A stretch of 64,000 nucleotides of DNA from Akkermansia muciniphila (GTDB lineage Bacteria > Verrucomicrobiota > Verrucomicrobiia > Verrucomicrobiales > Akkermansiaceae), in contig CAMDCV010000018.1 of the NCBI GenBank assembly GCA_945890645.1, forward strand, positions 1 through 64,000, given 5' to 3'. Below are positions 1 to 64,000 of this stretch, piece after piece. A program made the position numbers and the translations under genes. A model generated the notes under the pieces. That model was not told the DNA's origin, ran no database searches, and was given only the letters and a program-made list of their open reading frames with translations. Position 1 is the first letter of the stretch; each line of letters starts with the position of its first letter.

Positions 1-141
1 TATGACATACTCGCCGCGCACCTAGTGAAAGCGCGCGATCTCACCGAGCTCACCAATTTTGACCCGGACCCCCGTCACATCAAACGAGACAACCGCAACC
101 GGAAATCCCCCATAGAATCAGGCATCACAGCCTTAACCTGA
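1..141 (+). CDS. 3' end of an unidentified gene, cut by the window edge
   Basis: Frame 1 is open from the first base to a TGA at 139-141, giving 46 residues that begin YDILAAHLVKARDL and end ESGITALT. The fragment is charged, with many Arg, Lys and Asp residues, and has no motif I can name. It could be the tail of a transposase or another accessory protein, but nothing here decides that. It is convergent with the minus-strand gene at 267-824, with about 125 bases between them in which I see no gene. Whether it is intact cannot be judged without the upstream sequence. Confidence 0.4.
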   Translation, partial: YDILAAHLVKARDLTELTNFDPDPRHIKRDNRNRKSPIESGITALT

Positions 142-266
142 CGCGAATGAGCATTTACCGTGGGTTCACCAGACTCGCAAAGCGTTACTTCATTAGTTTT
201 ATATGCGTTTTTAGTGGGCAGAACTAATTGTGTAATCTTCAAATCTTCCAGATAGCTTTTTGTGAT

Positions 267-824
267 TTATGTTTTGATGAGGCGGCGCTGTAACTGGTCG
301 TTGAGATTCGATGCATTTTCTTCGATGAATTGAAGTTTGGAAAGGGTTTGCTCAATGAATTCTACCCAGGGCAATTCGCCCTGGTTTACTCTCTCCAATC
401 TATCTTTGATATCTTCAACTAGTTCTCCCTTGAATGGAGTTTCGTGCAAGAATTCGTTAAAGAGTGTTCTGTTAGGCGATGGGGAGGGGTCTTTCAGACG
501 TTTTCTGACTTCCTCTACAAATTCTAGTATTTCCCGCTTTTTTCGTTCTAAGGTAGTTTCTGTAATCCAACCATAACGTTTCAACAAGATTTCCAGACCG
601 TTTTTGGGATCATTTTTAATCAAGTCGCGGTCTTTTGTTTCCCACTCGCTATCTGAAACGTCGGATGCGATTTTTGTAAGGTCATAGAGGCTGCGATAGG
701 CTGAACCTTGGATCGCTTCGATTAACTCATCGGTAGATGGGGTTGTGCCTTTGAGCAATTCAAGAAGCCTTGCTTGCTCTTTGATTACGTAAATCGTTTT
801 TTCGAGTAGGTAGGTATCAGACAT
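267..824 (-). CDS. Hypothetical helical protein, 185 aa
   Basis: I do not recognise this family. The ATG at 822-824 opens a 185-residue, strongly charged protein with no signal peptide or membrane segment. Long runs rich in Glu, Lys, Leu and Arg suggest a mostly alpha-helical, partly coiled-coil cytoplasmic protein (for example residues 1-25 around LLEKTIYVIKEQARLL, and 90-115 around ERKKREILEFVEEVRKR). It starts 29 bases after the stop of the methylase-tail remnant on the same strand, so it was probably the last gene of a restriction-modification or defence operon and may be expressed with it. The reading frame is clean and codon usage resembles coding sequence. Function is unknown; a specificity or anti-phage accessory role is only suggested by position. 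Confidence 0.6.
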   Translation of the reverse strand: MSDTYLLEKTIYVIKEQARLLELLKGTTPSTDELIEAIQGSAYRSLYDLTKIASDVSDSEWETKDRDLIKNDPKNGLEILLKRYGWITETTLERKKREILEFVEEVRKRLKDPSPSPNRTLFNEFLHETPFKGELVEDIKDRLERVNQGELPWVEFIEQTLSKLQFIEENASNLNDQLQRRLIKT

Positions 825-853
825 AATAATGTTTCAAAAGTGGTGCGAGGTTT

Positions 854-1081
854 TCAAATAAATGCATCGGGGAAGGCGCCATGGGTGGTGATTGCGTCGT
901 CGATTTGGGGCATGAGGGAGTGGGTCTGGGTGATGGCAATGAGCATGCGTTGGTAATAGCGGAGGTCATCGGTGGTGAGGGTGCGGCCTCGGCGGAACAT
1001 GGCAAATAATTCGTATAGCGGCAATGGGAAACGGGACACTATCAAAACTTGGCAATTAACGATTTTTAGCGACAGCCTCAT
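854..1081 (-). pseudogene. C-terminal remnant of a restriction-modification DNA methylase
   Basis: The 75 residues contain LYELFAMFRRGRTLTTDD followed by RYYQRMLIAITQTH, MPQIDDAI and a Gly-x-Phe-Pro end. I associate this pattern with the extreme C-terminus of large Eco57I/type IIG-like N6-adenine methylases in Verrucomicrobiota. The catalytic NPPY-type motif and all other domains are absent: upstream of 1081 the sequence is short and leads straight to the divergent tmk promoter region. The piece is therefore best read as a truncated remnant rather than a working gene. The first 25 residues do not fit the rest, so the ATG may be accidental. Identification is from memory of the family and is moderate. 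Confidence 0.45.
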
Positions 1082-1183
1082 TCCTGCTTGAACTTTGCCG
1101 CAGGATTTGCAGTCTGAGCTTGCACGTGCTCGTAGCTTAGCTAAACAGGGCTTTGCAAAACGCCTTTAATTTAAAAAAACTTC

Positions 1184-1783
1184 GTGAGTGCTAACAATCA
1201 AAAAAGTTGCCTGATTGCTATTGAGGGTATTGATGGTGCGGGAAAAACCACGCTAGCCAACATGCTCACTCTTTATTTTGAGACGATAGGTCGGGAGGTG
1301 ATTTGCCAACATGAACCTACTTCAGGAAAATGGGGCCAACTGCTCCGCCAGTCTGCAAAAGAGGGGCGGTTAGATCCAGCGTTAGAGCTTCAATATTTTT
1401 TGAATGATCGTAAAGAGCACGTTGATGAAGTAATCAATCCGTCTTTGGAAGAAGGACATATCGTTATTTTGGATCGGTATTATTTCTCTACGATGGCATA
1501 TCAAGGCGCTAGGGGCTTTGATCCACAAAAAATACGAGACGACAACGAGGCATTTGCTCCGATTCCTGACTATCTTTTCATTTTGGATTTGGATGTTGCA
1601 GCGGCTCTGCTGCGGATTAAAGCACGAGGCGATGTGGCCAATCACTTTGAAAAAGTCGATGCACTTCAAAAATCGAGAGATATTTTTCTCAATCTTTCCA
1701 CAGAGCCGTTTGTCCACATTTTAGACGCAAGCAAATCGCAGCAAGATGTATTTGAAGAAGCGCTGAGTAAAATCTCTCTGTAA
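1184..1783 (+). CDS. tmk: Thymidylate kinase
   Basis: Phosphorylates dTMP to dTDP with ATP, an essential cytoplasmic step of dTTP synthesis. The P-loop is GIDGAGKTTLA near residues 15-25. The DRYYFSTMAYQGARG segment near residue 103 holds the Asp-Arg-Tyr of the dTMP site. The 199-residue length is normal for the family. The start is a GTG at 1184; no ATG lies before the P-loop. The gene is divergent from the defence remnant to its left and stands alone, about 70 bases before the secreted DUF3500 protein. The LID region near residues 140-160 (RIKARGDVANHFEK) is rather degenerate but has the expected charged residues. Confidence 0.93.
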   Translation: MSANNQKSCLIAIEGIDGAGKTTLANMLTLYFETIGREVICQHEPTSGKWGQLLRQSAKEGRLDPALELQYFLNDRKEHVDEVINPSLEEGHIVILDRYYFSTMAYQGARGFDPQKIRDDNEAFAPIPDYLFILDLDVAAALLRIKARGDVANHFEKVDALQKSRDIFLNLSTEPFVHILDASKSQQDVFEEALSKISL

Positions 1784-1851
1784 GCGCGCATCAAATCATC
1801 GATTCTTTGGAAGAAACGAAATAATGCCACGGCCACTTGCGTAATGGTCGG

Positions 1852-2865
1852 ATGATGAAAAACCTATTTTGTTTCTTCGCCCTGAGTCTTGGAGTCATGT
1901 CTGCGGAGGAAACGCAGGGCAAAGCGATCGCCGAGATCACTACGGCGGCGCAGACATTTCTCGCCAGCTTGAAGCCGGAACAAAAAGCACTAGCGGAGTT
2001 CGCCTTTGCCGATCAAGAGCGCGAAAACTGGAAATTCACGCCGCAGGCGCGGAAGGGGATTGCTCTGGAAAAGCTTGATGAGGCCCAGGAGGCACAGGCG
2101 AAAAAATTGTTAGCGACGGTGCTGAGCGAGCAGGGTCTTTTAAAAGCGAATACCATAATTGATTTGGAAAAACTCTTGGGCGAGATGGAGAACAATCCCG
2201 CGCGACGCAATCACAGGGCCTACTTCACTTCGATCTTTGGCATCCCCGGTGAAAAAGTGACCTGGGGCTATCGCTTTGAAGGCCACCACCTCGCGGTCAA
2301 CGTGACGATCATCGATGGAGCACACATCATCGCATCGCCGACTTTCATGGGCGCGAGTCCTGCCATCGTCGGCGAGGGTCGATTGAATGGCACACAGGCT
2401 TTAAAGCAAGAGGAAAACCTCGCTCGCACGTTAGCGGTCTCGTTGCGCGATGCGGGCAAGGAAGTCGTTTTCACCGACAAAGCCCCTGGCGATATCCTGA
2501 CAGGAGAAAAACGAGTCGCTGAGCAATTGGCACCCGTCGGTATTACAGCGGATCAGCTAACACCGGATCAACAGAAGATTTTGATGCAACTCATCGGCGA
2601 CTATGCGCGACGCTATCGTCCCGGCATCGAGCTCGAACTCATGAAAAAGATTACCGCGATTCCCGTCAAAGACATGCGCTTCGGGTGGGCGGGCTCTCTG
2701 GAAGTCGGAAAAGCCTACTACTATCGCATCCAGACACCTGAAGTTTTAATCGAAGCCGCCAACACACAAAACAACGCCAACCACATCCACACGGTGTGGC
2801 GCGATCACAAGGATGACTTCGGTCGTGATTCCCTCGGCGAGCACTACAAACAAGACGCGCATTGA
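1852..2865 (+). CDS. Secreted DUF3500 family protein
   Basis: DUF3500 proteins are exported proteins of unknown activity, frequent in Planctomycetota and Verrucomicrobiota and often near carbohydrate genes. The protein has a signal peptide (MKNLFCFFALSLGVMSA). After it come the conserved block around NPARRNHRAYFTSIFG, then GYRFEGHHLAVN, and the C-terminal HIHTVWRDHKDDFG. I place the start at the ATG of 1852 (or 1855), because an in-frame TTG at 1837 would add a charged stretch before the signal peptide. It precedes the DUF6807 gene by 37 bases in the same direction, so these and the following oxidoreductase are probably co-transcribed. The His/Asp-rich C-terminus may bind metal, but this is inference. 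Confidence 0.8.
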   Translation: MMKNLFCFFALSLGVMSAEETQGKAIAEITTAAQTFLASLKPEQKALAEFAFADQERENWKFTPQARKGIALEKLDEAQEAQAKKLLATVLSEQGLLKANTIIDLEKLLGEMENNPARRNHRAYFTSIFGIPGEKVTWGYRFEGHHLAVNVTIIDGAHIIASPTFMGASPAIVGEGRLNGTQALKQEENLARTLAVSLRDAGKEVVFTDKAPGDILTGEKRVAEQLAPVGITADQLTPDQQKILMQLIGDYARRYRPGIELELMKKITAIPVKDMRFGWAGSLEVGKAYYYRIQTPEVLIEAANTQNNANHIHTVWRDHKDDFGRDSLGEHYKQDAH

Positions 2866-2902
2866 AATTGCGTTAACACAAACTGATTGGTAAAATAATC
2901 TC

Positions 2903-3829
2903 ATGCGTACTCTAACCCTATTATTCAGCATCGTTTCGGTGGCTTCTGCACAGCTATCGATCAAGTCCGAGGAAGGCACTGTGACGATTTTTTCGAAAGG
3001 CGAAATGATCACGCAGTATCGCACTGACTCGAAGGTGCCTTATCTCTATCCGATGTCCGCGCCCGGCGGCACGAACTTGAGCCGTCATTGGCCGATGAAA
3101 ACGGATGTCGCAGGAGAAGACACGGATCACCCGCATCATCGCTCGTTTTGGCTCTCGCACGGGGCGGTAAATGGGTTCGACTTCTGGGCTTGGACGGGCA
3201 AGAAGGATGCTCGCATCATTCATAAATCCAGCTCGGATGTGAAAGCGGAAGGAAACACAGCCTCCTTCACCGTGAAGCTCGCCTGGCAGGGCGATCAGAA
3301 GACGATCCTGGAAGAAACCCGTAGCTATCAAATCGAAGAGATCGATGCCGATACGCGGGCGGTTGATATCAGCTCCACGCTCAAGGCTGCGAATGGCGAT
3401 GTGATATTCGGCGATACAAAAGAAGGGTTTTGTGCTTTCCGTGTCGATCGCAGCCTACGCCTCAAAGGCCCAACGGCTAAGGGGGGGATCGTTGATAACA
3501 AAGGTCGCAAAAACAACGATTGCTGGGGCAAAAAATCCGCTTACGTCACATTCCATGGTCCCGATGATCAGGGCAAGCCTACCGTCATCACGATGATGGA
3601 TCACCCGCAAAATCTCCGCCACGAGACGTGGTGGCATGCTCGTGACTACGGCCTTCTCGCCGCGAACCCTTTTGGCATTCATGACTTCGAAGCCAAGAAA
3701 GATAAAACGCTAGGCAACTATACGCTCAAGGATCAAGAAACCGTCACCTTCCGTTATCGTCTTGTGCTTCACCGTGGCGAACTCGATGAGAAAAAAATCG
3801 AGTCGTGGTGGAAAGCCTTTGCGCAATAA
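2903..3829 (+). CDS. Secreted DUF6807 (PmoA-like) protein
   Basis: The 308-residue protein starts with a signal peptide (MRTLTLLFSIVSVASA) and carries the family hallmark DHPHHRSFWLSHG near residue 75, plus the late HxxxW-type segment ETWWHARDYGLLAANPFG. DUF6807 proteins are exported, often annotated as methane oxygenase PmoA although unrelated to particulate methane monooxygenase. They usually sit next to Gfo/Idh/MocA oxidoreductases or sugar lyases in PVC bacteria. Exactly that context holds here: the next gene starts 20 bases downstream. A role in handling an oxidised or modified sugar in the periplasm is an inference from the neighbourhood; no enzymatic activity can be read from the sequence. 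Confidence 0.85.
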   Translation: MRTLTLLFSIVSVASAQLSIKSEEGTVTIFSKGEMITQYRTDSKVPYLYPMSAPGGTNLSRHWPMKTDVAGEDTDHPHHRSFWLSHGAVNGFDFWAWTGKKDARIIHKSSSDVKAEGNTASFTVKLAWQGDQKTILEETRSYQIEEIDADTRAVDISSTLKAANGDVIFGDTKEGFCAFRVDRSLRLKGPTAKGGIVDNKGRKNNDCWGKKSAYVTFHGPDDQGKPTVITMMDHPQNLRHETWWHARDYGLLAANPFGIHDFEAKKDKTLGNYTLKDQETVTFRYRLVLHRGELDEKKIESWWKAFAQ

Positions 3830-3849
3830 TCCCGTAACAAACCCAATCT

Positions 3850-5280
3850 ATGAAACGTCGTCAACTTATCCAAACCTCTCTTTTCGCCGGAACTTGGTCA
3901 CTTCTCTCACCGCTGGCACGCGCTGTTGGAGCCAACGAAGACATCCGCGTGGCAGTGATCGGCTTCAAAGGCCGCGGCATGGGCCACATCGATATGCTGC
4001 TCAAAACCAAAGGCTGCCGCTTGGTCGCACTCTGCGATTGCGATGAAACCGTGCTCGCCAGTGGCAAGGAACATCTCGCCAAAAAAGGCGTCACTGTCAC
4101 GACTTTCACTGACTACCGCAAGCTCTGCGAATCGAAAGAAATCGACGCCGTCAGCATTGCGACACCGAATCACACCCACGTGCTGATCTCGCTCACTGCT
4201 GCTGCCAATGGCAAACATGTTTACGTCGAGAAACCTGTTTCGCACAATGTGTGGGAAGGTCGTCAACTCGCGCTTGGTGCGGAAAAATACAAGGTCATCA
4301 TCCAGCACGGCTTCCAGCGTCGTTCGGAAACGGCATGGCACGAAGCCTTTGCGTGGCTCAATGATGGACACATCGGAAAAATCAAATTGGCGCGCGGGTT
4401 TTGCTACAAACCGCGTCCCTCCATCGGCAAATCAGAGACCGCGCTTGAAGTGCCTGCCACCATCCATACCGATCTCTGGTTCGGCCCGCGCGATGTGGTG
4501 CCAGTGAAGCGTCAAAAATTTCACTACGATTGGCATTGGCAGAGTCCCTATGGCAATGGCGACCTCGGCAACCAAGGCCCACACCAACTCGACGTCTGCC
4601 GCTGGGCGATCGGTGATCCGCATTTGCCCGAAACGATTCTTTCGTTAGGCGGACGTGTCGGCTACGAAGACGATGGCGATACCGCAAACACACAGCTTTT
4701 GTGGCTCGAACACAAAGGCAAGGTACCGATTTTATTTGAAGTGCGCGGATTGCCCAAAAGCGATATGAACTACCGTGGCGGCATGGATTCCTTCAAAGGT
4801 GTCGGGTTGGGCAATCTTATCGAGTATGATGGTGGCTATCTTTCTGGTGGTCATGGTCCTGGTTGCGATGCCTTCGATAATGATGGCAAGAAACTCAAAT
4901 CGTTCAAAGGTAGTGTGCCGCATCACCAAAACTGGATCGATGCCATCAAAGCCAATCGCATCGCCGCTGGCCTTGCGGCGGAGAGTGCGCATTGCTCATC
5001 GGCACTTGCGCATCTTGGTTCCATCTCGCTCGCGATGGGCAAAGCGGAAGACCTCAAAACATGGTCAGCTTCTAACAAAAACGCTGTCCTCGGCGATGCC
5101 GTCGATCGCATGGCCGCGCATTTCGATGCGAACAAAGTCGATCTCAAGAAAACTCCGATCACGATGGGAGCTCCGCTTAGTTTCGATCCTGAGAAAGAAG
5201 TCATTATCGGCGAACTCGCTGCCAAAGCGAATCCGCTTCTGAAAGGCAGCTATCGCGAAGGCTTTACGTTGCCGATTTGA
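3850..5280 (+). CDS. Gfo/Idh/MocA family oxidoreductase with an RR-type export signal
   Basis: An NAD(P)-dependent sugar dehydrogenase-like protein of 476 residues. The N-terminus MKRRQLIQTSLFAG is a twin-arginine-like leader ending near ARAVGA, so it is probably exported folded with its cofactor. The Rossmann core follows (IRVAVIGFKGRGMG), then the typical ATPNHTHVLISL and the catalytic region VYVEKPVSHN with the conserved Glu-Lys-Pro. Later blocks (HYDWHWQSPYGNGDLGNQGPH) match the verrucomicrobial/planctomycetal subgroup. It is the last of three same-strand genes (DUF3500, DUF6807, this). The substrate is unknown. Soluble glucose-fructose-oxidoreductase chemistry is the family norm. Confidence 0.9.
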   Translation: MKRRQLIQTSLFAGTWSLLSPLARAVGANEDIRVAVIGFKGRGMGHIDMLLKTKGCRLVALCDCDETVLASGKEHLAKKGVTVTTFTDYRKLCESKEIDAVSIATPNHTHVLISLTAAANGKHVYVEKPVSHNVWEGRQLALGAEKYKVIIQHGFQRRSETAWHEAFAWLNDGHIGKIKLARGFCYKPRPSIGKSETALEVPATIHTDLWFGPRDVVPVKRQKFHYDWHWQSPYGNGDLGNQGPHQLDVCRWAIGDPHLPETILSLGGRVGYEDDGDTANTQLLWLEHKGKVPILFEVRGLPKSDMNYRGGMDSFKGVGLGNLIEYDGGYLSGGHGPGCDAFDNDGKKLKSFKGSVPHHQNWIDAIKANRIAAGLAAESAHCSSALAHLGSISLAMGKAEDLKTWSASNKNAVLGDAVDRMAAHFDANKVDLKKTPITMGAPLSFDPEKEVIIGELAAKANPLLKGSYREGFTLPI

Positions 5281-5317
5281 GTCAACGCTATTACACTGGA
5301 ATATTGTTACCAAAGTC

Positions 5318-5854
5318 ATGAAAACTAATAGTCTCATCTGTGCGTTTTTCATGATTTTGGGTCTCTTGCCAGTTAGCGGCAATTGGCAGATTTCCTATGA
5401 TACGGAACATGCGTATATTGGTTACCGATTGGATGAGCCCGACAAAAAGCCACCATCGACTGACGGACTGGCGGAAATTCTCGCCACTCACAAAAAAGAT
5501 TTTCCACTGAAGCAAATTTCATTTTTCAGCTATTTCCTCAATGATCCCAAAATTCAGGAAGAGTTATTGAAAGATTTTCAGTCAAGCTATCCCGAGCTGC
5601 TAGCGGATGCTTTGAAATCATCCGGTAACTTGCACAACCCCAAGGTTTTTCCCCTTCGCGCGAAGTTTTCCGAGTGCCTATTGAAGACTCCCACGGTCGC
5701 AAAAATGAATGAACTTTTTAGTGCCACGGGCTACATCATCGCAAGGGCTGAGTGTGAGAAATTCGAAGTGAATAAGGAAAAAGAAATGCCTTCTTTTGAA
5801 TGTTATGTTTGGCTGATCTTAGAAGCGAAAGCCGATCAAAAACCACAGCCGTAA
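5318..5854 (+). CDS. Secreted hypothetical protein, 178 aa
   Basis: I do not recognise the family. The ATG at 5318 starts a clear signal peptide (MKTNSLICAFFMILGLLPVSG), so the mature part of about 155 residues is exported. The mature protein is soluble and charged, with no cysteine pair, lipobox or membrane segment after the leader. It lies 37 bases after the oxidoreductase on the same strand and could be read through from it, but nothing ties its function to that operon. The following gene (nadC) starts 67 bases later. Confidence 0.65.
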   Translation: MKTNSLICAFFMILGLLPVSGNWQISYDTEHAYIGYRLDEPDKKPPSTDGLAEILATHKKDFPLKQISFFSYFLNDPKIQEELLKDFQSSYPELLADALKSSGNLHNPKVFPLRAKFSECLLKTPTVAKMNELFSATGYIIARAECEKFEVNKEKEMPSFECYVWLILEAKADQKPQP

Positions 5855-5921
5855 TCGTCGCTGTCTTTATCCGTCAGGAAAGCCGCTTGATTTTCATGGT
5901 AGCTCACGATAGCAATCGGTC

Positions 5922-6773
5922 GTGACTGTTGATGCTCATGCATGGTTAATTGATAGAGCGCTCGAGGAAGATATTGGGTCGGGCGATGTGACGGCGACGT
6001 ACTTTGTGCCTGCGGATCGGAAGGCCACCGCTTTGTTAGTGGCGCGGCAGGAAGGTGTGATTGCCGGCACCGAGTTGGCGCAGGTGGTGTTTCACAAGGT
6101 CGATCCATCGCTCGATGTCACGCTTCTGATTGAGGACGGCAGTCGTGTCGCAGTTGGTGCGATTGTGATGAAAATCACGGGCTCGGCACGCTCGATTCTC
6201 ACAGCAGAACGCACGGCCTTGAACTTTATGCAACGGTTGGGTGGCATCGCCACGCAGACATATGATTACGTGAAAGCCGTCGAGGGCACCAAAGCACGCA
6301 TCCTGGATACGCGGAAAACCACACCCGGTTGGCGGGTTTTGGAAAAAGCGGCAGTGGTTTGTGGTGGTGGTACGAATCACCGCATGGGGCTTTATGATAG
6401 GGCCATAGTGAAGGACAATCACCTGGTGGCCGAGGGTGGTATCGAAGCATTGCAAGGTGCGATAAAAACATTGCTGGCGGAGCATCCGGAAGTGGAAGTC
6501 GAGTTGGAAGCGGACAGTCTCGATCAAGTGCGCGCATTTTTGGCGATGGAGGAAGTGGATTACATTTTGTTAGACAACATGACCTTGGATGAAATGCGAG
6601 AAGCAGTTGAATTGCGCGGCATTCGTACTCGACCGATGCTCGAAGCGAGTGGGGGTGTGACTTTGCAAACCGTGCGCTCCATTGCGAGAACCGGCGTGGA
6701 TTTTATCTCGGTGGGCGCACTCACACATTCGGTGAAAGCGATGGATCTCGCGCTGGACTTTGTGGAATCATGA
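5922..6773 (+). CDS. nadC: Nicotinate-nucleotide pyrophosphorylase (carboxylating)
   Basis: Converts quinolinate and PRPP to nicotinate mononucleotide, CO2 and pyrophosphate in de novo NAD synthesis. Family blocks are all present: EDIGSGDVTA near residue 15, the DTRKTTPG segment near 130, KAAVVCGGGTNHRMGLYD, VKDNHL with the catalytic Lys, VEVELEADSLDQ, and the C-terminal ISVGALTHS. The length of 283 residues is standard. The start is GTG at 5922. Its end overlaps the birA start by four bases (ATGA at 6770-6773), implying translational coupling. No nadA or nadB occurs in this window. Confidence 0.95.
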   Translation: MTVDAHAWLIDRALEEDIGSGDVTATYFVPADRKATALLVARQEGVIAGTELAQVVFHKVDPSLDVTLLIEDGSRVAVGAIVMKITGSARSILTAERTALNFMQRLGGIATQTYDYVKAVEGTKARILDTRKTTPGWRVLEKAAVVCGGGTNHRMGLYDRAIVKDNHLVAEGGIEALQGAIKTLLAEHPEVEVELEADSLDQVRAFLAMEEVDYILLDNMTLDEMREAVELRGIRTRPMLEASGGVTLQTVRSIARTGVDFISVGALTHSVKAMDLALDFVES

Positions 6774-7504
6774 GGCAATGGCATAGCAGTCACGGGCATT
6801 GCATTCGTTGGTATGAATGTGTCGGCTCTACGAACGATGTCGCGAAAGAATGGGCGTCAGATGATGCTGCGGACGGCAGTGTGGTCTGCGCTGAAGAACA
6901 AAGTGCAGGGCGTGGGAGACGTGGCAGTGCCTGGGTTTGTCCTGTGGGAGAAGGGTTGACATTTTCGCAAATTCTCTGCCCCACGATGCCGCGCGCGCTT
7001 TGGCCGCGCTTGGCATTGATTGCGGGCCTAGCGGTGGCAAAAGTCTTGGAGTCACAGGGTATTGCTGCCGAGGTCAAATGGCCAAATGATGTTCTCGTTG
7101 GCGGCAAAAAAATCGCTGGCATTCTCGTCGAGTCGGTGGGCGACGCGGTGATTGTCGGCGTTGGCCTGAATGTGAACGTTGCTGATTTTCCGTTAGAGAT
7201 TGCTGAAATTGCTACATCGATGCTGCGCGAGATGGGTCGCACATTTGAACGCGAGCCATTATTGGAAAATCTAACGCATGCCATGCACGCGCATGCCGCA
7301 AGGGCGGAGCATGACTTTTCCGAACTGATGCTAGAGTTGCGGGAACGTTGTGCGCTGACTGGCAATCGTGTTTCCTTATTGTTAGGCAATGAAATGCATA
7401 TCGCCACAGTCGCTGGGTTGAGTGAGCGCGGCGAGTTGTTAATTGATCGCGATGGCCGCATCGAAGCACTGATGCAAGCGGATCAAATTCGCATCATCTC
7501 GTGA
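6770..7504 (+). CDS. birA: Biotin--[acetyl-CoA-carboxylase] ligase
   Basis: Attaches biotin to the carrier lysine of biotin-dependent carboxylases through biotinyl-AMP. The ligase core has ECVGSTNDVAKEWA near residue 15, the biotin/ATP loop GRGRRGSAW near 43, and KWPNDVLVGGKKIAGILVE with the conserved Lys near 110. At 244 residues it has the catalytic and C-terminal domains but no N-terminal DNA-binding winged helix, so it is a monofunctional (group I) ligase and not the repressor type. It overlaps nadC by 4 bases and is convergent with the photolyase gene, four bases away. Confidence 0.92.
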   Translation: MRQWHSSHGHCIRWYECVGSTNDVAKEWASDDAADGSVVCAEEQSAGRGRRGSAWVCPVGEGLTFSQILCPTMPRALWPRLALIAGLAVAKVLESQGIAAEVKWPNDVLVGGKKIAGILVESVGDAVIVGVGLNVNVADFPLEIAEIATSMLREMGRTFEREPLLENLTHAMHAHAARAEHDFSELMLELRERCALTGNRVSLLLGNEMHIATVAGLSERGELLIDRDGRIEALMQADQIRIIS

Positions 7505-7508
7505 ACAT

Positions 7509-8927
7509 TTATCGTTGTTGATTTTTGTGCTCTTGGAAAATCGCTAGAGTGCGCAGGCGTTCGGTATTGTGATCGACGATGGGCAGGGGATAGTCCGGTG
7601 CGATGGGGCGACCATCAACAGGCGCGACTTGGAATTTTTTCGGATCGACGTGGGCGAGTTCTGGCACCCAGCGTTTGATGTAATGGCCTTGTGGATCGAA
7701 GCGCGTGGTTTGCGACCACGGATTTTGAATGCGGAAATAAGGCGCTGCATCAGCACCGGTGCCAGCCGACCATTGCCAACCACCGTTGTTCGAGGCGATT
7801 TCTCCATCAATGAGATGCTGCATGAACCAGCTCTCGCCGAGCCGCCAATCGTAGTGCAGATCCTTGGTGAGGAACATCGCCACGATCATGCGCACGCGAT
7901 TGTGCATGTGACCAGTGGCTAACAATTCGCGCATCCCGGCATCGACGATAGGAAATCCTGTGCGTCCTTGTTGCCAGTCTGTGAGTTTTGCATCTGGTTC
8001 GTCCCAGTGCAGTTCGCGCCATTGTGAGGAAAATTCCCACTCTAACACCTCGGGAAAATAATGAATGATTGCAAAGTAGAACTCTCGCCACGCGAGTTCT
8101 TTCAGATAGATGTGATGGTTGTTTTTATGCAGGGGCGATGCGTCCATCATCGCTTGGTGAGTAGCGTCGTAAATGCTGCGAATCGAGAGTAGCCCGAAAC
8201 GCAAATCCTGACTGATGCGCGAGGTGCCTTCGAGCGATGGGATATCGCGCCTATCGCCGTAATGCGCGATGCGATCCTGCAACGCGGTGCGGAATCTCTG
8301 GCGAGCGGCTTTTTCTCCTGCGGGCATAAATTTCGCCGTGTTGGGCGGCAAACCCCAGGTTTCCAATGTTGGCAGCGGGTCCGAGGGAAAATGCATCGGC
8401 GTCGAGAGCGTGGTGAGCTTAGGCACAGGTTTTTCCTTGGGCTGGGCGAGCCAATTCTTGGAATAGGGCGTATAAACGCGGTAGGGGCGCTGGTCTCCGG
8501 TGAGGATTTGCTCGGGGCTGTGCAGGCTCACATCGTGCATCGCGTGGACTTTCACTCCCATTTCCGCGCACATTTTCTCTACCTCAGCTTCGGTCGCTTT
8601 TCCAAAAGGATCAGGATCTCGTTGGAAAAAGAGGGCATCAGCGCTGGATTCGAGTATCAACTGGCGCAGCGCCTCGACCGCTTTGCCCTGACGAATGAGC
8701 AGTCGGCTGCCGAGCGTTTTCAGGTTCGCATCGAGCGAATGGAGGCAATCACAAAGAAATTGCTGACGGTTAGAGCCGGTCCAATTGTGGTGATCGCGCC
8801 AAGTCGAGACGATATAACAAGGCAAAACCGCTTCACAGGATTGCGAAGCGGTTTGGAGAATCTTGTGATCGGCAATGCGGAGATCGCGTCGATACCAATG
8901 GATGCCCAAGCGATAGAGATAACTCAT
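7509..8927 (-). CDS. phr: Class I cyclobutane pyrimidine dimer photolyase
   Basis: A flavoprotein that repairs UV-induced pyrimidine dimers with blue light. The photolyase domain opens with IHWYRRDLRIADH. The FAD domain has LKELAWREFYFAIIHYFPE, TGFPIVDAGMRELLATGHMHNRVRM and the long conserved block around WSAGTGADAAPYFRIQNP. The Asn-Arg of HNRVRM and the Trp positions of the electron-transfer chain look intact. I place the start at the ATG of 8927 (472 residues, normal). An upstream in-frame TTG would add 13 residues with no family match. The antenna chromophore cannot be decided from sequence. It is alone on this strand. Confidence 0.93.
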   Translation of the reverse strand: MSYLYRLGIHWYRRDLRIADHKILQTASQSCEAVLPCYIVSTWRDHHNWTGSNRQQFLCDCLHSLDANLKTLGSRLLIRQGKAVEALRQLILESSADALFFQRDPDPFGKATEAEVEKMCAEMGVKVHAMHDVSLHSPEQILTGDQRPYRVYTPYSKNWLAQPKEKPVPKLTTLSTPMHFPSDPLPTLETWGLPPNTAKFMPAGEKAARQRFRTALQDRIAHYGDRRDIPSLEGTSRISQDLRFGLLSIRSIYDATHQAMMDASPLHKNNHHIYLKELAWREFYFAIIHYFPEVLEWEFSSQWRELHWDEPDAKLTDWQQGRTGFPIVDAGMRELLATGHMHNRVRMIVAMFLTKDLHYDWRLGESWFMQHLIDGEIASNNGGWQWSAGTGADAAPYFRIQNPWSQTTRFDPQGHYIKRWVPELAHVDPKKFQVAPVDGRPIAPDYPLPIVDHNTERLRTLAIFQEHKNQQR

Positions 8928-8983
8928 GGCTGTTACCAAAGCGATAAAACCTTGGCGTGCAAGCAAAACTTGCCAGCCTTAAC

Positions 8984-9256
8984 TTACTTCTTAGGCTTGA
9001 GGATTTTGGCACCTTTTTTGATGGTGGCATCAGAATGCTTGCCATCTACCAATTTGGCTTTCGTTAAAACCTCTTTGAGCTCGGAGAGAGCGGCTTCGGC
9101 GGCTGCGAGAGACTCTTTGGGACCACCATATTGACGGTCAGAAAAATATTTCACGAATGATTTGCCCTTGCGGGTAATGTACAAGCGCCAACCGAGAAAA
9201 GCGGAGTTTTCATAAGTGAAGCGAGTCAGATTTTTTTTGGAGGAGTAATTGGTCAT
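8984..9256 (-). CDS. Small basic protein, possibly AP2-like fold
   Basis: The 90-residue product starts at the ATG of 9256 (MTNYSSKKNLTRF). The core (GWRLYITRKGKSFVKYFSDRQYGG, written here only as its ends GWRLYITR and YFSDRQYGG, residues about 20-45) recalls the three-stranded DNA-binding AP2 type seen in phage and homing-endonuclease proteins. A helical, Ala/Leu-rich stretch and a Lys-rich tail (KKGAKILKPKK) follow. That would fit a small nucleic-acid-binding protein, but the match is only by eye. It is divergent from rpoA, and the two genes share a 260-base AT-rich intergenic region. Confidence 0.55.
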   Translation of the reverse strand: MTNYSSKKNLTRFTYENSAFLGWRLYITRKGKSFVKYFSDRQYGGPKESLAAAEAALSELKEVLTKAKLVDGKHSDATIKKGAKILKPKK

Positions 9257-9382
9257 TGTAGTTATATGGGTTGCGACGATACCTCTATCACATTTTTTTG
9301 TTAAATCTAGTATTTTTTTGTACGTCAGTGAATATAACAAGTGAATTCACACCTCCGCATGATAATTTTATCAAAAAATAGG

Positions 9383-9411
9383 TTGCCAAATCGCGTCAAA
9401 TGATTTTTATT
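9383..9411 (+). promoter_or_regulatory. Candidate promoter of rpoA-rplQ
   Basis: TTGCCA at 9383-9388 and TTTATT at 9406-9411 are separated by 17 bases, in an AT-rich region ahead of a GC-rich leader of about 100 bases before the rpoA ATG. The -10 element is a modest match. Called by eye only. Confidence 0.35.
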
Positions 9412-9520
9412 CCTCGCCCCGCGAGCCTTTTCAACTGCCGTTGGTCCTCCTGCTGTTCCCTTTACGGGGTTGCAGCATCGCTCGCAAGCGGAGGGTAACC
9501 CGGCGCTTCCACAATATTAT

Positions 9521-10627
9521 ATGTCCACCGAAACCGAAGAAGTCAAAAAACCGACCCAGCTGGGCCGCTTTGAATTGCCAAACCGCCTTGTCAAAAACGA
9601 AGACACCGCGACCGATGTGTACGCACAGTTCGTTGCTGAACCCTTTGAACGTGGCTACGGTCACACCCTCGGTAACTCCCTGCGCCGCGTGCTTCTCGGT
9701 TCCTTGGAAGGTGCTTCGATCACTTCCGTTCGCATCGCTGGTGTGCAACACGAATTTTCCAGCCTTCCCGGCGTTGTGGAAGATGTCACGGACATCATTC
9801 TCAATCTCAAAAAAGTCAAGTTCCTCCACCACGATAAAGAACCTCGCGTTCTCAAAATTCACGTGGAGCGCGACGGCCTCGTAACCGCTGGCGACATCAT
9901 CGACGACAACATTTATGAAGTCGTCAATAAGGACCAACTGATCTGCACCCTCGACCGCAAAGTGAAATTCGATTGCGAATTCGAAGTGCGTGTGGGCCGT
10001 GGTTTCTCAACTGGTGAAGAAAACAAGCGCAAGGATCAAGCCATAGGCGTGATCGCGATTGACTCGATTTTCTCGCCTGTGACCCGCGTGAAATACTCCG
10101 TTGACACCACCCGCGTGGGTCAGATGACCGACTACGATAAACTCGTTCTCGATGTTTGGACTGACGGTCGTATTACTCCTCAAGATGCCCTCTTGCAAGC
10201 TTCTGCCATTCTTCGTCATCACCTCGATGTATTCGTTAACTACGACGACAAACTGGTGGACTTCGACGCCGCTCCTGCGGAATCGACCGAAGAGAATGCC
10301 GCACTCAAGAAATTGCTCAGCATGAGTGTGAACGAAATCGAACTTTCCGTTCGTGCCGCCAACTGCCTCAACAACGCGAACATCACCACGGTCGGCCAAC
10401 TTGCCACCAAGACCGAGGCAGAAATGCTCAAGTATCGCAACTTCGGCAAAAAATCGCTTAACGAAATCAAGGACAAGCTCGTCGAACTCGGTCTGTCCTT
10501 GGGCATGTCGATCGATCCATCGCTCTACTCCGGTCCATCCGTTGCCTTCCGCGCTCCTCGCCTCGGTGGCGAAGAGGAATCGCAAGTTGGTCTTGCCGAT
10601 CTTATCGCACAAAACCTTGACGACTAA
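9521..10627 (+). CDS. rpoA: DNA-directed RNA polymerase subunit alpha
   Basis: The alpha subunit nucleates core polymerase assembly. The N-terminal domain shows the dimerisation block ERGYGHTLGNSLRRVLL near residue 45. The C-terminal domain has LSVRAANCLNNANITTVGQL and FGKKSLNEIKDKL, the helix-hairpin-helix that contacts UP elements. The start is the ATG at 9521 (MSTETEEVKK), preceded by an AT-rich spacer. An in-frame TTG at 9470 would add 17 residues and is unlikely. At 368 residues it is longer than the roughly 330 of proteobacterial alpha. The extra length is mainly an acidic tail after the C-terminal domain (EEESQVGLADLIAQNLDD). It is followed by rplQ after 42 bases. The usual upstream rpsK/rpsD genes are not here. 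Confidence 0.97.
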   Translation: MSTETEEVKKPTQLGRFELPNRLVKNEDTATDVYAQFVAEPFERGYGHTLGNSLRRVLLGSLEGASITSVRIAGVQHEFSSLPGVVEDVTDIILNLKKVKFLHHDKEPRVLKIHVERDGLVTAGDIIDDNIYEVVNKDQLICTLDRKVKFDCEFEVRVGRGFSTGEENKRKDQAIGVIAIDSIFSPVTRVKYSVDTTRVGQMTDYDKLVLDVWTDGRITPQDALLQASAILRHHLDVFVNYDDKLVDFDAAPAESTEENAALKKLLSMSVNEIELSVRAANCLNNANITTVGQLATKTEAEMLKYRNFGKKSLNEIKDKLVELGLSLGMSIDPSLYSGPSVAFRAPRLGGEEESQVGLADLIAQNLDD

Positions 10628-10669
10628 TCCACCCGTTTCCCACACCCTTAACTAGAAAGAACATTTCCG

Positions 10670-11077
10670 ATGAGACATCGTAGCAGTAAATCAAAACTTA
10701 AGCGCACCGCCGCGCATCGTCGTTCCTTGCTCGCGAATCTGGCTTGCAGCCTGATCGAGCATGGACGTATCAAAACGACCTTGGGCAAGGCAAAAGCACT
10801 TCGTCCCGTGGCGGAAAAAATGGTCACCCTCGGCAAGAGTGGCGATCTGCACGCTCGCCGTCAGGCGCTTGCATTCCTCCGTCAAAAAGATGTTGTGCAA
10901 AAACTGTTCGCCGATGTGGCCACAGCAGCCGCCACTCGTCCTGGTGGCTATTGCCGCATCACCAAACTTGGCGCCCGCATGACCGATGCCGCGCCAATGG
11001 CCTACATCGAGTTCTGCGATGTCGCTGTCAAAGCAGCAGCTCCTGAAGCTGCCGAAGATGCGAAAGCCGAAGCGTAA
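10670..11077 (+). CDS. rplQ: 50S ribosomal protein L17
   Basis: A large-subunit protein near the exit tunnel. The start [20 protein letters not shown] and the [19 protein letters not shown] segment are diagnostic. [21 protein letters not shown] covers the conserved centre, followed by the short Ala/Glu-rich tail [13 protein letters not shown] common in this phylum. Length is 135 residues. It lies 42 bases downstream of rpoA and ends 23 bases before a strong intrinsic terminator, so rpoA-rplQ is a two-gene transcription unit. Confidence 0.97.
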
Positions 11078-11100
11078 TTTTTTGCTGATTTCATCCTTTC

Positions 11101-11136
11101 AAAAGACCGACTGTTCGCAGTCGGTCTTTTTTATTT
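11101..11136 (+). terminator. Rho-independent terminator after rplQ
   Basis: A perfect 13-base-pair stem (AAAAGACCGACTG at 11101-11113 with its complement at 11118-11130) closes a TTCG tetraloop. A T-rich tract follows (TTATTTT). Position and form are those of a strong intrinsic terminator for rpoA-rplQ. Confidence 0.93.
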
Positions 11137-11213
11137 TGAGAGCATTAAATTTTCTGGGAATTCTGAAAAGATCAGCCTGTCTCAGCAGTGGGACAGTTTT
11201 TTGGAGCGGGCCT

Positions 11214-11462
11214 TTACTCAGTTGGTAGGCTCTTGTGGCTGCCGTCGCAGAAGGGAGGATTCTTGGTGGCTTTGCAGAGACAGAAGTAGAGAGTTTTTTT
11301 CTCAGGCACTTCGAATTTCAAGGCTTGCAGGCCGGTGCCTTTGTGGGAGCCATCGCAGAAGGGTTGATTGGAACTGCGGCCACAAGAGCACCACCAATGA
11401 GTGCCAGCTTCGACTTCGAGTGCTAATGATTTAGTGCCGCTTGGAATTGCTTTTTCGGACAT
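11214..11462 (-). CDS. Double CDGSH iron-sulfur domain protein
   Basis: The 82-residue protein carries two CDGSH motifs: WWCSCGRSSNQPFCDGSHKG and, about 35 residues later, YFCLCKATKNPPFCDGSHK. Each has the Cys-x-Cys plus Cys-x3-His ligand set (three Cys, one His) of a mitoNEET-type [2Fe-2S] cluster, so two clusters are expected in one short chain. Family members act in redox sensing or cluster transfer; the exact role is unknown. It is convergent with rplQ, and its stop is about 80 bases from the rplQ terminator. The next gene on the strand upstream is gpsA, 30 bases away, so it may be the last gene of that operon. Confidence 0.9.
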   Translation of the reverse strand: MSEKAIPSGTKSLALEVEAGTHWWCSCGRSSNQPFCDGSHKGTGLQALKFEVPEKKTLYFCLCKATKNPPFCDGSHKSLPTE

Positions 11463-11492
11463 GCATCGACTCTAACAGCGAGAGATAAACTG

Positions 11493-12506
11493 TCAATCGT
11501 TCTCTGGTCGAGGATCGCGTGAAAGCAGGTCTCGCAGGGCGAGAGCGGCAGGCCTGTCTTGATAGAGGATGCTGTGAACTGCATCGATGATGGGCGTGTT
11601 GATCGCGGCATGGCGCGCGGCTTCGTAAATCGAGAGTGTATTCGGCACACCCTCTGCGATCATCCCAATGCTAGCGACAGCTTCATCGAGTGCTTTACCT
11701 TGTCCTAGGGCCAGACCCACACGGTGGTTGCGCGAGTGATGGGAAAAGCAAGTCGCGATGAGGTCGCCAATGCCGGAGAGCCCCGTGAAAGTTTCGCGTT
11801 GACCGCCTAACGCGATGCCGAGTCGTGTCATTTCACTGAGTGCGCGGGTGACCAGCGCGGCGATGGCGTTATCGCCGAGTCCTAGTCCTGCTGCGATGCC
11901 GGCGGCAATAGCGTAAATGTTTTTGATCGCACCACCTAACTCAATACCAGCGATGTCCGTGCTCGTGTATGTTCGGAAATGGGGGAGTGTAAAAAGTTTT
12001 TGTAGGGCGTTAGCGAGCTGTGGATTGTGCGAACCAATTACCGCGCAGGTGGCGAGACGGGACGCGATTTCCTCTGCATGATTCGGACCAGAAATCACAG
12101 CGAGGGGATTTTCGGGAAAAATCTCGCGGATGATTTGGCTCATGCGGTCGCCGGTATTGCGTTCGATGCCTTTCGCGCTCGATACGAGTGCCGCCTTGGT
12201 GGAAATTTTTGCCAATTCTTCTGCCGTTGTGCGGGTGGCGGAAGTCGGCACAGAAAAAATGATGAGGTCGTGCGTGGCGGCATCGCACAATTCGGTGGAG
12301 GCGTGCACGCGGTCGCTCAAGTGGGCTTCGCTAAGATAGCGAGGATTGCGGTGCTTGGCGTTGATTTCTGCAGCTACGTTTTCATCGCGTCCGATGAGAG
12401 TGATTCGATCGCAGCGTTCACCTAACAGAAATGCCAGCGCGGTGCCAAAAGACCCGCTGCCGATGATGGCGATGGAGGATATGGGTTCGAGTGAGGAATC
12501 GGACAT
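11493..12506 (-). CDS. gpsA: Glycerol-3-phosphate dehydrogenase [NAD(P)+]
   Basis: Reduces dihydroxyacetone phosphate to sn-glycerol 3-phosphate, the backbone for phospholipids. The Rossmann motif is IAIIGSGSFGTALAFLL near residue 12. The substrate/catalytic block GIELGGAIKNIYAIAAG holds the conserved Lys, and GLSGIGDLIATC follows. Length is 337 residues. Its start is 9 bases after the plsY stop on the same strand. PlsY consumes the product of GpsA, so the pair forms the first steps of phosphatidic acid synthesis, a tight functional link. Confidence 0.95.
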   Translation of the reverse strand: MSDSSLEPISSIAIIGSGSFGTALAFLLGERCDRITLIGRDENVAAEINAKHRNPRYLSEAHLSDRVHASTELCDAATHDLIIFSVPTSATRTTAEELAKISTKAALVSSAKGIERNTGDRMSQIIREIFPENPLAVISGPNHAEEIASRLATCAVIGSHNPQLANALQKLFTLPHFRTYTSTDIAGIELGGAIKNIYAIAAGIAAGLGLGDNAIAALVTRALSEMTRLGIALGGQRETFTGLSGIGDLIATCFSHHSRNHRVGLALGQGKALDEAVASIGMIAEGVPNTLSIYEAARHAAINTPIIDAVHSILYQDRPAALALRDLLSRDPRPEND

Positions 12507-12515
12507 GACGAGGCC

Positions 12516-13205
12516 TTAGGATTTTTTCGAGAAGCGGTTTTCCGTGCCGTTGCGCAGTCGCTGGATGTTGCTGCGGTGTTTGTAGATGGCGAGCACGGCG
12601 ATGAGAATCGAGAACGCCAGCAACGGTTTGTTCCAGGTGCCATTGGCAAATTTCCCATGGAAATAGGAGCCCCAAATGGTGAGCAAGGGCAGCGCCGCGG
12701 CAGCGATGATGCTCGCTAGCGAAACGTAGCGGCTGATGGCAAACACAAGGCCCCAGATCAAGACGAGGATGACGACAGCGGCGGGCATTAAGGCGATCAG
12801 AACACCGGCGGAGGTGGCGATGCCTTTACCCCCTTTAAAGCCGACCCATGGCGAGTAGTTGTGGCCAAGAATCGTGCACAACCCGGTGAGGACTTGGAAA
12901 ATTTGCGCCGTGAGCATCGGGTGATTTTGGGCGTGTGGCGCAAGCATGGCCAAGCTCATAGGATTTTTCATGCCATCGAAATGAATCAACGAAAGACCAA
13001 TCATCGTCGGCACCAAGCCCTTCATGACATCTAACAGAAAACAAGGAATGCCGCAGCTTTTGCCGAGCACGCGCCAGACATTGGTGGCGCCGATATTTCC
13101 CGAACCGTGCTGGCGGATGTCGATGCCCTTGCACTTGCCAAAGATCCAGCCGAAGGGGATAGACCCACACAAGAACGCGAGCAGAGGACAGAGCCAGAGA
13201 TACAT
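12516..13205 (-). CDS. plsY: Acyl-phosphate:glycerol-3-phosphate acyltransferase
   Basis: An integral membrane enzyme that transfers an acyl group from acyl-phosphate to glycerol 3-phosphate. The three family motifs are visible: GSIPFGWIFGK near residue 12, HGSGNIGATNVWR near 35, and GFKGGKGIATSAG near 120. Several hydrophobic helices separate them. I place the start at the ATG of 13205 (MYLWLCPLLAF, 229 residues). Longer readings run into terC. It lies directly after terC (stop at 13207) and before gpsA, whose product is its substrate. Confidence 0.94.
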   Translation of the reverse strand: MYLWLCPLLAFLCGSIPFGWIFGKCKGIDIRQHGSGNIGATNVWRVLGKSCGIPCFLLDVMKGLVPTMIGLSLIHFDGMKNPMSLAMLAPHAQNHPMLTAQIFQVLTGLCTILGHNYSPWVGFKGGKGIATSAGVLIALMPAAVVILVLIWGLVFAISRYVSLASIIAAAALPLLTIWGSYFHGKFANGTWNKPLLAFSILIAVLAIYKHRSNIQRLRNGTENRFSKKS

Positions 13206-13206
13206 G

Positions 13207-14055
13207 TTAGATAGCGGGAGATGGTGCGGATTTGCGAATGCGCAGGTTGACGAGTTCGACGGCGAACGAGAATGCCATCGCAAAATAGATATAGCCCTTT
13301 GGCACGTGGAAGCCCACCCCTTCCGCGAGCAGCGTAGTACCGATGAGGATCAGGAAAGCAAGCGCGAGAATTTTCACCGAAGGATGCTTCGAGACGAAGT
13401 CGCTCACGGTCCCCGCAGCCAGCATCATCACAGCAATTGAAATAATCACCGCACACATCATCAACGAGATACGTGTGGGATCGTTCACCATGCCCACGGC
13501 GGTGATCACGGAATCGAGCGAGAAGACGATGTCGATCAATGCCACTTGAATCAATACCGAGGTGAGCGTGACGGCTCCTTTGCTGACTGTAGGTCCAGTT
13601 TCACTGACGCTTTCGACTTTGTGATGGATTTCCTTTGTCGATTTCCAGATCAGGAAAAAGCCACCAAGAATCAAAATAATGTCCTTGATCGAAATACCCA
13701 TCATGCCGGCGGCATTGACCAGCGCATGAGCGGGGTCTTCATGTTGGTTTCCTTGCAACATTTCGACGAGGTAAGGATGGATGGGAATAGCAAATACATC
13801 GTTCTTCATGCTCATGATCCAAGTGATCGAGGCAAGCAACGCGAGTCGTGCGAACATTGCCAAGCCGAGTCCAAAGTAGCGGCCCATCTTACGATCTTTT
13901 TCCGGCAGACGATCAACTAGAATGGAGATAAAAATGATGTTGTCGATGCCAAGTACGATTTCTAACAACGACAAAGTCAATAAGGCACCCCAAGCCTCGG
14001 GGTGGTTAAGCCAAGAAAAATCCAAGTAGGAGGCAAGAAATAAGCTATCGGTCAT
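13207..14055 (-). CDS. TerC family integral membrane protein
   Basis: TerC-type proteins have about seven membrane helices and are linked to tellurite resistance, manganese export and metalation of exported enzymes. The protein has the hallmark LSLLEIVLGIDNIIFISIL near residue 30 with acidic residues in the membrane, a second copy-like block ALIDIVFSLDSVITAVGM near 170, and a C-terminal helix pair. Length is 282 residues. Its start overlaps the end of sufE by four bases (14052-14055), so both are translated from one message. Manganese/metal transport is the likeliest role by family, but no substrate can be read here. Confidence 0.88.
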   Translation of the reverse strand: MTDSLFLASYLDFSWLNHPEAWGALLTLSLLEIVLGIDNIIFISILVDRLPEKDRKMGRYFGLGLAMFARLALLASITWIMSMKNDVFAIPIHPYLVEMLQGNQHEDPAHALVNAAGMMGISIKDIILILGGFFLIWKSTKEIHHKVESVSETGPTVSKGAVTLTSVLIQVALIDIVFSLDSVITAVGMVNDPTRISLMMCAVIISIAVMMLAAGTVSDFVSKHPSVKILALAFLILIGTTLLAEGVGFHVPKGYIYFAMAFSFAVELVNLRIRKSAPSPAI

Positions 14056-14483
14056 GAGTGTGGGGAGTCCTGAGTGGAAAAGTGTAATGCACGCTGTTTC
14101 ATCTGCGTCGCCATGAGGGAGAGTGCGTTGGCACGAGTCGGCGCGAGGTGTTCTTTAAGCCCGGTTTTTTCAATGAAGGAAAGGTCCGCAGTGAGAATGT
14201 TATCGGGACTTTGCTGATTGAGGACTTCGATGAATAGAGCGATCATGCCCTTTGTGATGAGGGAATCGGAATCGGCGAAGTATTCCACCTTGCCTTCGCG
14301 ATAGGCGGCATCAAGCCAGACTTGGGATTGGCAACCTTTGATCAGATGATCGGTATTGCGTGCCGAGTCCGGCAGGGGCGCAAGCTTGCGACCGAGGGCG
14401 ATCACGTACTCATAGCGATCTTGCCAATCTTGAAAAAAGGAAAGCTCTTCCAAAAGGTGTTGCTGTTTTTCAACGATGGTCAT
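14052..14483 (-). CDS. sufE: SufE-type cysteine desulfurase activator
   Basis: SufE accepts persulfide sulfur from SufS and passes it to the Fe-S scaffold. The catalytic loop is IKGCQSQVWLDA near residue 50, with the accepting Cys. The C-terminal helix pair with LAPTRANALSLM is typical. The start is the ATG at 14483 (MTIVEKQQHL, 143 residues). An upstream ATG at 14594 would add residues that do not match the family and would intrude on the divergent gene. No SufS/SufBCD genes are in the window. It overlaps terC by four bases and is divergent from the secreted protein at 14604. Confidence 0.9.
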   Translation of the reverse strand: MTIVEKQQHLLEELSFFQDWQDRYEYVIALGRKLAPLPDSARNTDHLIKGCQSQVWLDAAYREGKVEYFADSDSLITKGMIALFIEVLNQQSPDNILTADLSFIEKTGLKEHLAPTRANALSLMATQMKQRALHFSTQDSPHS

Positions 14484-14603
14484 CTGAGAGGGCGCAACGT
14501 AGCGGAGGCAGGGGGCGCAAGCAATCGTGAAATGTGCGCAAAATGCATTTCTGCTAACTTCGGAGCTTGAGTTGGCAGAGGATTTCTTCAGCATGGGGGC
14601 CTC

Positions 14604-15530
14604 ATGTTGAAACCCATTTGGCTTAGCCTATGTCTTCTTGTTGTTCCATCACTCTTGTGTGCCGATCCACTGACGCAGGCGGATCTTGAAGAATTGCGTG
14701 AGCGCCTCAAAGCGATTCAAGCAGGCACGCAACTGATGCAAGATAAGCGTTTTAAGGCAGCCGTGGATGCATTTCAGTCGGCCTTGCAAAGCGAGGATGC
14801 AGCGATGGACTTGTACCTGAAATGCGTCGAGCAAGCCGATTTCATTGACCTAGATAAAAAGGGGCAAGAATTCCGCGACTGGAAACGAGACAATGAAGAG
14901 CATTTGAAATCAGCCGAGTTTCGTCAAGCTCTGCGTCATCAGCTGCGATGGTTGTCTCTCACCATGCGCGCGGCGGCCCGTCCAGAAGATGTGCAAAAAC
15001 TTGCGCCAGAGGCGCAGGAGGCCGTGAGAGCCATTGTGCAGAATGCCGGTAAACTGGAAGGACAAGGCGGCGTGTTATCACGTTCGGTCTTGGAGAGTGT
15101 CTTCGCTCGTTGTTATAAGCTAGGTGATTTGCCCTTAAAAAATTGGCCGACATCGCCCATGCAAGTCACTGCCATTTATGATCAATTGATCCTGCCACCG
15201 CTGCGCAAGCCGAGTTCTATCGTCGCACTCAGCGAGGCGTGGGACCTGCGTATGCAAACCGAAGCGGCGATGATCGAGTATTTTTCTGGTGACAGAAAGC
15301 GAGATTCCCCCGCTGCGGCCATTGCAAAATTCCGCAGCACGACTCTGCCAAACCTGCAATGGCGCAAAGAAATCGATCTTTTCCAAAGCGGGGATCAACG
15401 CGCCGCGGCGTTGCGGATGTTGACGCATATCAATGAAAATATGACGCACAACAACGCCCCGACTTGGATCGAAGAGTTCCAATCCTTGGTCAATCCGGAT
15501 GCTGCGAAGTCAAAAGCCCTGGAACAGTAA
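14604..15530 (+). CDS. Secreted hypothetical protein, 308 aa
   Basis: Not recognised. The start (MLKPIWLSLCLLVVPSLLCA) is a signal peptide. The mature protein is helical, with a tetratricopeptide-like opening: LEELRERLKAIQAGTQLMQDKRF then AAVDAFQSALQSEDAAMDLY, residues about 28-72. The remainder is soluble with no cysteine or lipobox. A periplasmic scaffold or TPR-type interaction role would fit but is only an impression. It is divergent from sufE, with the two starts about 120 bases apart, and convergent with the peroxiredoxin gene. Confidence 0.65.
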   Translation: MLKPIWLSLCLLVVPSLLCADPLTQADLEELRERLKAIQAGTQLMQDKRFKAAVDAFQSALQSEDAAMDLYLKCVEQADFIDLDKKGQEFRDWKRDNEEHLKSAEFRQALRHQLRWLSLTMRAAARPEDVQKLAPEAQEAVRAIVQNAGKLEGQGGVLSRSVLESVFARCYKLGDLPLKNWPTSPMQVTAIYDQLILPPLRKPSSIVALSEAWDLRMQTEAAMIEYFSGDRKRDSPAAAIAKFRSTTLPNLQWRKEIDLFQSGDQRAAALRMLTHINENMTHNNAPTWIEEFQSLVNPDAAKSKALEQ

Positions 15531-15536
15531 AACCGA

Positions 15537-16028
15537 TCACAGGCTCTTGAGCACTGCTTTGATCGCTTCGAAATTCGGTAGGTCTTTCGGGTGATTTTGC
15601 ACTTCGGCGTATTGCACGATACCGGCTTTATCGATGACGAATGCTGAACGCTTGGCAACGCCACCCATGATCAGATTGGCTTCTGGTAAGAACTGCTCGT
15701 AAGCCACGCCGTAGGCCTTGGCGACGTTGTGTTCGTAGTCGCTGAGCAAAGGCAGTGTGATGCCTTCTTTTTCCGCCCAGGCGGCTTGGGCAAAGGGATT
15801 GTCACCACTGATGCCGATGACTTTAGCGTCGAGTGCTTCGTACTCGGCGATGCCATTCGAAATGTCGCAGAATTCCGTGGTGCAGACGCTGGTGAAGGCC
15901 ATGGGCACAAAAAGTATGAGGATATTGGATGAGCCGATGTGCTCAGAAAGGGTGAACAATTGGGGGCCTTCGGCGGTTTTGGTGACGAGGGTGAAATCCG
16001 GTGCTTTATCTCCTACAGTGATTGACAT
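15537..16028 (-). CDS. Peroxiredoxin (AhpC/TSA, AhpE-like)
   Basis: A thiol peroxidase that reduces peroxides. The thioredoxin-like fold contains FVPMAFTSVCTTEFCD near residue 45, where the first Cys (the Thr-x3-Cys position) is the peroxidatic one. VIGISGDNPFAQAAWAEKEG, LLSDYEHNVAKAYGV and the late RSAFVIDKAGIVQYAEV follow. The second Cys in the loop (TTEFC) may act as partner, but a classical C-terminal resolving Cys is absent, as in the AhpE-like group. The start is the ATG at 16028 (163 residues). The family reductant is unknown. It is divergent from avtA. Confidence 0.9.
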   Translation of the reverse strand: MSITVGDKAPDFTLVTKTAEGPQLFTLSEHIGSSNILILFVPMAFTSVCTTEFCDISNGIAEYEALDAKVIGISGDNPFAQAAWAEKEGITLPLLSDYEHNVAKAYGVAYEQFLPEANLIMGGVAKRSAFVIDKAGIVQYAEVQNHPKDLPNFEAIKAVLKSL

Positions 16029-16107
16029 ATCGTAATTTTGGTTGTTGAACGGGTGCCGGCATCCTACTGCAATCTCATAAGCGGTCAACCCTGCGCTTCA
16101 TTTTATT

Positions 16108-17379
16108 ATGTTTCAATTTTCTCACATGGGACTTCGTCTCGGCGGACCCAGCGGCATCTCGGAACTGATGGATGACCTTGGGCACGCGCTGTCGAGCGGT
16201 GGACCGGATATAAAAATGCTGGGTGGTGGACAACCGGCCCATATCCCTGCGATCGATCAACGATGGAGGGAGCGCTTGCGGGAGATGTTAGAGAACGGCG
16301 AAGAAATCGATAAAGCTTTCGGTAACTACGACCCACCGCGCGGCAATCCCCAATTCATCGCCGCGCTGGTGGGGCTATTGCGTCGTGAATGTGGGTGGGA
16401 TATTGCGTCAGAAAATATCGCCATTACCGCGGGTGGGCAGACGGCATTCTTTTTCCTCTTTCATCTACTTGCGGGGGAAATGCCGGATGGCACTTATAAG
16501 AAAATTTTGCTTCCCTTGGTGCCGGAATACATCGGCTATGCCAACCAGTCCGTGCGCGGGGATCTGTTTCGCGCTCATCCACCCCGCATCGAGTTCACGG
16601 GCCCGCATGAATTTAAGTATCGGGTTGATTTTGATACGCTTGAAGTCGGTGACGACATCGCGGCGATCTGTGTATCGCGTCCGACCAATCCCACCGGCAA
16701 TGTCCTCACCGATGAGGAAATCGCGCGGCTTGCGGCATTGGCGAAAGCGCATAACATTCCGCTGATCATCGACAATGCCTACGGTGCCCCGTTTCCGAAC
16801 ATCATTTTCACAGAAGCGACACCGATCTGGGACGATCACATGATCTTGACGCTGAGTCTCTCGAAACTTGGTTTGCCCGGCACGCGCACCGGTATCGTCA
16901 TTGCGAATACACAGGTCGCCGCGGCGATTGCGAACATGTCGGCGATAGTAGGACTGGCGAACCCCAACATCGGTCAAGCGATTGTGCGTCCCATGCTGGA
17001 ATCTGGCGAAATTCTTGCCTTATCGAATGATGTAGTGCGCCCGTACTACATCGAGAAATCGCAATATGCGCAAAAATGCGTGGAGGAAACCTTCGGAGAT
17101 CGTTTTCGCTACTATGTTCATCGTAGCGAAGGTGCGCTGTTTTTGTGGTTATGGTTTCCTGACTTGCCGATCAAGTCGAAGGTGCTGTACGAGCGATTGA
17201 AACAACGCGGCGTATTGATCATTTCCGGGCATTATTTCTTTTTTGGCCTAGATGGTTCGCTCGCTTGGCCGCACCGCCACGAGTGCCTGCGCATGACATT
17301 CACCATGTCCGCCGGGGTGGTGGCCGATGGAATTCGCATCATTGGTGAAGAAGTGGAAAAAGCATGGTGCGAAGGTTAG
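16108..17379 (+). CDS. avtA: Valine--pyruvate transaminase
   Basis: A PLP-dependent aminotransferase (fold type I) that exchanges the amino group between valine/alanine and the corresponding keto acids. Family-specific text includes the N-terminal LGGPSGISELMDDLG, LGGGQPAHIP, and the PLP-binding part ITAGGQTAFFFLFHL. The aldimine Lys lies in LSLSKLGLPGTRTGIV near residue 255. Length is 423 residues, normal for AvtA. The ATG at 16108 follows an AT-rich spacer after the divergent peroxiredoxin. A small AT hairpin follows the stop (17381-17400), then the tRNA-Gln promoter region. Confidence 0.93.
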   Translation: MFQFSHMGLRLGGPSGISELMDDLGHALSSGGPDIKMLGGGQPAHIPAIDQRWRERLREMLENGEEIDKAFGNYDPPRGNPQFIAALVGLLRRECGWDIASENIAITAGGQTAFFFLFHLLAGEMPDGTYKKILLPLVPEYIGYANQSVRGDLFRAHPPRIEFTGPHEFKYRVDFDTLEVGDDIAAICVSRPTNPTGNVLTDEEIARLAALAKAHNIPLIIDNAYGAPFPNIIFTEATPIWDDHMILTLSLSKLGLPGTRTGIVIANTQVAAAIANMSAIVGLANPNIGQAIVRPMLESGEILALSNDVVRPYYIEKSQYAQKCVEETFGDRFRYYVHRSEGALFLWLWFPDLPIKSKVLYERLKQRGVLIISGHYFFFGLDGSLAWPHRHECLRMTFTMSAGVVADGIRIIGEEVEKAWCEG

Positions 17380-17380
17380 A

Positions 17381-17400
17381 AAATGCATTTTTTTGCATTT
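17381..17400 (+). terminator. Weak hairpin after avtA
   Basis: AAATGCA and TGCATTT (7-bp stem) enclose a T6 loop directly after the avtA stop. The stem is AT-rich and no long T tract follows, so termination would be weak at best. Confidence 0.3.
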
Positions 17401-17405
17401 CGTGC

Positions 17406-17433
17406 TTGTCAAAGCGTATCGGCTGATTACGTT
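17406..17433 (+). promoter_or_regulatory. Candidate promoter for tRNA-Gln
   Basis: TTGTCA at 17406-17411 and TACGTT at 17428-17433 lie 16 bases apart, with about 27 bases to the mature tRNA 5' end. The spacing and position suit a tRNA promoter. By eye only. Confidence 0.4.
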
Positions 17434-17460
17434 TCCCGCCCCGAGAGGGAACAACCACAT

Positions 17461-17531
17461 AGCCTCGTGGTGTAACGGTAGCACAACAGATTTTGATTCT
17501 GTTTGTTTAGGTTCGAATCCTAGCGAGGCTA
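17461..17531 (+). tRNA. tRNA-Gln (anticodon UUG)
   Basis: The 71-base sequence folds as a tRNA. The acceptor strands are AGCCTCG at 17461-17467 and CGAGGCT at 17524-17530. The D-arm holds GGTGTAACGGTAGCA, the anticodon stem is ACAGA/TCTGT around the loop TTTTGAT (anticodon TTG), and the T-arm contains GGTTCGAATCC. The anticodon reads CAA as glutamine. The 3' CCA is not encoded; the discriminator A is followed by CTTTTT. The T-stem begins with one G-U pair. Confidence 0.97.
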
Positions 17532-17537
17532 CTTTTT

Positions 17538-17561
17538 AACCACCCGCGCGGTGGTTTTTTT
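17538..17561 (+). terminator. Rho-independent terminator after tRNA-Gln
   Basis: AACCACC (17538-17544) pairs with GGTGGTT (17550-17556) over a CGCGC loop and is followed by a T run. It starts seven bases after the tRNA. Confidence 0.85.
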
Positions 17562-17598
17562 GTTTGAAAGATCAGGGCGATTGGGTGATTACATACTC

Positions 17599-19872
17599 AT
17601 GATGAGTAAAATTACGGGTGGGTTGATTGGTTTGGTGCTGGCATTGCCGGTTTCCGCTGCTTGGTATGATGAAATGCAGTTCGGTCCGGCGTGGTCGAAT
17701 ACGTTTGCGGAAGGGGAGAAGAAACAGCAAACCACGGCTGCGTTGAAAGGCATTTTGATCGATCTGGGCGATCGCAAATACAGCGCGCTGTATGATACCG
17801 AGACACAGCGTTGGGTGGCGGGTTATCAAGGTTTTGTGAAGTGGGCCGGCACTCCATGGACTGGTGCCCACGGTCCATTGGTCTCATTAGCGAGTGAAAA
17901 TCCGATTTTCCGCACCGAGCCCGCCGCTGGCTATGCGGATGCGAGTGGTTCGTTCGACGATAAACGTCCGCTCAAGGGATTCGGTAATTTGCCAGCCGAA
18001 CATGGTCGTTATGTGGGCTATTATAAACACGGTGCTCAAGTGATCATCGAATCCGAAGTGCTCGGAGCGAAGGTGCTGGAGACAGCACGCATGAATGATT
18101 CTGTGTTAGAACGTCACTGGGAAATCGGTCCTCGAGCGAAAGACTTGATTGTCTTGCTTGCCGATGAGTCGGGCGATGCGGAGATCACCGACGATGGCAA
18201 AAGTGCGAAAAGTGCCAGTGGCTTGCACGCATCGCTGAATTCTAGCGATAAAGCGGTGACCCTAGCTGCTGCGGTGGATCGTAAAAATCGCTTGGTAATG
18301 CGAGTGCCTGCAGGCAAATCGACGTTGAAAATCAATGTGGCTTTTGCTCGCGATAAAGCCCCTACGGCCTCAGAGCCCTTGACTCTTTCTGATCTCACTA
18401 AAGGCGGTGCACCACAATACAAAGAAGAACTGACTAGCTCCGGCACTATGGGCAATCCAACGGAAGGCTCATCGTGGGCGGTCGATCAAATCAATCTGCC
18501 CGCACAAAATCCGTGGAAATCGAATCTGCGCTTTGGAGGTTTTGATTTTCTCGACGAAAACACCGCAGTGCTTTCCTCTTGGAACGGCGATGTCTGGACG
18601 GTATCCGGATTTAAAACCGACATCACTAAACTAAACTGGCGTCGAATCGCGAGCGGATTGTTTGAAACGCTCGGCCTCAAAGTAGTGGAGAAGAAAATCT
18701 ACGTGCTCGGTCGCGATCAGATCACTCGTTTGCACGACCTCAATGGCGATGGCGAAACGGATTTCTTCGAGGCCTTCAATCGCGATGTCATCATCACGCG
18801 CAATTTCCACGAGTTCGCCTTTGATTTGCAGACCGATGCGGCGGGCAATTTTTATTTTTGCAAGGCATCACCCGTGAGGGGGGGCGGTCGTGGATTTGAC
18901 CAGATTATTCCGCATCATGGCATCGTCGCTAAAATTTCGCCCGATGGCAAAAAGTTTGAGGTGATCGCGACTGGTCTGCGCGCGCCGGGCGGACTCGGTG
19001 TAGGTCCGAACGGGGAAATCACCACGGGCGAGAACGAAGGCTCGTGGCAACCACGATGCAAGATCAACTACTTTACTCCTTCGCAGGCTCCGGTATTTCT
19101 CGGTACGGAACCGAGCCGTCATGAGCTCTGTAAAGACAAACCATTTCACGAACCACTTTGCTACTTGCCGATGAATGTTGATAACAGTGGCGGCTCGCAA
19201 GTGTGGGTTCCGCCCGGCGTTGACTTCGGCCTCAAAACCGGCGAGCTAATTCATTTATCGTATGGCCAATCGTCGCTCTATCGTGTGCTGCCCAGCAAAG
19301 TCGGCGATACTATGCAAGGCGGTGTGGTGAAGATTCCCGTGAAACTCCAATCGTCGGCCATGCGGGCGCGTTTTCATGCGGATGGCTCACTGTTTGTGTT
19401 AGGCTTCCGTGGGTGGCAAACGAACGCTCCCAAAGAATGTGCGTTCCAGCGAGTGCGCTACGTGAAAGAAGAACCCGTGTTGATTCCCACGGCGCAAAAA
19501 TTCACGAGCACTGGTGTCGTGCTGACATTTGATCAGAAGATCGATGAGGAATTGGCAACGGATGTGAGTAGCTACTCGGTGGAGCGCTGGAAATACGTTC
19601 GCGGTCCGCAGTATGGATCAGGAGAATTTTCCATGGATGCACCCGATGCCGCCGCTGAGGAAAGTGCCTTGAAAGCGGAAAGCCAAAAAGTCAGCAAGCA
19701 CGATGCCGTTACTGTTCTCTCGGCAAAATTGCTCGACGGTGGAAAATCCGTTGCTCTGGAAATCAAGGACATGAAGCCAGCGATGCAATTGAAAATCGGC
19801 TATGATCTCGAAACAAGCGATGGAGCTGTGATGATTGGCGAAACCTTCAGCACGGTGAAATCGTTAGAGTAG
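17599..19872 (+). CDS. Secreted DUF6797-domain protein, 757 aa
   Basis: DUF6797 proteins are exported proteins of PVC bacteria, commonly fused to heme-binding or membrane-bound dehydrogenase domains. The start MMSKITGGLIGLVLALPVSAA is a signal peptide, and I place it at the first ATG of the pair at 17599. The N-terminal domain has the usual QFGPAWSNTF and WTGAHGPLVSLASEN segments. A propeller-like middle part with NVDNSGGSQVWVPPG follows, then Ig-like C-terminal sequence. No CxxCH motif is seen, so this member lacks the cytochrome module that often ends the family. It probably acts in periplasmic oxidation or carbohydrate handling, but the substrate is unknown. Confidence 0.82.
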   Translation: MMSKITGGLIGLVLALPVSAAWYDEMQFGPAWSNTFAEGEKKQQTTAALKGILIDLGDRKYSALYDTETQRWVAGYQGFVKWAGTPWTGAHGPLVSLASENPIFRTEPAAGYADASGSFDDKRPLKGFGNLPAEHGRYVGYYKHGAQVIIESEVLGAKVLETARMNDSVLERHWEIGPRAKDLIVLLADESGDAEITDDGKSAKSASGLHASLNSSDKAVTLAAAVDRKNRLVMRVPAGKSTLKINVAFARDKAPTASEPLTLSDLTKGGAPQYKEELTSSGTMGNPTEGSSWAVDQINLPAQNPWKSNLRFGGFDFLDENTAVLSSWNGDVWTVSGFKTDITKLNWRRIASGLFETLGLKVVEKKIYVLGRDQITRLHDLNGDGETDFFEAFNRDVIITRNFHEFAFDLQTDAAGNFYFCKASPVRGGGRGFDQIIPHHGIVAKISPDGKKFEVIATGLRAPGGLGVGPNGEITTGENEGSWQPRCKINYFTPSQAPVFLGTEPSRHELCKDKPFHEPLCYLPMNVDNSGGSQVWVPPGVDFGLKTGELIHLSYGQSSLYRVLPSKVGDTMQGGVVKIPVKLQSSAMRARFHADGSLFVLGFRGWQTNAPKECAFQRVRYVKEEPVLIPTAQKFTSTGVVLTFDQKIDEELATDVSSYSVERWKYVRGPQYGSGEFSMDAPDAAAEESALKAESQKVSKHDAVTVLSAKLLDGGKSVALEIKDMKPAMQLKIGYDLETSDGAVMIGETFSTVKSLE

Positions 19873-19931
19873 ATGGCACACACGAATTGTTTTCTGATTG
19901 ATCCTCTCGCGTGAGTTGCTAGGGTGCACGC

Positions 19932-21407
19932 ATGAATGCGATCACGGTGGAAGAAATGCTATCCCTCGAGCAATCGCTGTTCGATAAGGGCATCGATGCC
20001 GCGACTCTGATGGAGCAGGCGGGGTGGGGCATTGCCTGTTCCATGCGCAAGTTTTTCCCTTCACCGGGACGTGCTTTGCTGTATCTCGGCAAAGGTCACA
20101 ATGCCGGTGATGCCTTGTGCGCCGCACGATACTTGCGTCGATGGGGGTGGCAGATCGAAATGCATCCCGCGTATCCCGAAATTGAGTGGGCGACACTTAC
20201 GCGGCAACAATTGCGGGCCCTGGAAGCCGTGCCGCAGTCAGAGCCCAATGGGCTTGAAGAAACGGTCATCATCGATGGGTTGTTAGGCATAGGAGCTCGT
20301 GGTGAGTTGCGCGATCCAATCCGATCTGCAGTCAGCGCAATCAATGCGCGGCGCATGGCGCAGGCGATCCGAGTGGTGGCGCTCGATGTTCCCACTGGTC
20401 TCGATGCCGATACCGGAGCGACGTGTGAAGTCGCAGTGGTGGCGGATTACACATTTGCGATTGGTGCTCCCAAAATCGGCTTATTGAAATCCAAGGCGGT
20501 GAATCATGTCGGAAGATTAGAGGTCATTGCGCTGCAGGATTTAGGCGTTGGTCCGGAGAGTGATGCTCGATTGATCACGCCGCAGTCGTTTCCGCAATCG
20601 CTACCCTTGCGTGCTCACGATTTTCACAAGGGCGATGCCGGGCGCGTGTCGGTGATCGCCGGATCCGTGGGTATGGAGGGCGCAGCTTTGATGACGGCTA
20701 CGGCTGCCTTGCGTGCGGGTGCTGGACTGGTGACTTTATGGGTCAGCGCAGACATTTATCCCACTGTTTCCGCTCGTGCGTGCCCGGCACTGATGGTGCG
20801 ACCGTATCGACAGTGGCGCAAAATTTCGTTAGATCATGCCGATGCCGTCGCGATAGGACCGGGACTTGGATTGATGAGCGAGGAGGCATTCGAGGTGATG
20901 GTGGAAATGTTGGATAAAAATCCGTGCCCCGGCGTGTTGGATGCGGATGCTCTGAATGCGATCGCGCAGCATCGTGGCCATCACTGCTTGCAAGCGCGGC
21001 ATGTGATCACCCCGCATCTGCGGGAATTCACGCGACTGGCACCCATGTCTGCTCTGCGTCCGCGCGAAGAAGCCTGCGCGCATTTTACTGAGAACAATCC
21101 CTCGGTTCTCTTGTTGAAAGGGGCGCGCACTCTGGTGCAGCAACGTGGTGGCCCGATCTATCACAACAGCACCGGCCACGCTGGCATGGCAACGGCAGGC
21201 ATGGGCGATGTGCTCGCGGGAGTGATCGCCGGCTTGCAAGCACAAGGCATGAATGCGCTCAGTTCCGCGTGCGCAGGTTCATGGATCTGTGGACGCACCG
21301 CAGAAATCATTGTGAGCTCGCGTAAGCAATCCACGCATTCACTCATCGCAACGGATCTGTTAGATAACCTGGGGGACGCATTGAATGAATGGCAGCGAGC
21401 GGAGTAG
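19932..21407 (+). CDS. nnr: Bifunctional NAD(P)H-hydrate epimerase / ADP-dependent dehydratase
   Basis: A repair enzyme that restores damaged NAD(P)H hydrates. The N-terminal YjeF epimerase half (residues about 1-210) has LYLGKGHNAGDALCAARYL and IIDGLLGIGARGEL. The C-terminal dehydratase half has HKGDAGRVSVIAGS, AALRAGAGLVTLWV and the ATP/ADP block AGMATAGMGDVLAGVIAGL near residue 425. Length 491 is normal for the fused form. The sulfatase gene starts 27 bases downstream on the same strand, with no obvious functional link. Confidence 0.94.
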   Translation: MNAITVEEMLSLEQSLFDKGIDAATLMEQAGWGIACSMRKFFPSPGRALLYLGKGHNAGDALCAARYLRRWGWQIEMHPAYPEIEWATLTRQQLRALEAVPQSEPNGLEETVIIDGLLGIGARGELRDPIRSAVSAINARRMAQAIRVVALDVPTGLDADTGATCEVAVVADYTFAIGAPKIGLLKSKAVNHVGRLEVIALQDLGVGPESDARLITPQSFPQSLPLRAHDFHKGDAGRVSVIAGSVGMEGAALMTATAALRAGAGLVTLWVSADIYPTVSARACPALMVRPYRQWRKISLDHADAVAIGPGLGLMSEEAFEVMVEMLDKNPCPGVLDADALNAIAQHRGHHCLQARHVITPHLREFTRLAPMSALRPREEACAHFTENNPSVLLLKGARTLVQQRGGPIYHNSTGHAGMATAGMGDVLAGVIAGLQAQGMNALSSACAGSWICGRTAEIIVSSRKQSTHSLIATDLLDNLGDALNEWQRAE

Positions 21408-21433
21408 AATTGACTCATCATTTTCCTAAGGTC

Positions 21434-22882
21434 ATGCGTTTTCTCATTCTACTCTCTCTCCTTACTTCGCTGCACGCCGCGCCGCGCAATGTTGTTTTCA
21501 TTCTCGCTGATGATTTGGGCTGGGGTGAGCTTGGTTGCTATGGTCAGGAAAAAATCCGCACGCCCCATCTCGATCAGTTGGCGAAGGAGGGCATGCGTTT
21601 CACTCAATATTATTCCGGAGCGCCGACCTGTGCACCATCGCGTTGTGTCTTACTCAGCGGCAAGCACCTCGGTCATGCCGACATCCGTGGCAACCAACAA
21701 GCCTCAATACAGTTTCCGCAATTTTCCGAAGGCCAACATCCGATTTCATCGGACACCTGGCTCATCTCGCAAAGTTTCCAAGAGGCTGGCTATGCAACGG
21801 CAGCCATGGGCAAATGGGGCTTGGGTCCCGTGGGTTCAAGCGGCGATCCGAACAAACACGGCTTCGATGAATTTTTCGGCTACAATTGCCAAGCGGTGGC
21901 GCATTCGTTCTATCCGAAATTTCTCTGGCGCAATGACAAGCAGGAACTGCTCAATGAAACTGCGATCCCCGGTCATGCGAAACAGTCCAAAGGGGAAGTG
22001 CGAATGGCAGATTGGATTGGCAAAAATTATTCCTCGACCGCAATTTTGCGCGAGGCTTTGCAGTTCATCGACAAACAACAAAAAGAAAAATTCTTTCTCT
22101 TTCTGCCCTTCATCGAGCCGCACGTCGCCATGCATCCGCCGCAGGAATCGGTCGATCTATACCCACGCGAATGGGATGAGAAGCCCTATCGGGGGGAGGC
22201 TGGGTATTTACCCCATCCGCGACCGCGTGCTGCTTATGCCGCGATGATCAGCGACCTTGATCGGCATGTCGGGCAGGTTGTGGCAGCACTGCGCAAAAAT
22301 GGCGTTCTCGATGATACGTTGATCATTTTCACCTCGGACAATGGCACTACTCATCGAAGCAATGACCAAGGCATCGGCGGAGTGGATTCGGACTTTTTTC
22401 ATTCCACGCGAGACCTGCGCGACTTTAAGGGCAGTGTCTATGAGGGTGGTTTACGTGTGCCCATGATCGCTCGCTACCCCGCCGCCATTCCCGCAGGGAA
22501 GGTGAATGACTCGTCCTGCTACGCCGCCGATTGGTTTCCTACCCTCATCGCCTCTTGCGAACTGAAACCCCGCGATGGTCTCGATGGCGAAAATCTTTGG
22601 CCTACACTTACGTCCGCAAGGCCACTCACGAAGCGCAAGCCGATGCTATGGGCCTTCGCAGAATACGGCGGGCAAGTCGCCCTGCGCATCGGCGACAAGA
22701 AAGTGATTCGTCGCGGCTTGCTCACGAAAAATCCCGGTCCTTGGGAAGTTTATGACATCTCCCATGATCGTGGGGAAACCCATAACTTCGCCGCCAGTGA
22801 ACCAGCTCTGATCCTCCAGGCAGAGAAAATTTTCTCCAAGGAAATTAAGGAAAATGAGGTATTTCCGCTGAGATTGCCTTGA
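21434..22882 (+). CDS. Secreted sulfatase (arylsulfatase family)
   Basis: A type I sulfatase that hydrolyses sulfate esters, likely from polysaccharides. A signal peptide (MRFLILLSLLTSLHAA) is followed by the metal-binding start NVVFILADDLGWGELGCYG. The CxPSR motif occurs as TCAPSR with the Cys at residue 66, which is converted to formylglycine by a separate enzyme not in this window. Later family blocks are GKWGLGP, LPFIEPHVAMHPP, and ITSDNG-like FTSDNGTTHRS. I place the start at the ATG of 21434 (482 residues). Sulfatases are plentiful in Verrucomicrobiota, which live on sulfated glycans. The substrate is not readable from sequence. Confidence 0.93.
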   Translation: MRFLILLSLLTSLHAAPRNVVFILADDLGWGELGCYGQEKIRTPHLDQLAKEGMRFTQYYSGAPTCAPSRCVLLSGKHLGHADIRGNQQASIQFPQFSEGQHPISSDTWLISQSFQEAGYATAAMGKWGLGPVGSSGDPNKHGFDEFFGYNCQAVAHSFYPKFLWRNDKQELLNETAIPGHAKQSKGEVRMADWIGKNYSSTAILREALQFIDKQQKEKFFLFLPFIEPHVAMHPPQESVDLYPREWDEKPYRGEAGYLPHPRPRAAYAAMISDLDRHVGQVVAALRKNGVLDDTLIIFTSDNGTTHRSNDQGIGGVDSDFFHSTRDLRDFKGSVYEGGLRVPMIARYPAAIPAGKVNDSSCYAADWFPTLIASCELKPRDGLDGENLWPTLTSARPLTKRKPMLWAFAEYGGQVALRIGDKKVIRRGLLTKNPGPWEVYDISHDRGETHNFAASEPALILQAEKIFSKEIKENEVFPLRLP

Positions 22883-22925
22883 ATTGCCTTTTTGATGCCT
22901 TGAACGAAACACTTATTCTACCGAC

Positions 22926-23702
22926 ATGAAAAACACGCTCATTAGATTTTCTCTCATAGTGTTGATCCCATTCATCGCTGCGTGTGTAAAAGCGCGGAAA
23001 AAAAATGATCAACAACAAGCGAGTCCTGAACCTCAGCAGTTGCAGAATAGTCTGAACTTTGACGAGAAAAAAGACATCACGGGTCAGGAAGTAGAGGGCG
23101 ATGCGCTGCAAAAAAGCCAAGATACAGCAGAGACAGACAAGGAGCAAAGTTCGGAAAAATTTCGAGAAGCGATGAAAATTGGCGCTGAACTCCAGCAAGA
23201 AATGCAGATATTGGCGTTACAACATCAAAAACTTGCTACATCTGTATCAAGTGCCATGAATTGGGCGGAATTGGAAAAAACCCGAGACTTTGACACGCGC
23301 AAAATCAATATCATATACTGTATCGACCTGAACCAGCGGATTCTGAAATGGCAGCAATCCTATGAAACAACATACAAAGATCGTCTGGATGCGATTGGCT
23401 ATTCCGGGCCGAGCCGCGCTATGTTTGATCGCGGGATTTATGACAGCCGTAAAGGATCACATGAGACAATTCAGGCGATGAGAGATGCGGAAATTGACAT
23501 GCTGAAAGTCGTTCTATCGATCATTGACAGATTACAAGCGCGCGGAGATGACTGGCGGTGGAGTGAAACGGATAAGACTGTGATCTTTCCTAATGAAGAA
23601 GATAACAAATGGTTCGAACGGCAGATGGCGGAAATCGCCCGATGCAGCGAGGTGCAGATCAAGGCGCTGGAACAATATCGAAACTTTCAAAAAGCGAAAT
23701 GA
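22926..23702 (+). CDS. Hypothetical lipoprotein, 258 aa
   Basis: Not recognised beyond its export class. The leader MKNTLIRFSLIVLIPFIAAC ends in a lipobox (IAAC), with the acylated Cys at residue 20, so the protein is membrane-anchored by the Lgt pathway. A low-complexity Lys/Gln/Glu linker follows (KARKKNDQQQ and PEPQQ), then a helical domain of about 170 residues. No catalytic motif is visible. The protein fits a periplasmic or outer-membrane anchored helical scaffold. It starts 44 bases after the sulfatase stop in the same direction. Confidence 0.65.
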   Translation: MKNTLIRFSLIVLIPFIAACVKARKKNDQQQASPEPQQLQNSLNFDEKKDITGQEVEGDALQKSQDTAETDKEQSSEKFREAMKIGAELQQEMQILALQHQKLATSVSSAMNWAELEKTRDFDTRKINIIYCIDLNQRILKWQQSYETTYKDRLDAIGYSGPSRAMFDRGIYDSRKGSHETIQAMRDAEIDMLKVVLSIIDRLQARGDDWRWSETDKTVIFPNEEDNKWFERQMAEIARCSEVQIKALEQYRNFQKAK

Positions 23703-23818
23703 GCGATTATAGCGCAACCAATACACCTCAAATTTCCCAACAAAAAAATCTGTCACATCGCCGGAAAGTGTGGTGAAGTCGCCGCGCCTCCGCGTTACCC
23801 GCTGACTGTATTTTCCGC

Positions 23819-26200
23819 ATGAAAAGTTACCGACACATTCCGATTCGCCACCTTTCTGGTGAGGAGCTCAAGGCCTTGAGTGATTTCATGAAACTTTCGC
23901 TCTCGCGCGAGGACATGGAGGTGGTGCAGGGCATTTACCGCGAATGGGATCGGGAGCCGACGGATGTGGAGATGGAAGTGATCGCGCAGACTTGGAGCGA
24001 GCACTGCAAGCACCGGATTTTTGCGGCAACGATCACGCACGAATCGTCCAAGGGTACGGAAACGATACGCTCGTTGTTTAAAACGTTCATCAAGAATCCC
24101 AGCGAGCGCATCATGGAGAAAAAGCCGGACTTTGTGCTGAGCTGCTTCCACGACAACGCGGGCTTCATCCGACTCGATGATCAAAAAGCGGTCTGCTTGA
24201 AAGTGGAAACACACAATCACCCGAGTGCCATTGAACCGTATGCTGGTGCAAATACAGGCATCGGTGGTGTGGTGCGCGACATCCTCGGCGCGGGCAAGGG
24301 CGCAAAGCCGATTGCGAACGTGGACGTTTTTTGTTTCGGCGCACCCGATACGGCCCCTGCGACGATCAAGGGCAAGGACGTGATTCACCCGCTCGGCATC
24401 ATGCGCGGCGTGGTGCGCGGCGTGCGCGACTACGGCAACCGCATGGGCATTCCGACGGTCTGTGGCGCGATCCAATTTGACCCGACCTACATTTACAATC
24501 CGCTGGTCTATGCGGGCACGGCAGGCGTGATCGATCAGCAATACATCGATAAAACCATGCGCCCGGGGCTGAAGATCATCGTCGTCGGTGGTCGCACGGG
24601 GCGCGATGGACTAAAAGGTGCGACCTTTTCCTCGGCTTCTCTCACGGGCGATAGCCACGTCGAGGACCAGAGCGCGGTGCAGATTGGCAATCCGATCGAA
24701 GAGAAAAAAGCGGCGGACTTCATTCTTGCCGCGCGCGATCGCAATTTGATCGTTTTCATCACCGACTGCGGTGCGGGCGGCTTTAGCTCAGCGGCCGGGG
24801 AAATGCTCAGCGAGACCGGTGGCGAGTTGTTTCTCGACAACGCACCACTGAAAGAGCCGGGTCTGATCTCGTGGCAGATTTTCATCTCCGAAAGTCAAGA
24901 ACGCATGGTGCTGGCGGTGGAGGAGTCGTCATTGCCAGAGCTGCAAACTCTTGCGGATACTTTTCAAACCGAGCTCACGATTCTCGGTCACTCCGACGAT
25001 ACCGGCATTTTGAAAATTTGGCATCACGGCGAACTCGTGTGTGAGCTCGACAACTCGAAGCTCCACGATGCGCCGACGCGCCAACTGCAATCGCGTTTCC
25101 TCGGCAGCCCCGGCGCGACGGGTTTGGTCGGAGAAAATGTCGATCTCAAAGCGGCCTTACGCGCCGTTCTGGCGGACTTCGCCGTTTGCTCGCGCGAGCC
25201 GATCATCCGCGAATACGATCACAAAGTGCAGGGCAATACCTTGCTCGAACCCCTCGCCGGAGCTAGGGGCGATGCGCCACAGGATGGCTCGGTGATTGCC
25301 ATCGATGGCTCTACGAAAGCGATGGCGATTGGTCTCTCGCTATTGCCTGAGTGGGGCAAAACCGATCCGCGGGCGATGGGTCGTGCCAGCATGGATGAAA
25401 CGATGCGCTCGTTGGTATTGGTCGGCGCGAATCCCGACAAGATCGGTCTGCTCGACAATTTCTGCATGGGCAACCCGAACGATCCCGATGAACTCGGTCG
25501 TCTGGTCGAGTGCGTGAAAGGCATTTCCGATGCCGCCGAAGAATTCGAAGCACCCTTCATTTCCGGCAAAGACTCCTTCTACAACTACTTCGAAACCGAA
25601 GACGGTCCGATCAATATTCCCGTGACATTCCTGTGCAGCGGCGTAGGCATTGTGGAAGACCAGATACACGTGACAGGATCGTCGTTGCGTCGCGATCACT
25701 CGGTTTTTTGCCTGCTCGGTGAGACCAAGGACGAGATGGGCGGTGCGGTGTTCTCGCGATTGCAAGGCATCACTGGCGCGCTCGTGCCGCAAACCGATTG
25801 CGCACGCAATCTGCAAACCTATCGGAAATTCCATCAAGCACGCGTGGCCGGTTTGATCCTTTCCGCGCATGACGTTTCCGAAGGCGGACTCATCACCACC
25901 GTAGCAGAAATGGGCTTCTCCGGCAAAGGCGGAATCGAGATCGAACTTGATGCGCTTGGTAATCTCCCGCCTGCGGTGGCTTTGTTCAGCGAATCCACGG
26001 GACGCATCGTCATCGAAGTTCTTCCGGAAAACCTATCAGCTCTGCAAGAAGCGCTGGCAGGAGAGACTCTAACAATTCTCGGCAAAGCCGTATCGGGACA
26101 TCGTTCTCTGGCAGTGCGTCGTGGCGGTGAAGAATTACTGCGAGAAGAGTTTTCATCGCTCAAAGCCATTTGGCAACAACGTCTGGCGGAGTTTTATTGA
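23819..26200 (+). CDS. purL: Phosphoribosylformylglycinamidine synthase subunit PurL
   Basis: Catalyses the fourth step of purine synthesis, conversion of FGAR to FGAM. At 793 residues it is the small bacterial PurL type that works with separate PurS and PurQ, which are not in this window. Motifs include AQTWSEHCKHRIF near residue 55, the substrate/ATP-site block KVETHNHPSAIEPYAGANTGIGG near 125, and GKDSFYNYF later. The C-terminal AIR-synthase-like half ends in GGEELLREEF. The ATG at 23819 follows a 116-base spacer with no gene. Confidence 0.95.
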   Translation: MKSYRHIPIRHLSGEELKALSDFMKLSLSREDMEVVQGIYREWDREPTDVEMEVIAQTWSEHCKHRIFAATITHESSKGTETIRSLFKTFIKNPSERIMEKKPDFVLSCFHDNAGFIRLDDQKAVCLKVETHNHPSAIEPYAGANTGIGGVVRDILGAGKGAKPIANVDVFCFGAPDTAPATIKGKDVIHPLGIMRGVVRGVRDYGNRMGIPTVCGAIQFDPTYIYNPLVYAGTAGVIDQQYIDKTMRPGLKIIVVGGRTGRDGLKGATFSSASLTGDSHVEDQSAVQIGNPIEEKKAADFILAARDRNLIVFITDCGAGGFSSAAGEMLSETGGELFLDNAPLKEPGLISWQIFISESQERMVLAVEESSLPELQTLADTFQTELTILGHSDDTGILKIWHHGELVCELDNSKLHDAPTRQLQSRFLGSPGATGLVGENVDLKAALRAVLADFAVCSREPIIREYDHKVQGNTLLEPLAGARGDAPQDGSVIAIDGSTKAMAIGLSLLPEWGKTDPRAMGRASMDETMRSLVLVGANPDKIGLLDNFCMGNPNDPDELGRLVECVKGISDAAEEFEAPFISGKDSFYNYFETEDGPINIPVTFLCSGVGIVEDQIHVTGSSLRRDHSVFCLLGETKDEMGGAVFSRLQGITGALVPQTDCARNLQTYRKFHQARVAGLILSAHDVSEGGLITTVAEMGFSGKGGIEIELDALGNLPPAVALFSESTGRIVIEVLPENLSALQEALAGETLTILGKAVSGHRSLAVRRGGEELLREEFSSLKAIWQQRLAEFY

Positions 26201-26333
26201 AAAAGTGTTAGTGATCAGTGATCAGTGAGCAGTGATTTCAGTTGTCAAAAATACCAATATAGCCGAACAAGCTTTTTTTTTGACAGAATTACAGAATTAC
26301 AGAATTTCCAGAATTGGTGTAAAGCTGTTTTTG
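26201..26333. repeat. Short direct repeats between purL and lgt
   Basis: The intergenic gap holds two low-complexity repeats. The GTGATCA-type stretch around 26211-26238 repeats AGTGATC/AGTGAGC units. The ACAGAATT unit occurs three times in a row at about 26284-26306, with a partial fourth copy. No gene or clear promoter is seen here. Their function is unknown. Confidence 0.6.
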
Positions 26334-27302
26334 TTAGGCGTCACTCGCGGGTTTTTTACTCAGGCGTTTTGCATGCCAAAGGAAGGCAATGCCAGCGAGG
26401 ATCATGAAGAGGGAGTAAAATTGTCCCTTGGTCAAGGCTCCAATCATCGCGGAGTCGGGCTCGCGGTAGTGCTCGACGAAGGTGCGCAACACCCCATAAA
26501 GAATAAAAAATACACCGCAGATCATGCCGTGCGGGGCTTTGGGATAGCGCATGCGCAAAAACCACATCAGGGCAAATAAGAAGGTGCCTTCAAGGAATCC
26601 CTCATACAGTTGCGACGGATGCCGCGCCGTCAGATACTCGGCGGCGATTTGTTTCACTTCGGGGGAGAGGCGCACTGCTTCGGTAAAGCCCTCGGGCGAA
26701 TCTAACATGTTGAGGTATTCTGGGGCACGGTCGGCACACTCACTCAGGATACTCTCTTGCACGGTATAACTTTCCGTAGCGAGTGCTTGCGGAAATTTTA
26801 CGCCCCATGCGAGATCGGGCGCGACACGACCATAGAGCTCGCCGTTGATGAAATTTGCGATGCGTCCAAACATCAATCCCAGCGGAGCGACGATGCAAAT
26901 GCCATCGCCGATGCCAGTCCATGAAAGTTTGTGCTTGCGGGCATAGAAGTAAGTGAAAATCGCGACGCCCAGAAAACCGCCATGACTCGCCATGCCGCCA
27001 TCCCAGACACGCAACACCGCCATCGGGTCTTCGCGTATCACCGCCCAGCCCTCCGTGGGGATCATGTAGAATAGAACGTAGCCAAGCCGTCCACCGATAA
27101 AAACGCCGAGCATCGCCAGCAAGGCAATAAAGTCGCCGATATTTTTTTCCGCGATCACCCACAGATTGCGTCGCGAAAGATAGCACAGCAGATAGTAGGC
27201 CGCGACAAAGGCCATCAGGTAAGAAAGCCCATACCAACGCAGCTTAATGCCGCGCCAGATGTCTAAGAGGACGGGATCAAGATCGTGAACGTATGCCAGC
27301 AC
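26334..27302 (-). CDS. lgt: Phosphatidylglycerol--prolipoprotein diacylglyceryl transferase
   Basis: An inner-membrane enzyme that adds diacylglyceryl to lipobox cysteines, the first step of lipoprotein maturation. Family signature GRIANFINGELYGRVAP lies near residue 140, and the later HPSQLYEGFLEG segment is also conserved. About seven hydrophobic helices are visible, with WDGGMASHGGFLGV between them. Length 322 is on the long side because of an insertion with ILSECADRAPEYLNML. The start is GTG at 27302. It serves the many lipobox proteins such as the one at 22926. The gene lies alone on the minus strand. Confidence 0.93.
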   Translation of the reverse strand: MLAYVHDLDPVLLDIWRGIKLRWYGLSYLMAFVAAYYLLCYLSRRNLWVIAEKNIGDFIALLAMLGVFIGGRLGYVLFYMIPTEGWAVIREDPMAVLRVWDGGMASHGGFLGVAIFTYFYARKHKLSWTGIGDGICIVAPLGLMFGRIANFINGELYGRVAPDLAWGVKFPQALATESYTVQESILSECADRAPEYLNMLDSPEGFTEAVRLSPEVKQIAAEYLTARHPSQLYEGFLEGTFLFALMWFLRMRYPKAPHGMICGVFFILYGVLRTFVEHYREPDSAMIGALTKGQFYSLFMILAGIAFLWHAKRLSKKPASDA

Positions 27303-27349
27303 CCGCCGACCACACTACAAAGCACCCGCAAGGTCAAGTCTGGAGAAAA

Positions 27350-27371
27350 GTGGCGGCGCTTTCCAAGCGCC
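27350..27371 (+). repeat. Palindromic repeat, copy 1
   Basis: The 22-base unit GTGGCGGCGCTTTCCAAGC plus GCC is a hairpin (GGCGCTT/AAGCGCC). Its inverted copy at 27473-27494 differs by one base. The pair encloses about 100 bases without a gene. Confidence 0.6.
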
Positions 27372-27472
27372 CTGCCAATTCATCATGATCAAATAAATTT
27401 TTTCCTACCTTAAGTGATCATCTGCAATCAAATGAACTGAGAATTGTGTGCACGAAATGTTTACATGGGCTT

Positions 27473-27494
27473 GGCGCTTGAAAAGCGCCGCCAC
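27473..27494 (-). repeat. Palindromic repeat, copy 2 (inverted)
   Basis: The inverted partner of 27350-27371. GGCGCTT at 27473-27479 pairs with AAGCGCC at 27483-27489 over a GAA loop. It sits directly at the 3' end of the pentaheme cytochrome gene (minus strand) and could act as an RNA stabiliser or weak terminator, though no T tract follows. Confidence 0.6.
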
Positions 27495-27495
27495 G

Positions 27496-29493
27496 TTACT
27501 TCACCGTTTGCAGATACTGCCAGATGGCGTTGTATTGTTCTGCGGCATTACCGTTGAGTGCAGGGTTGGGAGATTCGCCACCGGGGGCGTATTGCGGCAT
27601 TTTGGTGCTGGGGGTGACGCTGGCGGGGTTGTCCATCCAGCGGTCATACCACTCGCGGCGCAGGCGTGAACTGATGTGTTCTAAGTATAGGCCCTGTACT
27701 TCGAAAGCGGCGGTTGGTTTGGTATCGCCGAGGCCGTGGCAGGTGGTGCAGCCGAAGCCTTTGTCGGCGGAAATGAGATCCTTGCCGATGGCAACGAGTG
27801 CTGCATCGGATGTGTGTGTCGTTTTTTCCGCAGGATCGATGCCGTGGATTCTTGCGAAGCCATCGCTGATCGAACTGGCATGTGCACTGTAGGCGGGCAT
27901 GCGCATGTCGAGCCAAGGACGTGGTTTGTAGGTAAGTGTGCCGGCTATGATGGACTGGGTGAAACTGGGTTGTAGCATTTCGCCGAGGAAGGTCAGGTGG
28001 GGACGCGATTGATCGAGTTTTTCATTCGCCCCGGCGATGTGGGCGGTCAGCGATTGAGTTTCTGCGTGGGTGCTATCGAGCAGCGCAGGTAGGCCATCGC
28101 GCGAGTGGCAAGCATCGCAGCGGAGTGAGTGAAATTTCCGCTCAGCGGCTTCGGCTTTGTCGTTGAGTGTGAGTGAACTGCTCCCTGTTTGCGCGAAGGT
28201 GATCAAGGCAAGTCTGTCCGTTTCTGTTAGGTGTAGGGCGGGGGCGGCTCCGCGTTTTTCTGCTGGTGCGACGCAACCTTTCGACGTCCAGTCGGCAGCG
28301 AAAATTTTCTGCAACGAGGGTGTGCTGCGTTTTTCTGCGATCGGTAGTCCGGCATGGCAATCGCCGCAATGGTGAGCGGTCGCGATGGCTTTGCCGCGTT
28401 CGGCATCGCCTGTGAGGGCTGCTTGTGCGGGCAGGGTGGGCTTGGATTTGGCGGTGAGGAAGGCACTGAGGCTGCGGATTTCTTCTTCTTTGAGTGCGAA
28501 GTCCGGCATGCCGCGATGCGGGGCGTAGGCGTTAGGGGCTTTGAGAAACGCAGCGAGGGCACCGGGCTTGAACTTCGCGGCGACGTTGTGCAAGGGGATG
28601 CGTTTGCCACTGGGGTCGGGCGTGGTTTGATCGGGAGTGGTATGGCAGGCGGCGCAGCCGAGTTTGTGAAAATGTGCGCCACCGGCGAGGATGGTCGCTT
28701 CCTCGGTGGGCGGGGCATCACCCAGGGGAATGCCGGATTTCATCGATACCAGAAAGGCGGTGAGATCGGCGATTTGTTGGGCGCTCTCGGGTTTTTTGGG
28801 ATCGAATAATTGCGGCATGGTCGTGCCAGGGCGCAAGGTGTGTGGCTCGCTCAGCCAAGCGCGCAGCCATGTTTCATCGAGGCGGTCGCCGGGGTTCACG
28901 ATGAGTGGCGCGATTTCCTGAAGCTCTTGCATCGGGTCGGTGCCGAGCAAGATTTCGCTTTGGTGGCACTTGCTGCAATGCTGTGTGGCGAATAATTCGC
29001 GGCCTCGACGCTGTTGCATGGCGGTGGACGTGGCAGCATCGGCGGCGCTGACGAAGGCACTGGGCGGGATGGTTTGGCGCGGGAAACTTTTTTCCTCCCA
29101 CCACAGGCGGAAATGCGCGGCGCCATCGGGTTGGCTTTTGTAGTGGATGATAATGTCGTGCTCGCCGGGATTGAGGCGGGTTTGTGCCGAGCGCGCGGTG
29201 CCGAGTTCGCCCTGCTCGATGAGGATTTCCTCACCGCCGATTTCGAGTTTTGCTTCGCCACGGCCTTCAAAGGAAAAAGTGAGCCGCTGGCGCTGGGCGA
29301 GTTTGATTTTCCCCGACCATGTCGTTTCAAAAGCGCCACCGCCGAGAAAGGCGCTCGGTGCTTCGCCGGCCTTCAGCCACAGCGCGGGCAGGCGGTCGAT
29401 GCGACGATCCGACTTTCCGTTAGAGCGGAACTCCGCGATGAGTTGCGCGTGTAACGAGAGACAGGTGCAGAAAAACAACAAGGCAAGTTTCAT
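27496..29493 (-). CDS. Secreted multi-heme c-type cytochrome with N-terminal lectin-like domain
   Basis: Exported electron-transfer protein, 665 residues from the ATG at 29493 with signal peptide MKLALLFFCTCLSLHA. Residues about 20-140 resemble a PA14/cellulose-binding-like beta-sandwich (LPALWLKAGEAPSAFL, YKSQPDGAAHFRLWW). Five CxxCH motifs then follow: HCSKCH, GCAACH, HCGDCH, RCDACH and GCTTCH, so five hemes are expected. Heme partner Met candidates are scattered (TTMPQLFD, GMPDFAL). In PVC bacteria such cytochromes accompany DUF6797 and dehydrogenase proteins in periplasmic sugar oxidation. The last CxxCH domain ends close to the stop. A 21-of-22 inverted repeat flanks the 3' end. Confidence 0.88.
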   Translation of the reverse strand: MKLALLFFCTCLSLHAQLIAEFRSNGKSDRRIDRLPALWLKAGEAPSAFLGGGAFETTWSGKIKLAQRQRLTFSFEGRGEAKLEIGGEEILIEQGELGTARSAQTRLNPGEHDIIIHYKSQPDGAAHFRLWWEEKSFPRQTIPPSAFVSAADAATSTAMQQRRGRELFATQHCSKCHQSEILLGTDPMQELQEIAPLIVNPGDRLDETWLRAWLSEPHTLRPGTTMPQLFDPKKPESAQQIADLTAFLVSMKSGIPLGDAPPTEEATILAGGAHFHKLGCAACHTTPDQTTPDPSGKRIPLHNVAAKFKPGALAAFLKAPNAYAPHRGMPDFALKEEEIRSLSAFLTAKSKPTLPAQAALTGDAERGKAIATAHHCGDCHAGLPIAEKRSTPSLQKIFAADWTSKGCVAPAEKRGAAPALHLTETDRLALITFAQTGSSSLTLNDKAEAAERKFHSLRCDACHSRDGLPALLDSTHAETQSLTAHIAGANEKLDQSRPHLTFLGEMLQPSFTQSIIAGTLTYKPRPWLDMRMPAYSAHASSISDGFARIHGIDPAEKTTHTSDAALVAIGKDLISADKGFGCTTCHGLGDTKPTAAFEVQGLYLEHISSRLRREWYDRWMDNPASVTPSTKMPQYAPGGESPNPALNGNAAEQYNAIWQYLQTVK

Positions 29494-29516
29494 GAGATGG
29501 CGCGACAATGGCTTTG

Positions 29517-29560
29517 ACCTTTCACCCGTCAGCGGGTAAAGGGGCGCGGATACTACAGTA
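29517..29560 (+). promoter_or_regulatory. Hairpin leader upstream of pheS
   Basis: CACCCG and CGGGT around TCAG at 29523-29538 form a short hairpin, followed by GGGGCGCGGATACTAC directly before the pheS ATG at 29560. A similar arrangement (TTTTACCCAT, AAAAGGGTAGGGGCGGA) occurs at 50451-50480. No tRNA-Phe T-box is visible. Role unknown; it may be a leader or promoter element. Confidence 0.35.
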
Positions 29561-30576
29561 TGAAGACCGATATTTTACGAGTACAAAATGACGCCTTGGC
29601 CGCCATCGCCGCCGCGCAGGATACCCGCAGTCTCGATGAGGCACGGGTCGCTGTGTTGGGAAAAAAAGGAGCGCTTACTGTATTATCGATGGGAATGAAG
29701 GACGTGCCACCCGCGGAAAAAGGAGAAGTCGGTCAGTTGCTGAATGGAGCGCGCCAGGCGATCACGCAGGCGCTGGAAGAAAAACAACTCGACTTGCAGG
29801 AGGTCGCCGATCGTGCCGCGTTGGTGGGGATCGATCCGACTTTGCCCGCTCGTGCGCTGCCTGCCGGTGCCTTGCATCCGCTGACCTTGCTGCGCGAGCG
29901 CGCGGTGGGGATTTTGCGACGCATGGGTTTCGCCCTCGCCGATGGGCCGGAGATCGAGGATGAGTTCCATTGCTTCGATGCCCTCAACACGCCCGCCGAT
30001 CACCCAGCGCGCAATGAGAAGGACACTTTCTATTTCGACTCGGGAAAACTCCTGCGCACGCACACCTCCTCGGTGCAAATCCGCATGATGGAAAAAAATT
30101 CACCACCGCTGCGCATCATCGCACCGGGCACGGCGTATCGACGCGATGAAATCGACAGCACGCACCTTTCTGCGTTCCATCAACTCGAAGGCTTGTATGT
30201 GGATCGCGATGTTTCCTTGCCCGATCTCAAAGGCACGCTCGAAGCATTCTTGCGCGAGCTTTTCGGGGCCGATACGGCGGTGCGTTTTCGTCCGCACTTT
30301 TTCCCCTTCACCGAACCGAGTTTTGAGATCGATGTGAAGCTGGAAATCAAAGGTCAAGCGCCGCGTTGGATCGAAGTTGCTGGCTGCGGCATGGTCGATC
30401 CGGCGGTATTTGAAGCGGTCTGCCAGTCGCGCAAAGATCGAGCGTTCGATCCGAAGGAAGTGACGGGTTTCGCCTTCGGCATGGGCCTTGAGCGCCTTGC
30501 GATGATTCAGTGGGGGATTCGCGACATCCGCTTGCTGATTGAAAATGATGTGCGCTTCTTGCGCCAGTTCGCCTAA
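29560..30576 (+). CDS. pheS: Phenylalanyl-tRNA synthetase alpha chain
   Basis: Catalytic subunit of the alpha2-beta2 enzyme that charges tRNA-Phe. The N-terminal coiled-coil part is followed by class II motif 2 (APGTAYRRDEIDSTHLSAFHQLEG, given here by its start GTAYRRDE and end FHQLEG) and motif 3 (GFAFGMGLERLAM near residue 305). The active-site HTSSVQIR segment is in place. Length 338 is normal. It is followed by pheT after 18 bases, the standard order. Confidence 0.96.
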   Translation: MKTDILRVQNDALAAIAAAQDTRSLDEARVAVLGKKGALTVLSMGMKDVPPAEKGEVGQLLNGARQAITQALEEKQLDLQEVADRAALVGIDPTLPARALPAGALHPLTLLRERAVGILRRMGFALADGPEIEDEFHCFDALNTPADHPARNEKDTFYFDSGKLLRTHTSSVQIRMMEKNSPPLRIIAPGTAYRRDEIDSTHLSAFHQLEGLYVDRDVSLPDLKGTLEAFLRELFGADTAVRFRPHFFPFTEPSFEIDVKLEIKGQAPRWIEVAGCGMVDPAVFEAVCQSRKDRAFDPKEVTGFAFGMGLERLAMIQWGIRDIRLLIENDVRFLRQFA

Positions 30577-30594
30577 CATTTTTTTGGATACTGT

Positions 30595-32976
30595 ATGAAT
30601 GTCTCGTTAAATTGGTTGAGTGAGTATGTGGACCTTGCCGGTAAGTCGGTGCAGGAGTTGGATGATTTGTTGACCTTCGCGGGCATCGAAATCGAAGGCA
30701 TCCACACCAAGGGCGTGAGCTCTGATAAAGTCGTGGTGGCCCAAATCATGGAAGCCGTGCAACACCCGAATGCCGACCGTCTCAAGGTCACGCAAGTCGA
30801 TGCGGGCGAGGGGACTCTGCGCCAAATCGTCTGCGGTGCACAAAATTATAAAGTCGGTGACAAGGTGCCCTGCGCATTGCCTGGCGCTGCTCTACCGAAT
30901 GGATTCACGATTGGTGAAACGAAAATGCGCGGCGTCGAGTCGAAAGGTATGCTCTGTGCTGGCTCGGAAATCGGTCTCGCCGATCAGGAAAATGGCTTGT
31001 TGATTTTGCAAGGCGATCCTGCGATCGGTACGCCGGTGAAGCAGTTATTCGCGTCGGATGTTTTGTTAGAAGTGGAGGTCACGCCGAATCGTCCGGATCT
31101 GTTGAGTCATCGCGGGTTGGCTTTTGAATTGGCGGCCTTGTTGGAACAAGAACATCGTCCGTTAGAACTTCCAGCGTTGCTCACGACTTGTGGCATCGAG
31201 TGGATCGAGAATGATGCCGCCAAAGCGTGCCCGTTTTATTCTCTCACGAAAATTTCTGGAGTCACTGTCAAGGATAGCCCCGATTGGTTGAAGGAGCGCT
31301 TGGTTTCGATTGGCTTGCGTCCGATCAATAACATCGTCGATATCACTAACTTCGTGTTGCATGAAATGGGTCAACCGTTGCATGCCTTCGATGCCGCACA
31401 AGTCGGCGTGAAGATGCATCTGCGCAGTGCCAAAGCTGGCGAGTCGTTCGCTGCATTGAATGGCACGTCCTATCAACTGCGTGAGGGCGACTTGGTGATT
31501 TCTGATGACTGTGCCGAAGTGCTCGCACTTGCTGGCATCATGGGCGGTGCGACCAGTGGCGTTTCCGAGACCACTACGACAATTTTGTTAGAATCGGCCT
31601 ATTTCACTCCGACCTTGGTGCGCTCCACAGCGCGTGCGCATATGCTCAGCAGTGATTCGTCGTATCGCTTTGAACGCGGCGTCGATCCTGAAGGCGTCTT
31701 GCCCGCTGCGGCACGCGCGATTCAGTTGATTCTCGAAATCGCCGGTGGCACGGTGGAAGGTGAAACGGCAGTTGTTGGTGCCTTGCCCCTGCTCACAGGT
31801 GTTGTCGAACTCGACACCTCTCGACTCGATCAATTGATGGGTGGTAGCATCGACTTGCCTGATGCCGAAAAAATTCTTACGCGCCTCGGCCTCGTAGCCG
31901 AAGGAGAAAATCTCTGGCGTGTGCCGAGCCGCCGCGCTGACCTGCAACGCCACATCGATCTGGTAGAAGAAATTGCCCGAGTCCATGGTCTCGACAAAGT
32001 TCCTTCGCGTTTGCGTGCTACCTTCGTGCCAGCGAGTGATGTCGATGCCGCTACCGATCTCGACATGAACCTCCGTCGTGCCCTAGCGGCAGTTGGTTTC
32101 TACGAAGCGCAAACGATCAAGCTCATCGCAGAAAAACAACTCATCGATGCATTGCCCCTTCGTCCGCTGCAAAACGGCGACCTCGTCAAAGTCAGTCTGC
32201 CGCTGAGCGAAGACCATGCCATCTTACGCCCGAGCCTCGTGCCCGGTCTGGTGGCCACGGCAGAACGAAATATTCGCCAAGGATTGAAGTCGTTGCGCTT
32301 CTTTGAAATGGGTCGTGTTTTTCGACACAATGGCGGCGGTAAAGCGCGCGATGTGGAATCCGAATCGATTGCCTTACTTCTCTCTGGACCACTCTCTCCC
32401 GAAGGTTGGTCAGCTACTCCATCGGTCGCAGCGATCCACGACATGAAAGCCGTCTTGCAAGTGATCTTGCCCGGTTGTCCAATCCAGTTCACGCCTCGCG
32501 ATCGCGAGGGCTTTGTGCTGGCGTGCGATGTGACCGGCGGCGAGAGCAATCTCGGTGTGGCAGCACGACTGCGCCCCGCGCGGGAACGCGAACTTGATTT
32601 CACGCATCCTGTTTGGCTTGTCGAGCTCGACCTTGGCAAAGTCCGCAAGTGGGTAGGACGTCGTCGTTTGGTGGAAGAACTTCCGCAGTTCCCCGGCAGT
32701 TCACGCGATGCCGCGATGGAAGTCGCCGCGAGTCTCCCTGCCGCCGAGATCGATAAAGCCATAGGCAAGGCCGCGCAGGCTTTGTTGCAGCAGTTCGAAT
32801 GCTTTGATGTCTTCAGTGATCCGAGTGGACAAAAGCTCGATGTGGCGAAAAAGTCGATCGCCTATCGATTCCATTATCGTGCCAGCGATCGCACCTTGAA
32901 AAACGAAGAAGTCGATGCCGCGCACAAGGCGGTTTTGGACACACTCGTCAAGGAGTTAGGCGTGGTATTCCGCTGA
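30595..32976 (+). CDS. pheT: Phenylalanyl-tRNA synthetase beta chain
   Basis: Beta chain of PheRS with editing function. From N- to C-terminus: the tRNA-binding OB fold (VVVAQIMEAVQHPNADRL near residue 45), the B3/B4 editing domain (ITNFVLHEMGQPLHAFDAA), the B5 region, a pseudo-class-II core, and the anticodon-binding FDX-ACB domain at the end (FPGSSRDAAMEVA). Length 793 is normal. The start ATG at 30595 follows pheS by 18 bases, so pheST is one transcription unit. Confidence 0.96.
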   Translation: MNVSLNWLSEYVDLAGKSVQELDDLLTFAGIEIEGIHTKGVSSDKVVVAQIMEAVQHPNADRLKVTQVDAGEGTLRQIVCGAQNYKVGDKVPCALPGAALPNGFTIGETKMRGVESKGMLCAGSEIGLADQENGLLILQGDPAIGTPVKQLFASDVLLEVEVTPNRPDLLSHRGLAFELAALLEQEHRPLELPALLTTCGIEWIENDAAKACPFYSLTKISGVTVKDSPDWLKERLVSIGLRPINNIVDITNFVLHEMGQPLHAFDAAQVGVKMHLRSAKAGESFAALNGTSYQLREGDLVISDDCAEVLALAGIMGGATSGVSETTTTILLESAYFTPTLVRSTARAHMLSSDSSYRFERGVDPEGVLPAAARAIQLILEIAGGTVEGETAVVGALPLLTGVVELDTSRLDQLMGGSIDLPDAEKILTRLGLVAEGENLWRVPSRRADLQRHIDLVEEIARVHGLDKVPSRLRATFVPASDVDAATDLDMNLRRALAAVGFYEAQTIKLIAEKQLIDALPLRPLQNGDLVKVSLPLSEDHAILRPSLVPGLVATAERNIRQGLKSLRFFEMGRVFRHNGGGKARDVESESIALLLSGPLSPEGWSATPSVAAIHDMKAVLQVILPGCPIQFTPRDREGFVLACDVTGGESNLGVAARLRPARERELDFTHPVWLVELDLGKVRKWVGRRRLVEELPQFPGSSRDAAMEVAASLPAAEIDKAIGKAAQALLQQFECFDVFSDPSGQKLDVAKKSIAYRFHYRASDRTLKNEEVDAAHKAVLDTLVKELGVVFR

Positions 32977-33011
32977 GCGATAAAAATTTCACCAAGTTGA
33001 ATTTCCTGGTT

Positions 33012-33040
33012 TGACATCCGGGGTAATTTTGCGTTTCTTT
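33012..33040 (+). promoter_or_regulatory. Candidate promoter of the proline-rich protein gene
   Basis: A perfect TTGACA at 33012-33017 with TTTCTT at 33035-33040, 17 bases apart, about 23 bases before the ATG at 33063. The -10 is poor, so the call is tentative. Confidence 0.35.
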
Positions 33041-33062
33041 ACTTTCACACACCATAAGACCC

Positions 33063-33791
33063 ATGAGTGACGACACCAATAAACCATCTAAGAACACTTC
33101 GAGCATCCCACTGAAAAAGGAAACCGTCCGCGTGACCCTCAAGGCCAGCGATGTTCCCGCTTCTCCTTCGGCTTCGATCACTCCTGTGGCACCGCCCACA
33201 GCACCTGTGGCTCCTCCTTCGGCGCCGCCAACCGCACCGATGGCTCCTAAGCCACCAACACCAACCGTTGGCATGCCTCGTCCGCCCGTTGCTACCGTTC
33301 CCGGCGTTCCTGTTCCGACAGCTACGGCACCCGGCGCACCTCCGGCACCCGCGCCTACCATTCCTCTTAAAACAGCCGGCCCTATGGCGCGTCCGGCAGC
33401 AGCCCCGACCATCAAGCTCAATACCGCTGGTTCCGGCGCTCCTACCGTGCCTCTCAAAACCGCTGGCGCCATGCCCGGTTTGGCACCTGCCACACGTCCT
33501 TTGGTAGCACCTGCCACCGCGACAAAGCCACTGACTCCTCCGCTTCCGGGTGCGACCATCGCACTCCCGAAAGCCACTGTGCAATTGCAGCCGCCCACGC
33601 AACCGTTGAGCACTGGTTCAGTTTCCGCTACGCAAATGGCAACCTTCAAGTCTGAGGATGAAGAGGAAGAAGGTGGTTCGGATACGATCAGCACTGTACT
33701 ATCGATTTTTGGTTTCCTCGCCGCCTGTGCTGTTCTTGCCTTTCAGTGCATGACCATCAATGTCTGGGAAGGTTGGGATAAGTTGTTCTAA
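33063..33791 (+). CDS. Proline/alanine-rich protein with C-terminal membrane anchor
   Basis: Not a named family, though similar proline-rich anchored proteins occur in Verrucomicrobiota. The 242 residues begin with a polar N-terminus (MSDDTNKPSKNTSSIPLKK). A long disordered Pro/Ala/Thr stretch of about 160 residues carries near-repeats (PTIPLKTAG, APTIKLNTAG, APTVPLKTAG), then an acidic patch (SEDEEEEGG). A single hydrophobic helix (VLSIFGFLAACAVLAF) and a short tail (WEGWDKLF) end the chain. The topology is cytoplasmic N-terminus with a C-terminal anchor. A 27-residue hydrophobic microprotein follows 46 bases downstream, and the two may be expressed together. A role in envelope or division scaffolding is only a guess. 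Confidence 0.7.
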   Translation: MSDDTNKPSKNTSSIPLKKETVRVTLKASDVPASPSASITPVAPPTAPVAPPSAPPTAPMAPKPPTPTVGMPRPPVATVPGVPVPTATAPGAPPAPAPTIPLKTAGPMARPAAAPTIKLNTAGSGAPTVPLKTAGAMPGLAPATRPLVAPATATKPLTPPLPGATIALPKATVQLQPPTQPLSTGSVSATQMATFKSEDEEEEGGSDTISTVLSIFGFLAACAVLAFQCMTINVWEGWDKLF

Positions 33792-33837
33792 AATTCCTTT
33801 TTGCAAAAAAATCAATCTTCTAACATTTTTTACTATT

Positions 33838-33921
33838 ATGGTACTTCCGATCATCAACATTCTCTTAGGCGCTGGAGCACTGGCCATCGCCATCATGACG
33901 TGGATCACTCCCATCGTCTGA
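33838..33921 (+). CDS. 27-residue hydrophobic microprotein
   Basis: The ATG at 33838 opens 27 codons to the TGA at 33919-33921: MVLPIINILLGAGALA then IAIMTWITPIV. The whole chain is one membrane helix with small residues (GAGALA) that favour helix packing. It lies 46 bases after the proline-rich anchored protein on the same strand. I believe it is real because the hydrophobic pattern is unbroken, the start is an ATG and its position just after a membrane protein is suggestive. Translation is unproven. It may be a subunit or regulator of the upstream protein's membrane anchor. Confidence 0.5.
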   Translation: MVLPIINILLGAGALAIAIMTWITPIV

Positions 33922-33944
33922 GTAACACAGCAGGAAAATCAAAA

Positions 33945-34035
33945 TCCCCACTCAACCGAAGGCCTTGGACTGCGGTGAGAATTACCGCTTTTGGGTTCGC
34001 TGGTAGAGTTACGGAGTCGTATTTGAATCCGTCTT
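33945..34035. repeat. Possible copy of an intergenic repeat (CCTTGGACTGCGGTG type)
   Basis: The stretch contains CCTTGGACTGCGGTG then ACCGCTTTTGGG, a short inverted pair (GCGGTG/ACCGC) about seven bases apart. From memory this resembles a dispersed verrucomicrobial intergenic element. There is only one copy here, so this is weakly supported. No gene lies in 33922-34202. Confidence 0.3.
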
Positions 34036-34114
34036 TTTAAGGTAAATCAATTTGATTAAATCGAGTATAATGGCTCGTTTCCAAGTAATGAGCCCATTGT
34101 TGATTGCAGAAAAT

Positions 34115-34183
34115 CTAGCACATCTACGGCAGAAAAGGAAGCCCGAATTTAACTGGGAGCGCTCCCCGTCACCGCGAAAGCTG
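34115..34183 (-). repeat. attC-like junction element J1
   Basis: Read on the minus strand it ends in TTCGGGCTTCC then TGCCGTAGATGTGCTAG. It aligns with J2 (34660-34722) and J5 (37310-37379), which share the AATTCG and GCCGTGGATG parts. It follows the stop of the gene at 34203 by about 20 bases. The central GGGAGCGCTCCC palindrome (34157-34168) may form a stem. Confidence 0.45.
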
Positions 34184-34202
34184 TCTATGTTCTGAGATGG
34201 AA

Positions 34203-34640
34203 TTACGCATCCGTATTCTCCCAGAACTTCCCATCAACCTCAAGTTGCACTTTTTTCGCAGTTGGGTGATAAAGCAACACTGTGCCTGTTAGGGCTTTCA
34301 TTACTGTAGCATCGTAACTGGCCGATCCGCTGAAATACGGCATGGCTTCCTTCACGAACGATACAATGACAACATTTGCCTCCACACGCACTCCACGGTA
34401 GTAGTAAATTAAATCCTTGTGGTCTTTTCGTCCTCCCACAAATTCCTGCTCGGCACTTTTATCTGCGGCCTGGTCAGCAAGAGTGAACAACGCAGGCAAT
34501 ATCGATTCTAAGCTTCTGAAGGTACCTGGAATAGTGGTTTCTATTGCGGCTCCCGCTCGTGTCAGAATGACTCGGCTATCGCCTTTGGCGTGCGAGCTCA
34601 GCAACAATACGATGGAAAAAAGCTTGATAAATGTTTTCAT
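34203..34640 (-). CDS. Secreted hypothetical protein, 145 aa
   Basis: Unknown family. A signal peptide (MKTFIKLFSIVLLLSSHAKG) starts at the ATG of 34640; the mature part is about 125 residues of mixed polar sequence. It has DHKDLIYYYRGVRVEAN and a late GTVLLYHPTAKKVQLEVDGKFWEN, with no Cys pair or catalytic motif. It lies in the minus-strand array of small genes and is followed by the attC-like element J1, with J2 before it. That is the layout expected of an integron gene cassette. Confidence 0.6.
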   Translation of the reverse strand: MKTFIKLFSIVLLLSSHAKGDSRVILTRAGAAIETTIPGTFRSLESILPALFTLADQAADKSAEQEFVGGRKDHKDLIYYYRGVRVEANVVIVSFVKEAMPYFSGSASYDATVMKALTGTVLLYHPTAKKVQLEVDGKFWENTDA

Positions 34641-34659
34641 GGTTTAGTTTAGCAAACTA

Positions 34660-34722
34660 CTAGTTCATCCACGGCGAAATGAAAGCTCGAATTCAAACAA
34701 GACTATTACCGCTGTTTGTTGG
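34660..34722 (-). repeat. attC-like junction element J2
   Basis: On the minus strand the element runs AGCGGTAATAGTC, GAATTCGAGCTTTC, and CGCCGTGGATGAACTAG. The stop codon of the upstream gene (TAA at 34708-34706) lies inside it, as is typical for cassette attC sites. It shares CGCCGTGGATG with J5. It ends about 20 bases before the ATG of the next gene (34640). Confidence 0.5.
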
Positions 34723-35053
34723 CGCGTCTATTTGCGGTCGACATCCAGAAGACAAAGGTTACCCCGGCACTGAGCATGGAATAGAAAAAGGCATTCCATC
34801 CCATTACGGCACTCGTGTGATGCAAAACTTCACCAAGCTGGAAGTCGGATTCCCATCTGTTATCTGCAATTAGCATTCCGGGAAGTGCTCCCACTGCAAG
34901 GAACTCGAATTGGTAGGAAGAGTATTCAGCCCCATATCGAGCGACATTCCATCCTTCTATTTTTAGTCCTGCGAAGGCTGTAATAATTCCTGCGAGCGCG
35001 CCGATACAAGAAGCCTTGAGCAAAGTCACTGTTCGAAGTGTGCCACATTTCAT
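34706..35053 (-). CDS. Small membrane protein, 115 aa
   Basis: Not recognised. I use the ATG at 35053 (MKCGTLRTVTLLKASCIG); a TTG at 35068 would add five residues. Two or three hydrophobic segments are visible: GALAGIITAFAG near residue 20, FEFLAVGALPGMLI near 50, and NAFFYSMLSAGVTFVFWM near 90. The Arg/Asn-rich tail (ANRRANKQR) reaches into the attC-like element J2. It belongs to the array of small minus-strand genes. No function is assigned. Confidence 0.5.
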   Translation of the reverse strand: MKCGTLRTVTLLKASCIGALAGIITAFAGLKIEGWNVARYGAEYSSYQFEFLAVGALPGMLIADNRWESDFQLGEVLHHTSAVMGWNAFFYSMLSAGVTFVFWMSTANRRANKQR

Positions 35054-35060
35054 ATGATTG

Positions 35061-35115
35061 GAGATCAACGTTAAGTCTTCCTATGCTCGTGCTCTTGGTT
35101 GAAACGAGACGATCA
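35061..35115 (-). repeat. attC-like junction element J3 (diverged)
   Basis: The element covers the gap between the genes at 35119 and 35053. On the minus strand it reads CGTCTCGTTTCAACC ... GACTTAACGTTGATC. GAAACGAGAC (plus strand) matches CAAACAAGAC of J2, and a GTTGATC-like core resembles GTTRRRY with one mismatch. It is the weakest of the five. Confidence 0.3.
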
Positions 35116-35118
35116 AAG

Positions 35119-35349
35119 TCACTTCTTCTTGAAGATCTTCTGAGGAATTCCACTATCCATGACAATACCGATGAGCGTGATTACTGCAAAGATGACCGCG
35201 CATGACACGAGAGCAAATTGGCCGAAGGCCGGGAGTCGCTCCAACCACGACTCAGGAATGAAAGCCCAAGCGACGATTCCGCCCACGATAAAGACGGCGA
35301 TCAATATCCAAAGAATAATTTTTGCCATTTTTTGGGGGAGATTTTTCAT
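35119..35349 (-). CDS. Small two-helix membrane protein, 76 aa
   Basis: Unknown. The ATG at 35349 opens MKNLPQKMAKIILWILIAVF with two hydrophobic helices (IILWILIAVFIVGGIVAWAF near residue 10-30 and FALVSCAVIFAVITLIGIVM near 45-65) and a basic C-terminus (QKIFKKK). The start is 17 bases after the stop of the 189-residue gene on the same strand, with no junction element between. The two may therefore be one cassette and act together. Confidence 0.55.
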   Translation of the reverse strand: MKNLPQKMAKIILWILIAVFIVGGIVAWAFIPESWLERLPAFGQFALVSCAVIFAVITLIGIVMDSGIPQKIFKKK

Positions 35350-35366
35350 GTGCCTGTGGTGTCCTG

Positions 35367-35936
35367 CTAATTGCTAACGGGGGGCAACTTTTGATTCGGG
35401 TTGAGGTTTCTGTCTATCTTCCCTTCTGTTGCCGTAAGCAACGGGTCTCGAAAGTATGCAAGGCGAAGGCGTGAGAGCCTCCAACAATAGATGCCACCCC
35501 ATATCCCAGAGTAAACGAGAAGTGCAAACCAATGGGCTACATAACAATAGGATGTCCTACCGTCTGAATCGATTTTATGAAAGGCGTTGATGGGGGATTG
35601 GAATGGATTAGGGTTATTTTCCCTGAGATTCTCCCATCCACCTTCGCTCAGCAAGGATGACTGAATGCTGAATCCACGGTTTGGGAGCTTCGTGTTCTTT
35701 CTTTTGGCGTAGTCGATGCTCTCGTGAGACACACCCATTATGCCTACCCTGGAGTGTAATGAATAATACCTGACGATGGCTGTACCGGGATCCACACGAT
35801 CAGGGGTGTGGAGGACGCGGGCGTATTCGAAGGAGTCCCACCATGACCAGTTGATGAAAAGAAAGCCTGGTGCACCAAGCCAAAATATAAGGCTGCGATA
35901 CCAAGGGCGTATCAGATGCTGTTCCTTCTTCTCCAT
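35367..35936 (-). CDS. Hypothetical membrane-associated protein, 189 aa
   Basis: Not recognised by name, though small proteins of this type occur scattered in verrucomicrobial genomes. I start at the ATG of 35936 (MEKKEQHLIRPWYRSL), since the ATG at 35981 would add residues overlapping the junction element. A hydrophobic stretch (SLIFWLGAPGFLFINWSWW) follows near residue 15. A second hydrophobic region (AHWFALLVYSGIWGGIYCW) lies near 150. The central region is soluble (VRYYSLHSRVGIMGVSHES). It lies between J4 and the 76-residue membrane gene, and might be a cassette with its neighbour. Confidence 0.55.
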   Translation of the reverse strand: MEKKEQHLIRPWYRSLIFWLGAPGFLFINWSWWDSFEYARVLHTPDRVDPGTAIVRYYSLHSRVGIMGVSHESIDYAKRKNTKLPNRGFSIQSSLLSEGGWENLRENNPNPFQSPINAFHKIDSDGRTSYCYVAHWFALLVYSGIWGGIYCWRLSRLRLAYFRDPLLTATEGKIDRNLNPNQKLPPVSN

Positions 35937-35949
35937 GCTGTTTATTGCA

Positions 35950-35990
35950 TAACGATAGAGTGAAGGCGCCGACGAGATCAAGCTCAGATT
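35950..35990 (-). repeat. attC-like junction element J4 (diverged)
   Basis: It begins right after the stop of the oxidoreductase gene (35991). On the minus strand it reads AATCTGAGCTTGATC, TCGGCGCC and GTTATGC. The GAGCTT and GGCG portions align with J2. The GTTATGC core fits GTTRRRY with one mismatch. Confidence 0.35.
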
Positions 35991-36989
35991 CTACGATGCT
36001 TTATCGCCGTTACTACTCGCAACGGTAATGACGACTTTGCCCCGTTGATGTCCTTCGCTGACATACCGAAGTGCCTCGCGAGCATCGCTGAACGGATAGC
36101 ACCGATCGATGGCGGGCACGATCCGGCGCTCCGCGCAGAGTTCGGTAATCGCGAGTAGCAAGCTTCGATCCTGAGGAACGGCAAGAACACGGACGCTCTT
36201 GCCCGTTACCAGCCGTATCAAGGGACCTAACACAAGTGTGCTGAGCAGCACCGGAACCGGGCCTCCGACGATGAAGTAAGTGCCATTCGGTCGTAGCGCC
36301 CGCGCGCAGGCAAAGACAGACCGGTGGGCAATCGTATCGAGGATCAGATCAAACTGCCCTCCGCTCTTCGTGTAATCCTCTGTCCTGTAATCGATGACAT
36401 GATCGGCGCCGAGCGAATGCAGGAAGTCTGCCTTATCGCCGTGATCCACACCGGTGACTTCTGCACCAGACAGCTTGGCGAGTAGCACCGCAAAACTGCC
36501 TGCCGCGCCGCCGGCTCCATTGATCAGGACCTTGTCCCCAGCCCGTACCTGCCCTTTCAACCGAATCGCCTGTAAGGCAATCGTTCCGGCCTGCGGAATG
36601 GCCGCTGCCTCTTCGAAAGTTAAGCCGACGGGCTTGCGGACGAGTGCCGTCTCCGGAACACACACGTATTCGGCGAAACCGCTGTGGTAACCGGGAACCT
36701 CTCCGAGAACCTCGTCGCCCGGTCGCAGATCGCGGACCTGGCTGCCGACCTGCTCCACTCGACCCGCTACGTCGGAGCCGAGGATAGGGTAGCGCGGCTT
36801 CCACAGTCCACCAATCCGAGCGTAAGCCGGTCTTCCGGACACTGCTTCTCGATCGGATCCATTGACAGAAGCGGCGACAACCCGGATCAGTACCTCGCCA
36901 GCCGACGGCACAGGCTTCGCTACCTCCTCGATCCGAACGACATCCGGAGAACCATACTCGGTGCGGACAACTGCTTTCATTGAAATCAT
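35991..36989 (-). CDS. NAD(P)H:quinone reductase-like oxidoreductase (MDR superfamily, zinc-independent)
   Basis: A medium-chain dehydrogenase/reductase of 332 residues. The start GroES-like part has MKAVVRTEYGSPDVVRIEEV and GSDVAGRVEQVGSQV. The cofactor-binding motif is GAGGAAGSFAVLLAKLSGAEVTGV near residue 150, so NADPH is probable. No Zn-binding Cys cluster is present. I choose the ATG at 36989 because it overlaps the TGA of the preceding small gene (ATGA), which implies coupled translation; the family core starts three residues later at MKAVV. It is more GC-rich, with different codon choice from its neighbours by eye, hinting at transfer. The substrate is unknown. Confidence 0.85.
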   Translation of the reverse strand: MISMKAVVRTEYGSPDVVRIEEVAKPVPSAGEVLIRVVAASVNGSDREAVSGRPAYARIGGLWKPRYPILGSDVAGRVEQVGSQVRDLRPGDEVLGEVPGYHSGFAEYVCVPETALVRKPVGLTFEEAAAIPQAGTIALQAIRLKGQVRAGDKVLINGAGGAAGSFAVLLAKLSGAEVTGVDHGDKADFLHSLGADHVIDYRTEDYTKSGGQFDLILDTIAHRSVFACARALRPNGTYFIVGGPVPVLLSTLVLGPLIRLVTGKSVRVLAVPQDRSLLLAITELCAERRIVPAIDRCYPFSDAREALRYVSEGHQRGKVVITVASSNGDKAS

Positions 36990-37297
36990 CGCCATTTCGC
37001 AGGTAGTGCGTAACCCTTGGTTGTGCAGAACGCAACGCAAATTGGCTTCCAGAGCCGGAACGTCCACCCGTCTGGACTGTAATCTGCCCCTCCAGGGATG
37101 TCGATGTCTCTAGCCGCAAACGGAACCCACCATCTTGGGCGGGGGCCGATAGCAACACTTCGTCCCGCATGATTGTCCTCGTCATAAGGCACCGCGACGC
37201 TGGTAAAATCAAAGATCGCCAGCGGCAATAGGAGATAGGCCCCAAGTGCGTGGCCGAGAAGCTTTAGCCACTTAATTCGGCGCGTGCGTGTCTTCAT
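36986..37297 (-). CDS. Small membrane protein, 103 aa
   Basis: Not recognised. The basic N-terminus (MKTRTRRIKWLKLLGH) is followed by one hydrophobic helix (ALGAYLLLPLAIFDF). The remainder is soluble with Trp-rich segments (RPRWWVPFA, DGWTFRLW). The stop codon TGA at 36986-36988 overlaps the ATG of the oxidoreductase in the form ATGA, so the two are probably co-expressed and share a job. It sits just downstream of J5. Confidence 0.5.
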   Translation of the reverse strand: MKTRTRRIKWLKLLGHALGAYLLLPLAIFDFTSVAVPYDEDNHAGRSVAIGPRPRWWVPFAARDIDIPGGADYSPDGWTFRLWKPICVAFCTTKGYALPAKWR

Positions 37298-37309
37298 TTT
37301 TGGCAGAAC

Positions 37310-37379
37310 CTATAGGCCATCCACGGCGGGGAGGAAAGCACAAATTCAAATTGAGACATTACCCGCCGTTAGATGAGCC
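37310..37379 (-). repeat. attC-like junction element J5 (best match)
   Basis: On the minus strand ATCTAAC (37374-37368) matches the RYYYAAC core. GGCGGG and CCCGCC (37362-37367 and 37325-37330) form a six-base stem, and the end is CGCCGTGGATG. On the plus strand the opposite end has the perfect GTTAGAT core (37368-37374). The middle AATTTGAATTTGTGC is shared in part with J1 and J2. No gene ends into it; 37380-37785 has no CDS. Confidence 0.5.
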
Positions 37380-37455
37380 GGTCTATTGTTGGGCTAGTGT
37401 TAATACGTTTATCCTCCATGCGGTTCTGGTTCTGATGCCGTTGTCTCAGACTTTT

Positions 37456-37485
37456 CCATCATTCCTCTGTCCATCATTCCGCTGT
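37456..37485 (+). repeat. 15-base tandem repeat
   Basis: Two adjacent units, CCATCATTCCTCTGT (37456-37470) and CCATCATTCCGCTGT (37471-37485), differ at one base. The TTTTCCATCATTCC part recurs inverted near 48245-48258. It lies in the gene-free stretch between the small-gene array and the phosphoesterase. Confidence 0.55.
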
Positions 37486-37530
37486 CTAAAAAATTCAAGA
37501 GTCAATCAAATCAAAAATCCCTACTCAAAA

Positions 37531-37645
37531 ACCCCAATCGGGGTGAACGATGACAGCCTAGGGTAAGCGAGAAAATCGAGCGCAGCCCTAGGGACAAAAC
37601 CCACACACCCACCCCTACGCCGCCCCGCTTGCGGGGCATGGCGCT
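37531..37645 (+). repeat. Compound palindromic repeat, copy A
   Basis: Three hairpins in series: ACCCC/GGGGT at 37531-37544; CCTAGGG ... CCCTAGG around 37557-37592; and CCCCGC/GCGGGG at 37623-37636 before CATGGCGCT. The second and third are shared, in reverse orientation, with copy B at 38666-38750. With copy B it flanks the metallophosphoesterase gene. Confidence 0.65.
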
Positions 37646-37785
37646 CCACCCGAGCCGATCAACAATTCTCTAAAACAAAGCGATTTTGTGAAATGAATAG
37701 TCTAACAGAAAATTAAAAGGCTCATCTCCTAGGACTCCATTTTACGCTCGCACGTCGCCACTCACTGACTTCTCATCTAGTCTTG

Positions 37786-38490
37786 TTAGCTTCTAATTCG
37801 TGGAAGCAGGCCCGAATTCATAATCTTACGCTGTGTTAACCCGATATCGTAGTCCACTCTCTTGATTCGCACCACGGCGTTGTCGACGTCGTAGATTGCG
37901 TAGCATGCGCGAGGGTCTCCATCTCTTGGTTGTCCAACGCTGCCGACGTTTATTAAATATTGCGTGTGCTCTTTTAGGTCGATCCGGTCTCCAGACTCAA
38001 TAACCACAGAGTCGTTCTTCAAGTAGAACTTTGGTATGTGTGTATGTCCGAAGAAGCAAAGATGTGCGGCCTGGTATGAGAAACTCGACATCGCATCGAA
38101 TTTGCTCACGACATAATACCAGTGCGAAGGAGAATCGAGAGATGAGTGGACTATAGTGAACCCTCTGCACTTCAATACGAGATCGAGTTCCCGAAGCCAT
38201 TTTTTGTCGGCATCACTTAGTTGATCGCGTGTCCAAGAGGTTGCATGCTTAGCAACTGGATTCAATCCATCAAGGCTAGAGTCGTCAGAAGCGCTCTCGT
38301 CGAAATCTCCTTTCACGGTTGGGCAATCTAGGCTCCTGATCCTCTCAATACATTCACGCGGACTGGGGCCGTATCCTACAATGTCGCCGATACAGGCGTA
38401 GCCGCCGCATCCTTCCCGCTCGGCATCAGCCAAGACCGCCTCAAGCGCTTCTTGGTTTGCGTGAATGTCTCCTAGAATCGCAATGCGCAT
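37786..38490 (-). CDS. Metallophosphoesterase (YfcE/calcineurin-like)
   Basis: A two-metal phosphoesterase of 234 residues. Motifs are in order: MRIAILGDIHANQEALEAVL (Asp/His), CIGDIVGYGPSP (GDxxxYG), HSSLDSPS, then FGHTHIPKFY (GHTH), which supply the metal ligands. The family acts on phosphodiesters or nucleotides; the true substrate is unknown. It stands alone on the minus strand between two inverted palindromic repeats, in a region where the sequence to either side shows no other gene. Confidence 0.9.
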   Translation of the reverse strand: MRIAILGDIHANQEALEAVLADAEREGCGGYACIGDIVGYGPSPRECIERIRSLDCPTVKGDFDESASDDSSLDGLNPVAKHATSWTRDQLSDADKKWLRELDLVLKCRGFTIVHSSLDSPSHWYYVVSKFDAMSSFSYQAAHLCFFGHTHIPKFYLKNDSVVIESGDRIDLKEHTQYLINVGSVGQPRDGDPRACYAIYDVDNAVVRIKRVDYDIGLTQRKIMNSGLLPRIRS

Positions 38491-38665
38491 TTTTCTTCAG
38501 CGAACAGTTATTTAGTTAAGTCGCGGACGATATCGACTACGCGAATAATCTCAAGGTTGAATTTTGCCTCGGAAGCCGATGGATTGCGCATGTTATTGGG
38601 ATTTCTGTATTTTTTGGAACTTGAAATACCATCCACTAAGTTGTCTTTGTCCATTCAAATATGAT

Positions 38666-38750
38666 AGCGCCATGCCCCGCTGCGCGGGGCGGCGGGATTG
38701 TTTTTTGGGGGTATTGATCCCAGGGTAGCGTCGATGCGCCGCAACCCTGG
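38666..38750 (-). repeat. Compound palindromic repeat, copy B (inverted)
   Basis: Begins AGCGCCATGCCCCGC (the reverse complement of the end of copy A) and contains the CCCAGGGTAGCG ... CGCAACCCTGG hairpin at 38719-38750. A further GGCAACGGCGTTGCC palindrome lies just after (38760-38774). The gap 38491-38965 contains this element and no gene. Confidence 0.65.
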
Positions 38751-38938
38751 ACTTTAATAGGCAACGGCGTTGCCGTAGTGGGAAAAAAGACGGATTACCG
38801 CATCCTGTATTTTCTGCGGGATTTTTTTGAACATCAAATTCTCACGGGATTATGATGAGGTGGTTTGCATTCTGATCATTTGTCTTTCCCTATGTGAAAA
38901 TGATAGAAAAAAGGAGCTCTGGGATGATACTAGCATTA

Positions 38939-38957
38939 AGCCGCCGAGACGGCGGCT
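38939..38957 (-). terminator. Hairpin after tex
   Basis: AGCCGCC/GGCGGCT around GAGAC form a perfect seven-base stem nine bases past the tex stop (38966). There is no T tract on the minus-strand side, so it may be a stabiliser rather than a terminator. Confidence 0.4.
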
Positions 38958-38965
38958 CTCCCTGA

Positions 38966-41272
38966 TTACCGCTTTTTTCCTTGTTGCACTGCTTGGCTGA
39001 ACCAGTCGTTGCCGGGGGCGGGGGTGGCGGGGCGGTTGTCGCGGCGGGGGGCGGGGCTGTTGCCGCGGTCGTTGCCGCCGGCGCGGCGTTCGGTGTCGGG
39101 CTTGCTTTTCATGCTGAGGGCGATGCGCTTGCGCTCGAGATCGACTTCGGTGACGGTGACTTGGACTTTTTGGCCTACCTTGACGACTTCACTCGCATCG
39201 CGGACGAATTGATCGCTGAGCTGGCTGACGTGGACGAGGCCGTCTTGGTGGACGCCGACATCGACAAAGGCCCCGAATGCGGTTACGTTGGTGACGATGC
39301 CGGGAAGCTTCATGCCGACCTTGAGATCGCTCGGTTTCTCGACACCTTCGGCAAAGGAAAATAGCTCGAACTGCTTGCGCGGGTCGCGGCCTGGTTTGGC
39401 GAGCTCGGCGATGATGTCTTTCAGTGTCGGCAGGCCAACATCAGCGGTGACGTATGTTTCTGCTTTGATTTTTTGGCGCAGCTCGGGCTTGGTGAGGAGC
39501 TCGTGCAGGGTGCAGCCGAGATCGGCGGCCATTTGTTCGACGAGGGCGTAGCGCTCGGGATGGACGGCGGAGGAATCGAGCGGATGCGGGCTGGCGGCGA
39601 AGCGGAGGAATCCGGCGGCTTGCTCGAAGGCTTTGTCGCCAAGGCGCGGTACTTGTTTCAATGCCTCGCGCGAAGGGAAGGGGCCGTTCGCAGCACGGTG
39701 GGCGACGATGTTTTCGGCGAGTGATCGATTGAGTCCAGAAACGTATTGCAGCAGTTCTTTCGAGGCGGTGTTGAGCTCGACACCGACGGCATTTACAGCG
39801 CTGACGACAGTGTCATCGAGCGAGGCTTTGAGCGCGCGTTGATCGACGTCGTGTTGGTATTGTCCGACGCCGATGGCTTTCGGATCGATCTTCACTAACT
39901 CGGCGAGCGGGTCCATGAGGCGGCGTCCGATGCTAATCGCACCGCGAACTGTGAGATCGAGATCAGGAAATTCTTCGCGCGCCACATCCGAGGCCGAGTA
40001 CACCGAAGCGCCCGCTTCATTGACCACCACGACGGGAATAGAGGAGGGGAGATTTAGCTTGCGGCAGAAACTTTCTGACTCGCGTGAACCAGTGCCGTTG
40101 CCGATGGCGATGGCTTCGATCTTGTGCTTGGAAATGATCGTGAGCAACTCCTTGGCGGCTTCGTATTGTTGCGTGTTCGAGCCGGCGGTGATGTGGAGGA
40201 CGGTGTGATGGAGCAGCGTGCCGGTGGCATCGAGCGCGACCGTTTTGCAACCGGTGCGAAAGCCGGGGTCGATGGCGAGGATGCGTTTCTGGCCGAGTGG
40301 CGAGGCTAACAACAATTCGCGCAGGTTATCGGCAAAGACCTGGATCGCGGTGGCATCGGCGATTTTTTTCGAGTTGAGGCGCATTTCTGTTTCCATCGAG
40401 GGCATCAGCAAACGCTTGCAGCCGTCCTCGACTGCTTCGCGCACTTGTTGGCCAGCGGCGGCTTGGCTGCTGACAAATTGCGGCACGGCAGTTCCGCAAA
40501 CGCGCTCGTGCGGGACATCGACACGCATCAGCAGGAAGCCATCTTTTTCGCCGCGTCGGATGGCGAGAAGTCGGTGCGAGGGGATGGAGCGTAGTGGCTC
40601 GGTCCAGTCGAAGTAATCGCGGAATTTTGCGGCATCGGTTTCTTCCTCTTTGCCATACATAATCTTCGAGGAAACGATGGCTTCTGTTTCGTAAAGATTG
40701 CGGACGGCACCGCGCAGCGCGGCGTCATCGGCGACGATCTCGGCAATAATATCGCGCGCCCCAGCGAGGGCCTCGGCGGTGGTGGTGACTTCTTTCTCGG
40801 CATCGATGAATTTTGTCGCTTCAGTTTCGATGTCGTGGCTGCTTTGATTTTCTAACAGAAACGTCGCGAGTGGTTCGAGACCGCGCTCCTTCGCCTTGGT
40901 GGCGCGGGTCTGGCGTTTCGGGCGGAAAGGTGCGAAAGCATCTTCCAATGCGGTCATCGTCAGGCAGGCGAGGATTTTTTTATTGAGCTCGGGTGTGAGA
41001 AGACTGCGTTCCTCTAACGATTTTAAGATCGCGGTGCGGCGGGAATCGAGATCGACGAGTCGGAGCATCGAATCGCGGATGGTGGTGATTTGGACTTCAT
41101 CGAGTTCGCCGGTGGCTTCCTTGCGGTAGCGGGCGATGAATGGCACGGTCGCACCTTCGGCGATGAGTTGAGCGGTGGCGCTGACGCTGCGGACAGAGAT
41201 GCCCGTTTCCTGGGCGATGAGGGCGATGTGTTTGGCGGAATCGTGTGAAGTAGAGAGAGTGGAATCAGACAT
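38966..41272 (-). CDS. tex: Tex family RNA-binding transcription accessory protein
   Basis: An S1-domain protein linked to transcription and stress, in the Tex/YhgF family. Length 768 is typical. Order from the N-terminus: HtH-like start, the YqgF nuclease-like core (ILAIDPGFRTGCKTVALDATG near residue 340), a helix-hairpin-helix region (SGLNRSLAENIVAHRAANGPF), and a C-terminal S1 domain (GIVTNVTAFGAFVDVGVHQDG). The Arg/Gly/Pro tail (RRAGGNDRGNSPAPRRDNRPA) is disordered and probably RNA-binding. It is a single-gene unit. Confidence 0.93.
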   Translation of the reverse strand: MSDSTLSTSHDSAKHIALIAQETGISVRSVSATAQLIAEGATVPFIARYRKEATGELDEVQITTIRDSMLRLVDLDSRRTAILKSLEERSLLTPELNKKILACLTMTALEDAFAPFRPKRQTRATKAKERGLEPLATFLLENQSSHDIETEATKFIDAEKEVTTTAEALAGARDIIAEIVADDAALRGAVRNLYETEAIVSSKIMYGKEEETDAAKFRDYFDWTEPLRSIPSHRLLAIRRGEKDGFLLMRVDVPHERVCGTAVPQFVSSQAAAGQQVREAVEDGCKRLLMPSMETEMRLNSKKIADATAIQVFADNLRELLLASPLGQKRILAIDPGFRTGCKTVALDATGTLLHHTVLHITAGSNTQQYEAAKELLTIISKHKIEAIAIGNGTGSRESESFCRKLNLPSSIPVVVVNEAGASVYSASDVAREEFPDLDLTVRGAISIGRRLMDPLAELVKIDPKAIGVGQYQHDVDQRALKASLDDTVVSAVNAVGVELNTASKELLQYVSGLNRSLAENIVAHRAANGPFPSREALKQVPRLGDKAFEQAAGFLRFAASPHPLDSSAVHPERYALVEQMAADLGCTLHELLTKPELRQKIKAETYVTADVGLPTLKDIIAELAKPGRDPRKQFELFSFAEGVEKPSDLKVGMKLPGIVTNVTAFGAFVDVGVHQDGLVHVSQLSDQFVRDASEVVKVGQKVQVTVTEVDLERKRIALSMKSKPDTERRAGGNDRGNSPAPRRDNRPATPAPGNDWFSQAVQQGKKR

Positions 41273-41370
41273 GCGGGACGTGGAGTTTTTGCCTTCTGGG
41301 CGAGGGAATCAAGAGTGAAGTCGGTACGGCATGAATTTGTTTGATTTTACCCCCAAAATTTACCCGTCAC

Positions 41371-42804
41371 TCACGGCACGCGAAAAAACTTTTTCTCTTG
41401 CGCAGGAAAATTTGGATCAGCGACTAAAGTGCCTTGAGGTATATCAATTACATCAATAATTTGATTGGTGTAGGGACTGAATACGAAACCAGGTTTGCCC
41501 GGCACGGAGTTCGCAACGGGTTGTTCTATCTGACCAACGGTTTCGCGAGCGAATTCTTCTCGCCCCATTTGTGGAACATTCTTGAGGGAAGTCATTTGAT
41601 AATAGTATCCGCCCGAATCATGACCGATGGCTCTGATCTGTGTGTCTCCATCATACATCACAAATCGCTCTTCCGATTGTTGGTTTTCGCGAGTTTGATC
41701 AACTGGGCGTATTTCTGTTAGAATCTCGCTAGATAATTTTAAACCGATGGGTTGCGTAGTGCTGGTAATCTGCATACCGGTCCAGTCATTTCCTTCGCCT
41801 TCTTTGATTTCATTAACGCTAGTCTTTCCGCTAGCGGTGGTTGCTCCCGGAGCACTGATTAGTTGTGTGCCGTTTGGTTGCATGATGTCCTGGACCCACT
41901 GAAGGGCTGCTTCTTGCGTGAGTGTGCCTTGCGGAAGTTCTAAAGCGGACGGGCTTGTGATGATCTGGCTATGAACATACATCTTGGGCTGTTCTTCTTC
42001 CATTCGCACTAATGCGGTTAGAGCTGCTGTGTCTAGATTGGTGCCTTTTATCATAATAAATCCAGAAGGAACAGAGTCTGTGATCTTCGCATTCCCAACC
42101 AAGCCATGCAGTCGCAGCAGAGTCGCATTGTCAGGTTTCTCTGCTTGCGTATCCCAGTCACCGCGGTCGATCAGTTCTTGTAATAATGTCTCGCTTATGC
42201 TTTCTGGAATCTTTACGACGGATTTTTTCCGATCTTCCACCTCGATCGGCACGAGGCGAACTATCAGTCCCTCGTGTTTCACTTCCATCCCTGCCAATGC
42301 GGCGATGTATTCCAAAGCACTGGTCCATTTTTTCCCCTTGATGGAGAAACTGATCAATTTGTCCGATTCACCCTCTACACTGTATTTAATTTCTAACGGT
42401 TTTTCCAAACTGAAAAAACAAGCATCGTGGTAGGCTTCGTCTAACAACTTAAGCGCTTTGTGGATGCTGACATTGTGACCGCTGCATTCGATTAAGAAAA
42501 AATCTTTCAGTTGTTCGGGTTCGTGTGTGGTGACGATGCCCTCAGGCATGGCGCGGCTGGTGGCTCGTGCGCTACCGGTGCGACGCAGCGGTGCATCGGA
42601 CGCATGATCTGCCGATTGAGTCATGCGGGTCTGTGTGGCAGCAGAATTCTCAGTCGCGCGCTTTTGATGATCCCGTATCCAAAATAAGAGTAAGCCTACA
42701 GTAATCAGAAACGATGCCGCACAAATGCGCGCAGTCCATGCACGACGCAAGGGCTTTTCCTTCGAGGAGATAGGCTTTTCTGAATGCATCACTGGGTGAG
42801 TCAT
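41371..42804 (-). CDS. Membrane-anchored protein with secretin/TonB short N-terminal-like domain
   Basis: Not identified by name. The 477 residues start with a cytoplasmic segment and one membrane helix (ICAASFLITVGLLLFWI near residue 27), so the rest lies outside the inner membrane. Residues about 100-210 (FFLIECSGHNVSIHKALKLLD, FSLEKPLEIKY and WTSALEYIAALAGMEVK) resemble the STN/secretin N0 fold. The C-terminal half is low in motifs, with an NG-rich Thr region. An envelope protein, perhaps associated with pilus or secretion assembly, is plausible, but the only support is the STN-like pattern. Confidence 0.6.
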   Translation of the reverse strand: MTHPVMHSEKPISSKEKPLRRAWTARICAASFLITVGLLLFWIRDHQKRATENSAATQTRMTQSADHASDAPLRRTGSARATSRAMPEGIVTTHEPEQLKDFFLIECSGHNVSIHKALKLLDEAYHDACFFSLEKPLEIKYSVEGESDKLISFSIKGKKWTSALEYIAALAGMEVKHEGLIVRLVPIEVEDRKKSVVKIPESISETLLQELIDRGDWDTQAEKPDNATLLRLHGLVGNAKITDSVPSGFIMIKGTNLDTAALTALVRMEEEQPKMYVHSQIITSPSALELPQGTLTQEAALQWVQDIMQPNGTQLISAPGATTASGKTSVNEIKEGEGNDWTGMQITSTTQPIGLKLSSEILTEIRPVDQTRENQQSEERFVMYDGDTQIRAIGHDSGGYYYQMTSLKNVPQMGREEFARETVGQIEQPVANSVPGKPGFVFSPYTNQIIDVIDIPQGTLVADPNFPAQEKKFFRVP

Positions 42805-42896
42805 TAATCGTGCAGTTGATGAAATCAGATTGCCTCAATCCTTCGCTTTTGACAATCCTTTGATTGAGAGTCTTTTGAATGAAGTCGTGCTGTTTT

Positions 42897-43856
42897 TCAC
42901 AACCATTTTTCCGACACTCCGCGAGCTGCACCGAGTAGGGAACCGACGACGGCGCCGCGGTGGCAGTTGTCGCCGCCGACCATAGCGTTCGCGATGATGC
43001 CGGCATCGAAGTCGTCGTGGTATTTCCAGGCGAGGTAGAGTGATGCGGGCATCGATTCGGCGATGTAGCAGGCGGGGCTGAAGCGTTGGCCGATGACGTG
43101 GGTATCGGGTTGTGCGATCCAGGTATCGGCTTTGTTGCCGGAGATCCAGTCACCGGCTTCGCTACGAATGGCATCGCGCAATGTTAAGCCCTCGCGGATA
43201 CGAAACAGCAAGCGGGCCAGGGTATCGGCGGCGCGTTGCACGTTGGCATGGGCGTGGGTGAGGCCGACGTGTTCTTTCACCGCAGCGCGGAGTTGCGGGA
43301 GGTCCAGATCGCGCAGAATAAAGCACAGAGCGGGCACTTGAGCGAGACCACCGATGTGCTCGTCTTGGATCGCGCATTTTCGCGGTGCTTTGCCAGAGGC
43401 GTAACGAGTGAAAAATCCGCGATGGTATTCTTCGAGGTAGGTATCGCGGTGCTTGCCGGGCGTGAGCATGAAATCGATGTAGTGGGCGAGCCAGGCATCG
43501 GGATCATAGCCGCCGATTTTTTCGCAGAGATTCACCAACTCGCGAGCGAGCTGGAAGTTCAGTGTGTTTTCTCCGGCTTTCAGAAACTGATGGTAGTGAA
43601 TGCCGCGTTGGCCCCAATAGACCGCTTGGTCGTGAAGGATTTCGCCTTTTTCATTCAGCGCGGTGTATTCGGAGCGCCATAGGATCGAGCCAGTGTGCGG
43701 ATTCTTTGGCGCGAGGTAGCCGGTGATTTCACCGTATTCCGCGCGTAGTGCTTCGCGGTCGTAATACCAGTGAACGGGCATCGAAATGGCATCAGCGACG
43801 AGCGAGCCTCGGTATGCGTTGTGAAAGGTGTCGGAGTTTGGTGAATTTTCTAACAT
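42897..43856 (-). CDS. ADP-ribosylglycohydrolase family protein
   Basis: Family members remove ADP-ribose from proteins or nucleic acids using two Mg ions. The N-terminal GSLVADAISMPVHWYYDREAL and the late block VGGDNCHRGAVVGSLLGAARG are the family ends. At the second motif the usual GGDTDTxAA is GGDNCHRGA, so two of the metal-binding Asp/Thr positions are changed. The start is the ATG at 43856. It overlaps the FAD oxidoreductase stop by seven bases, so the two are coupled. The HHQFLKAGENT region and others are ordinary. Activity cannot be assumed because of the altered motif. Confidence 0.82.
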   Translation of the reverse strand: MLENSPNSDTFHNAYRGSLVADAISMPVHWYYDREALRAEYGEITGYLAPKNPHTGSILWRSEYTALNEKGEILHDQAVYWGQRGIHYHQFLKAGENTLNFQLARELVNLCEKIGGYDPDAWLAHYIDFMLTPGKHRDTYLEEYHRGFFTRYASGKAPRKCAIQDEHIGGLAQVPALCFILRDLDLPQLRAAVKEHVGLTHAHANVQRAADTLARLLFRIREGLTLRDAIRSEAGDWISGNKADTWIAQPDTHVIGQRFSPACYIAESMPASLYLAWKYHDDFDAGIIANAMVGGDNCHRGAVVGSLLGAARGVSEKWL

Positions 43857-45112
43857 ATGGGGAAATCTTCGAGGATGGCTTGGGCGGCGGCAGTGCCGCT
43901 GGCAAGTGCGGTGTTGATGGAGGCGATGCCGCAGTGGTCGCCGCATTGATAGAGGCCGTGTCGGAAGCGAGCGGGTTTATCGGGTGCTTCGCGTTGGGAT
44001 GGAATGGCCTGCGGGATGCGATCAATGCGCAGTAACTCCCAAGCTATGGTGCTTTCGCCAAACCAGTCGAGCAACTGTCGCCGCACTTGCTCTTCCAAAT
44101 CCACCGCGTTGGCAAATGCAGCATCGATAACGCTCAGGGAAATTAAATGTCGTCTCGGTGGCGCGTAGGCGGGCGACACGGTACTCAGAACCGTTAGATT
44201 ATTGATCGGCCCTTGACCCTCGCCATTGAGTAGAAGAATCGGCTCAGTCAAGGGAGCCGCGGGGGCAGTAAAATAGAGACAGGTCACGCTGTTGAAAGCG
44301 GGTAGGGGATCACTCCGACCGAGCAAGCTAGCGGCTCCTCCCGCTTCGGTAGCGATGACGATAGCCTTAGCCGAGAGAATTTCGCCATTTTCCAAACGCA
44401 CAGCATTTTCTTCGATGGCGGCCACTCGCGTGTGCAATCGGATCGATGACGCGGGCAAGGGTGCCGCGAGTTGACGCGGGATTTCCGCCATGCCAAGTGC
44501 GGGAATGGCCGTGTCCCCTTGAGCGAAATTTTTCATCACAAATTCCAGCTTGCGGATTGTGGTATCGAGTCGGTTTTCCAAAAATACACCGCCGAGGAAA
44601 GGTCGAAAAAATCGCTCTATCATCGATGCGGAAAACCCTTCGGCTCGAAGTGCTTGCAACGATGTGAGTGAAGGATCGTGCCGCGAAAAATCGAAGCCGC
44701 CGAGCCGCAACCAACCGACGCGCAGCTTATCGATAAACGAGCCGATAGGACTAAATACCCCGAGAAAACCATCAATCGGATGCACAAACGGATCGGCAAC
44801 GCGATGCCATTTTCCGCCGTGTCGAACGAGTGCCCCGGGATAGAATCGACGCAGGTCTAATGACTCGTAGTCGAGCATTCGCTGTGCCTCGGGATAAGCC
44901 GTCAGTAACACCTGAAAGCCCCGATCAAGGCAGTAGCCCTCACACAAATCAGTGGCCACGCGACCGCCCACACGGTCTGCGGCCTCAAGCAAAAGAAAAC
45001 GTTTCCCCGCCTCCTGCAATCGCCGCGCACAAGCCAATCCCGCCAACCCCGCGCCGATGATCAAAACATCCACGGTGTCTTCACGAGTTTTTTCGAGGAT
45101 AGGGGCTGTCAT
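43850..45112 (-). CDS. FAD-dependent amine-oxidase/phytoene-desaturase-like oxidoreductase
   Basis: A flavoprotein of 420 residues from the ATG at 45112 (MTAPILEKTRED). The FAD-binding start is LIIGAGLAGLACARRL with LLLEAADRVGGRVATD, then FQVLLTAYPEA. Near the end CGDHCGIASINTALASGTAAA is the second FAD motif. It resembles NAD(P)/FAD protoporphyrinogen/phytoene-type oxidoreductases. The following gene (ADP-ribosylglycohydrolase) overlaps by seven bases, so they are in one message. The substrate is unknown. Confidence 0.85.
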   Translation of the reverse strand: MTAPILEKTREDTVDVLIIGAGLAGLACARRLQEAGKRFLLLEAADRVGGRVATDLCEGYCLDRGFQVLLTAYPEAQRMLDYESLDLRRFYPGALVRHGGKWHRVADPFVHPIDGFLGVFSPIGSFIDKLRVGWLRLGGFDFSRHDPSLTSLQALRAEGFSASMIERFFRPFLGGVFLENRLDTTIRKLEFVMKNFAQGDTAIPALGMAEIPRQLAAPLPASSIRLHTRVAAIEENAVRLENGEILSAKAIVIATEAGGAASLLGRSDPLPAFNSVTCLYFTAPAAPLTEPILLLNGEGQGPINNLTVLSTVSPAYAPPRRHLISLSVIDAAFANAVDLEEQVRRQLLDWFGESTIAWELLRIDRIPQAIPSQREAPDKPARFRHGLYQCGDHCGIASINTALASGTAAAQAILEDFPIC

Positions 45113-45275
45113 AGTTTCCACAAACGAGCGCCACCATAAGCCGGAATGTGATTCGCGCAAGCGACGTAATCGGCAAGTGAGTCAGTCGGTGTGCGGGCGT
45201 TACCCGATAGAATCGGCTGGGCTTGCCGGTGGAGCCTGAATCAATGTGATCTCGTTCAAACGTCGTGAGCAACTC

Positions 45276-45845
45276 CTAGGTGAGAGGCAGCCATTGATCG
45301 AGGTCGTTGGATACTTCGACGTGATAGGTTTCGCCGATCTCGCCGTGGACCGCGATGGCGTGTTGACCATTGATTTTGATCACCTTCAGTTGTGCGAGCT
45401 CACTGGTTTGCACGTTCACAGTGCCATCATTTTCGAACCAGCCGTGGATCGTGGCGGGATTTGCTGGATTTGCGCCGCCCTCACGGATTACTTCTCCACC
45501 TGAGATATTGACGTCTCCAATGATGGCTCCGCCGCTTTCCATGACGACCTTGCCATCCGCGCTCTATAAAATTGTGTCAACACTCAATATGCCGATGTTG
45601 CTGACTGTCAAGGTTCCTGCAGAAATCGCCAAGGATGCCAAGGAAGCACTATCGTCAAATATCGGCTGGTTTGGCGCACCCGCATCAAGGATTTGTACAT
45701 CGTCATCGTCCTCTGGGACTTGGCCTCCTTCCCAGTTGAAACCGGAGAAGAAGTTCGTACTATGACTCCCGTACTAATCGATTTGAGCCCCTGCGGCTGA
45801 GGAGGCAAGTAGCTTACCTGACAAAGCGAGATTGAGGAATTTCAT
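45276..45845 (-). pseudogene. Secreted protein gene with two in-frame amber codons
   Basis: One frame runs from ATG at 45845 to TAG at 45276-45278 (190 codons) and is interrupted by two TAG codons, at codon 24 (after GAQID) and codon 93 (after SVDTIL). Between and after them the sense reading continues with coherent protein: NFFSGFNWEGGQ, SASLASLAISAGTLTVSN, then VVMESGGAIIGDVNISGGEV and YHVEVSNDLDQWLPLT. This is typical autotransporter-like or Ig-like surface protein sequence, and the start is a signal-peptide-like MKFLNLALSGKLLASSAAGA. No frameshift is needed. Most likely a pseudogene by two nonsense mutations; recoding is possible but not supported, since other genes here end in TAG. Confidence 0.6.
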
Positions 45846-46143
45846 GGTGATGGTTGCAGTGTTTAATTGGCAGTTATTCTTCGACAAGGCTGCTGAGTTT
45901 CCAATGGATGAATCAAAGTGATGGAATATAAAGTTGAGAAATTATTTCAGCGCAAGGGAAAGATAATAGGTGAACGCATCCACAAAATGTACATCAAATT
46001 TATAGTGATTTTTAGTTCAAATAATTCTAGCTATTGAGTCCACTTAACCAAGATTTTTTTGTGCCGATTTACATGTCCGGGATTCTATAAAAAGGTAATT
46101 TACATTGAATCATTTAGAAGCTAAAACCTTGCGCTCTTTCGAA
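45846..46143. other. AT-rich gap with no gene
   Basis: About 300 bases of AT-rich sequence between the amber-interrupted gene and the propeller gene. No open frame with coding character, repeat or tRNA was seen. It may hold a promoter for the divergent flanks. Confidence 0.4.
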
Positions 46144-48108
46144 CTACGGCTGCGTTATGCGATGGCGCATGAACATTTTCGGATTGGTGCCGATAGGAAC
46201 GCTGAAGATGTGGTTGTCGCCGGTACCGGTGTCGGTGATGGGGTACCACTCGATGAGATCGGGGCTCCATTCCGCTTGGTAGGTGATGCCAGCTATTCCC
46301 GGTGGCTCGGTGTAAGTGAAAACGAGGTTGCCACCACTGCGCACCGCTGCCGGGGTGTCCAGACTGCTGCCACTTTTCGGGTGTAAGCCAAAGGCGTATT
46401 CTACGAGATTTTCCAAGCCATCAAAATCCGGATCTGCGGTGTTGGCGCCGTCTCCGGTGTTTGCAGGATTTTCAAAATATAACGTGCGCCATGCCGCCAG
46501 AGGATCGGTGTAGGTGATTGTGATCGTGAATTTGAGCGTGTTGCTGGTGTTGATGCCTCCATTGACCGTGCCGCCATTGTCCACGGCGGTGACGCTGACC
46601 GTAGCCATGCCCGCAGTGGTGCCGGGGGTGAAGCTAAGTGCACCGTTGGGGGTGATGGCAGGCTGCACGGTGAAGAGCGAGTTGTTATTATTGGTAACGG
46701 TGAAACTGATCGTTTGAGAAGACTCGTCTGCCGGGCCTAGTGAGATGTTGCTAGCAAATGATGGGGTGGTTGAGCCCCCGGTGCCACCTGCGATGGTCAG
46801 ATTGAAGGGAATTTCTGCCCAAGTAAAAATTTGCCCACTGTACGTAGTTGCCGCAAGCTTGTCGCCTTGAGAGGAGCTGGTAATGGCTAACCACAATCGC
46901 TCTGAATCCTTTTCTTGCCATGTCACACCCGAATCTGCAGAGGTGAAAATTTTACCATTGAATGTAGTCGCAGCGAGCTTGTTGCCATCGGCCGAACTGG
47001 CAATGGTAGTCCATTGGCGATTGGAACTCCGCGCCACCCATGTAATCCCCGAATCGGTGGAGGTATAAATACGACCACCAGATTCGGCAGCGGCAAGTTT
47101 ACTGCCATCCGCGGAAGAGGTGATCGCAGCCCAATTGCGAGCGGAGTTCCGAATCGTCCATGTCACCCCGGAGTCATTGGAGGTGAAAATAAAGCCTGCA
47201 TAGACTACTGCCGCGAGCTTGCTACCATCGGCGGATGAGGTGATGGAAAACCATTGCTGAGGGGAATATCGCGCCACCCAAGTGAGGCCAGAATTGCTAG
47301 AAGTGTAAATTTGGCCACTCGCAACCACTGCCGCGAGCTTACTACCATCGGCGGAACTGGCAATGGATGACCAATTGCGAGAGCTGTCGCGTGCTACCCA
47401 GCTCACTCCTGAATCGGTGGAGGTATAGATATTTCCCCCATAAACGCCCGCAACAAGCTTGGTGCCATCGGCAGAGGAAGCTATGCCGCTCCAGTTCCGA
47501 TTTGAGTCTCTTTCTACCCACGTTACGCCAGCATCGATGGAGGTATAAATTTTCCCTCCCGATACTGTGGCAGCTAGCTTGTTGCCATCGGCGGATGAAG
47601 TGATGGATTGCCAGTTGCGATTGGTTTCGCGTGCGATCCAAGCGGCGTCCTGGGACTCACTGGCCGGCAAGGTGAAATTCGGTGCATCATTCACAGAGTT
47701 GACGGTGAGTTGAAAGGTATCGCTGGTGACGTTCACGCCATCGCCGACATAAATGGTGATGGTGGCTGTGCCGCTGCTGTTCGCGATGGGTGTCACGGTC
47801 ACGGTGCGGGCCGAGCCTGAGCCCGCGAAGACGATGTTTGAATTGGGCACCAACGTGGTGTCACTGCTGCTGCCGCTCATGCTCAGCAATGTGGTGGCGG
47901 TGTCCGGATCGCCCACTGTGATGGCTAGTGCACCAGTATTGGCATCTTCATTGATGGTCTGATTTGGAACATTGCTGATAGTGGGGGGTGCCTGCGCTTG
48001 TAGCTCTGAAGACAATACGGCAAAACAGGGGAATAGGAGGCACCACTGTGTGAGGCGTGGCATACGACGGGAGGGATTCTGGGGAGGAGTGCTGAGGTGT
48101 ATTTTCAT
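46144..48108 (-). CDS. Secreted seven-bladed propeller protein with Ig-like domains
   Basis: 654 residues from the ATG at 48108. The long leader ends with CFAVLSSELQAQA, so export is expected. Next comes a cadherin/Ig-like domain (INEDANTGALAITVGDPDTATT). Then seven repeats of 40 residues each fill about 155-435, with consensus WxxIxSSADGxKLAAxxxxGxIYTSxDSGVTW (shortened here: SSADGSKLAA and SGVTW recur). Seven blades suggest a closed BNR/sialidase-like propeller. After it come another Ig-like part and a C-terminal EPPGIAGITYQAEWSPD domain common to verrucomicrobial surface proteins. No catalytic residues were identified; it may bind glycans. Confidence 0.82.
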   Translation of the reverse strand: MKIHLSTPPQNPSRRMPRLTQWCLLFPCFAVLSSELQAQAPPTISNVPNQTINEDANTGALAITVGDPDTATTLLSMSGSSSDTTLVPNSNIVFAGSGSARTVTVTPIANSSGTATITIYVGDGVNVTSDTFQLTVNSVNDAPNFTLPASESQDAAWIARETNRNWQSITSSADGNKLAATVSGGKIYTSIDAGVTWVERDSNRNWSGIASSADGTKLVAGVYGGNIYTSTDSGVSWVARDSSRNWSSIASSADGSKLAAVVASGQIYTSSNSGLTWVARYSPQQWFSITSSADGSKLAAVVYAGFIFTSNDSGVTWTIRNSARNWAAITSSADGSKLAAAESGGRIYTSTDSGITWVARSSNRQWTTIASSADGNKLAATTFNGKIFTSADSGVTWQEKDSERLWLAITSSSQGDKLAATTYSGQIFTWAEIPFNLTIAGGTGGSTTPSFASNISLGPADESSQTISFTVTNNNNSLFTVQPAITPNGALSFTPGTTAGMATVSVTAVDNGGTVNGGINTSNTLKFTITITYTDPLAAWRTLYFENPANTGDGANTADPDFDGLENLVEYAFGLHPKSGSSLDTPAAVRSGGNLVFTYTEPPGIAGITYQAEWSPDLIEWYPITDTGTGDNHIFSVPIGTNPKMFMRHRITQP

Positions 48109-48752
48109 GGCTGGTGGGTAGTTGTTAGGGTTGTTGGGATGGCGAAACTGTCGCAACGCCGGAGCGGCTCACAGAGGAGAAACCGAGGGTTGGACTGCGG
48201 GACGGAGGAGAGGGGAGTCAGAAAAATGATGGATCGCTAAGTAAGGAATGATGGAAAATAGGCCCGAGTCGAGCCATGGTGAAGCACGTAACGTAATTAC
48301 AATTCACTTGTGACTTTAAGTTCCGATGAAGTGATGTCCAGTTATTTTGACCTTTTTTGACTCTCGGGCGATTGGCAGAAGGGGTATTTGGCAAACCGAG
48401 CCAAGTCATGGCCCGCTCGACGCCCACGCCCCAGTGAAAATTCCCAGCTTAGCGCGAATCAACACCAGTGGATCATTATCCTTGAGCGTAAGAATGAGCG
48501 GGGCACGATAGTAAGTCTAGAATATGAGTGGATGGGAATTAGATTTCTAATCCTAACATTTGTGATTTTGTGTATTGTCGAAAAATGAATAAGCAGATGG
48601 TCCACAAGCAACACGGTCCAATCGCTGATTAACCTTTTGTTCTGTGACTTTACGTAACAATCCAACTCGATTTTAGACTTCCCCACCGCTGCCAGTGCGG
48701 GATATGCTGAACCTGCACTGAAAAGACAGTAGAATCTTCACCCTGTAAAAAA
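48109..48752. other. Gene-poor region of 640 bases
   Basis: No protein gene, tRNA or strong hairpin is visible. The stretch has short stop-filled frames and a GGAATGATGGAAAA sequence (48245-48258) inverted relative to the tandem repeat at 37456. Promoters for both flanks may lie here, but none could be identified with confidence. Confidence 0.4.
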
Positions 48753-49355
48753 ATGAGTCACACACACATCATTCTAACTATACTGGTTGGGTTGACCGCA
48801 TCTGCTGTGAAGGCGGCCGTTGTGATTGACTTCGATGAGTTTTTCGCTGGTCAAATTCTCGATCAGTCTTCGCTGCTTGATCGTGGTGTCGCATTCGATC
48901 AGCGCCTGCGCGTTACAGACGGGACAATCCCCATAGATCACACAATGCCAGGTTATTCATCACCCAATTGGGCACATAATATCGATGACCTTTATGGGAA
49001 TTTGTCAGGAAGTTTCACGCTACCGGTGGATTATGTAAGCATACTCGCTGGGGACGGCGGAGGGGACGCTGACTTCTTGGTGCTGCGAGGATTTGATGCT
49101 AACGGGAATGAAGTTGCGTCGAGCGTGCTCGATTCCGACGAGGATGTAGCACGAGTCTATGAGATTGCCGCGCCTGCCATAGTCAGATTCGAGATTGCCA
49201 ATGCGTTTGTACCGGGTTCATTTCACATCGATAACCTCACTTTCAATCAAGTACCTGAGCCTAGTACGCCACTGCTGCTATTTCTGGGGTGCGTGCTTCC
49301 AGTTCTGTTAAGAAGAAAGCGGCATGAGACTGCGGCAACCTGTTCCTCTCAATAA
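48753..49355 (+). CDS. PEP-CTERM exported protein, 200 aa
   Basis: A PEP-CTERM protein is exported and then cut by an exosortase and retained at the surface. The start is a signal peptide (MSHTHIILTILVGLTASAVKA). The C-terminus has VPEPSTPLLLFLGCVLPVLLRRKR: the PEP motif, a hydrophobic helix and a basic tail. The middle is beta-rich (FDEFFAGQILDQSS, DYVSILAGDGGGDADF). Family function is not known; an extracellular matrix or biofilm role is a guess. No exosortase is in the window. Confidence 0.85.
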   Translation: MSHTHIILTILVGLTASAVKAAVVIDFDEFFAGQILDQSSLLDRGVAFDQRLRVTDGTIPIDHTMPGYSSPNWAHNIDDLYGNLSGSFTLPVDYVSILAGDGGGDADFLVLRGFDANGNEVASSVLDSDEDVARVYEIAAPAIVRFEIANAFVPGSFHIDNLTFNQVPEPSTPLLLFLGCVLPVLLRRKRHETAATCSSQ

Positions 49356-49390
49356 CCCAAGCTGTCACCCATCAATTGAATACCATTCTC

Positions 49391-50110
49391 ATGATCAAAC
49401 ACCTACTCACTTTTTCAGTCAGTCTCTGTATGTTTACCTCAGTAGCCAGCGCGGCAGAGGCCGCCGCATCCGCGCATTTCATAGGTGCCCTCCGCGAAGC
49501 CATCACTGAAAATGATCAACAGAAACTCGAAGCGCTGACATTTTTCGAAGGCGCAAGTCCCCAAGATAAACAACGCACGTCTAGTATGCTGCGGATGTTG
49601 TTTATGAGCGGGAAAGATGTGGAAGTCATCAGCCTTGAACCTTTACCCAGTGACTTCGAATCAGTAATCATCATGCGCGGCCAGAAGATCGAGCCAACGG
49701 CACCATCGGTGGGCATGGTCCAGATTACATTCAAAGGGGCGGCACAAGGCCAAGGGAATGCTGCCAGTGCTTACACCATCGTAGGTGATAAATTTTTCTT
49801 GGTCGGCATGAAGAGCACGGACCTAGGTTGGAAAGGACCGCCTGATCGGAATATCGGCTACAGCATTGTCGGGCAGGGAGCATCCGGCGTAAAAGTGGAG
49901 GGAGCATGGAATGCCAGCGGTGTTCCACTCAAGAAAGCATTCAAAGAGACCAGCCTCACATTTTGGGGGCAGTACATTGAGGAACTCAAGGTTACGAGCG
50001 ACCATGGTGATTGTGATGTCACAGTGACGATTACGGAAGACGGCAAGGCGATCCATACAGAGCCTCTGAAAGGCAAGGGTGTCCTTCTATACAAAAAGAA
50101 GAGCGAATGA
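49391..50110 (+). CDS. Secreted hypothetical protein, 239 aa
   Basis: Not recognised. I use the ATG at 49391 (MIKHLLTFSVSLCMFTSVASA), which gives a clean signal peptide; an earlier non-ATG start at 49376 is weaker. The mature protein has an Ala-rich linker, then a helical part (ALTFFEGASPQDKQ) and a beta-rich domain (GQKIEPTAPSVGMVQITFKG, VTVTITEDGKAI). It follows the PEP-CTERM gene by 35 bases on the same strand, so it may be transcribed with it. Confidence 0.6.
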   Translation: MIKHLLTFSVSLCMFTSVASAAEAAASAHFIGALREAITENDQQKLEALTFFEGASPQDKQRTSSMLRMLFMSGKDVEVISLEPLPSDFESVIIMRGQKIEPTAPSVGMVQITFKGAAQGQGNAASAYTIVGDKFFLVGMKSTDLGWKGPPDRNIGYSIVGQGASGVKVEGAWNASGVPLKKAFKETSLTFWGQYIEELKVTSDHGDCDVTVTITEDGKAIHTEPLKGKGVLLYKKKSE

Positions 50111-50668
50111 GAAGCGCCATTCAACGGTGAGAAGTAGCCTATTCAAGACATGACTGAAAATCTGTATCCTATGGTTTTCTAGTGCCGCTGCGAGTGACTT
50201 TACGAGAATGAACGATTATGATGTTGTTGCTTAGCGTTTGCTCCTTCTTTGGCGAATTTATCATTGTAGCTAGAGGAGTATGATCCATCGCCCAGAGCCT
50301 TGCACCGTAGCAGACGCGTGATAGGTGTAAGGACTTTGCCGATACTCGTGTTGATTTTTTTGGGGGAGGTGGTGTTGGATAGAAAATCGTTGTTTGGGGC
50401 TGAGGTGTTCCTTGGTCGTTGAATTTACGACGATGAGACAACTGGTAACATTTTACCCATCAAAAGGGTAGGGGCGGAACAAGCCTTTCTATTATGAACA
50501 TTTTACAAATTTTAGGAGGCCTGTCTCATTCCGTTGCGTTTGATTTTGGAACTCGCGAGGTGTTTTTTAAGTGACGAAATTGTTGAGATGTTTTCACCAA
50601 AAAATGTTCGTTTTTGCACTACAATGCGTCGTTCTCCTAAAAATAGCATATCCTCCCATCCCACCACT
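50111..50668. other. Gene-poor region of 558 bases
   Basis: No convincing gene. A 90-codon minus-strand frame (50169-50441) looks non-coding and is rejected. ACCCAT/AAAAGGGTAGGGGCGGAAC at 50455-50480 resembles the pheS leader and may be a regulatory element. The long frame beginning at 50534 is open upstream of the real start (ATG at 50669). Confidence 0.4.
50451..50480 (+). promoter_or_regulatory. Leader motif similar to that before pheS
   Basis: TTTTACCCAT, AAAAGGGTA and GGGGCGGAAC form a hairpin-like pair (ACCC/GGGT) plus a G-rich tail, as in the pheS leader at 29521-29551. Two instances only, by eye. Confidence 0.3.
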
Positions 50669-53600
50669 ATGAAACAAAAATTGAACCAACTTAAAATGAA
50701 AGGTCATTCAAGACCTTCCCTCAAGAGTTTAGCGGCCAAAATCTCTGCTGCGATACTTTTTACTACCATGCACGCAAATGCGCAGACTCCCTATGTGATG
50801 TCGGGCGGAAATTATTCCGAAACGTTTACTGATATCACAAACTGGACGAATAATTTTGCCAGCGGCATTGGCACGGCTCCTTGGGCTTCCGTAGGCGTCA
50901 TCGGCACCGGCAATTCTGTCACCAGCGGAGTTAGAACATCCAAGTCATCAGCCACATTTGTTACAGGCACATCTGGGGGTTTACAAAAAGGAACTGGTAC
51001 GATTGTTTTTCTATCTACGGGTAGCAGCGCAACTCCTGAAGCCGTGGCAGCAGATCTATTGTTGGATTTTACTGGTCGTACGGCGGGAACGCTCAGCTTC
51101 GATTGGGCGGCAATTGACAACAGCTCTGGCACCCGACCAACCTCTATGCGGGTCTTCTGGAGCATAGATGGTTCAACCTTTACAGAAATCGCCGCGGCGC
51201 AGGTGCTTGACAAGGTCAGTCCTAATACTGGATCAATCACCACCGTAGCTCTCCCTGCAAGTTTCGATAATTCGGCAACTGCAAGACTGCGTTTTTACAA
51301 TCACGCGGGCACCACCGCAACGGGATCGGGATCCAGAGACAAATTTTCCATCGACAATCTCACTATTACGGCCGTTGGTGGCACGGACACGACACCTCCC
51401 ACCATCGCTTCCACTAGTCCGGTGGACAATGCTACGGGAGTTGACTTATCTGCCAACCTCGTCGCCACATTTACTGAAACCGTGCAAAAAGGCACTTCGG
51501 GCAATGTAATCATCAAGAAAACCAGCGACGACACTGTCGTTGATACAATCGACATCACCACCGCCGCCGTCACCGTGGATGGAGCCGTGGTCACCATTGA
51601 CCCTACAGTGACATTAGCTCTGAACACAGAATACTATGTCACCATTGATGCGAACGCATTCAAGGACAATGCCACCGCACCCAATGACTACCTTGGTCTC
51701 AGTTCCACCACAGCATGGAGCTTCACCACAATAGAAGCAGTAGACACCACGCCTCCGACTTTGGCTTCGACCAGCCCGATTGATGATGCTACGGGTGTTT
51801 CAACTACAGCCAATCTAATCGCCACTTTTGACGAAACCGTGCAGAAAGGCACTTCGGGCAATGTAATCATCAAGAAAACCAGCGACGACAGCGTGGTCGA
51901 TACAATCGACATCACCACCGCTGCCGTGACGGTAAACGGTGCTGAGGTGACCATCAACCCCGCCGTAACACTTGATAACAGCACCGAATACTATGTGACT
52001 ATCGATGCGAACGCATTCAAAGACAATGCAGCCTCACCTAACAACTACGATGGTCTGAGTTCCACCACAGCATGGAGCTTCACTACGGAGGCACCCTTCA
52101 TCGCCGGACAAGTTGTCATTAGCCAAGTCTATGGCGGCGGTGGCAACAATGGCGCTACTTTCACCAACGACTTCATTGAACTTCACAACAACAGCGCGGT
52201 TACGGTTAGTATTACCGGTTGGTCGGTGCAATACGCCTCCGCCACTGGCACATTCAATGGTAAAACGGATCTTAGCGGCAGCATTCCTCCCGGTGGTTAC
52301 TATTTAGTGCAGGGAGCTTCGGGGGCAAATGGTTCACCCCTGCCGACGCCAGATGCCACGGGATCACTCAACCTCTCCGCCGCCAATGGTAAAGTTGCTC
52401 TAGTTAATAACACCACTCTATTGGGCGCTGGTCTTCCCACAGACCCTACGGTGTCGGATTTCGTTGGTTACGGTGGAACAGCAAGCCTTTTCGAAGGATC
52501 TGCCGCAGCGCCTACTGGTAGTAACACGCTGGCCGTCGTTCGCCAGAATTCGGGAACCCTCGACACCAACGTGAATAGCTTTGACTTCGTAACCGCAGTA
52601 CCAGCGCCTCGCAACAGTGCGACCCCTGCTTACTCAGCGACCGCTGACGGCAGCGGCATCGCCACAATTGCCAACCTCACTCCAGCCAGTCCGCTACTGA
52701 ACTCGCCAGTGTTTGGTCGTAGCCTTGGAAGCCAAACGGCAGCCATCACTCTGACCGGAACCTTCCCTGGTTCGACGATCACCGATGTCACGATCGATGT
52801 TCCCGCTGCGATCACTGGTCTTCTAGTGGGCAATGTCAGCCTCACCGGCGCGGGCAGTGCCAGTGTTACGGGTAACACGATCACCATCAGCGGTGCCGCC
52901 GTGACCACCAGCACCGGACTCACGGTAACGATCTCGGGACTAAGCACTCCCGACACCAGTCTCGACGTCACCAATGACGGCAATTACGCCTTCACGGTGG
53001 CCACGAAACAAAGCGGAGGCACTCTGACAGCCATCAGCTCATCACCGATCGCCTATGTCGTGATCCCTATCGCCAATATCCGCGATGTTGATGCCAACGG
53101 TGTCCCCCTTGATCTTAATGACAAAGTGGCAGTGCAGGGTGTATGCACCGAAGAAGATTTCAATTCCAGTCTCACCATCACGAGTGCTTTCCTCCAAGAA
53201 GTCAGTGGCAGTGGCGTGAACATTTTCTCCAACAGCGTGGACAGTCCTTATCTACGCGGAAATGAGTATGTCACTCTCGGCAATGTGATTCAATTCAATG
53301 GTCTTACCGAAGTCAGCTTCACCTCCGTCTCCGCGTCAGTATTTGACCTAGGTGCTGCGGTTACGCAACCTACGCCGATCACCGTCACTCTAGCAACCTT
53401 GATGCTCGACCCAGAAAGCTACGAAGGTAAGCTTGTAACGATTGCCAATCTGTCACCCACCGACGCGACCGGTTGGCCGCTTGCAACAGTCATCCCCTTG
53501 AGCGATGATGGTGGCACTACAATACTGGATATCTACATTCATTCTGGTTCCACGGCTATCACCTCTCCTGCATTCCCAGCAGCCATTACTGGTGTCTTCG

Positions 53601-54103
53601 GTCAATTTGACAACGCCACACCATTCACCGCTGGTTATGAGTTGCACCCACGTGACCCGGGAGATATTGTTAGCAGCGGTCTCACACCTTTCCAGACATG
53701 GGCCACAGGAGCGCCATACAACCTAACAGGCAATGATGCTCTATTTGATGCTGACCCTGATCAAGATGGTGTATCCAACGGAATCGAATTCATTGTCGGC
53801 AGCAATCCCACAGTGGCTAATGATGCCAATGCATTCATCCCCAACGTCACTGTTGCGGGAGCACCTGGCTCGCGAGTAGCCACCATTGTCTATCGTCGCA
53901 CCGATGCTTCAATCTACCTCAATTCCGTGCTGCAAATATCTCCAGATTTGCTCTTCTGGGAGGAGCCAATTGATGGCTTTAATGGCGCGAGCATCGTAGT
54001 GGATGACGATTTCTATGGCATTGGAATTGACAAAGTTACCGTTACACTGGACGCAAATGGTCCACGAGGCTTCGTCAGACTGCGGGCAGTGGCCACACCT
54101 TAA
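50669..54103 (+). CDS. Large secreted protein with Ig-like repeats and lamin-tail domain, 1144 aa
   Basis: The start ATG at 50669 (MKQKLNQLKMKGHSRP) leads to an export signal (AAKISAAILFTTMHANAQ). The order is: an N-terminal beta-sandwich; two near-identical bacterial Ig-like (Big_5) repeats of about 115 residues (each has TPPTxASTSP, VQKGTSGNVIIKKTSDD, TTAWSFTT); then a lamin-tail domain (VVISQVYGGGGNNGATF, IELHNNS). Further beta-sandwich parts, an OB-like stretch (FLQEVSGSGVNIFSNS), and a C-terminal verrucomicrobial tail complete it. It likely binds carbohydrate or is an exported nuclease-type scaffold, but no catalytic motif was found. The two repeats are almost identical in DNA. Confidence 0.8.
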   Translation: MKQKLNQLKMKGHSRPSLKSLAAKISAAILFTTMHANAQTPYVMSGGNYSETFTDITNWTNNFASGIGTAPWASVGVIGTGNSVTSGVRTSKSSATFVTGTSGGLQKGTGTIVFLSTGSSATPEAVAADLLLDFTGRTAGTLSFDWAAIDNSSGTRPTSMRVFWSIDGSTFTEIAAAQVLDKVSPNTGSITTVALPASFDNSATARLRFYNHAGTTATGSGSRDKFSIDNLTITAVGGTDTTPPTIASTSPVDNATGVDLSANLVATFTETVQKGTSGNVIIKKTSDDTVVDTIDITTAAVTVDGAVVTIDPTVTLALNTEYYVTIDANAFKDNATAPNDYLGLSSTTAWSFTTIEAVDTTPPTLASTSPIDDATGVSTTANLIATFDETVQKGTSGNVIIKKTSDDSVVDTIDITTAAVTVNGAEVTINPAVTLDNSTEYYVTIDANAFKDNAASPNNYDGLSSTTAWSFTTEAPFIAGQVVISQVYGGGGNNGATFTNDFIELHNNSAVTVSITGWSVQYASATGTFNGKTDLSGSIPPGGYYLVQGASGANGSPLPTPDATGSLNLSAANGKVALVNNTTLLGAGLPTDPTVSDFVGYGGTASLFEGSAAAPTGSNTLAVVRQNSGTLDTNVNSFDFVTAVPAPRNSATPAYSATADGSGIATIANLTPASPLLNSPVFGRSLGSQTAAITLTGTFPGSTITDVTIDVPAAITGLLVGNVSLTGAGSASVTGNTITISGAAVTTSTGLTVTISGLSTPDTSLDVTNDGNYAFTVATKQSGGTLTAISSSPIAYVVIPIANIRDVDANGVPLDLNDKVAVQGVCTEEDFNSSLTITSAFLQEVSGSGVNIFSNSVDSPYLRGNEYVTLGNVIQFNGLTEVSFTSVSASVFDLGAAVTQPTPITVTLATLMLDPESYEGKLVTIANLSPTDATGWPLATVIPLSDDGGTTILDIYIHSGSTAITSPAFPAAITGVFGQFDNATPFTAGYELHPRDPGDIVSSGLTPFQTWATGAPYNLTGNDALFDADPDQDGVSNGIEFIVGSNPTVANDANAFIPNVTVAGAPGSRVATIVYRRTDASIYLNSVLQISPDLLFWEEPIDGFNGASIVVDDDFYGIGIDKVTVTLDANGPRGFVRLRAVATP

Positions 54104-54128
54104 TAGTTTGTTGTTCTAAATACTAGTG

Positions 54129-54163
54129 AACGAGGGTGGCCGATGGTCACCCTTGTTTATTTT
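54129..54163 (+). terminator. Rho-independent terminator after the 1144-aa gene
   Basis: AACGAGGGTG at 54129-54138 pairs with CACCCTTGTT at 54148-54157 (one G-U pair), with a nine-base loop and TATTTT after. It lies about 25 bases past the stop. Confidence 0.75.
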
Positions 54164-54194
54164 AAGTATCTGACGATTGCGCAACACGCACAGC

Positions 54195-54884
54195 ATGAAA
54201 CAATCTTCTCCTAGCGTCATTGGCATTGATGTGGGTGGCCGTGTGAAAGGCTATCACGCAGTCGCCCTATGCGATGGCCAATTCGAACCGCATCATTTTA
54301 CGCAACCGGAAAAAGTCGCGGCATGGTGTGTGGCTCATGCAGCTCAGGTCATCGCGATTGATGCGCCCTGTGCATGGGCCACGCTCGGCGGTTCTCGGCT
54401 TGCCGAGCGATCACTGGCAATAGATGGAAAAACGATCCAGTGTTTCAAGACTCCTACGCGAAGCTCTTCCTATGGTCGGGCTTTTTATGATTGGGTGTTT
54501 CAGGGCGAAAAACTTTACCAGTGCCTTTTCCCGCAGTATCATCTTTTTGACGGTTCTTCTCAGAAAGAAAAAATCGTCTTCGAGACCTTCCCTCATGCCG
54601 TCGTATGCGCCTTGGCGGGGCGAGTCATTCCAGCCCGCCCCAAGGCAAGCACTCGCCGCAGGATGCTACGAGAGCAGGGCTACGAGGATGAACCACTCAA
54701 AAACATTGACTTCGTGGATGCCGCTCTCTGCGCCTTGAGTGCGGATCGTTTTCTCCACCATCGCGCCCAATGGTTTGGCGATCGTGAGGAGGGATATATT
54801 GTGGTGCCGGAGGGAAAAGACTTATACGCCGCTAAACGTATTAATTTACAGGCGACATTCGCCACAAAAAAATCCTTGTCATAG
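54195..54884 (+). CDS. DUF429 family protein
   Basis: DUF429 is a predicted RNase H-fold nuclease-like family. The ATG at 54195 (MKQSSPSVIGIDVGGRVKG) starts with the fold's typical first strand and Asp-rich IGIDVGGR. AIDAPCAWATLGGSRLAER and the late IDFVDAALCALSADRFL with an Asp-x-x-x-A are conserved in the family. 229 residues. Biochemical activity is unknown. It follows a terminator, so it has its own promoter, and a secreted protein lies after it. Confidence 0.8.
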   Translation: MKQSSPSVIGIDVGGRVKGYHAVALCDGQFEPHHFTQPEKVAAWCVAHAAQVIAIDAPCAWATLGGSRLAERSLAIDGKTIQCFKTPTRSSSYGRAFYDWVFQGEKLYQCLFPQYHLFDGSSQKEKIVFETFPHAVVCALAGRVIPARPKASTRRRMLREQGYEDEPLKNIDFVDAALCALSADRFLHHRAQWFGDREEGYIVVPEGKDLYAAKRINLQATFATKKSLS

Positions 54885-54967
54885 TAAAAGGTTGTCGGTT
54901 TCCTGCCGTAGTGATCTTCACTGTTTGTATAGGGAGTGACCACCACTCAATACTGTTTGATAAAAAT

Positions 54968-55495
54968 ATGAAACACATCATTAGCGCTATTGTCATTTTA
55001 TTGCTTCTCCCGTTTCACCGTTCGCAAGGAGAGGAAGATCCCAGATTTACGTCGGGAAACCTTGGCGTGGAGAATTCTTTCCTGAAGGGAATGTATGAAG
55101 TCACAGTAAAAGCCTTTAATCGAGAATTTGGGGCATTGCGCGGTCTTGAAGTTGTCCGCAAAGTAGGTGGAGCGTATGTAGTTACTGGCTTCATCACTCT
55201 GGATGAAATCAAGGAACCTGTCACGGAAAAGGACTTCGAACGAATCAACAAAAGTTTTCAACCATTCATTCAAGCACAGATCGATTTGTACAAGAAAAAA
55301 GGCATTCCTATCTCATCAATCCAGAATGATTTCCCACTGCCCGAAAGTGCAGAAGGATACCAGAAAAATGAACTGCCAAGAATGGCATACGTTCTTTCAG
55401 GCGAAAAAGACGCTTTGTTTTGCATGGATATCACATTCTCTGAAAGGAAGGATGAGCATCTTGTCGTTAATTTCACTATCGTTGCGGTTCCGTAG
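54968..55495 (+). CDS. Secreted hypothetical protein, 175 aa
   Basis: Not recognised. The start (MKHIISAIVILLLLPFHRSQG) is a signal peptide. The mature protein is basic-to-neutral with FLKGMYEVTVKAFNREFGALRG and a C-terminal beta-rich end (DEHLVVNFTIVAVP). No cysteine pair or lipobox. It lies upstream of the immunity-like protein at 55582 in the same direction; co-transcription is possible but a function is not seen. Confidence 0.6.
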   Translation: MKHIISAIVILLLLPFHRSQGEEDPRFTSGNLGVENSFLKGMYEVTVKAFNREFGALRGLEVVRKVGGAYVVTGFITLDEIKEPVTEKDFERINKSFQPFIQAQIDLYKKKGIPISSIQNDFPLPESAEGYQKNELPRMAYVLSGEKDALFCMDITFSERKDEHLVVNFTIVAVP

Positions 55496-55581
55496 AGATC
55501 ATAAAATCTAACAGGAAGTCATTCCTATCTCATGCTCCGCCGCCTGTTTCAACTTCACACCGCTGGTATTACAAAAAAAAT

Positions 55582-57129
55582 ATGAAAGCAACGGAATTCG
55601 AAATCGATTTTGAGCAAATCAAATCAAGCATCCATCAATGCATGGAGAAAAGTTTCGAAATCATCGATTCCCATGCAGAGTTTGCCGCGACCTCATTCGG
55701 AGTCTCATTTGATACAAGATTTGGTAGATTTTCGATCCGCTTGAATAACGATGATGATGAGTCATACCGGTGTGATGAAGTGGCATCCTTTACCGGTCCG
55801 TCACTCTGCGGCGTTGACCTGGTTCAAATCGATGAATTTCGCGAGAAATACGAGAATTCGGAATCGGACGAGGAAATGAAAATCAGAACCACGATCGATG
55901 GTAACGTAATTGTATGTGAAAGTGATGAATTCGAGAGGCTTCTCAGCGAAAAAGTCATTCACTGGGTAAAAGAGGCCTTTGCGAATCGGATAGAAAATCG
56001 TTGGCTTCCTTGTTGGATACGCTTTGAGCAAAGCAATGGGGGCGGAGAGCACTGGCGCTGCCGCGGAGCGGTCCTTCCCAAAGAAAGAGTTTGGTTAAGT
56101 GACCCGATTGATGGCCAGCGAATCGATAGTGCCCGCAGCAAGATTTGTGTATACAAAGTCGCATACAAGTGTCGAAAGTATGTAGGATTCGATTTCGAAA
56201 AATATACGCAACTCACTGGCGCTCCGCTAGAGGGAACGGATGTAGTTCCCCTGAAGATACGAACTTATGGTGAGATGCTCCGCTCTGGTGATTTGGCTCC
56301 TGTGGGATATTGCAAGGAGTTTGCTCTTAACCTCGAAAGGCCAGCGGCTACAGAGATGAAAGAGTTTTTGGTAACGGATATCGAGTTTGTTCCGTTCGAA
56401 ATCTCTGGGAGAAACTGGGAGTTGTGCAATTGCCTCAATGTCCTTGAAGTTCTCAATCTCAAAACCACACGATTTGAGAATGGGGCGATCGGAAGCAACA
56501 GACGGATTGAAGAGCTTGAGTTCGACGAAAAATATTTGGTATCCTTGACTTCAAAAGTTTTTCGCATCGCGGAGAGCCCTCAGGATGGAGTCTATTTCCT
56601 TAGTTCTCTCGAGCAAAAGGGTCTACTCGAATTCTGTGAAGAGAGGGGACTGAGGGGCTTAGGATTCAATCTCGTGTGGACAAGCGATTTAGAAAGTTTG
56701 CGCGATTTGGCAGAGGAATTTAGAAGCTTGGTGGAAAGGCGACTGATGAGACTTCATGGAAGCGCCCATGTGAAAGACTCCATTAACGTCGAATGCCTTT
56801 ATGGTTACCAGAAAGACTTATGGAGATTGATCGAAGCAGAGCGAATCTTTCAGGCACAGGGGGCACGAGAATTGATTAAGAACGTTCAAGGTCTGCGAGA
56901 TTTCCCGAATCAGGTTGTTAGAAACTTGGTTCCTGAGAAATGGTTTTGGTTTAACAAGGGTAATGAAAGTGATGTCGCAGATAGGCTTGAGCAGGAGTTT
57001 TCAGGGAGAAGCCTGCTCGATGGCATGAATGGCTATCTATCAAGAATGCTCCCGAAAGGGATTCGTGATCTCACAAACATGGAGGCAACGAACTCAGGAC
57101 ACATGGCAGTCTTTGGGCCCGAGATGTGA
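55582..57129 (+). CDS. Large hypothetical protein with immunity-like (DUF1629/Imm11-like) region, 515 aa
   Basis: No signal peptide or membrane segment, so it is probably cytoplasmic. Residues 1-160 (KATEFEIDFEQIKSSIHQ, FDTRFGRFSIRLNNDDDE) recall DUF4303-type regions. The middle, about 270-375, has WELCNCLNVLEVLNLKTTRFE, VFRIAESPQDGVYFLSSLEQ and LLEFCEERGLRGLGF, which resemble the DUF1629/Imm11 immunity-protein pattern. The tail is soluble and charged. This hints at a toxin-antidote or immunity role, but no toxin partner is identified in the immediate neighbourhood. The similarity is by eye only. Confidence 0.5.
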   Translation: MKATEFEIDFEQIKSSIHQCMEKSFEIIDSHAEFAATSFGVSFDTRFGRFSIRLNNDDDESYRCDEVASFTGPSLCGVDLVQIDEFREKYENSESDEEMKIRTTIDGNVIVCESDEFERLLSEKVIHWVKEAFANRIENRWLPCWIRFEQSNGGGEHWRCRGAVLPKERVWLSDPIDGQRIDSARSKICVYKVAYKCRKYVGFDFEKYTQLTGAPLEGTDVVPLKIRTYGEMLRSGDLAPVGYCKEFALNLERPAATEMKEFLVTDIEFVPFEISGRNWELCNCLNVLEVLNLKTTRFENGAIGSNRRIEELEFDEKYLVSLTSKVFRIAESPQDGVYFLSSLEQKGLLEFCEERGLRGLGFNLVWTSDLESLRDLAEEFRSLVERRLMRLHGSAHVKDSINVECLYGYQKDLWRLIEAERIFQAQGARELIKNVQGLRDFPNQVVRNLVPEKWFWFNKGNESDVADRLEQEFSGRSLLDGMNGYLSRMLPKGIRDLTNMEATNSGHMAVFGPEM

Positions 57130-57195
57130 TGTATCCCGAAACGCCTGTTCAACACTTGCACTTGCTTCTGGAGACGGATGTGGTTTACCTATGTG

Positions 57196-57645
57196 ATGAA
57201 AATGATGTTCCGCTATGCTATCCTTACCTTGATCGTTTTCTGTCTGGGGAGCTGCGGAAAAAGCACGAACGACTACGAACTAGCATCTGCGGATTTTGGT
57301 GCGGACACTCTGCACATGGTGGAGAAAGAGATGGGGCTCAAGTTGCCAAGTGGGGCGAAGGGAGTGAACTTTTATTACAAAGCGCCGATTGATCCTGCCT
57401 TCCTCGCAAAAATCGAAATTCCTGACGATGCTAAGGACGATATGGATCAACAGCTTTCCGCATTACCGAACAAACCCTTCAAGAGCAGTGGTGGCTTACC
57501 GGATAGGATAGCCTGGTGGACGCCGTCCGATGGGCGCGTAGTGCACGATCGCAAGTTTTTTGATGAGAATACGGGCCAGTCAAGAAGAGCTGTTCTGACG
57601 GAGAAGGACGGCAAATGGTTTCTTTATCTCGACTGGAATACCTAG
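57196..57645 (+). CDS. Small lipoprotein, 149 aa
   Basis: The leader MKMMFRYAILTLIVFCLGSC ends in a lipobox (LGSC), so the product is a membrane-anchored lipoprotein. I use the ATG at 57196; ATGs at 57178 and 57202 are possible. The mature part of about 130 residues has GLKLPSGAKGVNFYYKAP and AWWTPSDGRVVHDRKFFDE, with no catalytic motif. It starts 66 bases after the 515-residue gene in the same direction and could be its partner, but nothing confirms it. Confidence 0.6.
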   Translation: MKMMFRYAILTLIVFCLGSCGKSTNDYELASADFGADTLHMVEKEMGLKLPSGAKGVNFYYKAPIDPAFLAKIEIPDDAKDDMDQQLSALPNKPFKSSGGLPDRIAWWTPSDGRVVHDRKFFDENTGQSRRAVLTEKDGKWFLYLDWNT

Positions 57646-57699
57646 ATGAAATCGCTGCTAACGCTCGACTCCAGAGGACATGATGACCGAGCTAGTCCA

Positions 57700-60375
57700 T
57701 CAAGGAGACTGTGTTTGCACGCGGAAGTATCTGTGTTGTGAGGGGATGGTGCGCGTTTGACTGGTGCTGCTGCCCGTTGCGGTAACATTGAGCCCCATGG
57801 CGTTCCACTGGGTGAGGTTGGGAGAACTCTGGATTTGATAGACGACTCCTGAAACGCTTTGCCAAGCGATGGTGAGCTGCGTGGCGTTGTTATGGCGCGT
57901 GAAGCTAGTGATCCGGAGCGCGGAGGCCGATTGGCCGGGATCAGTTTTTGCGGAAAATTCCATCTGGTTGGTGAATCCATCGCCATCGGGATCTGCTGTC
58001 GCGTTTTTATTGGATAACGTGGGATACAGGGCAATCCAGGCATCGTAGGCGCTTAGCACCGTCACTTGCAGGGCGGCCGAGTCTTTGGTCAAGCCACCAT
58101 TATCGGTAGCGCGCAGTATGTAACTTTGAATGCCCAGGGGAGGAGTGGTGATGAAGGAATAGGGTGCCGCGGTGTCAGTGGCAACTAGCGAACCATTCCG
58201 AAAGAGCTCGACTTTTGTCACGCTGCCAGGAGCCGTATCGCTGGCGGTGCCTTCGATTGTCAGTGGTTGACCGACAGTGATGACCTGTGCTGTGCTGGGT
58301 GATGTGATCGCCACTTGAGGTGGGATTGGGATGCTGGTGCCATAAAAGGTGAGAGTGGCTGCCGTGAGTGTGCCTGCATCCTCTGCGGCTCGATCCGCGA
58401 TTTTTAATGTCCAGTTGCCATCCGATGCCTCGCCCCAATGGCGCACGGTGCTGAAGGTCCAGCCGCTGTAGTTTGAATTACCGTCATCGTGGCTCTCGAC
58501 GAGTCGACTGGTCATCCCATTGGGAGCGGTGAGTATCATTTCTAAATCACCGCGATAGGCGTGGGTGATGCTTACTTTGATCGTTACGTGCTCCACGCGC
58601 ATGTTTTCGGGTGCAGCAAACGTGCGAGTGATACCCGTGGCGGAATTGTCGGGGATCGCCTGTGTTAGCCCTGTTTGCGCAACGGTGCCGCTTGTCATTG
58701 CGGCGAGATTGGACCATGTCGCGGCCAAATTCACAGCGGCAGTGGCATCGATCAGACCGGCTCCGTAACCATGGTGGAAATGAAAACCGGCGCTGTTATT
58801 CGCCCATCCTGCGTCGGAAGAATTGACCTTCTTTGCACTGCGGATGAGAATTTCTTTCACATCGCGCCAACCAAGATTGGGATTTTTTTCGAGCATCAAT
58901 GCCGCAACGCCGGAAGCTGCGGGGGTGGCCGAGGAAGTCCCGCCGAAATCATTGGCATAATCGGAAGTGCTGTAACCGCTTCGCCCCCTGCGATCTGTGG
59001 TGGTGATGGCTCTGCTATCCGCAGATCCATCGGAAGGCGTGACGCAGACCAGATTTGCACCCGATTCGCTATACTCAGCTTGCCGTAGTCGGCTGTCCAT
59101 CGCGCCGATGCCGAAGGTGTAAATGGAGTTCGCGTAGCCGTCCTTGTTGGATTGGTCTTCGATATAATCGGGATCGTTCAAATTTCTGCCATTTCCGCCG
59201 GCCCAGAAAATGAGTGTGCCCTTGCCGCCTCTGCCACTGGTGACCGCCGTTTGAAATGCCGCTAGAGTCAATGGTCCGGGTCCCTCTAACAAGTCACCGA
59301 CATCCACTGGACCCCAACTGTTGTTTTTGATCTGGATGATGTCATTTCTGTACGCCATCGCTTCTCCTTCTGTCTGATCGGTCGATCCGGTAACAGAATT
59401 CGCCAATCGTAGTCCAACGATCATGGCTTCGGGTGCAACTCCCGACACCCCAGTGCCATTGTTGCCGCGTGCCGCAGCCACTCCTGCTACGGATGTGCCA
59501 TGGTCGTCATCGGATGCCTGCGGACTCGGGTCGGAATCATTCTGGATCCAGTCCTTACCGTTGACTGTATCGATATTGCCAGCGAAGTCAGGGTGAGTGA
59601 CATCCACGCCGTCATCAATGATGCCGATGCGAATGCCGGTGCCTTTGACACCGCCACTAACACCGTAGTTCCATGCTGTTTCTACGTTCAAGTCGCTACC
59701 AAGTAGAGTATCGGAGAGTCCTGTATATTTCAGATGCCATTGATTCGTGATCAAGGGATCGTTAGGCATGACTCTGCCTGGTTTGATGGTGACGGTCTGC
59801 AAATCTACGACTGTCAAATCGCCACGTTCCTTGAGTTGCTGGGATTTCTCCAACGCTGAGAGGGGATCTGTTGCTGTGAAGACTGCCAAGCCAGGTGCAT
59901 AGTCGGGCTGAGAATCAAGTGTCAGTCCGGTATTGACCGCAAGCTGCTGAGCGGTCATGCCTTCAGGCAAATTCAGGGTAATGCGGTTGGTAATCAATAC
60001 CCTGCGACGAAGATCATTCTCTTTGCCCTTGGGATAAGCGACCACGTAGCACTCGGACTTTTGATGTAACTGATGCATCTGAGCGCGCAGGGTTTCCCAT
60101 GAGGCTGTGCCGGAAATTTTGACGATCTCTGGCACTCCGTCATCGCCACGCAGTGCGTATTGATCTAACTCAATCTGATGCTCCACTCCATTGCGCTCAT
60201 AACTGAACTCTTCTAATGCTTTGGTCGTGATGGAAGAGGTTGGATGAGCAGTGATTTGATCCGTCTCATTTTTGACTTGCGATTGCCGCCAAAAGAAAAA
60301 GATCACGAGCAGAATGGATGCAATGGCAAGTGATGGATAGCGCCGCTCGAACTTCATATGATATCTGCTGCGCAT
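57700..60375 (-). CDS. Secreted subtilisin-like serine protease with P domain
   Basis: A kexin-like S8 protease, 891 residues from the ATG at 60375 (MRSRYHMKFERR; other starts at 60357 or GTG 60447). The single hydrophobic segment IASILLVIFFFW near residue 17-28 acts as signal or anchor. A propeptide follows. Catalytic residues are Asp254 in GIIDDGVDVTHP, His292 in DDDHGTSVAG and Ser481 in FGGTSSATPAASG, with the oxyanion Asn in IKNNSWGP or GGNGRN. A P domain (residues about 570-690, HAYRGDLEMILTAPNG and ASDGNWTLKIAD) comes next, then an Ig-like domain and a verrucomicrobial C-terminal tail. It probably processes or degrades extracellular proteins. Confidence 0.9.
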   Translation of the reverse strand: MRSRYHMKFERRYPSLAIASILLVIFFFWRQSQVKNETDQITAHPTSSITTKALEEFSYERNGVEHQIELDQYALRGDDGVPEIVKISGTASWETLRAQMHQLHQKSECYVVAYPKGKENDLRRRVLITNRITLNLPEGMTAQQLAVNTGLTLDSQPDYAPGLAVFTATDPLSALEKSQQLKERGDLTVVDLQTVTIKPGRVMPNDPLITNQWHLKYTGLSDTLLGSDLNVETAWNYGVSGGVKGTGIRIGIIDDGVDVTHPDFAGNIDTVNGKDWIQNDSDPSPQASDDDHGTSVAGVAAARGNNGTGVSGVAPEAMIVGLRLANSVTGSTDQTEGEAMAYRNDIIQIKNNSWGPVDVGDLLEGPGPLTLAAFQTAVTSGRGGKGTLIFWAGGNGRNLNDPDYIEDQSNKDGYANSIYTFGIGAMDSRLRQAEYSESGANLVCVTPSDGSADSRAITTTDRRGRSGYSTSDYANDFGGTSSATPAASGVAALMLEKNPNLGWRDVKEILIRSAKKVNSSDAGWANNSAGFHFHHGYGAGLIDATAAVNLAATWSNLAAMTSGTVAQTGLTQAIPDNSATGITRTFAAPENMRVEHVTIKVSITHAYRGDLEMILTAPNGMTSRLVESHDDGNSNYSGWTFSTVRHWGEASDGNWTLKIADRAAEDAGTLTAATLTFYGTSIPIPPQVAITSPSTAQVITVGQPLTIEGTASDTAPGSVTKVELFRNGSLVATDTAAPYSFITTPPLGIQSYILRATDNGGLTKDSAALQVTVLSAYDAWIALYPTLSNKNATADPDGDGFTNQMEFSAKTDPGQSASALRITSFTRHNNATQLTIAWQSVSGVVYQIQSSPNLTQWNAMGLNVTATGSSTSQTRTIPSQHRYFRVQTQSP

Positions 60376-60492
60376 TTTTGTGATGCTCGTTAGTACTGCA
60401 AGAGAAATCATCAGCAATGACAGAGAAGTGCGTGAAAGATTCGCCACTTACAACCAATAGTATTAATTTCACTAATGACATTTTGAGCATCG

Positions 60493-60717
60493 TCACACAT
60501 CTATGGTGGGGATGCTCACTGGTATTGTATCATCTTTAGCAAGCTCCGTCTCTGCAGTGGGAAGGTCATCGGGTACATCGACATCTTTTAGTTCCGATAG
60601 AAATGCGCTGCGACATCTTGCTGTAGCGGCGGCACCGAGAGCAGGGATCAGGCGTGTCTTGTTTTTTCCCACGCAAGGAAGGCGAGTCATGAAAATCAGG
60701 AAATCGGTGTAGCTCAT
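60493..60717 (-). pseudogene. Truncated TIGR04282-type glycosyltransferase remnant
   Basis: The 74-residue reading starts at the ATG of 60717 with MSYTDFLIFMTRLPCVGKNK then TRLIPALGAAATA, which matches the N-terminus of TIGR04282/DUF2064 sugar-transferase-like proteins (pattern FTRxPxPGKxKTRLIPxLG). After about 45 residues the similarity ends in an acidic non-family tail and a stop. Only about one fifth of the usual length remains. It is a truncated remnant beside the protease. Confidence 0.5.
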
Positions 60718-60870
60718 GGGTTGTTCCGTGATCAATTGTATTCCTCGAAATTTATTGTTAGATATTCTATTCAATCAGCTTGCTAATGGAATATCCAAGA
60801 TGAGATGCGATGAAATGGTAAAGCGTTTGGTATTTTGGCATCTTGTTTGTTTGTGTGGGAATGAATTCCT

Positions 60871-62151
60871 CTAAATCATTGTGTGTGGCCAGACGATTAC
60901 TGAGTCATTGACGTTGGCGATCATCCTCACTTGGCTGTCTTGCGATATGACGAATCCGATTGCCTCCGGCTCTACGGAACACAAGCGGTAAACGGAACGA
61001 TGGCGTGTGCCGTCGCCGCGCACGTCCCAAGAAGTGATATTTTTTCCTTCTAAATCATGAGCAAGCCCGACCATGAATACGTTTCGATCCACTCGGATTT
61101 CCCCGCCGAATCCCACGAGGCGAACTCGCTTATCTAGCACAAGAGCTCCATCGACCTGCATTAAATCAGAGAACAGGCGCGCCAATTCAAAAAATGCTTC
61201 TTCCAGCAAATCCAGCTCGATGTCTTTGCTATTTCGGAAAACGTGCCACGCATCATCAACGGAAGATCCATCCTCACACAATTCTCCTACCCGCCGAATC
61301 ATGGACTCGATCAGACTCCTGAACCTCGATCCTCCAACCTCGGGAACGGACGCGTATTTGAAATCAATCCAGCTCAAAGACATCTCTTTACCATCCTCAG
61401 CATCCGGTAGAAAAATCAGCGTGCCACCATGACCGCTGGTGCGCACTAGGTTGATAATGCGTTTGACAAATTGAAGGGAAATCAAATGAGCCAACTTGCC
61501 ATACGCTTCTGCGTCCAAGCTCGACGGCAGACAACAGGCGATCAAACTCTCGATTAACTGTTGCCTGTTTCCCGCAAACCGGTCACTCAAAATCGACGAC
61601 TGAAACACATCCATTCGAGGGCCATAAAATTCTCGTCCACGCCACTCAACCATCAGATCATAGCCTTGATAGAATAACAACCAGCCGGGATCACGGACAT
61701 GGATGATAGGGTGCGAGAGGTCATTGCCCGTGGGCTTGCGCCCGCCCCCCACGAGATTCAGCCAACGCGGTCCCGTATTGAGAATGCCCCATATCCGTAA
61801 ACCTTTGTCGCGGTCAGGCCATATCGCCAATGCGGAATGGAAAAAGCCCGCAGCAGGACTCAGGCGCTTGATTTCGTTGGCTGTGAATGGGTGCGGCGTG
61901 GTAAACCGCACGGCTAGAATGCCATCGGGCGGCCCGCCCACCGGAGAAAATTCCTCAGGGGGCGAAATTACGACTCGTGCCCTCACAACCTTCCCCTCTT
62001 CTTTGAGCAGGCTCGCTGCAAAAAGTACAGCGCAGACCGTAGCGAGCTCATCCTGAGTGGGAGCACCGATCCGGTCCTTGACCGAGAAGTGAAGTTTTTC
62101 CACCACATCCTGCAACAAAACTTGGTGGGAAGCGTCCGATGAATGTTTCAT
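60871..62151 (-). CDS. DACNV-type protein with diadenylate-cyclase-like C-terminal domain, 426 aa
   Basis: I place the start at the ATG of 62151 (MKHSSDASHQVLL). The first 300 residues (ATVCAVLFAASLLKEEGK and VGGGRKPTGNDLSHP) fit the sensor-like part of DACNV proteins as I recall them. The C-terminus resembles DisA_N/DAC domains: FSDLMQVDGALVLDK has Asp-Gly-Ala at 334-336, and GDGTRHRSVYRLCSVEPEA has Arg-His-Arg at 383-385. These are the two catalytic motifs of c-di-AMP synthases. In DACNV proteins the domain is proposed to be a sensor, so activity here is uncertain though both motifs are kept. No signal peptide or membrane helix was seen. It is a single-gene unit. Confidence 0.7.
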   Translation of the reverse strand: MKHSSDASHQVLLQDVVEKLHFSVKDRIGAPTQDELATVCAVLFAASLLKEEGKVVRARVVISPPEEFSPVGGPPDGILAVRFTTPHPFTANEIKRLSPAAGFFHSALAIWPDRDKGLRIWGILNTGPRWLNLVGGGRKPTGNDLSHPIIHVRDPGWLLFYQGYDLMVEWRGREFYGPRMDVFQSSILSDRFAGNRQQLIESLIACCLPSSLDAEAYGKLAHLISLQFVKRIINLVRTSGHGGTLIFLPDAEDGKEMSLSWIDFKYASVPEVGGSRFRSLIESMIRRVGELCEDGSSVDDAWHVFRNSKDIELDLLEEAFFELARLFSDLMQVDGALVLDKRVRLVGFGGEIRVDRNVFMVGLAHDLEGKNITSWDVRGDGTRHRSVYRLCSVEPEAIGFVISQDSQVRMIANVNDSVIVWPHTMI

Positions 62152-62407
62152 AGTTTTACCAACAGATTTGAAGCTGACCAATCAAAAAAGAAGTCGTCAC
62201 AATTTGCCTGTTAAGCGTTATAAAGTCCAGTCCGGAACTTTCACAGGGCGAGCGCCTCTTCTTTTGCCGATGGAATCAAGCTATGCGAAATCATACGGAA
62301 AGGCTAACACATTGTGATTATGAACCACTTAAAATGCGTTAGCCGTGGGAACTTCAATGCCGCCCCCTCTTGTTCAAGCTGAGCCTATGCCGGTGATGAA
62401 TATAGTC

Positions 62408-63267
62408 TCATTTCTTATACCCGGCTTCGATCAAACGGGGGATCGAGACTTTTCTCACGTAAGAGTGCTGTGGGTTCAGCTTTACATAATCCTGATGACA
62501 TTTTTCTGCCGGGTAGAATTTTTCAAATGCGGTGATTTGTGTGGCAATTTTTATACCGGCTTTTTTTCCCTGGCACTTTTAGAGGTTTCGATAGTTGCGT
62601 TCTCTTCGGCGGTTCGATAGAATAAGGCGGAGCGGTATTGTTTGCCGAAGTCGGGGGCGACGCCTCGCGCATCAGTGGGTCGTGGCTTTTCCAGAACACG
62701 TCGAGTAGTTTTGCGTAACTTGTTTTATCGGCATCGTAGGTGATTTCTACGGCTTCAGTGTGTCCGGTTTTACCTCCGCCGACTTGATCGTGATTGGGGT
62801 TGTTTTCTTTACCGCCGCTGTAGCCGGAAACGACATCGGTCACGCCGGGGACGCGCTCGAAGATGGCTTCCACGCACCAGAAAAATCCGGCAGCGAAGGT
62901 GGCCTTTCGTAGGTCTTCTGCTGGGAGAAGGGTGGGAAATAAAAGTGAGGCAAGTAATAGAACTTCAGGACATCGGGTGAGAGGGGCTTGGTAAAGCTCG
63001 GCCAGCCGGTGCTGGAATCGAACTTGTCCAGTGAACTGAAAAGCGCTTCACCGCCGATAATGTCAATGTAGATTACCGCTCTGTGATTGTTATAATATTC
63101 ATTGCGAAAAGGCGGCTCGGTACCGTCCTCTTGCGTCACGTAATACTGCATGGCAGTCAGTTTTTTCTTAACCTCTACTTGTGCCGGGTGTCTTCTCTTT
63201 TGACGAAGGTGAAGGCAAGAATACCAGCGACAAGGGCAAGTAGTGGAATGGTGTATTTCGTATGCAT
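62408..63267 (-). pseudogene. Degenerate secreted msrB-msrA (methionine sulfoxide reductase)
   Basis: Reading the minus strand from 63267: a signal-peptide start ([19 protein letters not shown], ends with a stop at 63175); after a frameshift the MsrB N-terminus ([21 protein letters not shown], then [11 protein letters not shown] and GWPSFTKPL). The MsrB C-terminal half with its catalytic Cys is missing. Then a second signal-like [12 protein letters not shown] leads to MsrA ([17 protein letters not shown]). Its catalytic Cys (GCFWC) is Phe, a likely single-base change. Two further frameshifts (near 62670 and at the A-run near 62567) interrupt MsrA, which ends in FYPAEKCHQDYVKLNP and IEAGYKK before the TGA at 62408. 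Clearly non-functional. Confidence 0.85.
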
Positions 63268-63379
63268 GATTGCATTTTTTGGTTGCAATGATGAGTCGTC
63301 CACGAGGGGGGATGTCTTAACAGGGGAGTGCTAAATTTTTTCTTCAGCGCAATTCTAAGGCTTTGAAAAACGGCTGGAT

Positions 63380-64000
63380 TTATCGGATCAGCGACACATG
63401 TCCTACGTAATTATGCCCGGATTTTTTGGGGATGGGTTTGATTTTTTGATGGGATACTGACATGTCCAAGACTGGGCTATGGAAGCCGCTGGGGCATTGG
63501 TACATTTCGATTTCCGGTTCCCACGCGCAGCCTGGAGTAAGCCAGCGAAGTCCGGTCGATGAGCTGCTGGCATTCGATGGGGCGTAGTCGATGGTGAGGA
63601 AAAGCGGTTTACCGGAATCGTCGCAATCGAAGCGCTCGACGACAGCGCCGGTCGGTCCGGTGATACAGTTGCTATTCGCCCTAGGATAAAATTCCCAAGT
63701 TTGGCCTTTGTCCCGCGAGCGGCCGCTGGCATGCGGATAGAAGGTGGAGCCATTGCGGCTGGAAATGCTCTGGTGGATGCCGTCGGCGTAAACGTGGGTG
63801 AGATCGGGCAGGCTGTCTTCGCCGAGTTCCTGGAGGCAAACGTCGCCATCGTAAACAAAAGTCGTGGCGGGGCCGACCTCGGGATCGCGGGAGATGCAGC
63901 GGCCGAGCGGATCGTAGTCGTAAGAAATGACGGGCACTCCATCGCGGCTGGCAGAGGTCAGACGGCCTTCGACATCATGGACAAAGCTCAGAATACCGTT
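63380..64000 (-). CDS. Rhs-repeat protein fragment, cut by the window edge
   Basis: The minus-strand frame is open to the right edge, so the gene is longer to the right (its 5' side). It has Rhs/YD-type repeats: FVHDVEGRLTSASRDGV, YDYDPLGRCISRDPEVG, TTFVYDGDVCLQELGED. A degenerate core end follows (GLRWLTPGCAWEPEIEMYQ, FHSPVLDM in place of the usual YSPxLGRF) and the frame soon stops at 63380. There is no variable toxin domain after the core. Possibly a truncated polymorphic-toxin gene or Rhs remnant. Confidence 0.65.
   Translation of the reverse strand, partial: NGILSFVHDVEGRLTSASRDGVPVISYDYDPLGRCISRDPEVGPATTFVYDGDVCLQELGEDSLPDLTHVYADGIHQSISSRNGSTFYPHASGRSRDKGQTWEFYPRANSNCITGPTGAVVERFDCDDSGKPLFLTIDYAPSNASSSSTGLRWLTPGCAWEPEIEMYQCPSGFHSPVLDMSVSHQKIKPIPKKSGHNYVGHVSLIR

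Follow-up and report, generated by a model that had tools for sequence, protein, structure and literature searches.

A probable integron cassette cluster without an integrase in an Akkermansia muciniphila assembly

Introduction

Can a row of small genes separated by related elements be recognized as integron cassettes when no integron integrase gene accompanies it? We asked this of a 64,000-nucleotide stretch of the Akkermansia muciniphila contig CAMDCV010000018.1 (hereafter the window), in which an initial annotation had noted five related elements in one orientation (J1 to J5) and proposed a cassette array without integrase. According to the mechanism that we consider, each cassette would comprise a gene and, behind it, an attC site whose bottom strand would fold into a hairpin; IntI would recombine this hairpin at the G|TT of the right core, with excision of the cassette as a circle or its insertion as the outcome. 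It is established that mobile cassettes take the form of circles closed through attC (PMC3053210). The Verrucomicrobiota have been listed as integron-bearing (PMC8618304) and integrons have been assigned to Akkermansiaceae MAGs (PMC9051133); the phylum is not among the 11 taxon attC models (PMC8352920).

Results

The motif shared by the elements, AATTCG.GCTTTC...GCCGTGGATG, turned out to be real and not a chance likeness, as the annotation had it. The strict pattern has just two exact copies genome-wide, and the relaxed pattern GAATTNGNGCTTTCNNNNNCGCCGTGGATG, with up to three mismatches, has 8 matches on five contigs of the whole genome against 0 with the reversed control. From the flanks of these copies we read the full element as AACAAG..GCTCATCC-A-ACGGCGGG - about 31 nt - CCCGCCGT-GGATGAGC..GTTC. 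The annotation had caught only the inner part of it, the true cores AAC and GTT lying about 10-15 nt further out. What it had called the RYYYAAC core of J5 (ATCTAAC) and the right cores (GTGGATG) are parts of the inner stem, and the outer AAC and GTT, rather than these, are the candidate recombination cores.

A home-made hairpin detector was dropped, as it had many matches in shuffled and reversed sequence too, and a covariance model was used instead. This model, R1, was built from an alignment of eight elements, with J1 and J2 left out of the training, and recognizes 17 distinct sites in this genome at E<=1e-3 (18 rows, of which one repeats a palindromic site on its other strand). A loose form of the pattern gave 48 scattered matches on viral contigs, which we judged to be chance because the pattern is short and its gap variable. 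In the window, the cassette cluster spans 34.1-38.5 kb, and R1 recognizes three sites, all on the minus strand:

37299..37393, minus strand: attC site J5, well preserved; R'' GCCCAAC at 37394-37388, R' (right core) GTTCTGC at 37309-37303
34648..34738, minus strand: attC site J2, degenerate; R' GTTTGCT at 34657-34651; E 1.4e-4
34103..34197, minus strand: attC site J1, degenerate; E 0.003 for the whole genome

J5, which is itself among the training sequences, scores E 1.1e-23; it has a 31-nt loop and the expected stem, whose inner part carries unpaired bases on the left arm, and J1 and J2 fold poorly. Model matches thus uphold three of the five elements originally proposed. Neither J3 (35061) nor J4 (35950) matched the covariance model, and we accepted neither as a site, J3 having no support and J4 being marginal. 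The latter may be described as follows:

35947..35994, minus strand: possible short or decayed attC (J4); GTAGAAT ... GTTATGC, with an ATG 10 nt later

Its GTAGAAT (35994-35988) could pair with the GTTCTGC at the start of its cassette through two G-T wobbles.

The anatomy of the family agrees in part with the attC consensus RYYYAAC/GTTRRRY. Over 86 sites the core bases are conserved at 88-91% (AAC) and 88-98% (GTT) per base, the commonest R' being GTTCGGC, with GTTAGGC also seen. Of the 87 matches that we read, 86 have a 31-nt gap; the loop, TAACG..CC..TTTGAATTCGGGCTTCC, is well conserved. In the outward continuation of the inner stem, where covariation was judged on 86 sites, two adjacent pairs show compensatory switches (T-A/C-G and C-G/G-C) and are 88-90% Watson-Crick. 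On the left arm only, a single variable base has no partner, and of two neighbouring As one is likewise unpaired; the two unpaired bases lie 5 or 6 nt apart on the R''-L'' arm, where unpaired bases are a described attC trait (PMC2727003; PMC3053210). We also observed a second, longer attC-like class of about 130 nt, which has the same AACAAGCC ends and a shared central sequence of its own:

L067:147-279, L068:3469-3601, L151:10943-11074, L150:3614-3742 and L288:4965-5097: copies of the class of about 130 nt

Sites at E<=1e-3 occur in all nine congeners and in 25 of the 57 genomes searched (own genome included), the most in one genome being 53, and conservation of the 31-nt loop extends over several of the order's families. 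The exact core pattern was found in 98 stretches in species genomes; among the 80 of these that were listed, the titles are nearly all Verrucomicrobia, Akkermansiaceae, Verrucomicrobiaceae, Luteolibacter or Prosthecobacter. Exact sites were also seen in records titled Sulfurovum, Blastochloris and Opitutales (L156, L222, L187), which may reflect mis-binning or cassette transfer.

As the annotation had stated, the window is without an integron integrase gene, and the same holds for the rest of the assembly, which is rated 97.55% complete: no IntI match (TIGR02249) over the cut-off, nor any fragment above it, was found in either. The top TIGR02249 matches in this assembly are two recombinases of XerC/XerD type. 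IntI above the cut-off is present in the congeners G003, G004, G008 and G009 (G003 and G008 individually confirmed). Sites lie 5' of intI and point away from it at four loci (L167, L177, L181, L235) and, weakly, at a congener locus (L139); at L176 and L252 the site is on the 3' side of intI instead. The IntI of the genus and of some related genera is about 420 aa long and begins at its N-terminus with a conserved extension of about 105 residues, which precedes the TIGR02249-matched part and the Pfam SAM-like domain (e.g., L139:11209-12480, L137, L138, L140, L144, L147) and in which a Pfam search found no named domain.

These data raise the question of whether the genome holds an intact integron, its intI and most of its array missing only through attC repeats that break the assembly, with the window cluster as an off-site or split part of a live system. 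Sites occur at six contig ends (the end of C13 and the starts of C7, C25, C49, C46 and C23, that of C46 weakly), which fits repeats breaking the assembly, and the sites on C13, C25 and C38 are near the consensus. Draft assemblies are known to inflate the counts of integrase-less arrays, or CALINs (PMC9024848). The congener contigs break near intI, which lies within ~1 kb of a contig end, so that the congeners offer no direct view of the best-preserved site type next to intI. Against an intact integron stands the absence of IntI and of its fragments from so complete an assembly. Moreover, the gene block adjacent to the intI of G009, where intI lies next to a small gene and an LptF-like gene, is intact here (C7, ~31.6 kb) without intI on a contig that is unbroken there, so intI is absent at that position, even if an unassembled piece could still carry it. 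The window array, finally, lies mid-contig and is decayed, so it would be without a neighbouring intI in any case. On balance we regard an intact integron elsewhere in the genome as a possibility that falls somewhat short of an even chance.

Between the sites, gene starts directly follow R', and stops overlap R'' or fall within the site; J2 does contain the stop codon of its upstream gene, as first noted. The cluster also includes a phosphoesterase cassette that the annotation had overlooked:

37786..38505, minus strand: missed cassette; R' GTTCGCT (38505-38499) just before the ATG of a calcineurin-like phosphoesterase gene (37786-38490)
36986..37297, minus strand: cassette gene, 103 aa, ATG just past R' of J5, without known family
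35991..37067, minus strand: cassette gene of zinc-binding dehydrogenase/quinone oxidoreductase type; ORF of 358 aa, later start likely
35367..35981, minus strand: cassette gene for an unknown membrane protein; ORF of 204 aa, ATG start at ~35936
35119..35349, minus strand: cassette gene for a 76-aa membrane protein
34706..35068, minus strand: cassette gene for a membrane protein of about 116-120 aa, stop in J2
34203..34640, minus strand: cassette gene for a 145-aa secreted-type protein

The stop TAA of the phosphoesterase gene overlaps GCTAACAAGAC, with R'' AGCTAAC-AAGAC at 37791-37780. The gene is a divergent second copy, 54% identical to the other copy in the same genome, and has relatives in 56 of the 57 genomes searched. 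The 145-aa protein has no relative in any of the nine congeners and a single match, of 42%, in another genus. Apart from the zinc-binding dehydrogenase, the remaining cargo consists of small proteins without known families, and a defence-gene scan found no defence families among the cassette products. The gene-free stretches that flank the phosphoesterase cassette hold a G+C-rich hairpin (GCGGGGCATGGCGC) twice, in opposite orientations (window ~37615-37650 and ~38655-38690). An Rfam search at gathering and relaxed thresholds gave nothing relevant; a weak match to Acido-Lenti-1 RNA was seen at 37530-37592 on the minus strand (22 bits vs a gathering score of 37).

The minus-strand ORFs of the array are placed between the PheT operon (plus strand) and the Tex gene (minus strand). 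In the five congeners that we read, conservation reaches ~33.9 kb on the PheT side and resumes at 38.97 kb on the Tex side, the two sides lying on different contigs, and no sites were found near PheT or Tex. The array (window 33914-38966) thus marks a synteny breakpoint, the place at which two chromosome segments adjoin in this species. G004 has a GAPDH-like gene ~10 kb from Tex, and the relative of this gene here adjoins the C7 array, which hints that the arrays took part in rearrangement (loci L067:3156-4214 and L275:250-1377).

Do the cassettes bear a mark of their exchange? Under exchange of cassettes by IntI at G|TT, the bases that follow GTT would come from the next cassette, and the R'' that closes a cassette is then expected to match the start of that same cassette. 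For 19 cassettes from relatives, the own-end match averaged 3.0 of 4 pairs, which none of 2000 shuffles reached (shuffle mean 1.89, sd 0.23), and the match across one junction was 1.90, equal to chance. In 34 model-based cassettes, a set that overlaps the former and includes cassettes of this genome, the own-end match was 2.47 against 1.70 in shuffles (sd 0.16; 0 of 5000 reached it), and 1.79 across the same junction. In one cassette of this genome (L067), GTA even replaces GTT at the start, and TAC replaces AAC at the end. Judged from these base matches, the agreement of a cassette's start with its own end, and not with the other side of the junction, is the probable trace of recombination at G|TT. 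The window array itself shows this signature weakly: 3 of 4 pairs match in the phosphoesterase cassette, J5 matches J4 with the help of wobble pairs, and J2 does not match J1, which we read as decay.

The same signature bears on whether the elements are attC sites at all, since palindromic, intergenic elements that lie 3' of genes on many contigs could also be a dispersed hairpin repeat (REP-like, terminator or transposon-end) that follows genes by chance. Complementarity within a cassette, and not within a junction, is unexpected for a repeat whose copies move or evolve as a whole; in addition, the sites keep a fixed orientation beside intI, and genes begin just past the right core. We therefore consider a dispersed repeat extremely improbable, and REP or terminator repeats and chance similarity were rejected on the cassette-wise match and the zero count of the reversed control.

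Discussion

Taken together, the evidence makes it very probable that this region is a chromosomal integron cassette cluster, probably old and decaying, that forms part of a Verrucomicrobiales lineage's integron system and for which no integrase was found in the assembly. The attC architecture, the presence of the family in relatives, its adjacency to intI and the exchange signature all support the reading first proposed, and none of the findings that the annotation had named as contrary to it (no covariance-model match at any junction, no folded stem conserved between copies, other copies inside genes or in random orientation) was made. With three sites in 3.3 kb and no intI nearby, the array falls within the definition of a CALIN (two or more attC sites with no intI close by); with no intI beside it, it is not a complete integron. 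IntI of close relatives adjoins the same kind of site, which places the array in an integron system of the lineage. IntI presumably recombined these particular sites, and the array would have been left by IntI activity that is now lost or by an IntI that is unassembled. The array now looks decayed, and we infer that J1 and J2 are no longer moved efficiently.

Sites could also be recombined today without an IntI of the genome's own, for example by the host XerC/XerD or by an IntI acting in trans from outside. The genome has XerC/XerD-type recombinases, no IntI and many sites, and the site-rich relatives G037, G021 and G047 likewise gave no IntI match in the search. Nevertheless, four congeners have IntI, several relatives carry it next to sites, and its being missing from draft genomes is the simpler reason for such cases, so we find such recombination very unlikely. 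Turning back to a cassette cluster of the lineage's own integron system, one may speculate, with considerable doubt, about an order-wide Verrucomicrobiales cassette pool based on one conserved attC class, whose terminal loop would be under selection and which would possibly be read by a clade of long IntI proteins with the extension of about 105 residues, the integrase-less arrays acting as rearrangement breakpoints.

In the literature searched, which comprised papers outside subscription, this Verrucomicrobiales attC family seems undescribed. Integrase-less cassette arrays are a known kind; what is new here is modest, namely an attC class that spans the order and keeps its 31-nt loop conserved, together with the placement of an array at a synteny breakpoint. 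A family that can be searched by sequence and structure makes the cassettes of a poorly sampled phylum recognizable in metagenomes, and the match between the two ends of a cassette, as opposed to the two sides of a junction, offers a simple computational test for real cassettes where the assembly lacks an integrase.

The array resembles CALINs (IntegronFinder, PMC9024848; PMC8618304) in its attC-type sites of one orientation, in the small accessory genes between them and in the lack of a neighbouring intI, as well as in its sites, which are fewer and more degenerate than those of a complete integron. It differs from them in that its sites were found by a model built here and not by the published attC model, and in its position at a synteny breakpoint. 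With sedentary chromosomal integrons (e.g., the Vibrio VCR) it shares lineage-specific, mutually similar attC sites with a loop of their own and IntI in relatives; it departs from these in that no intI was found in the genome and in the conservation of a 31-nt terminal loop across several families.
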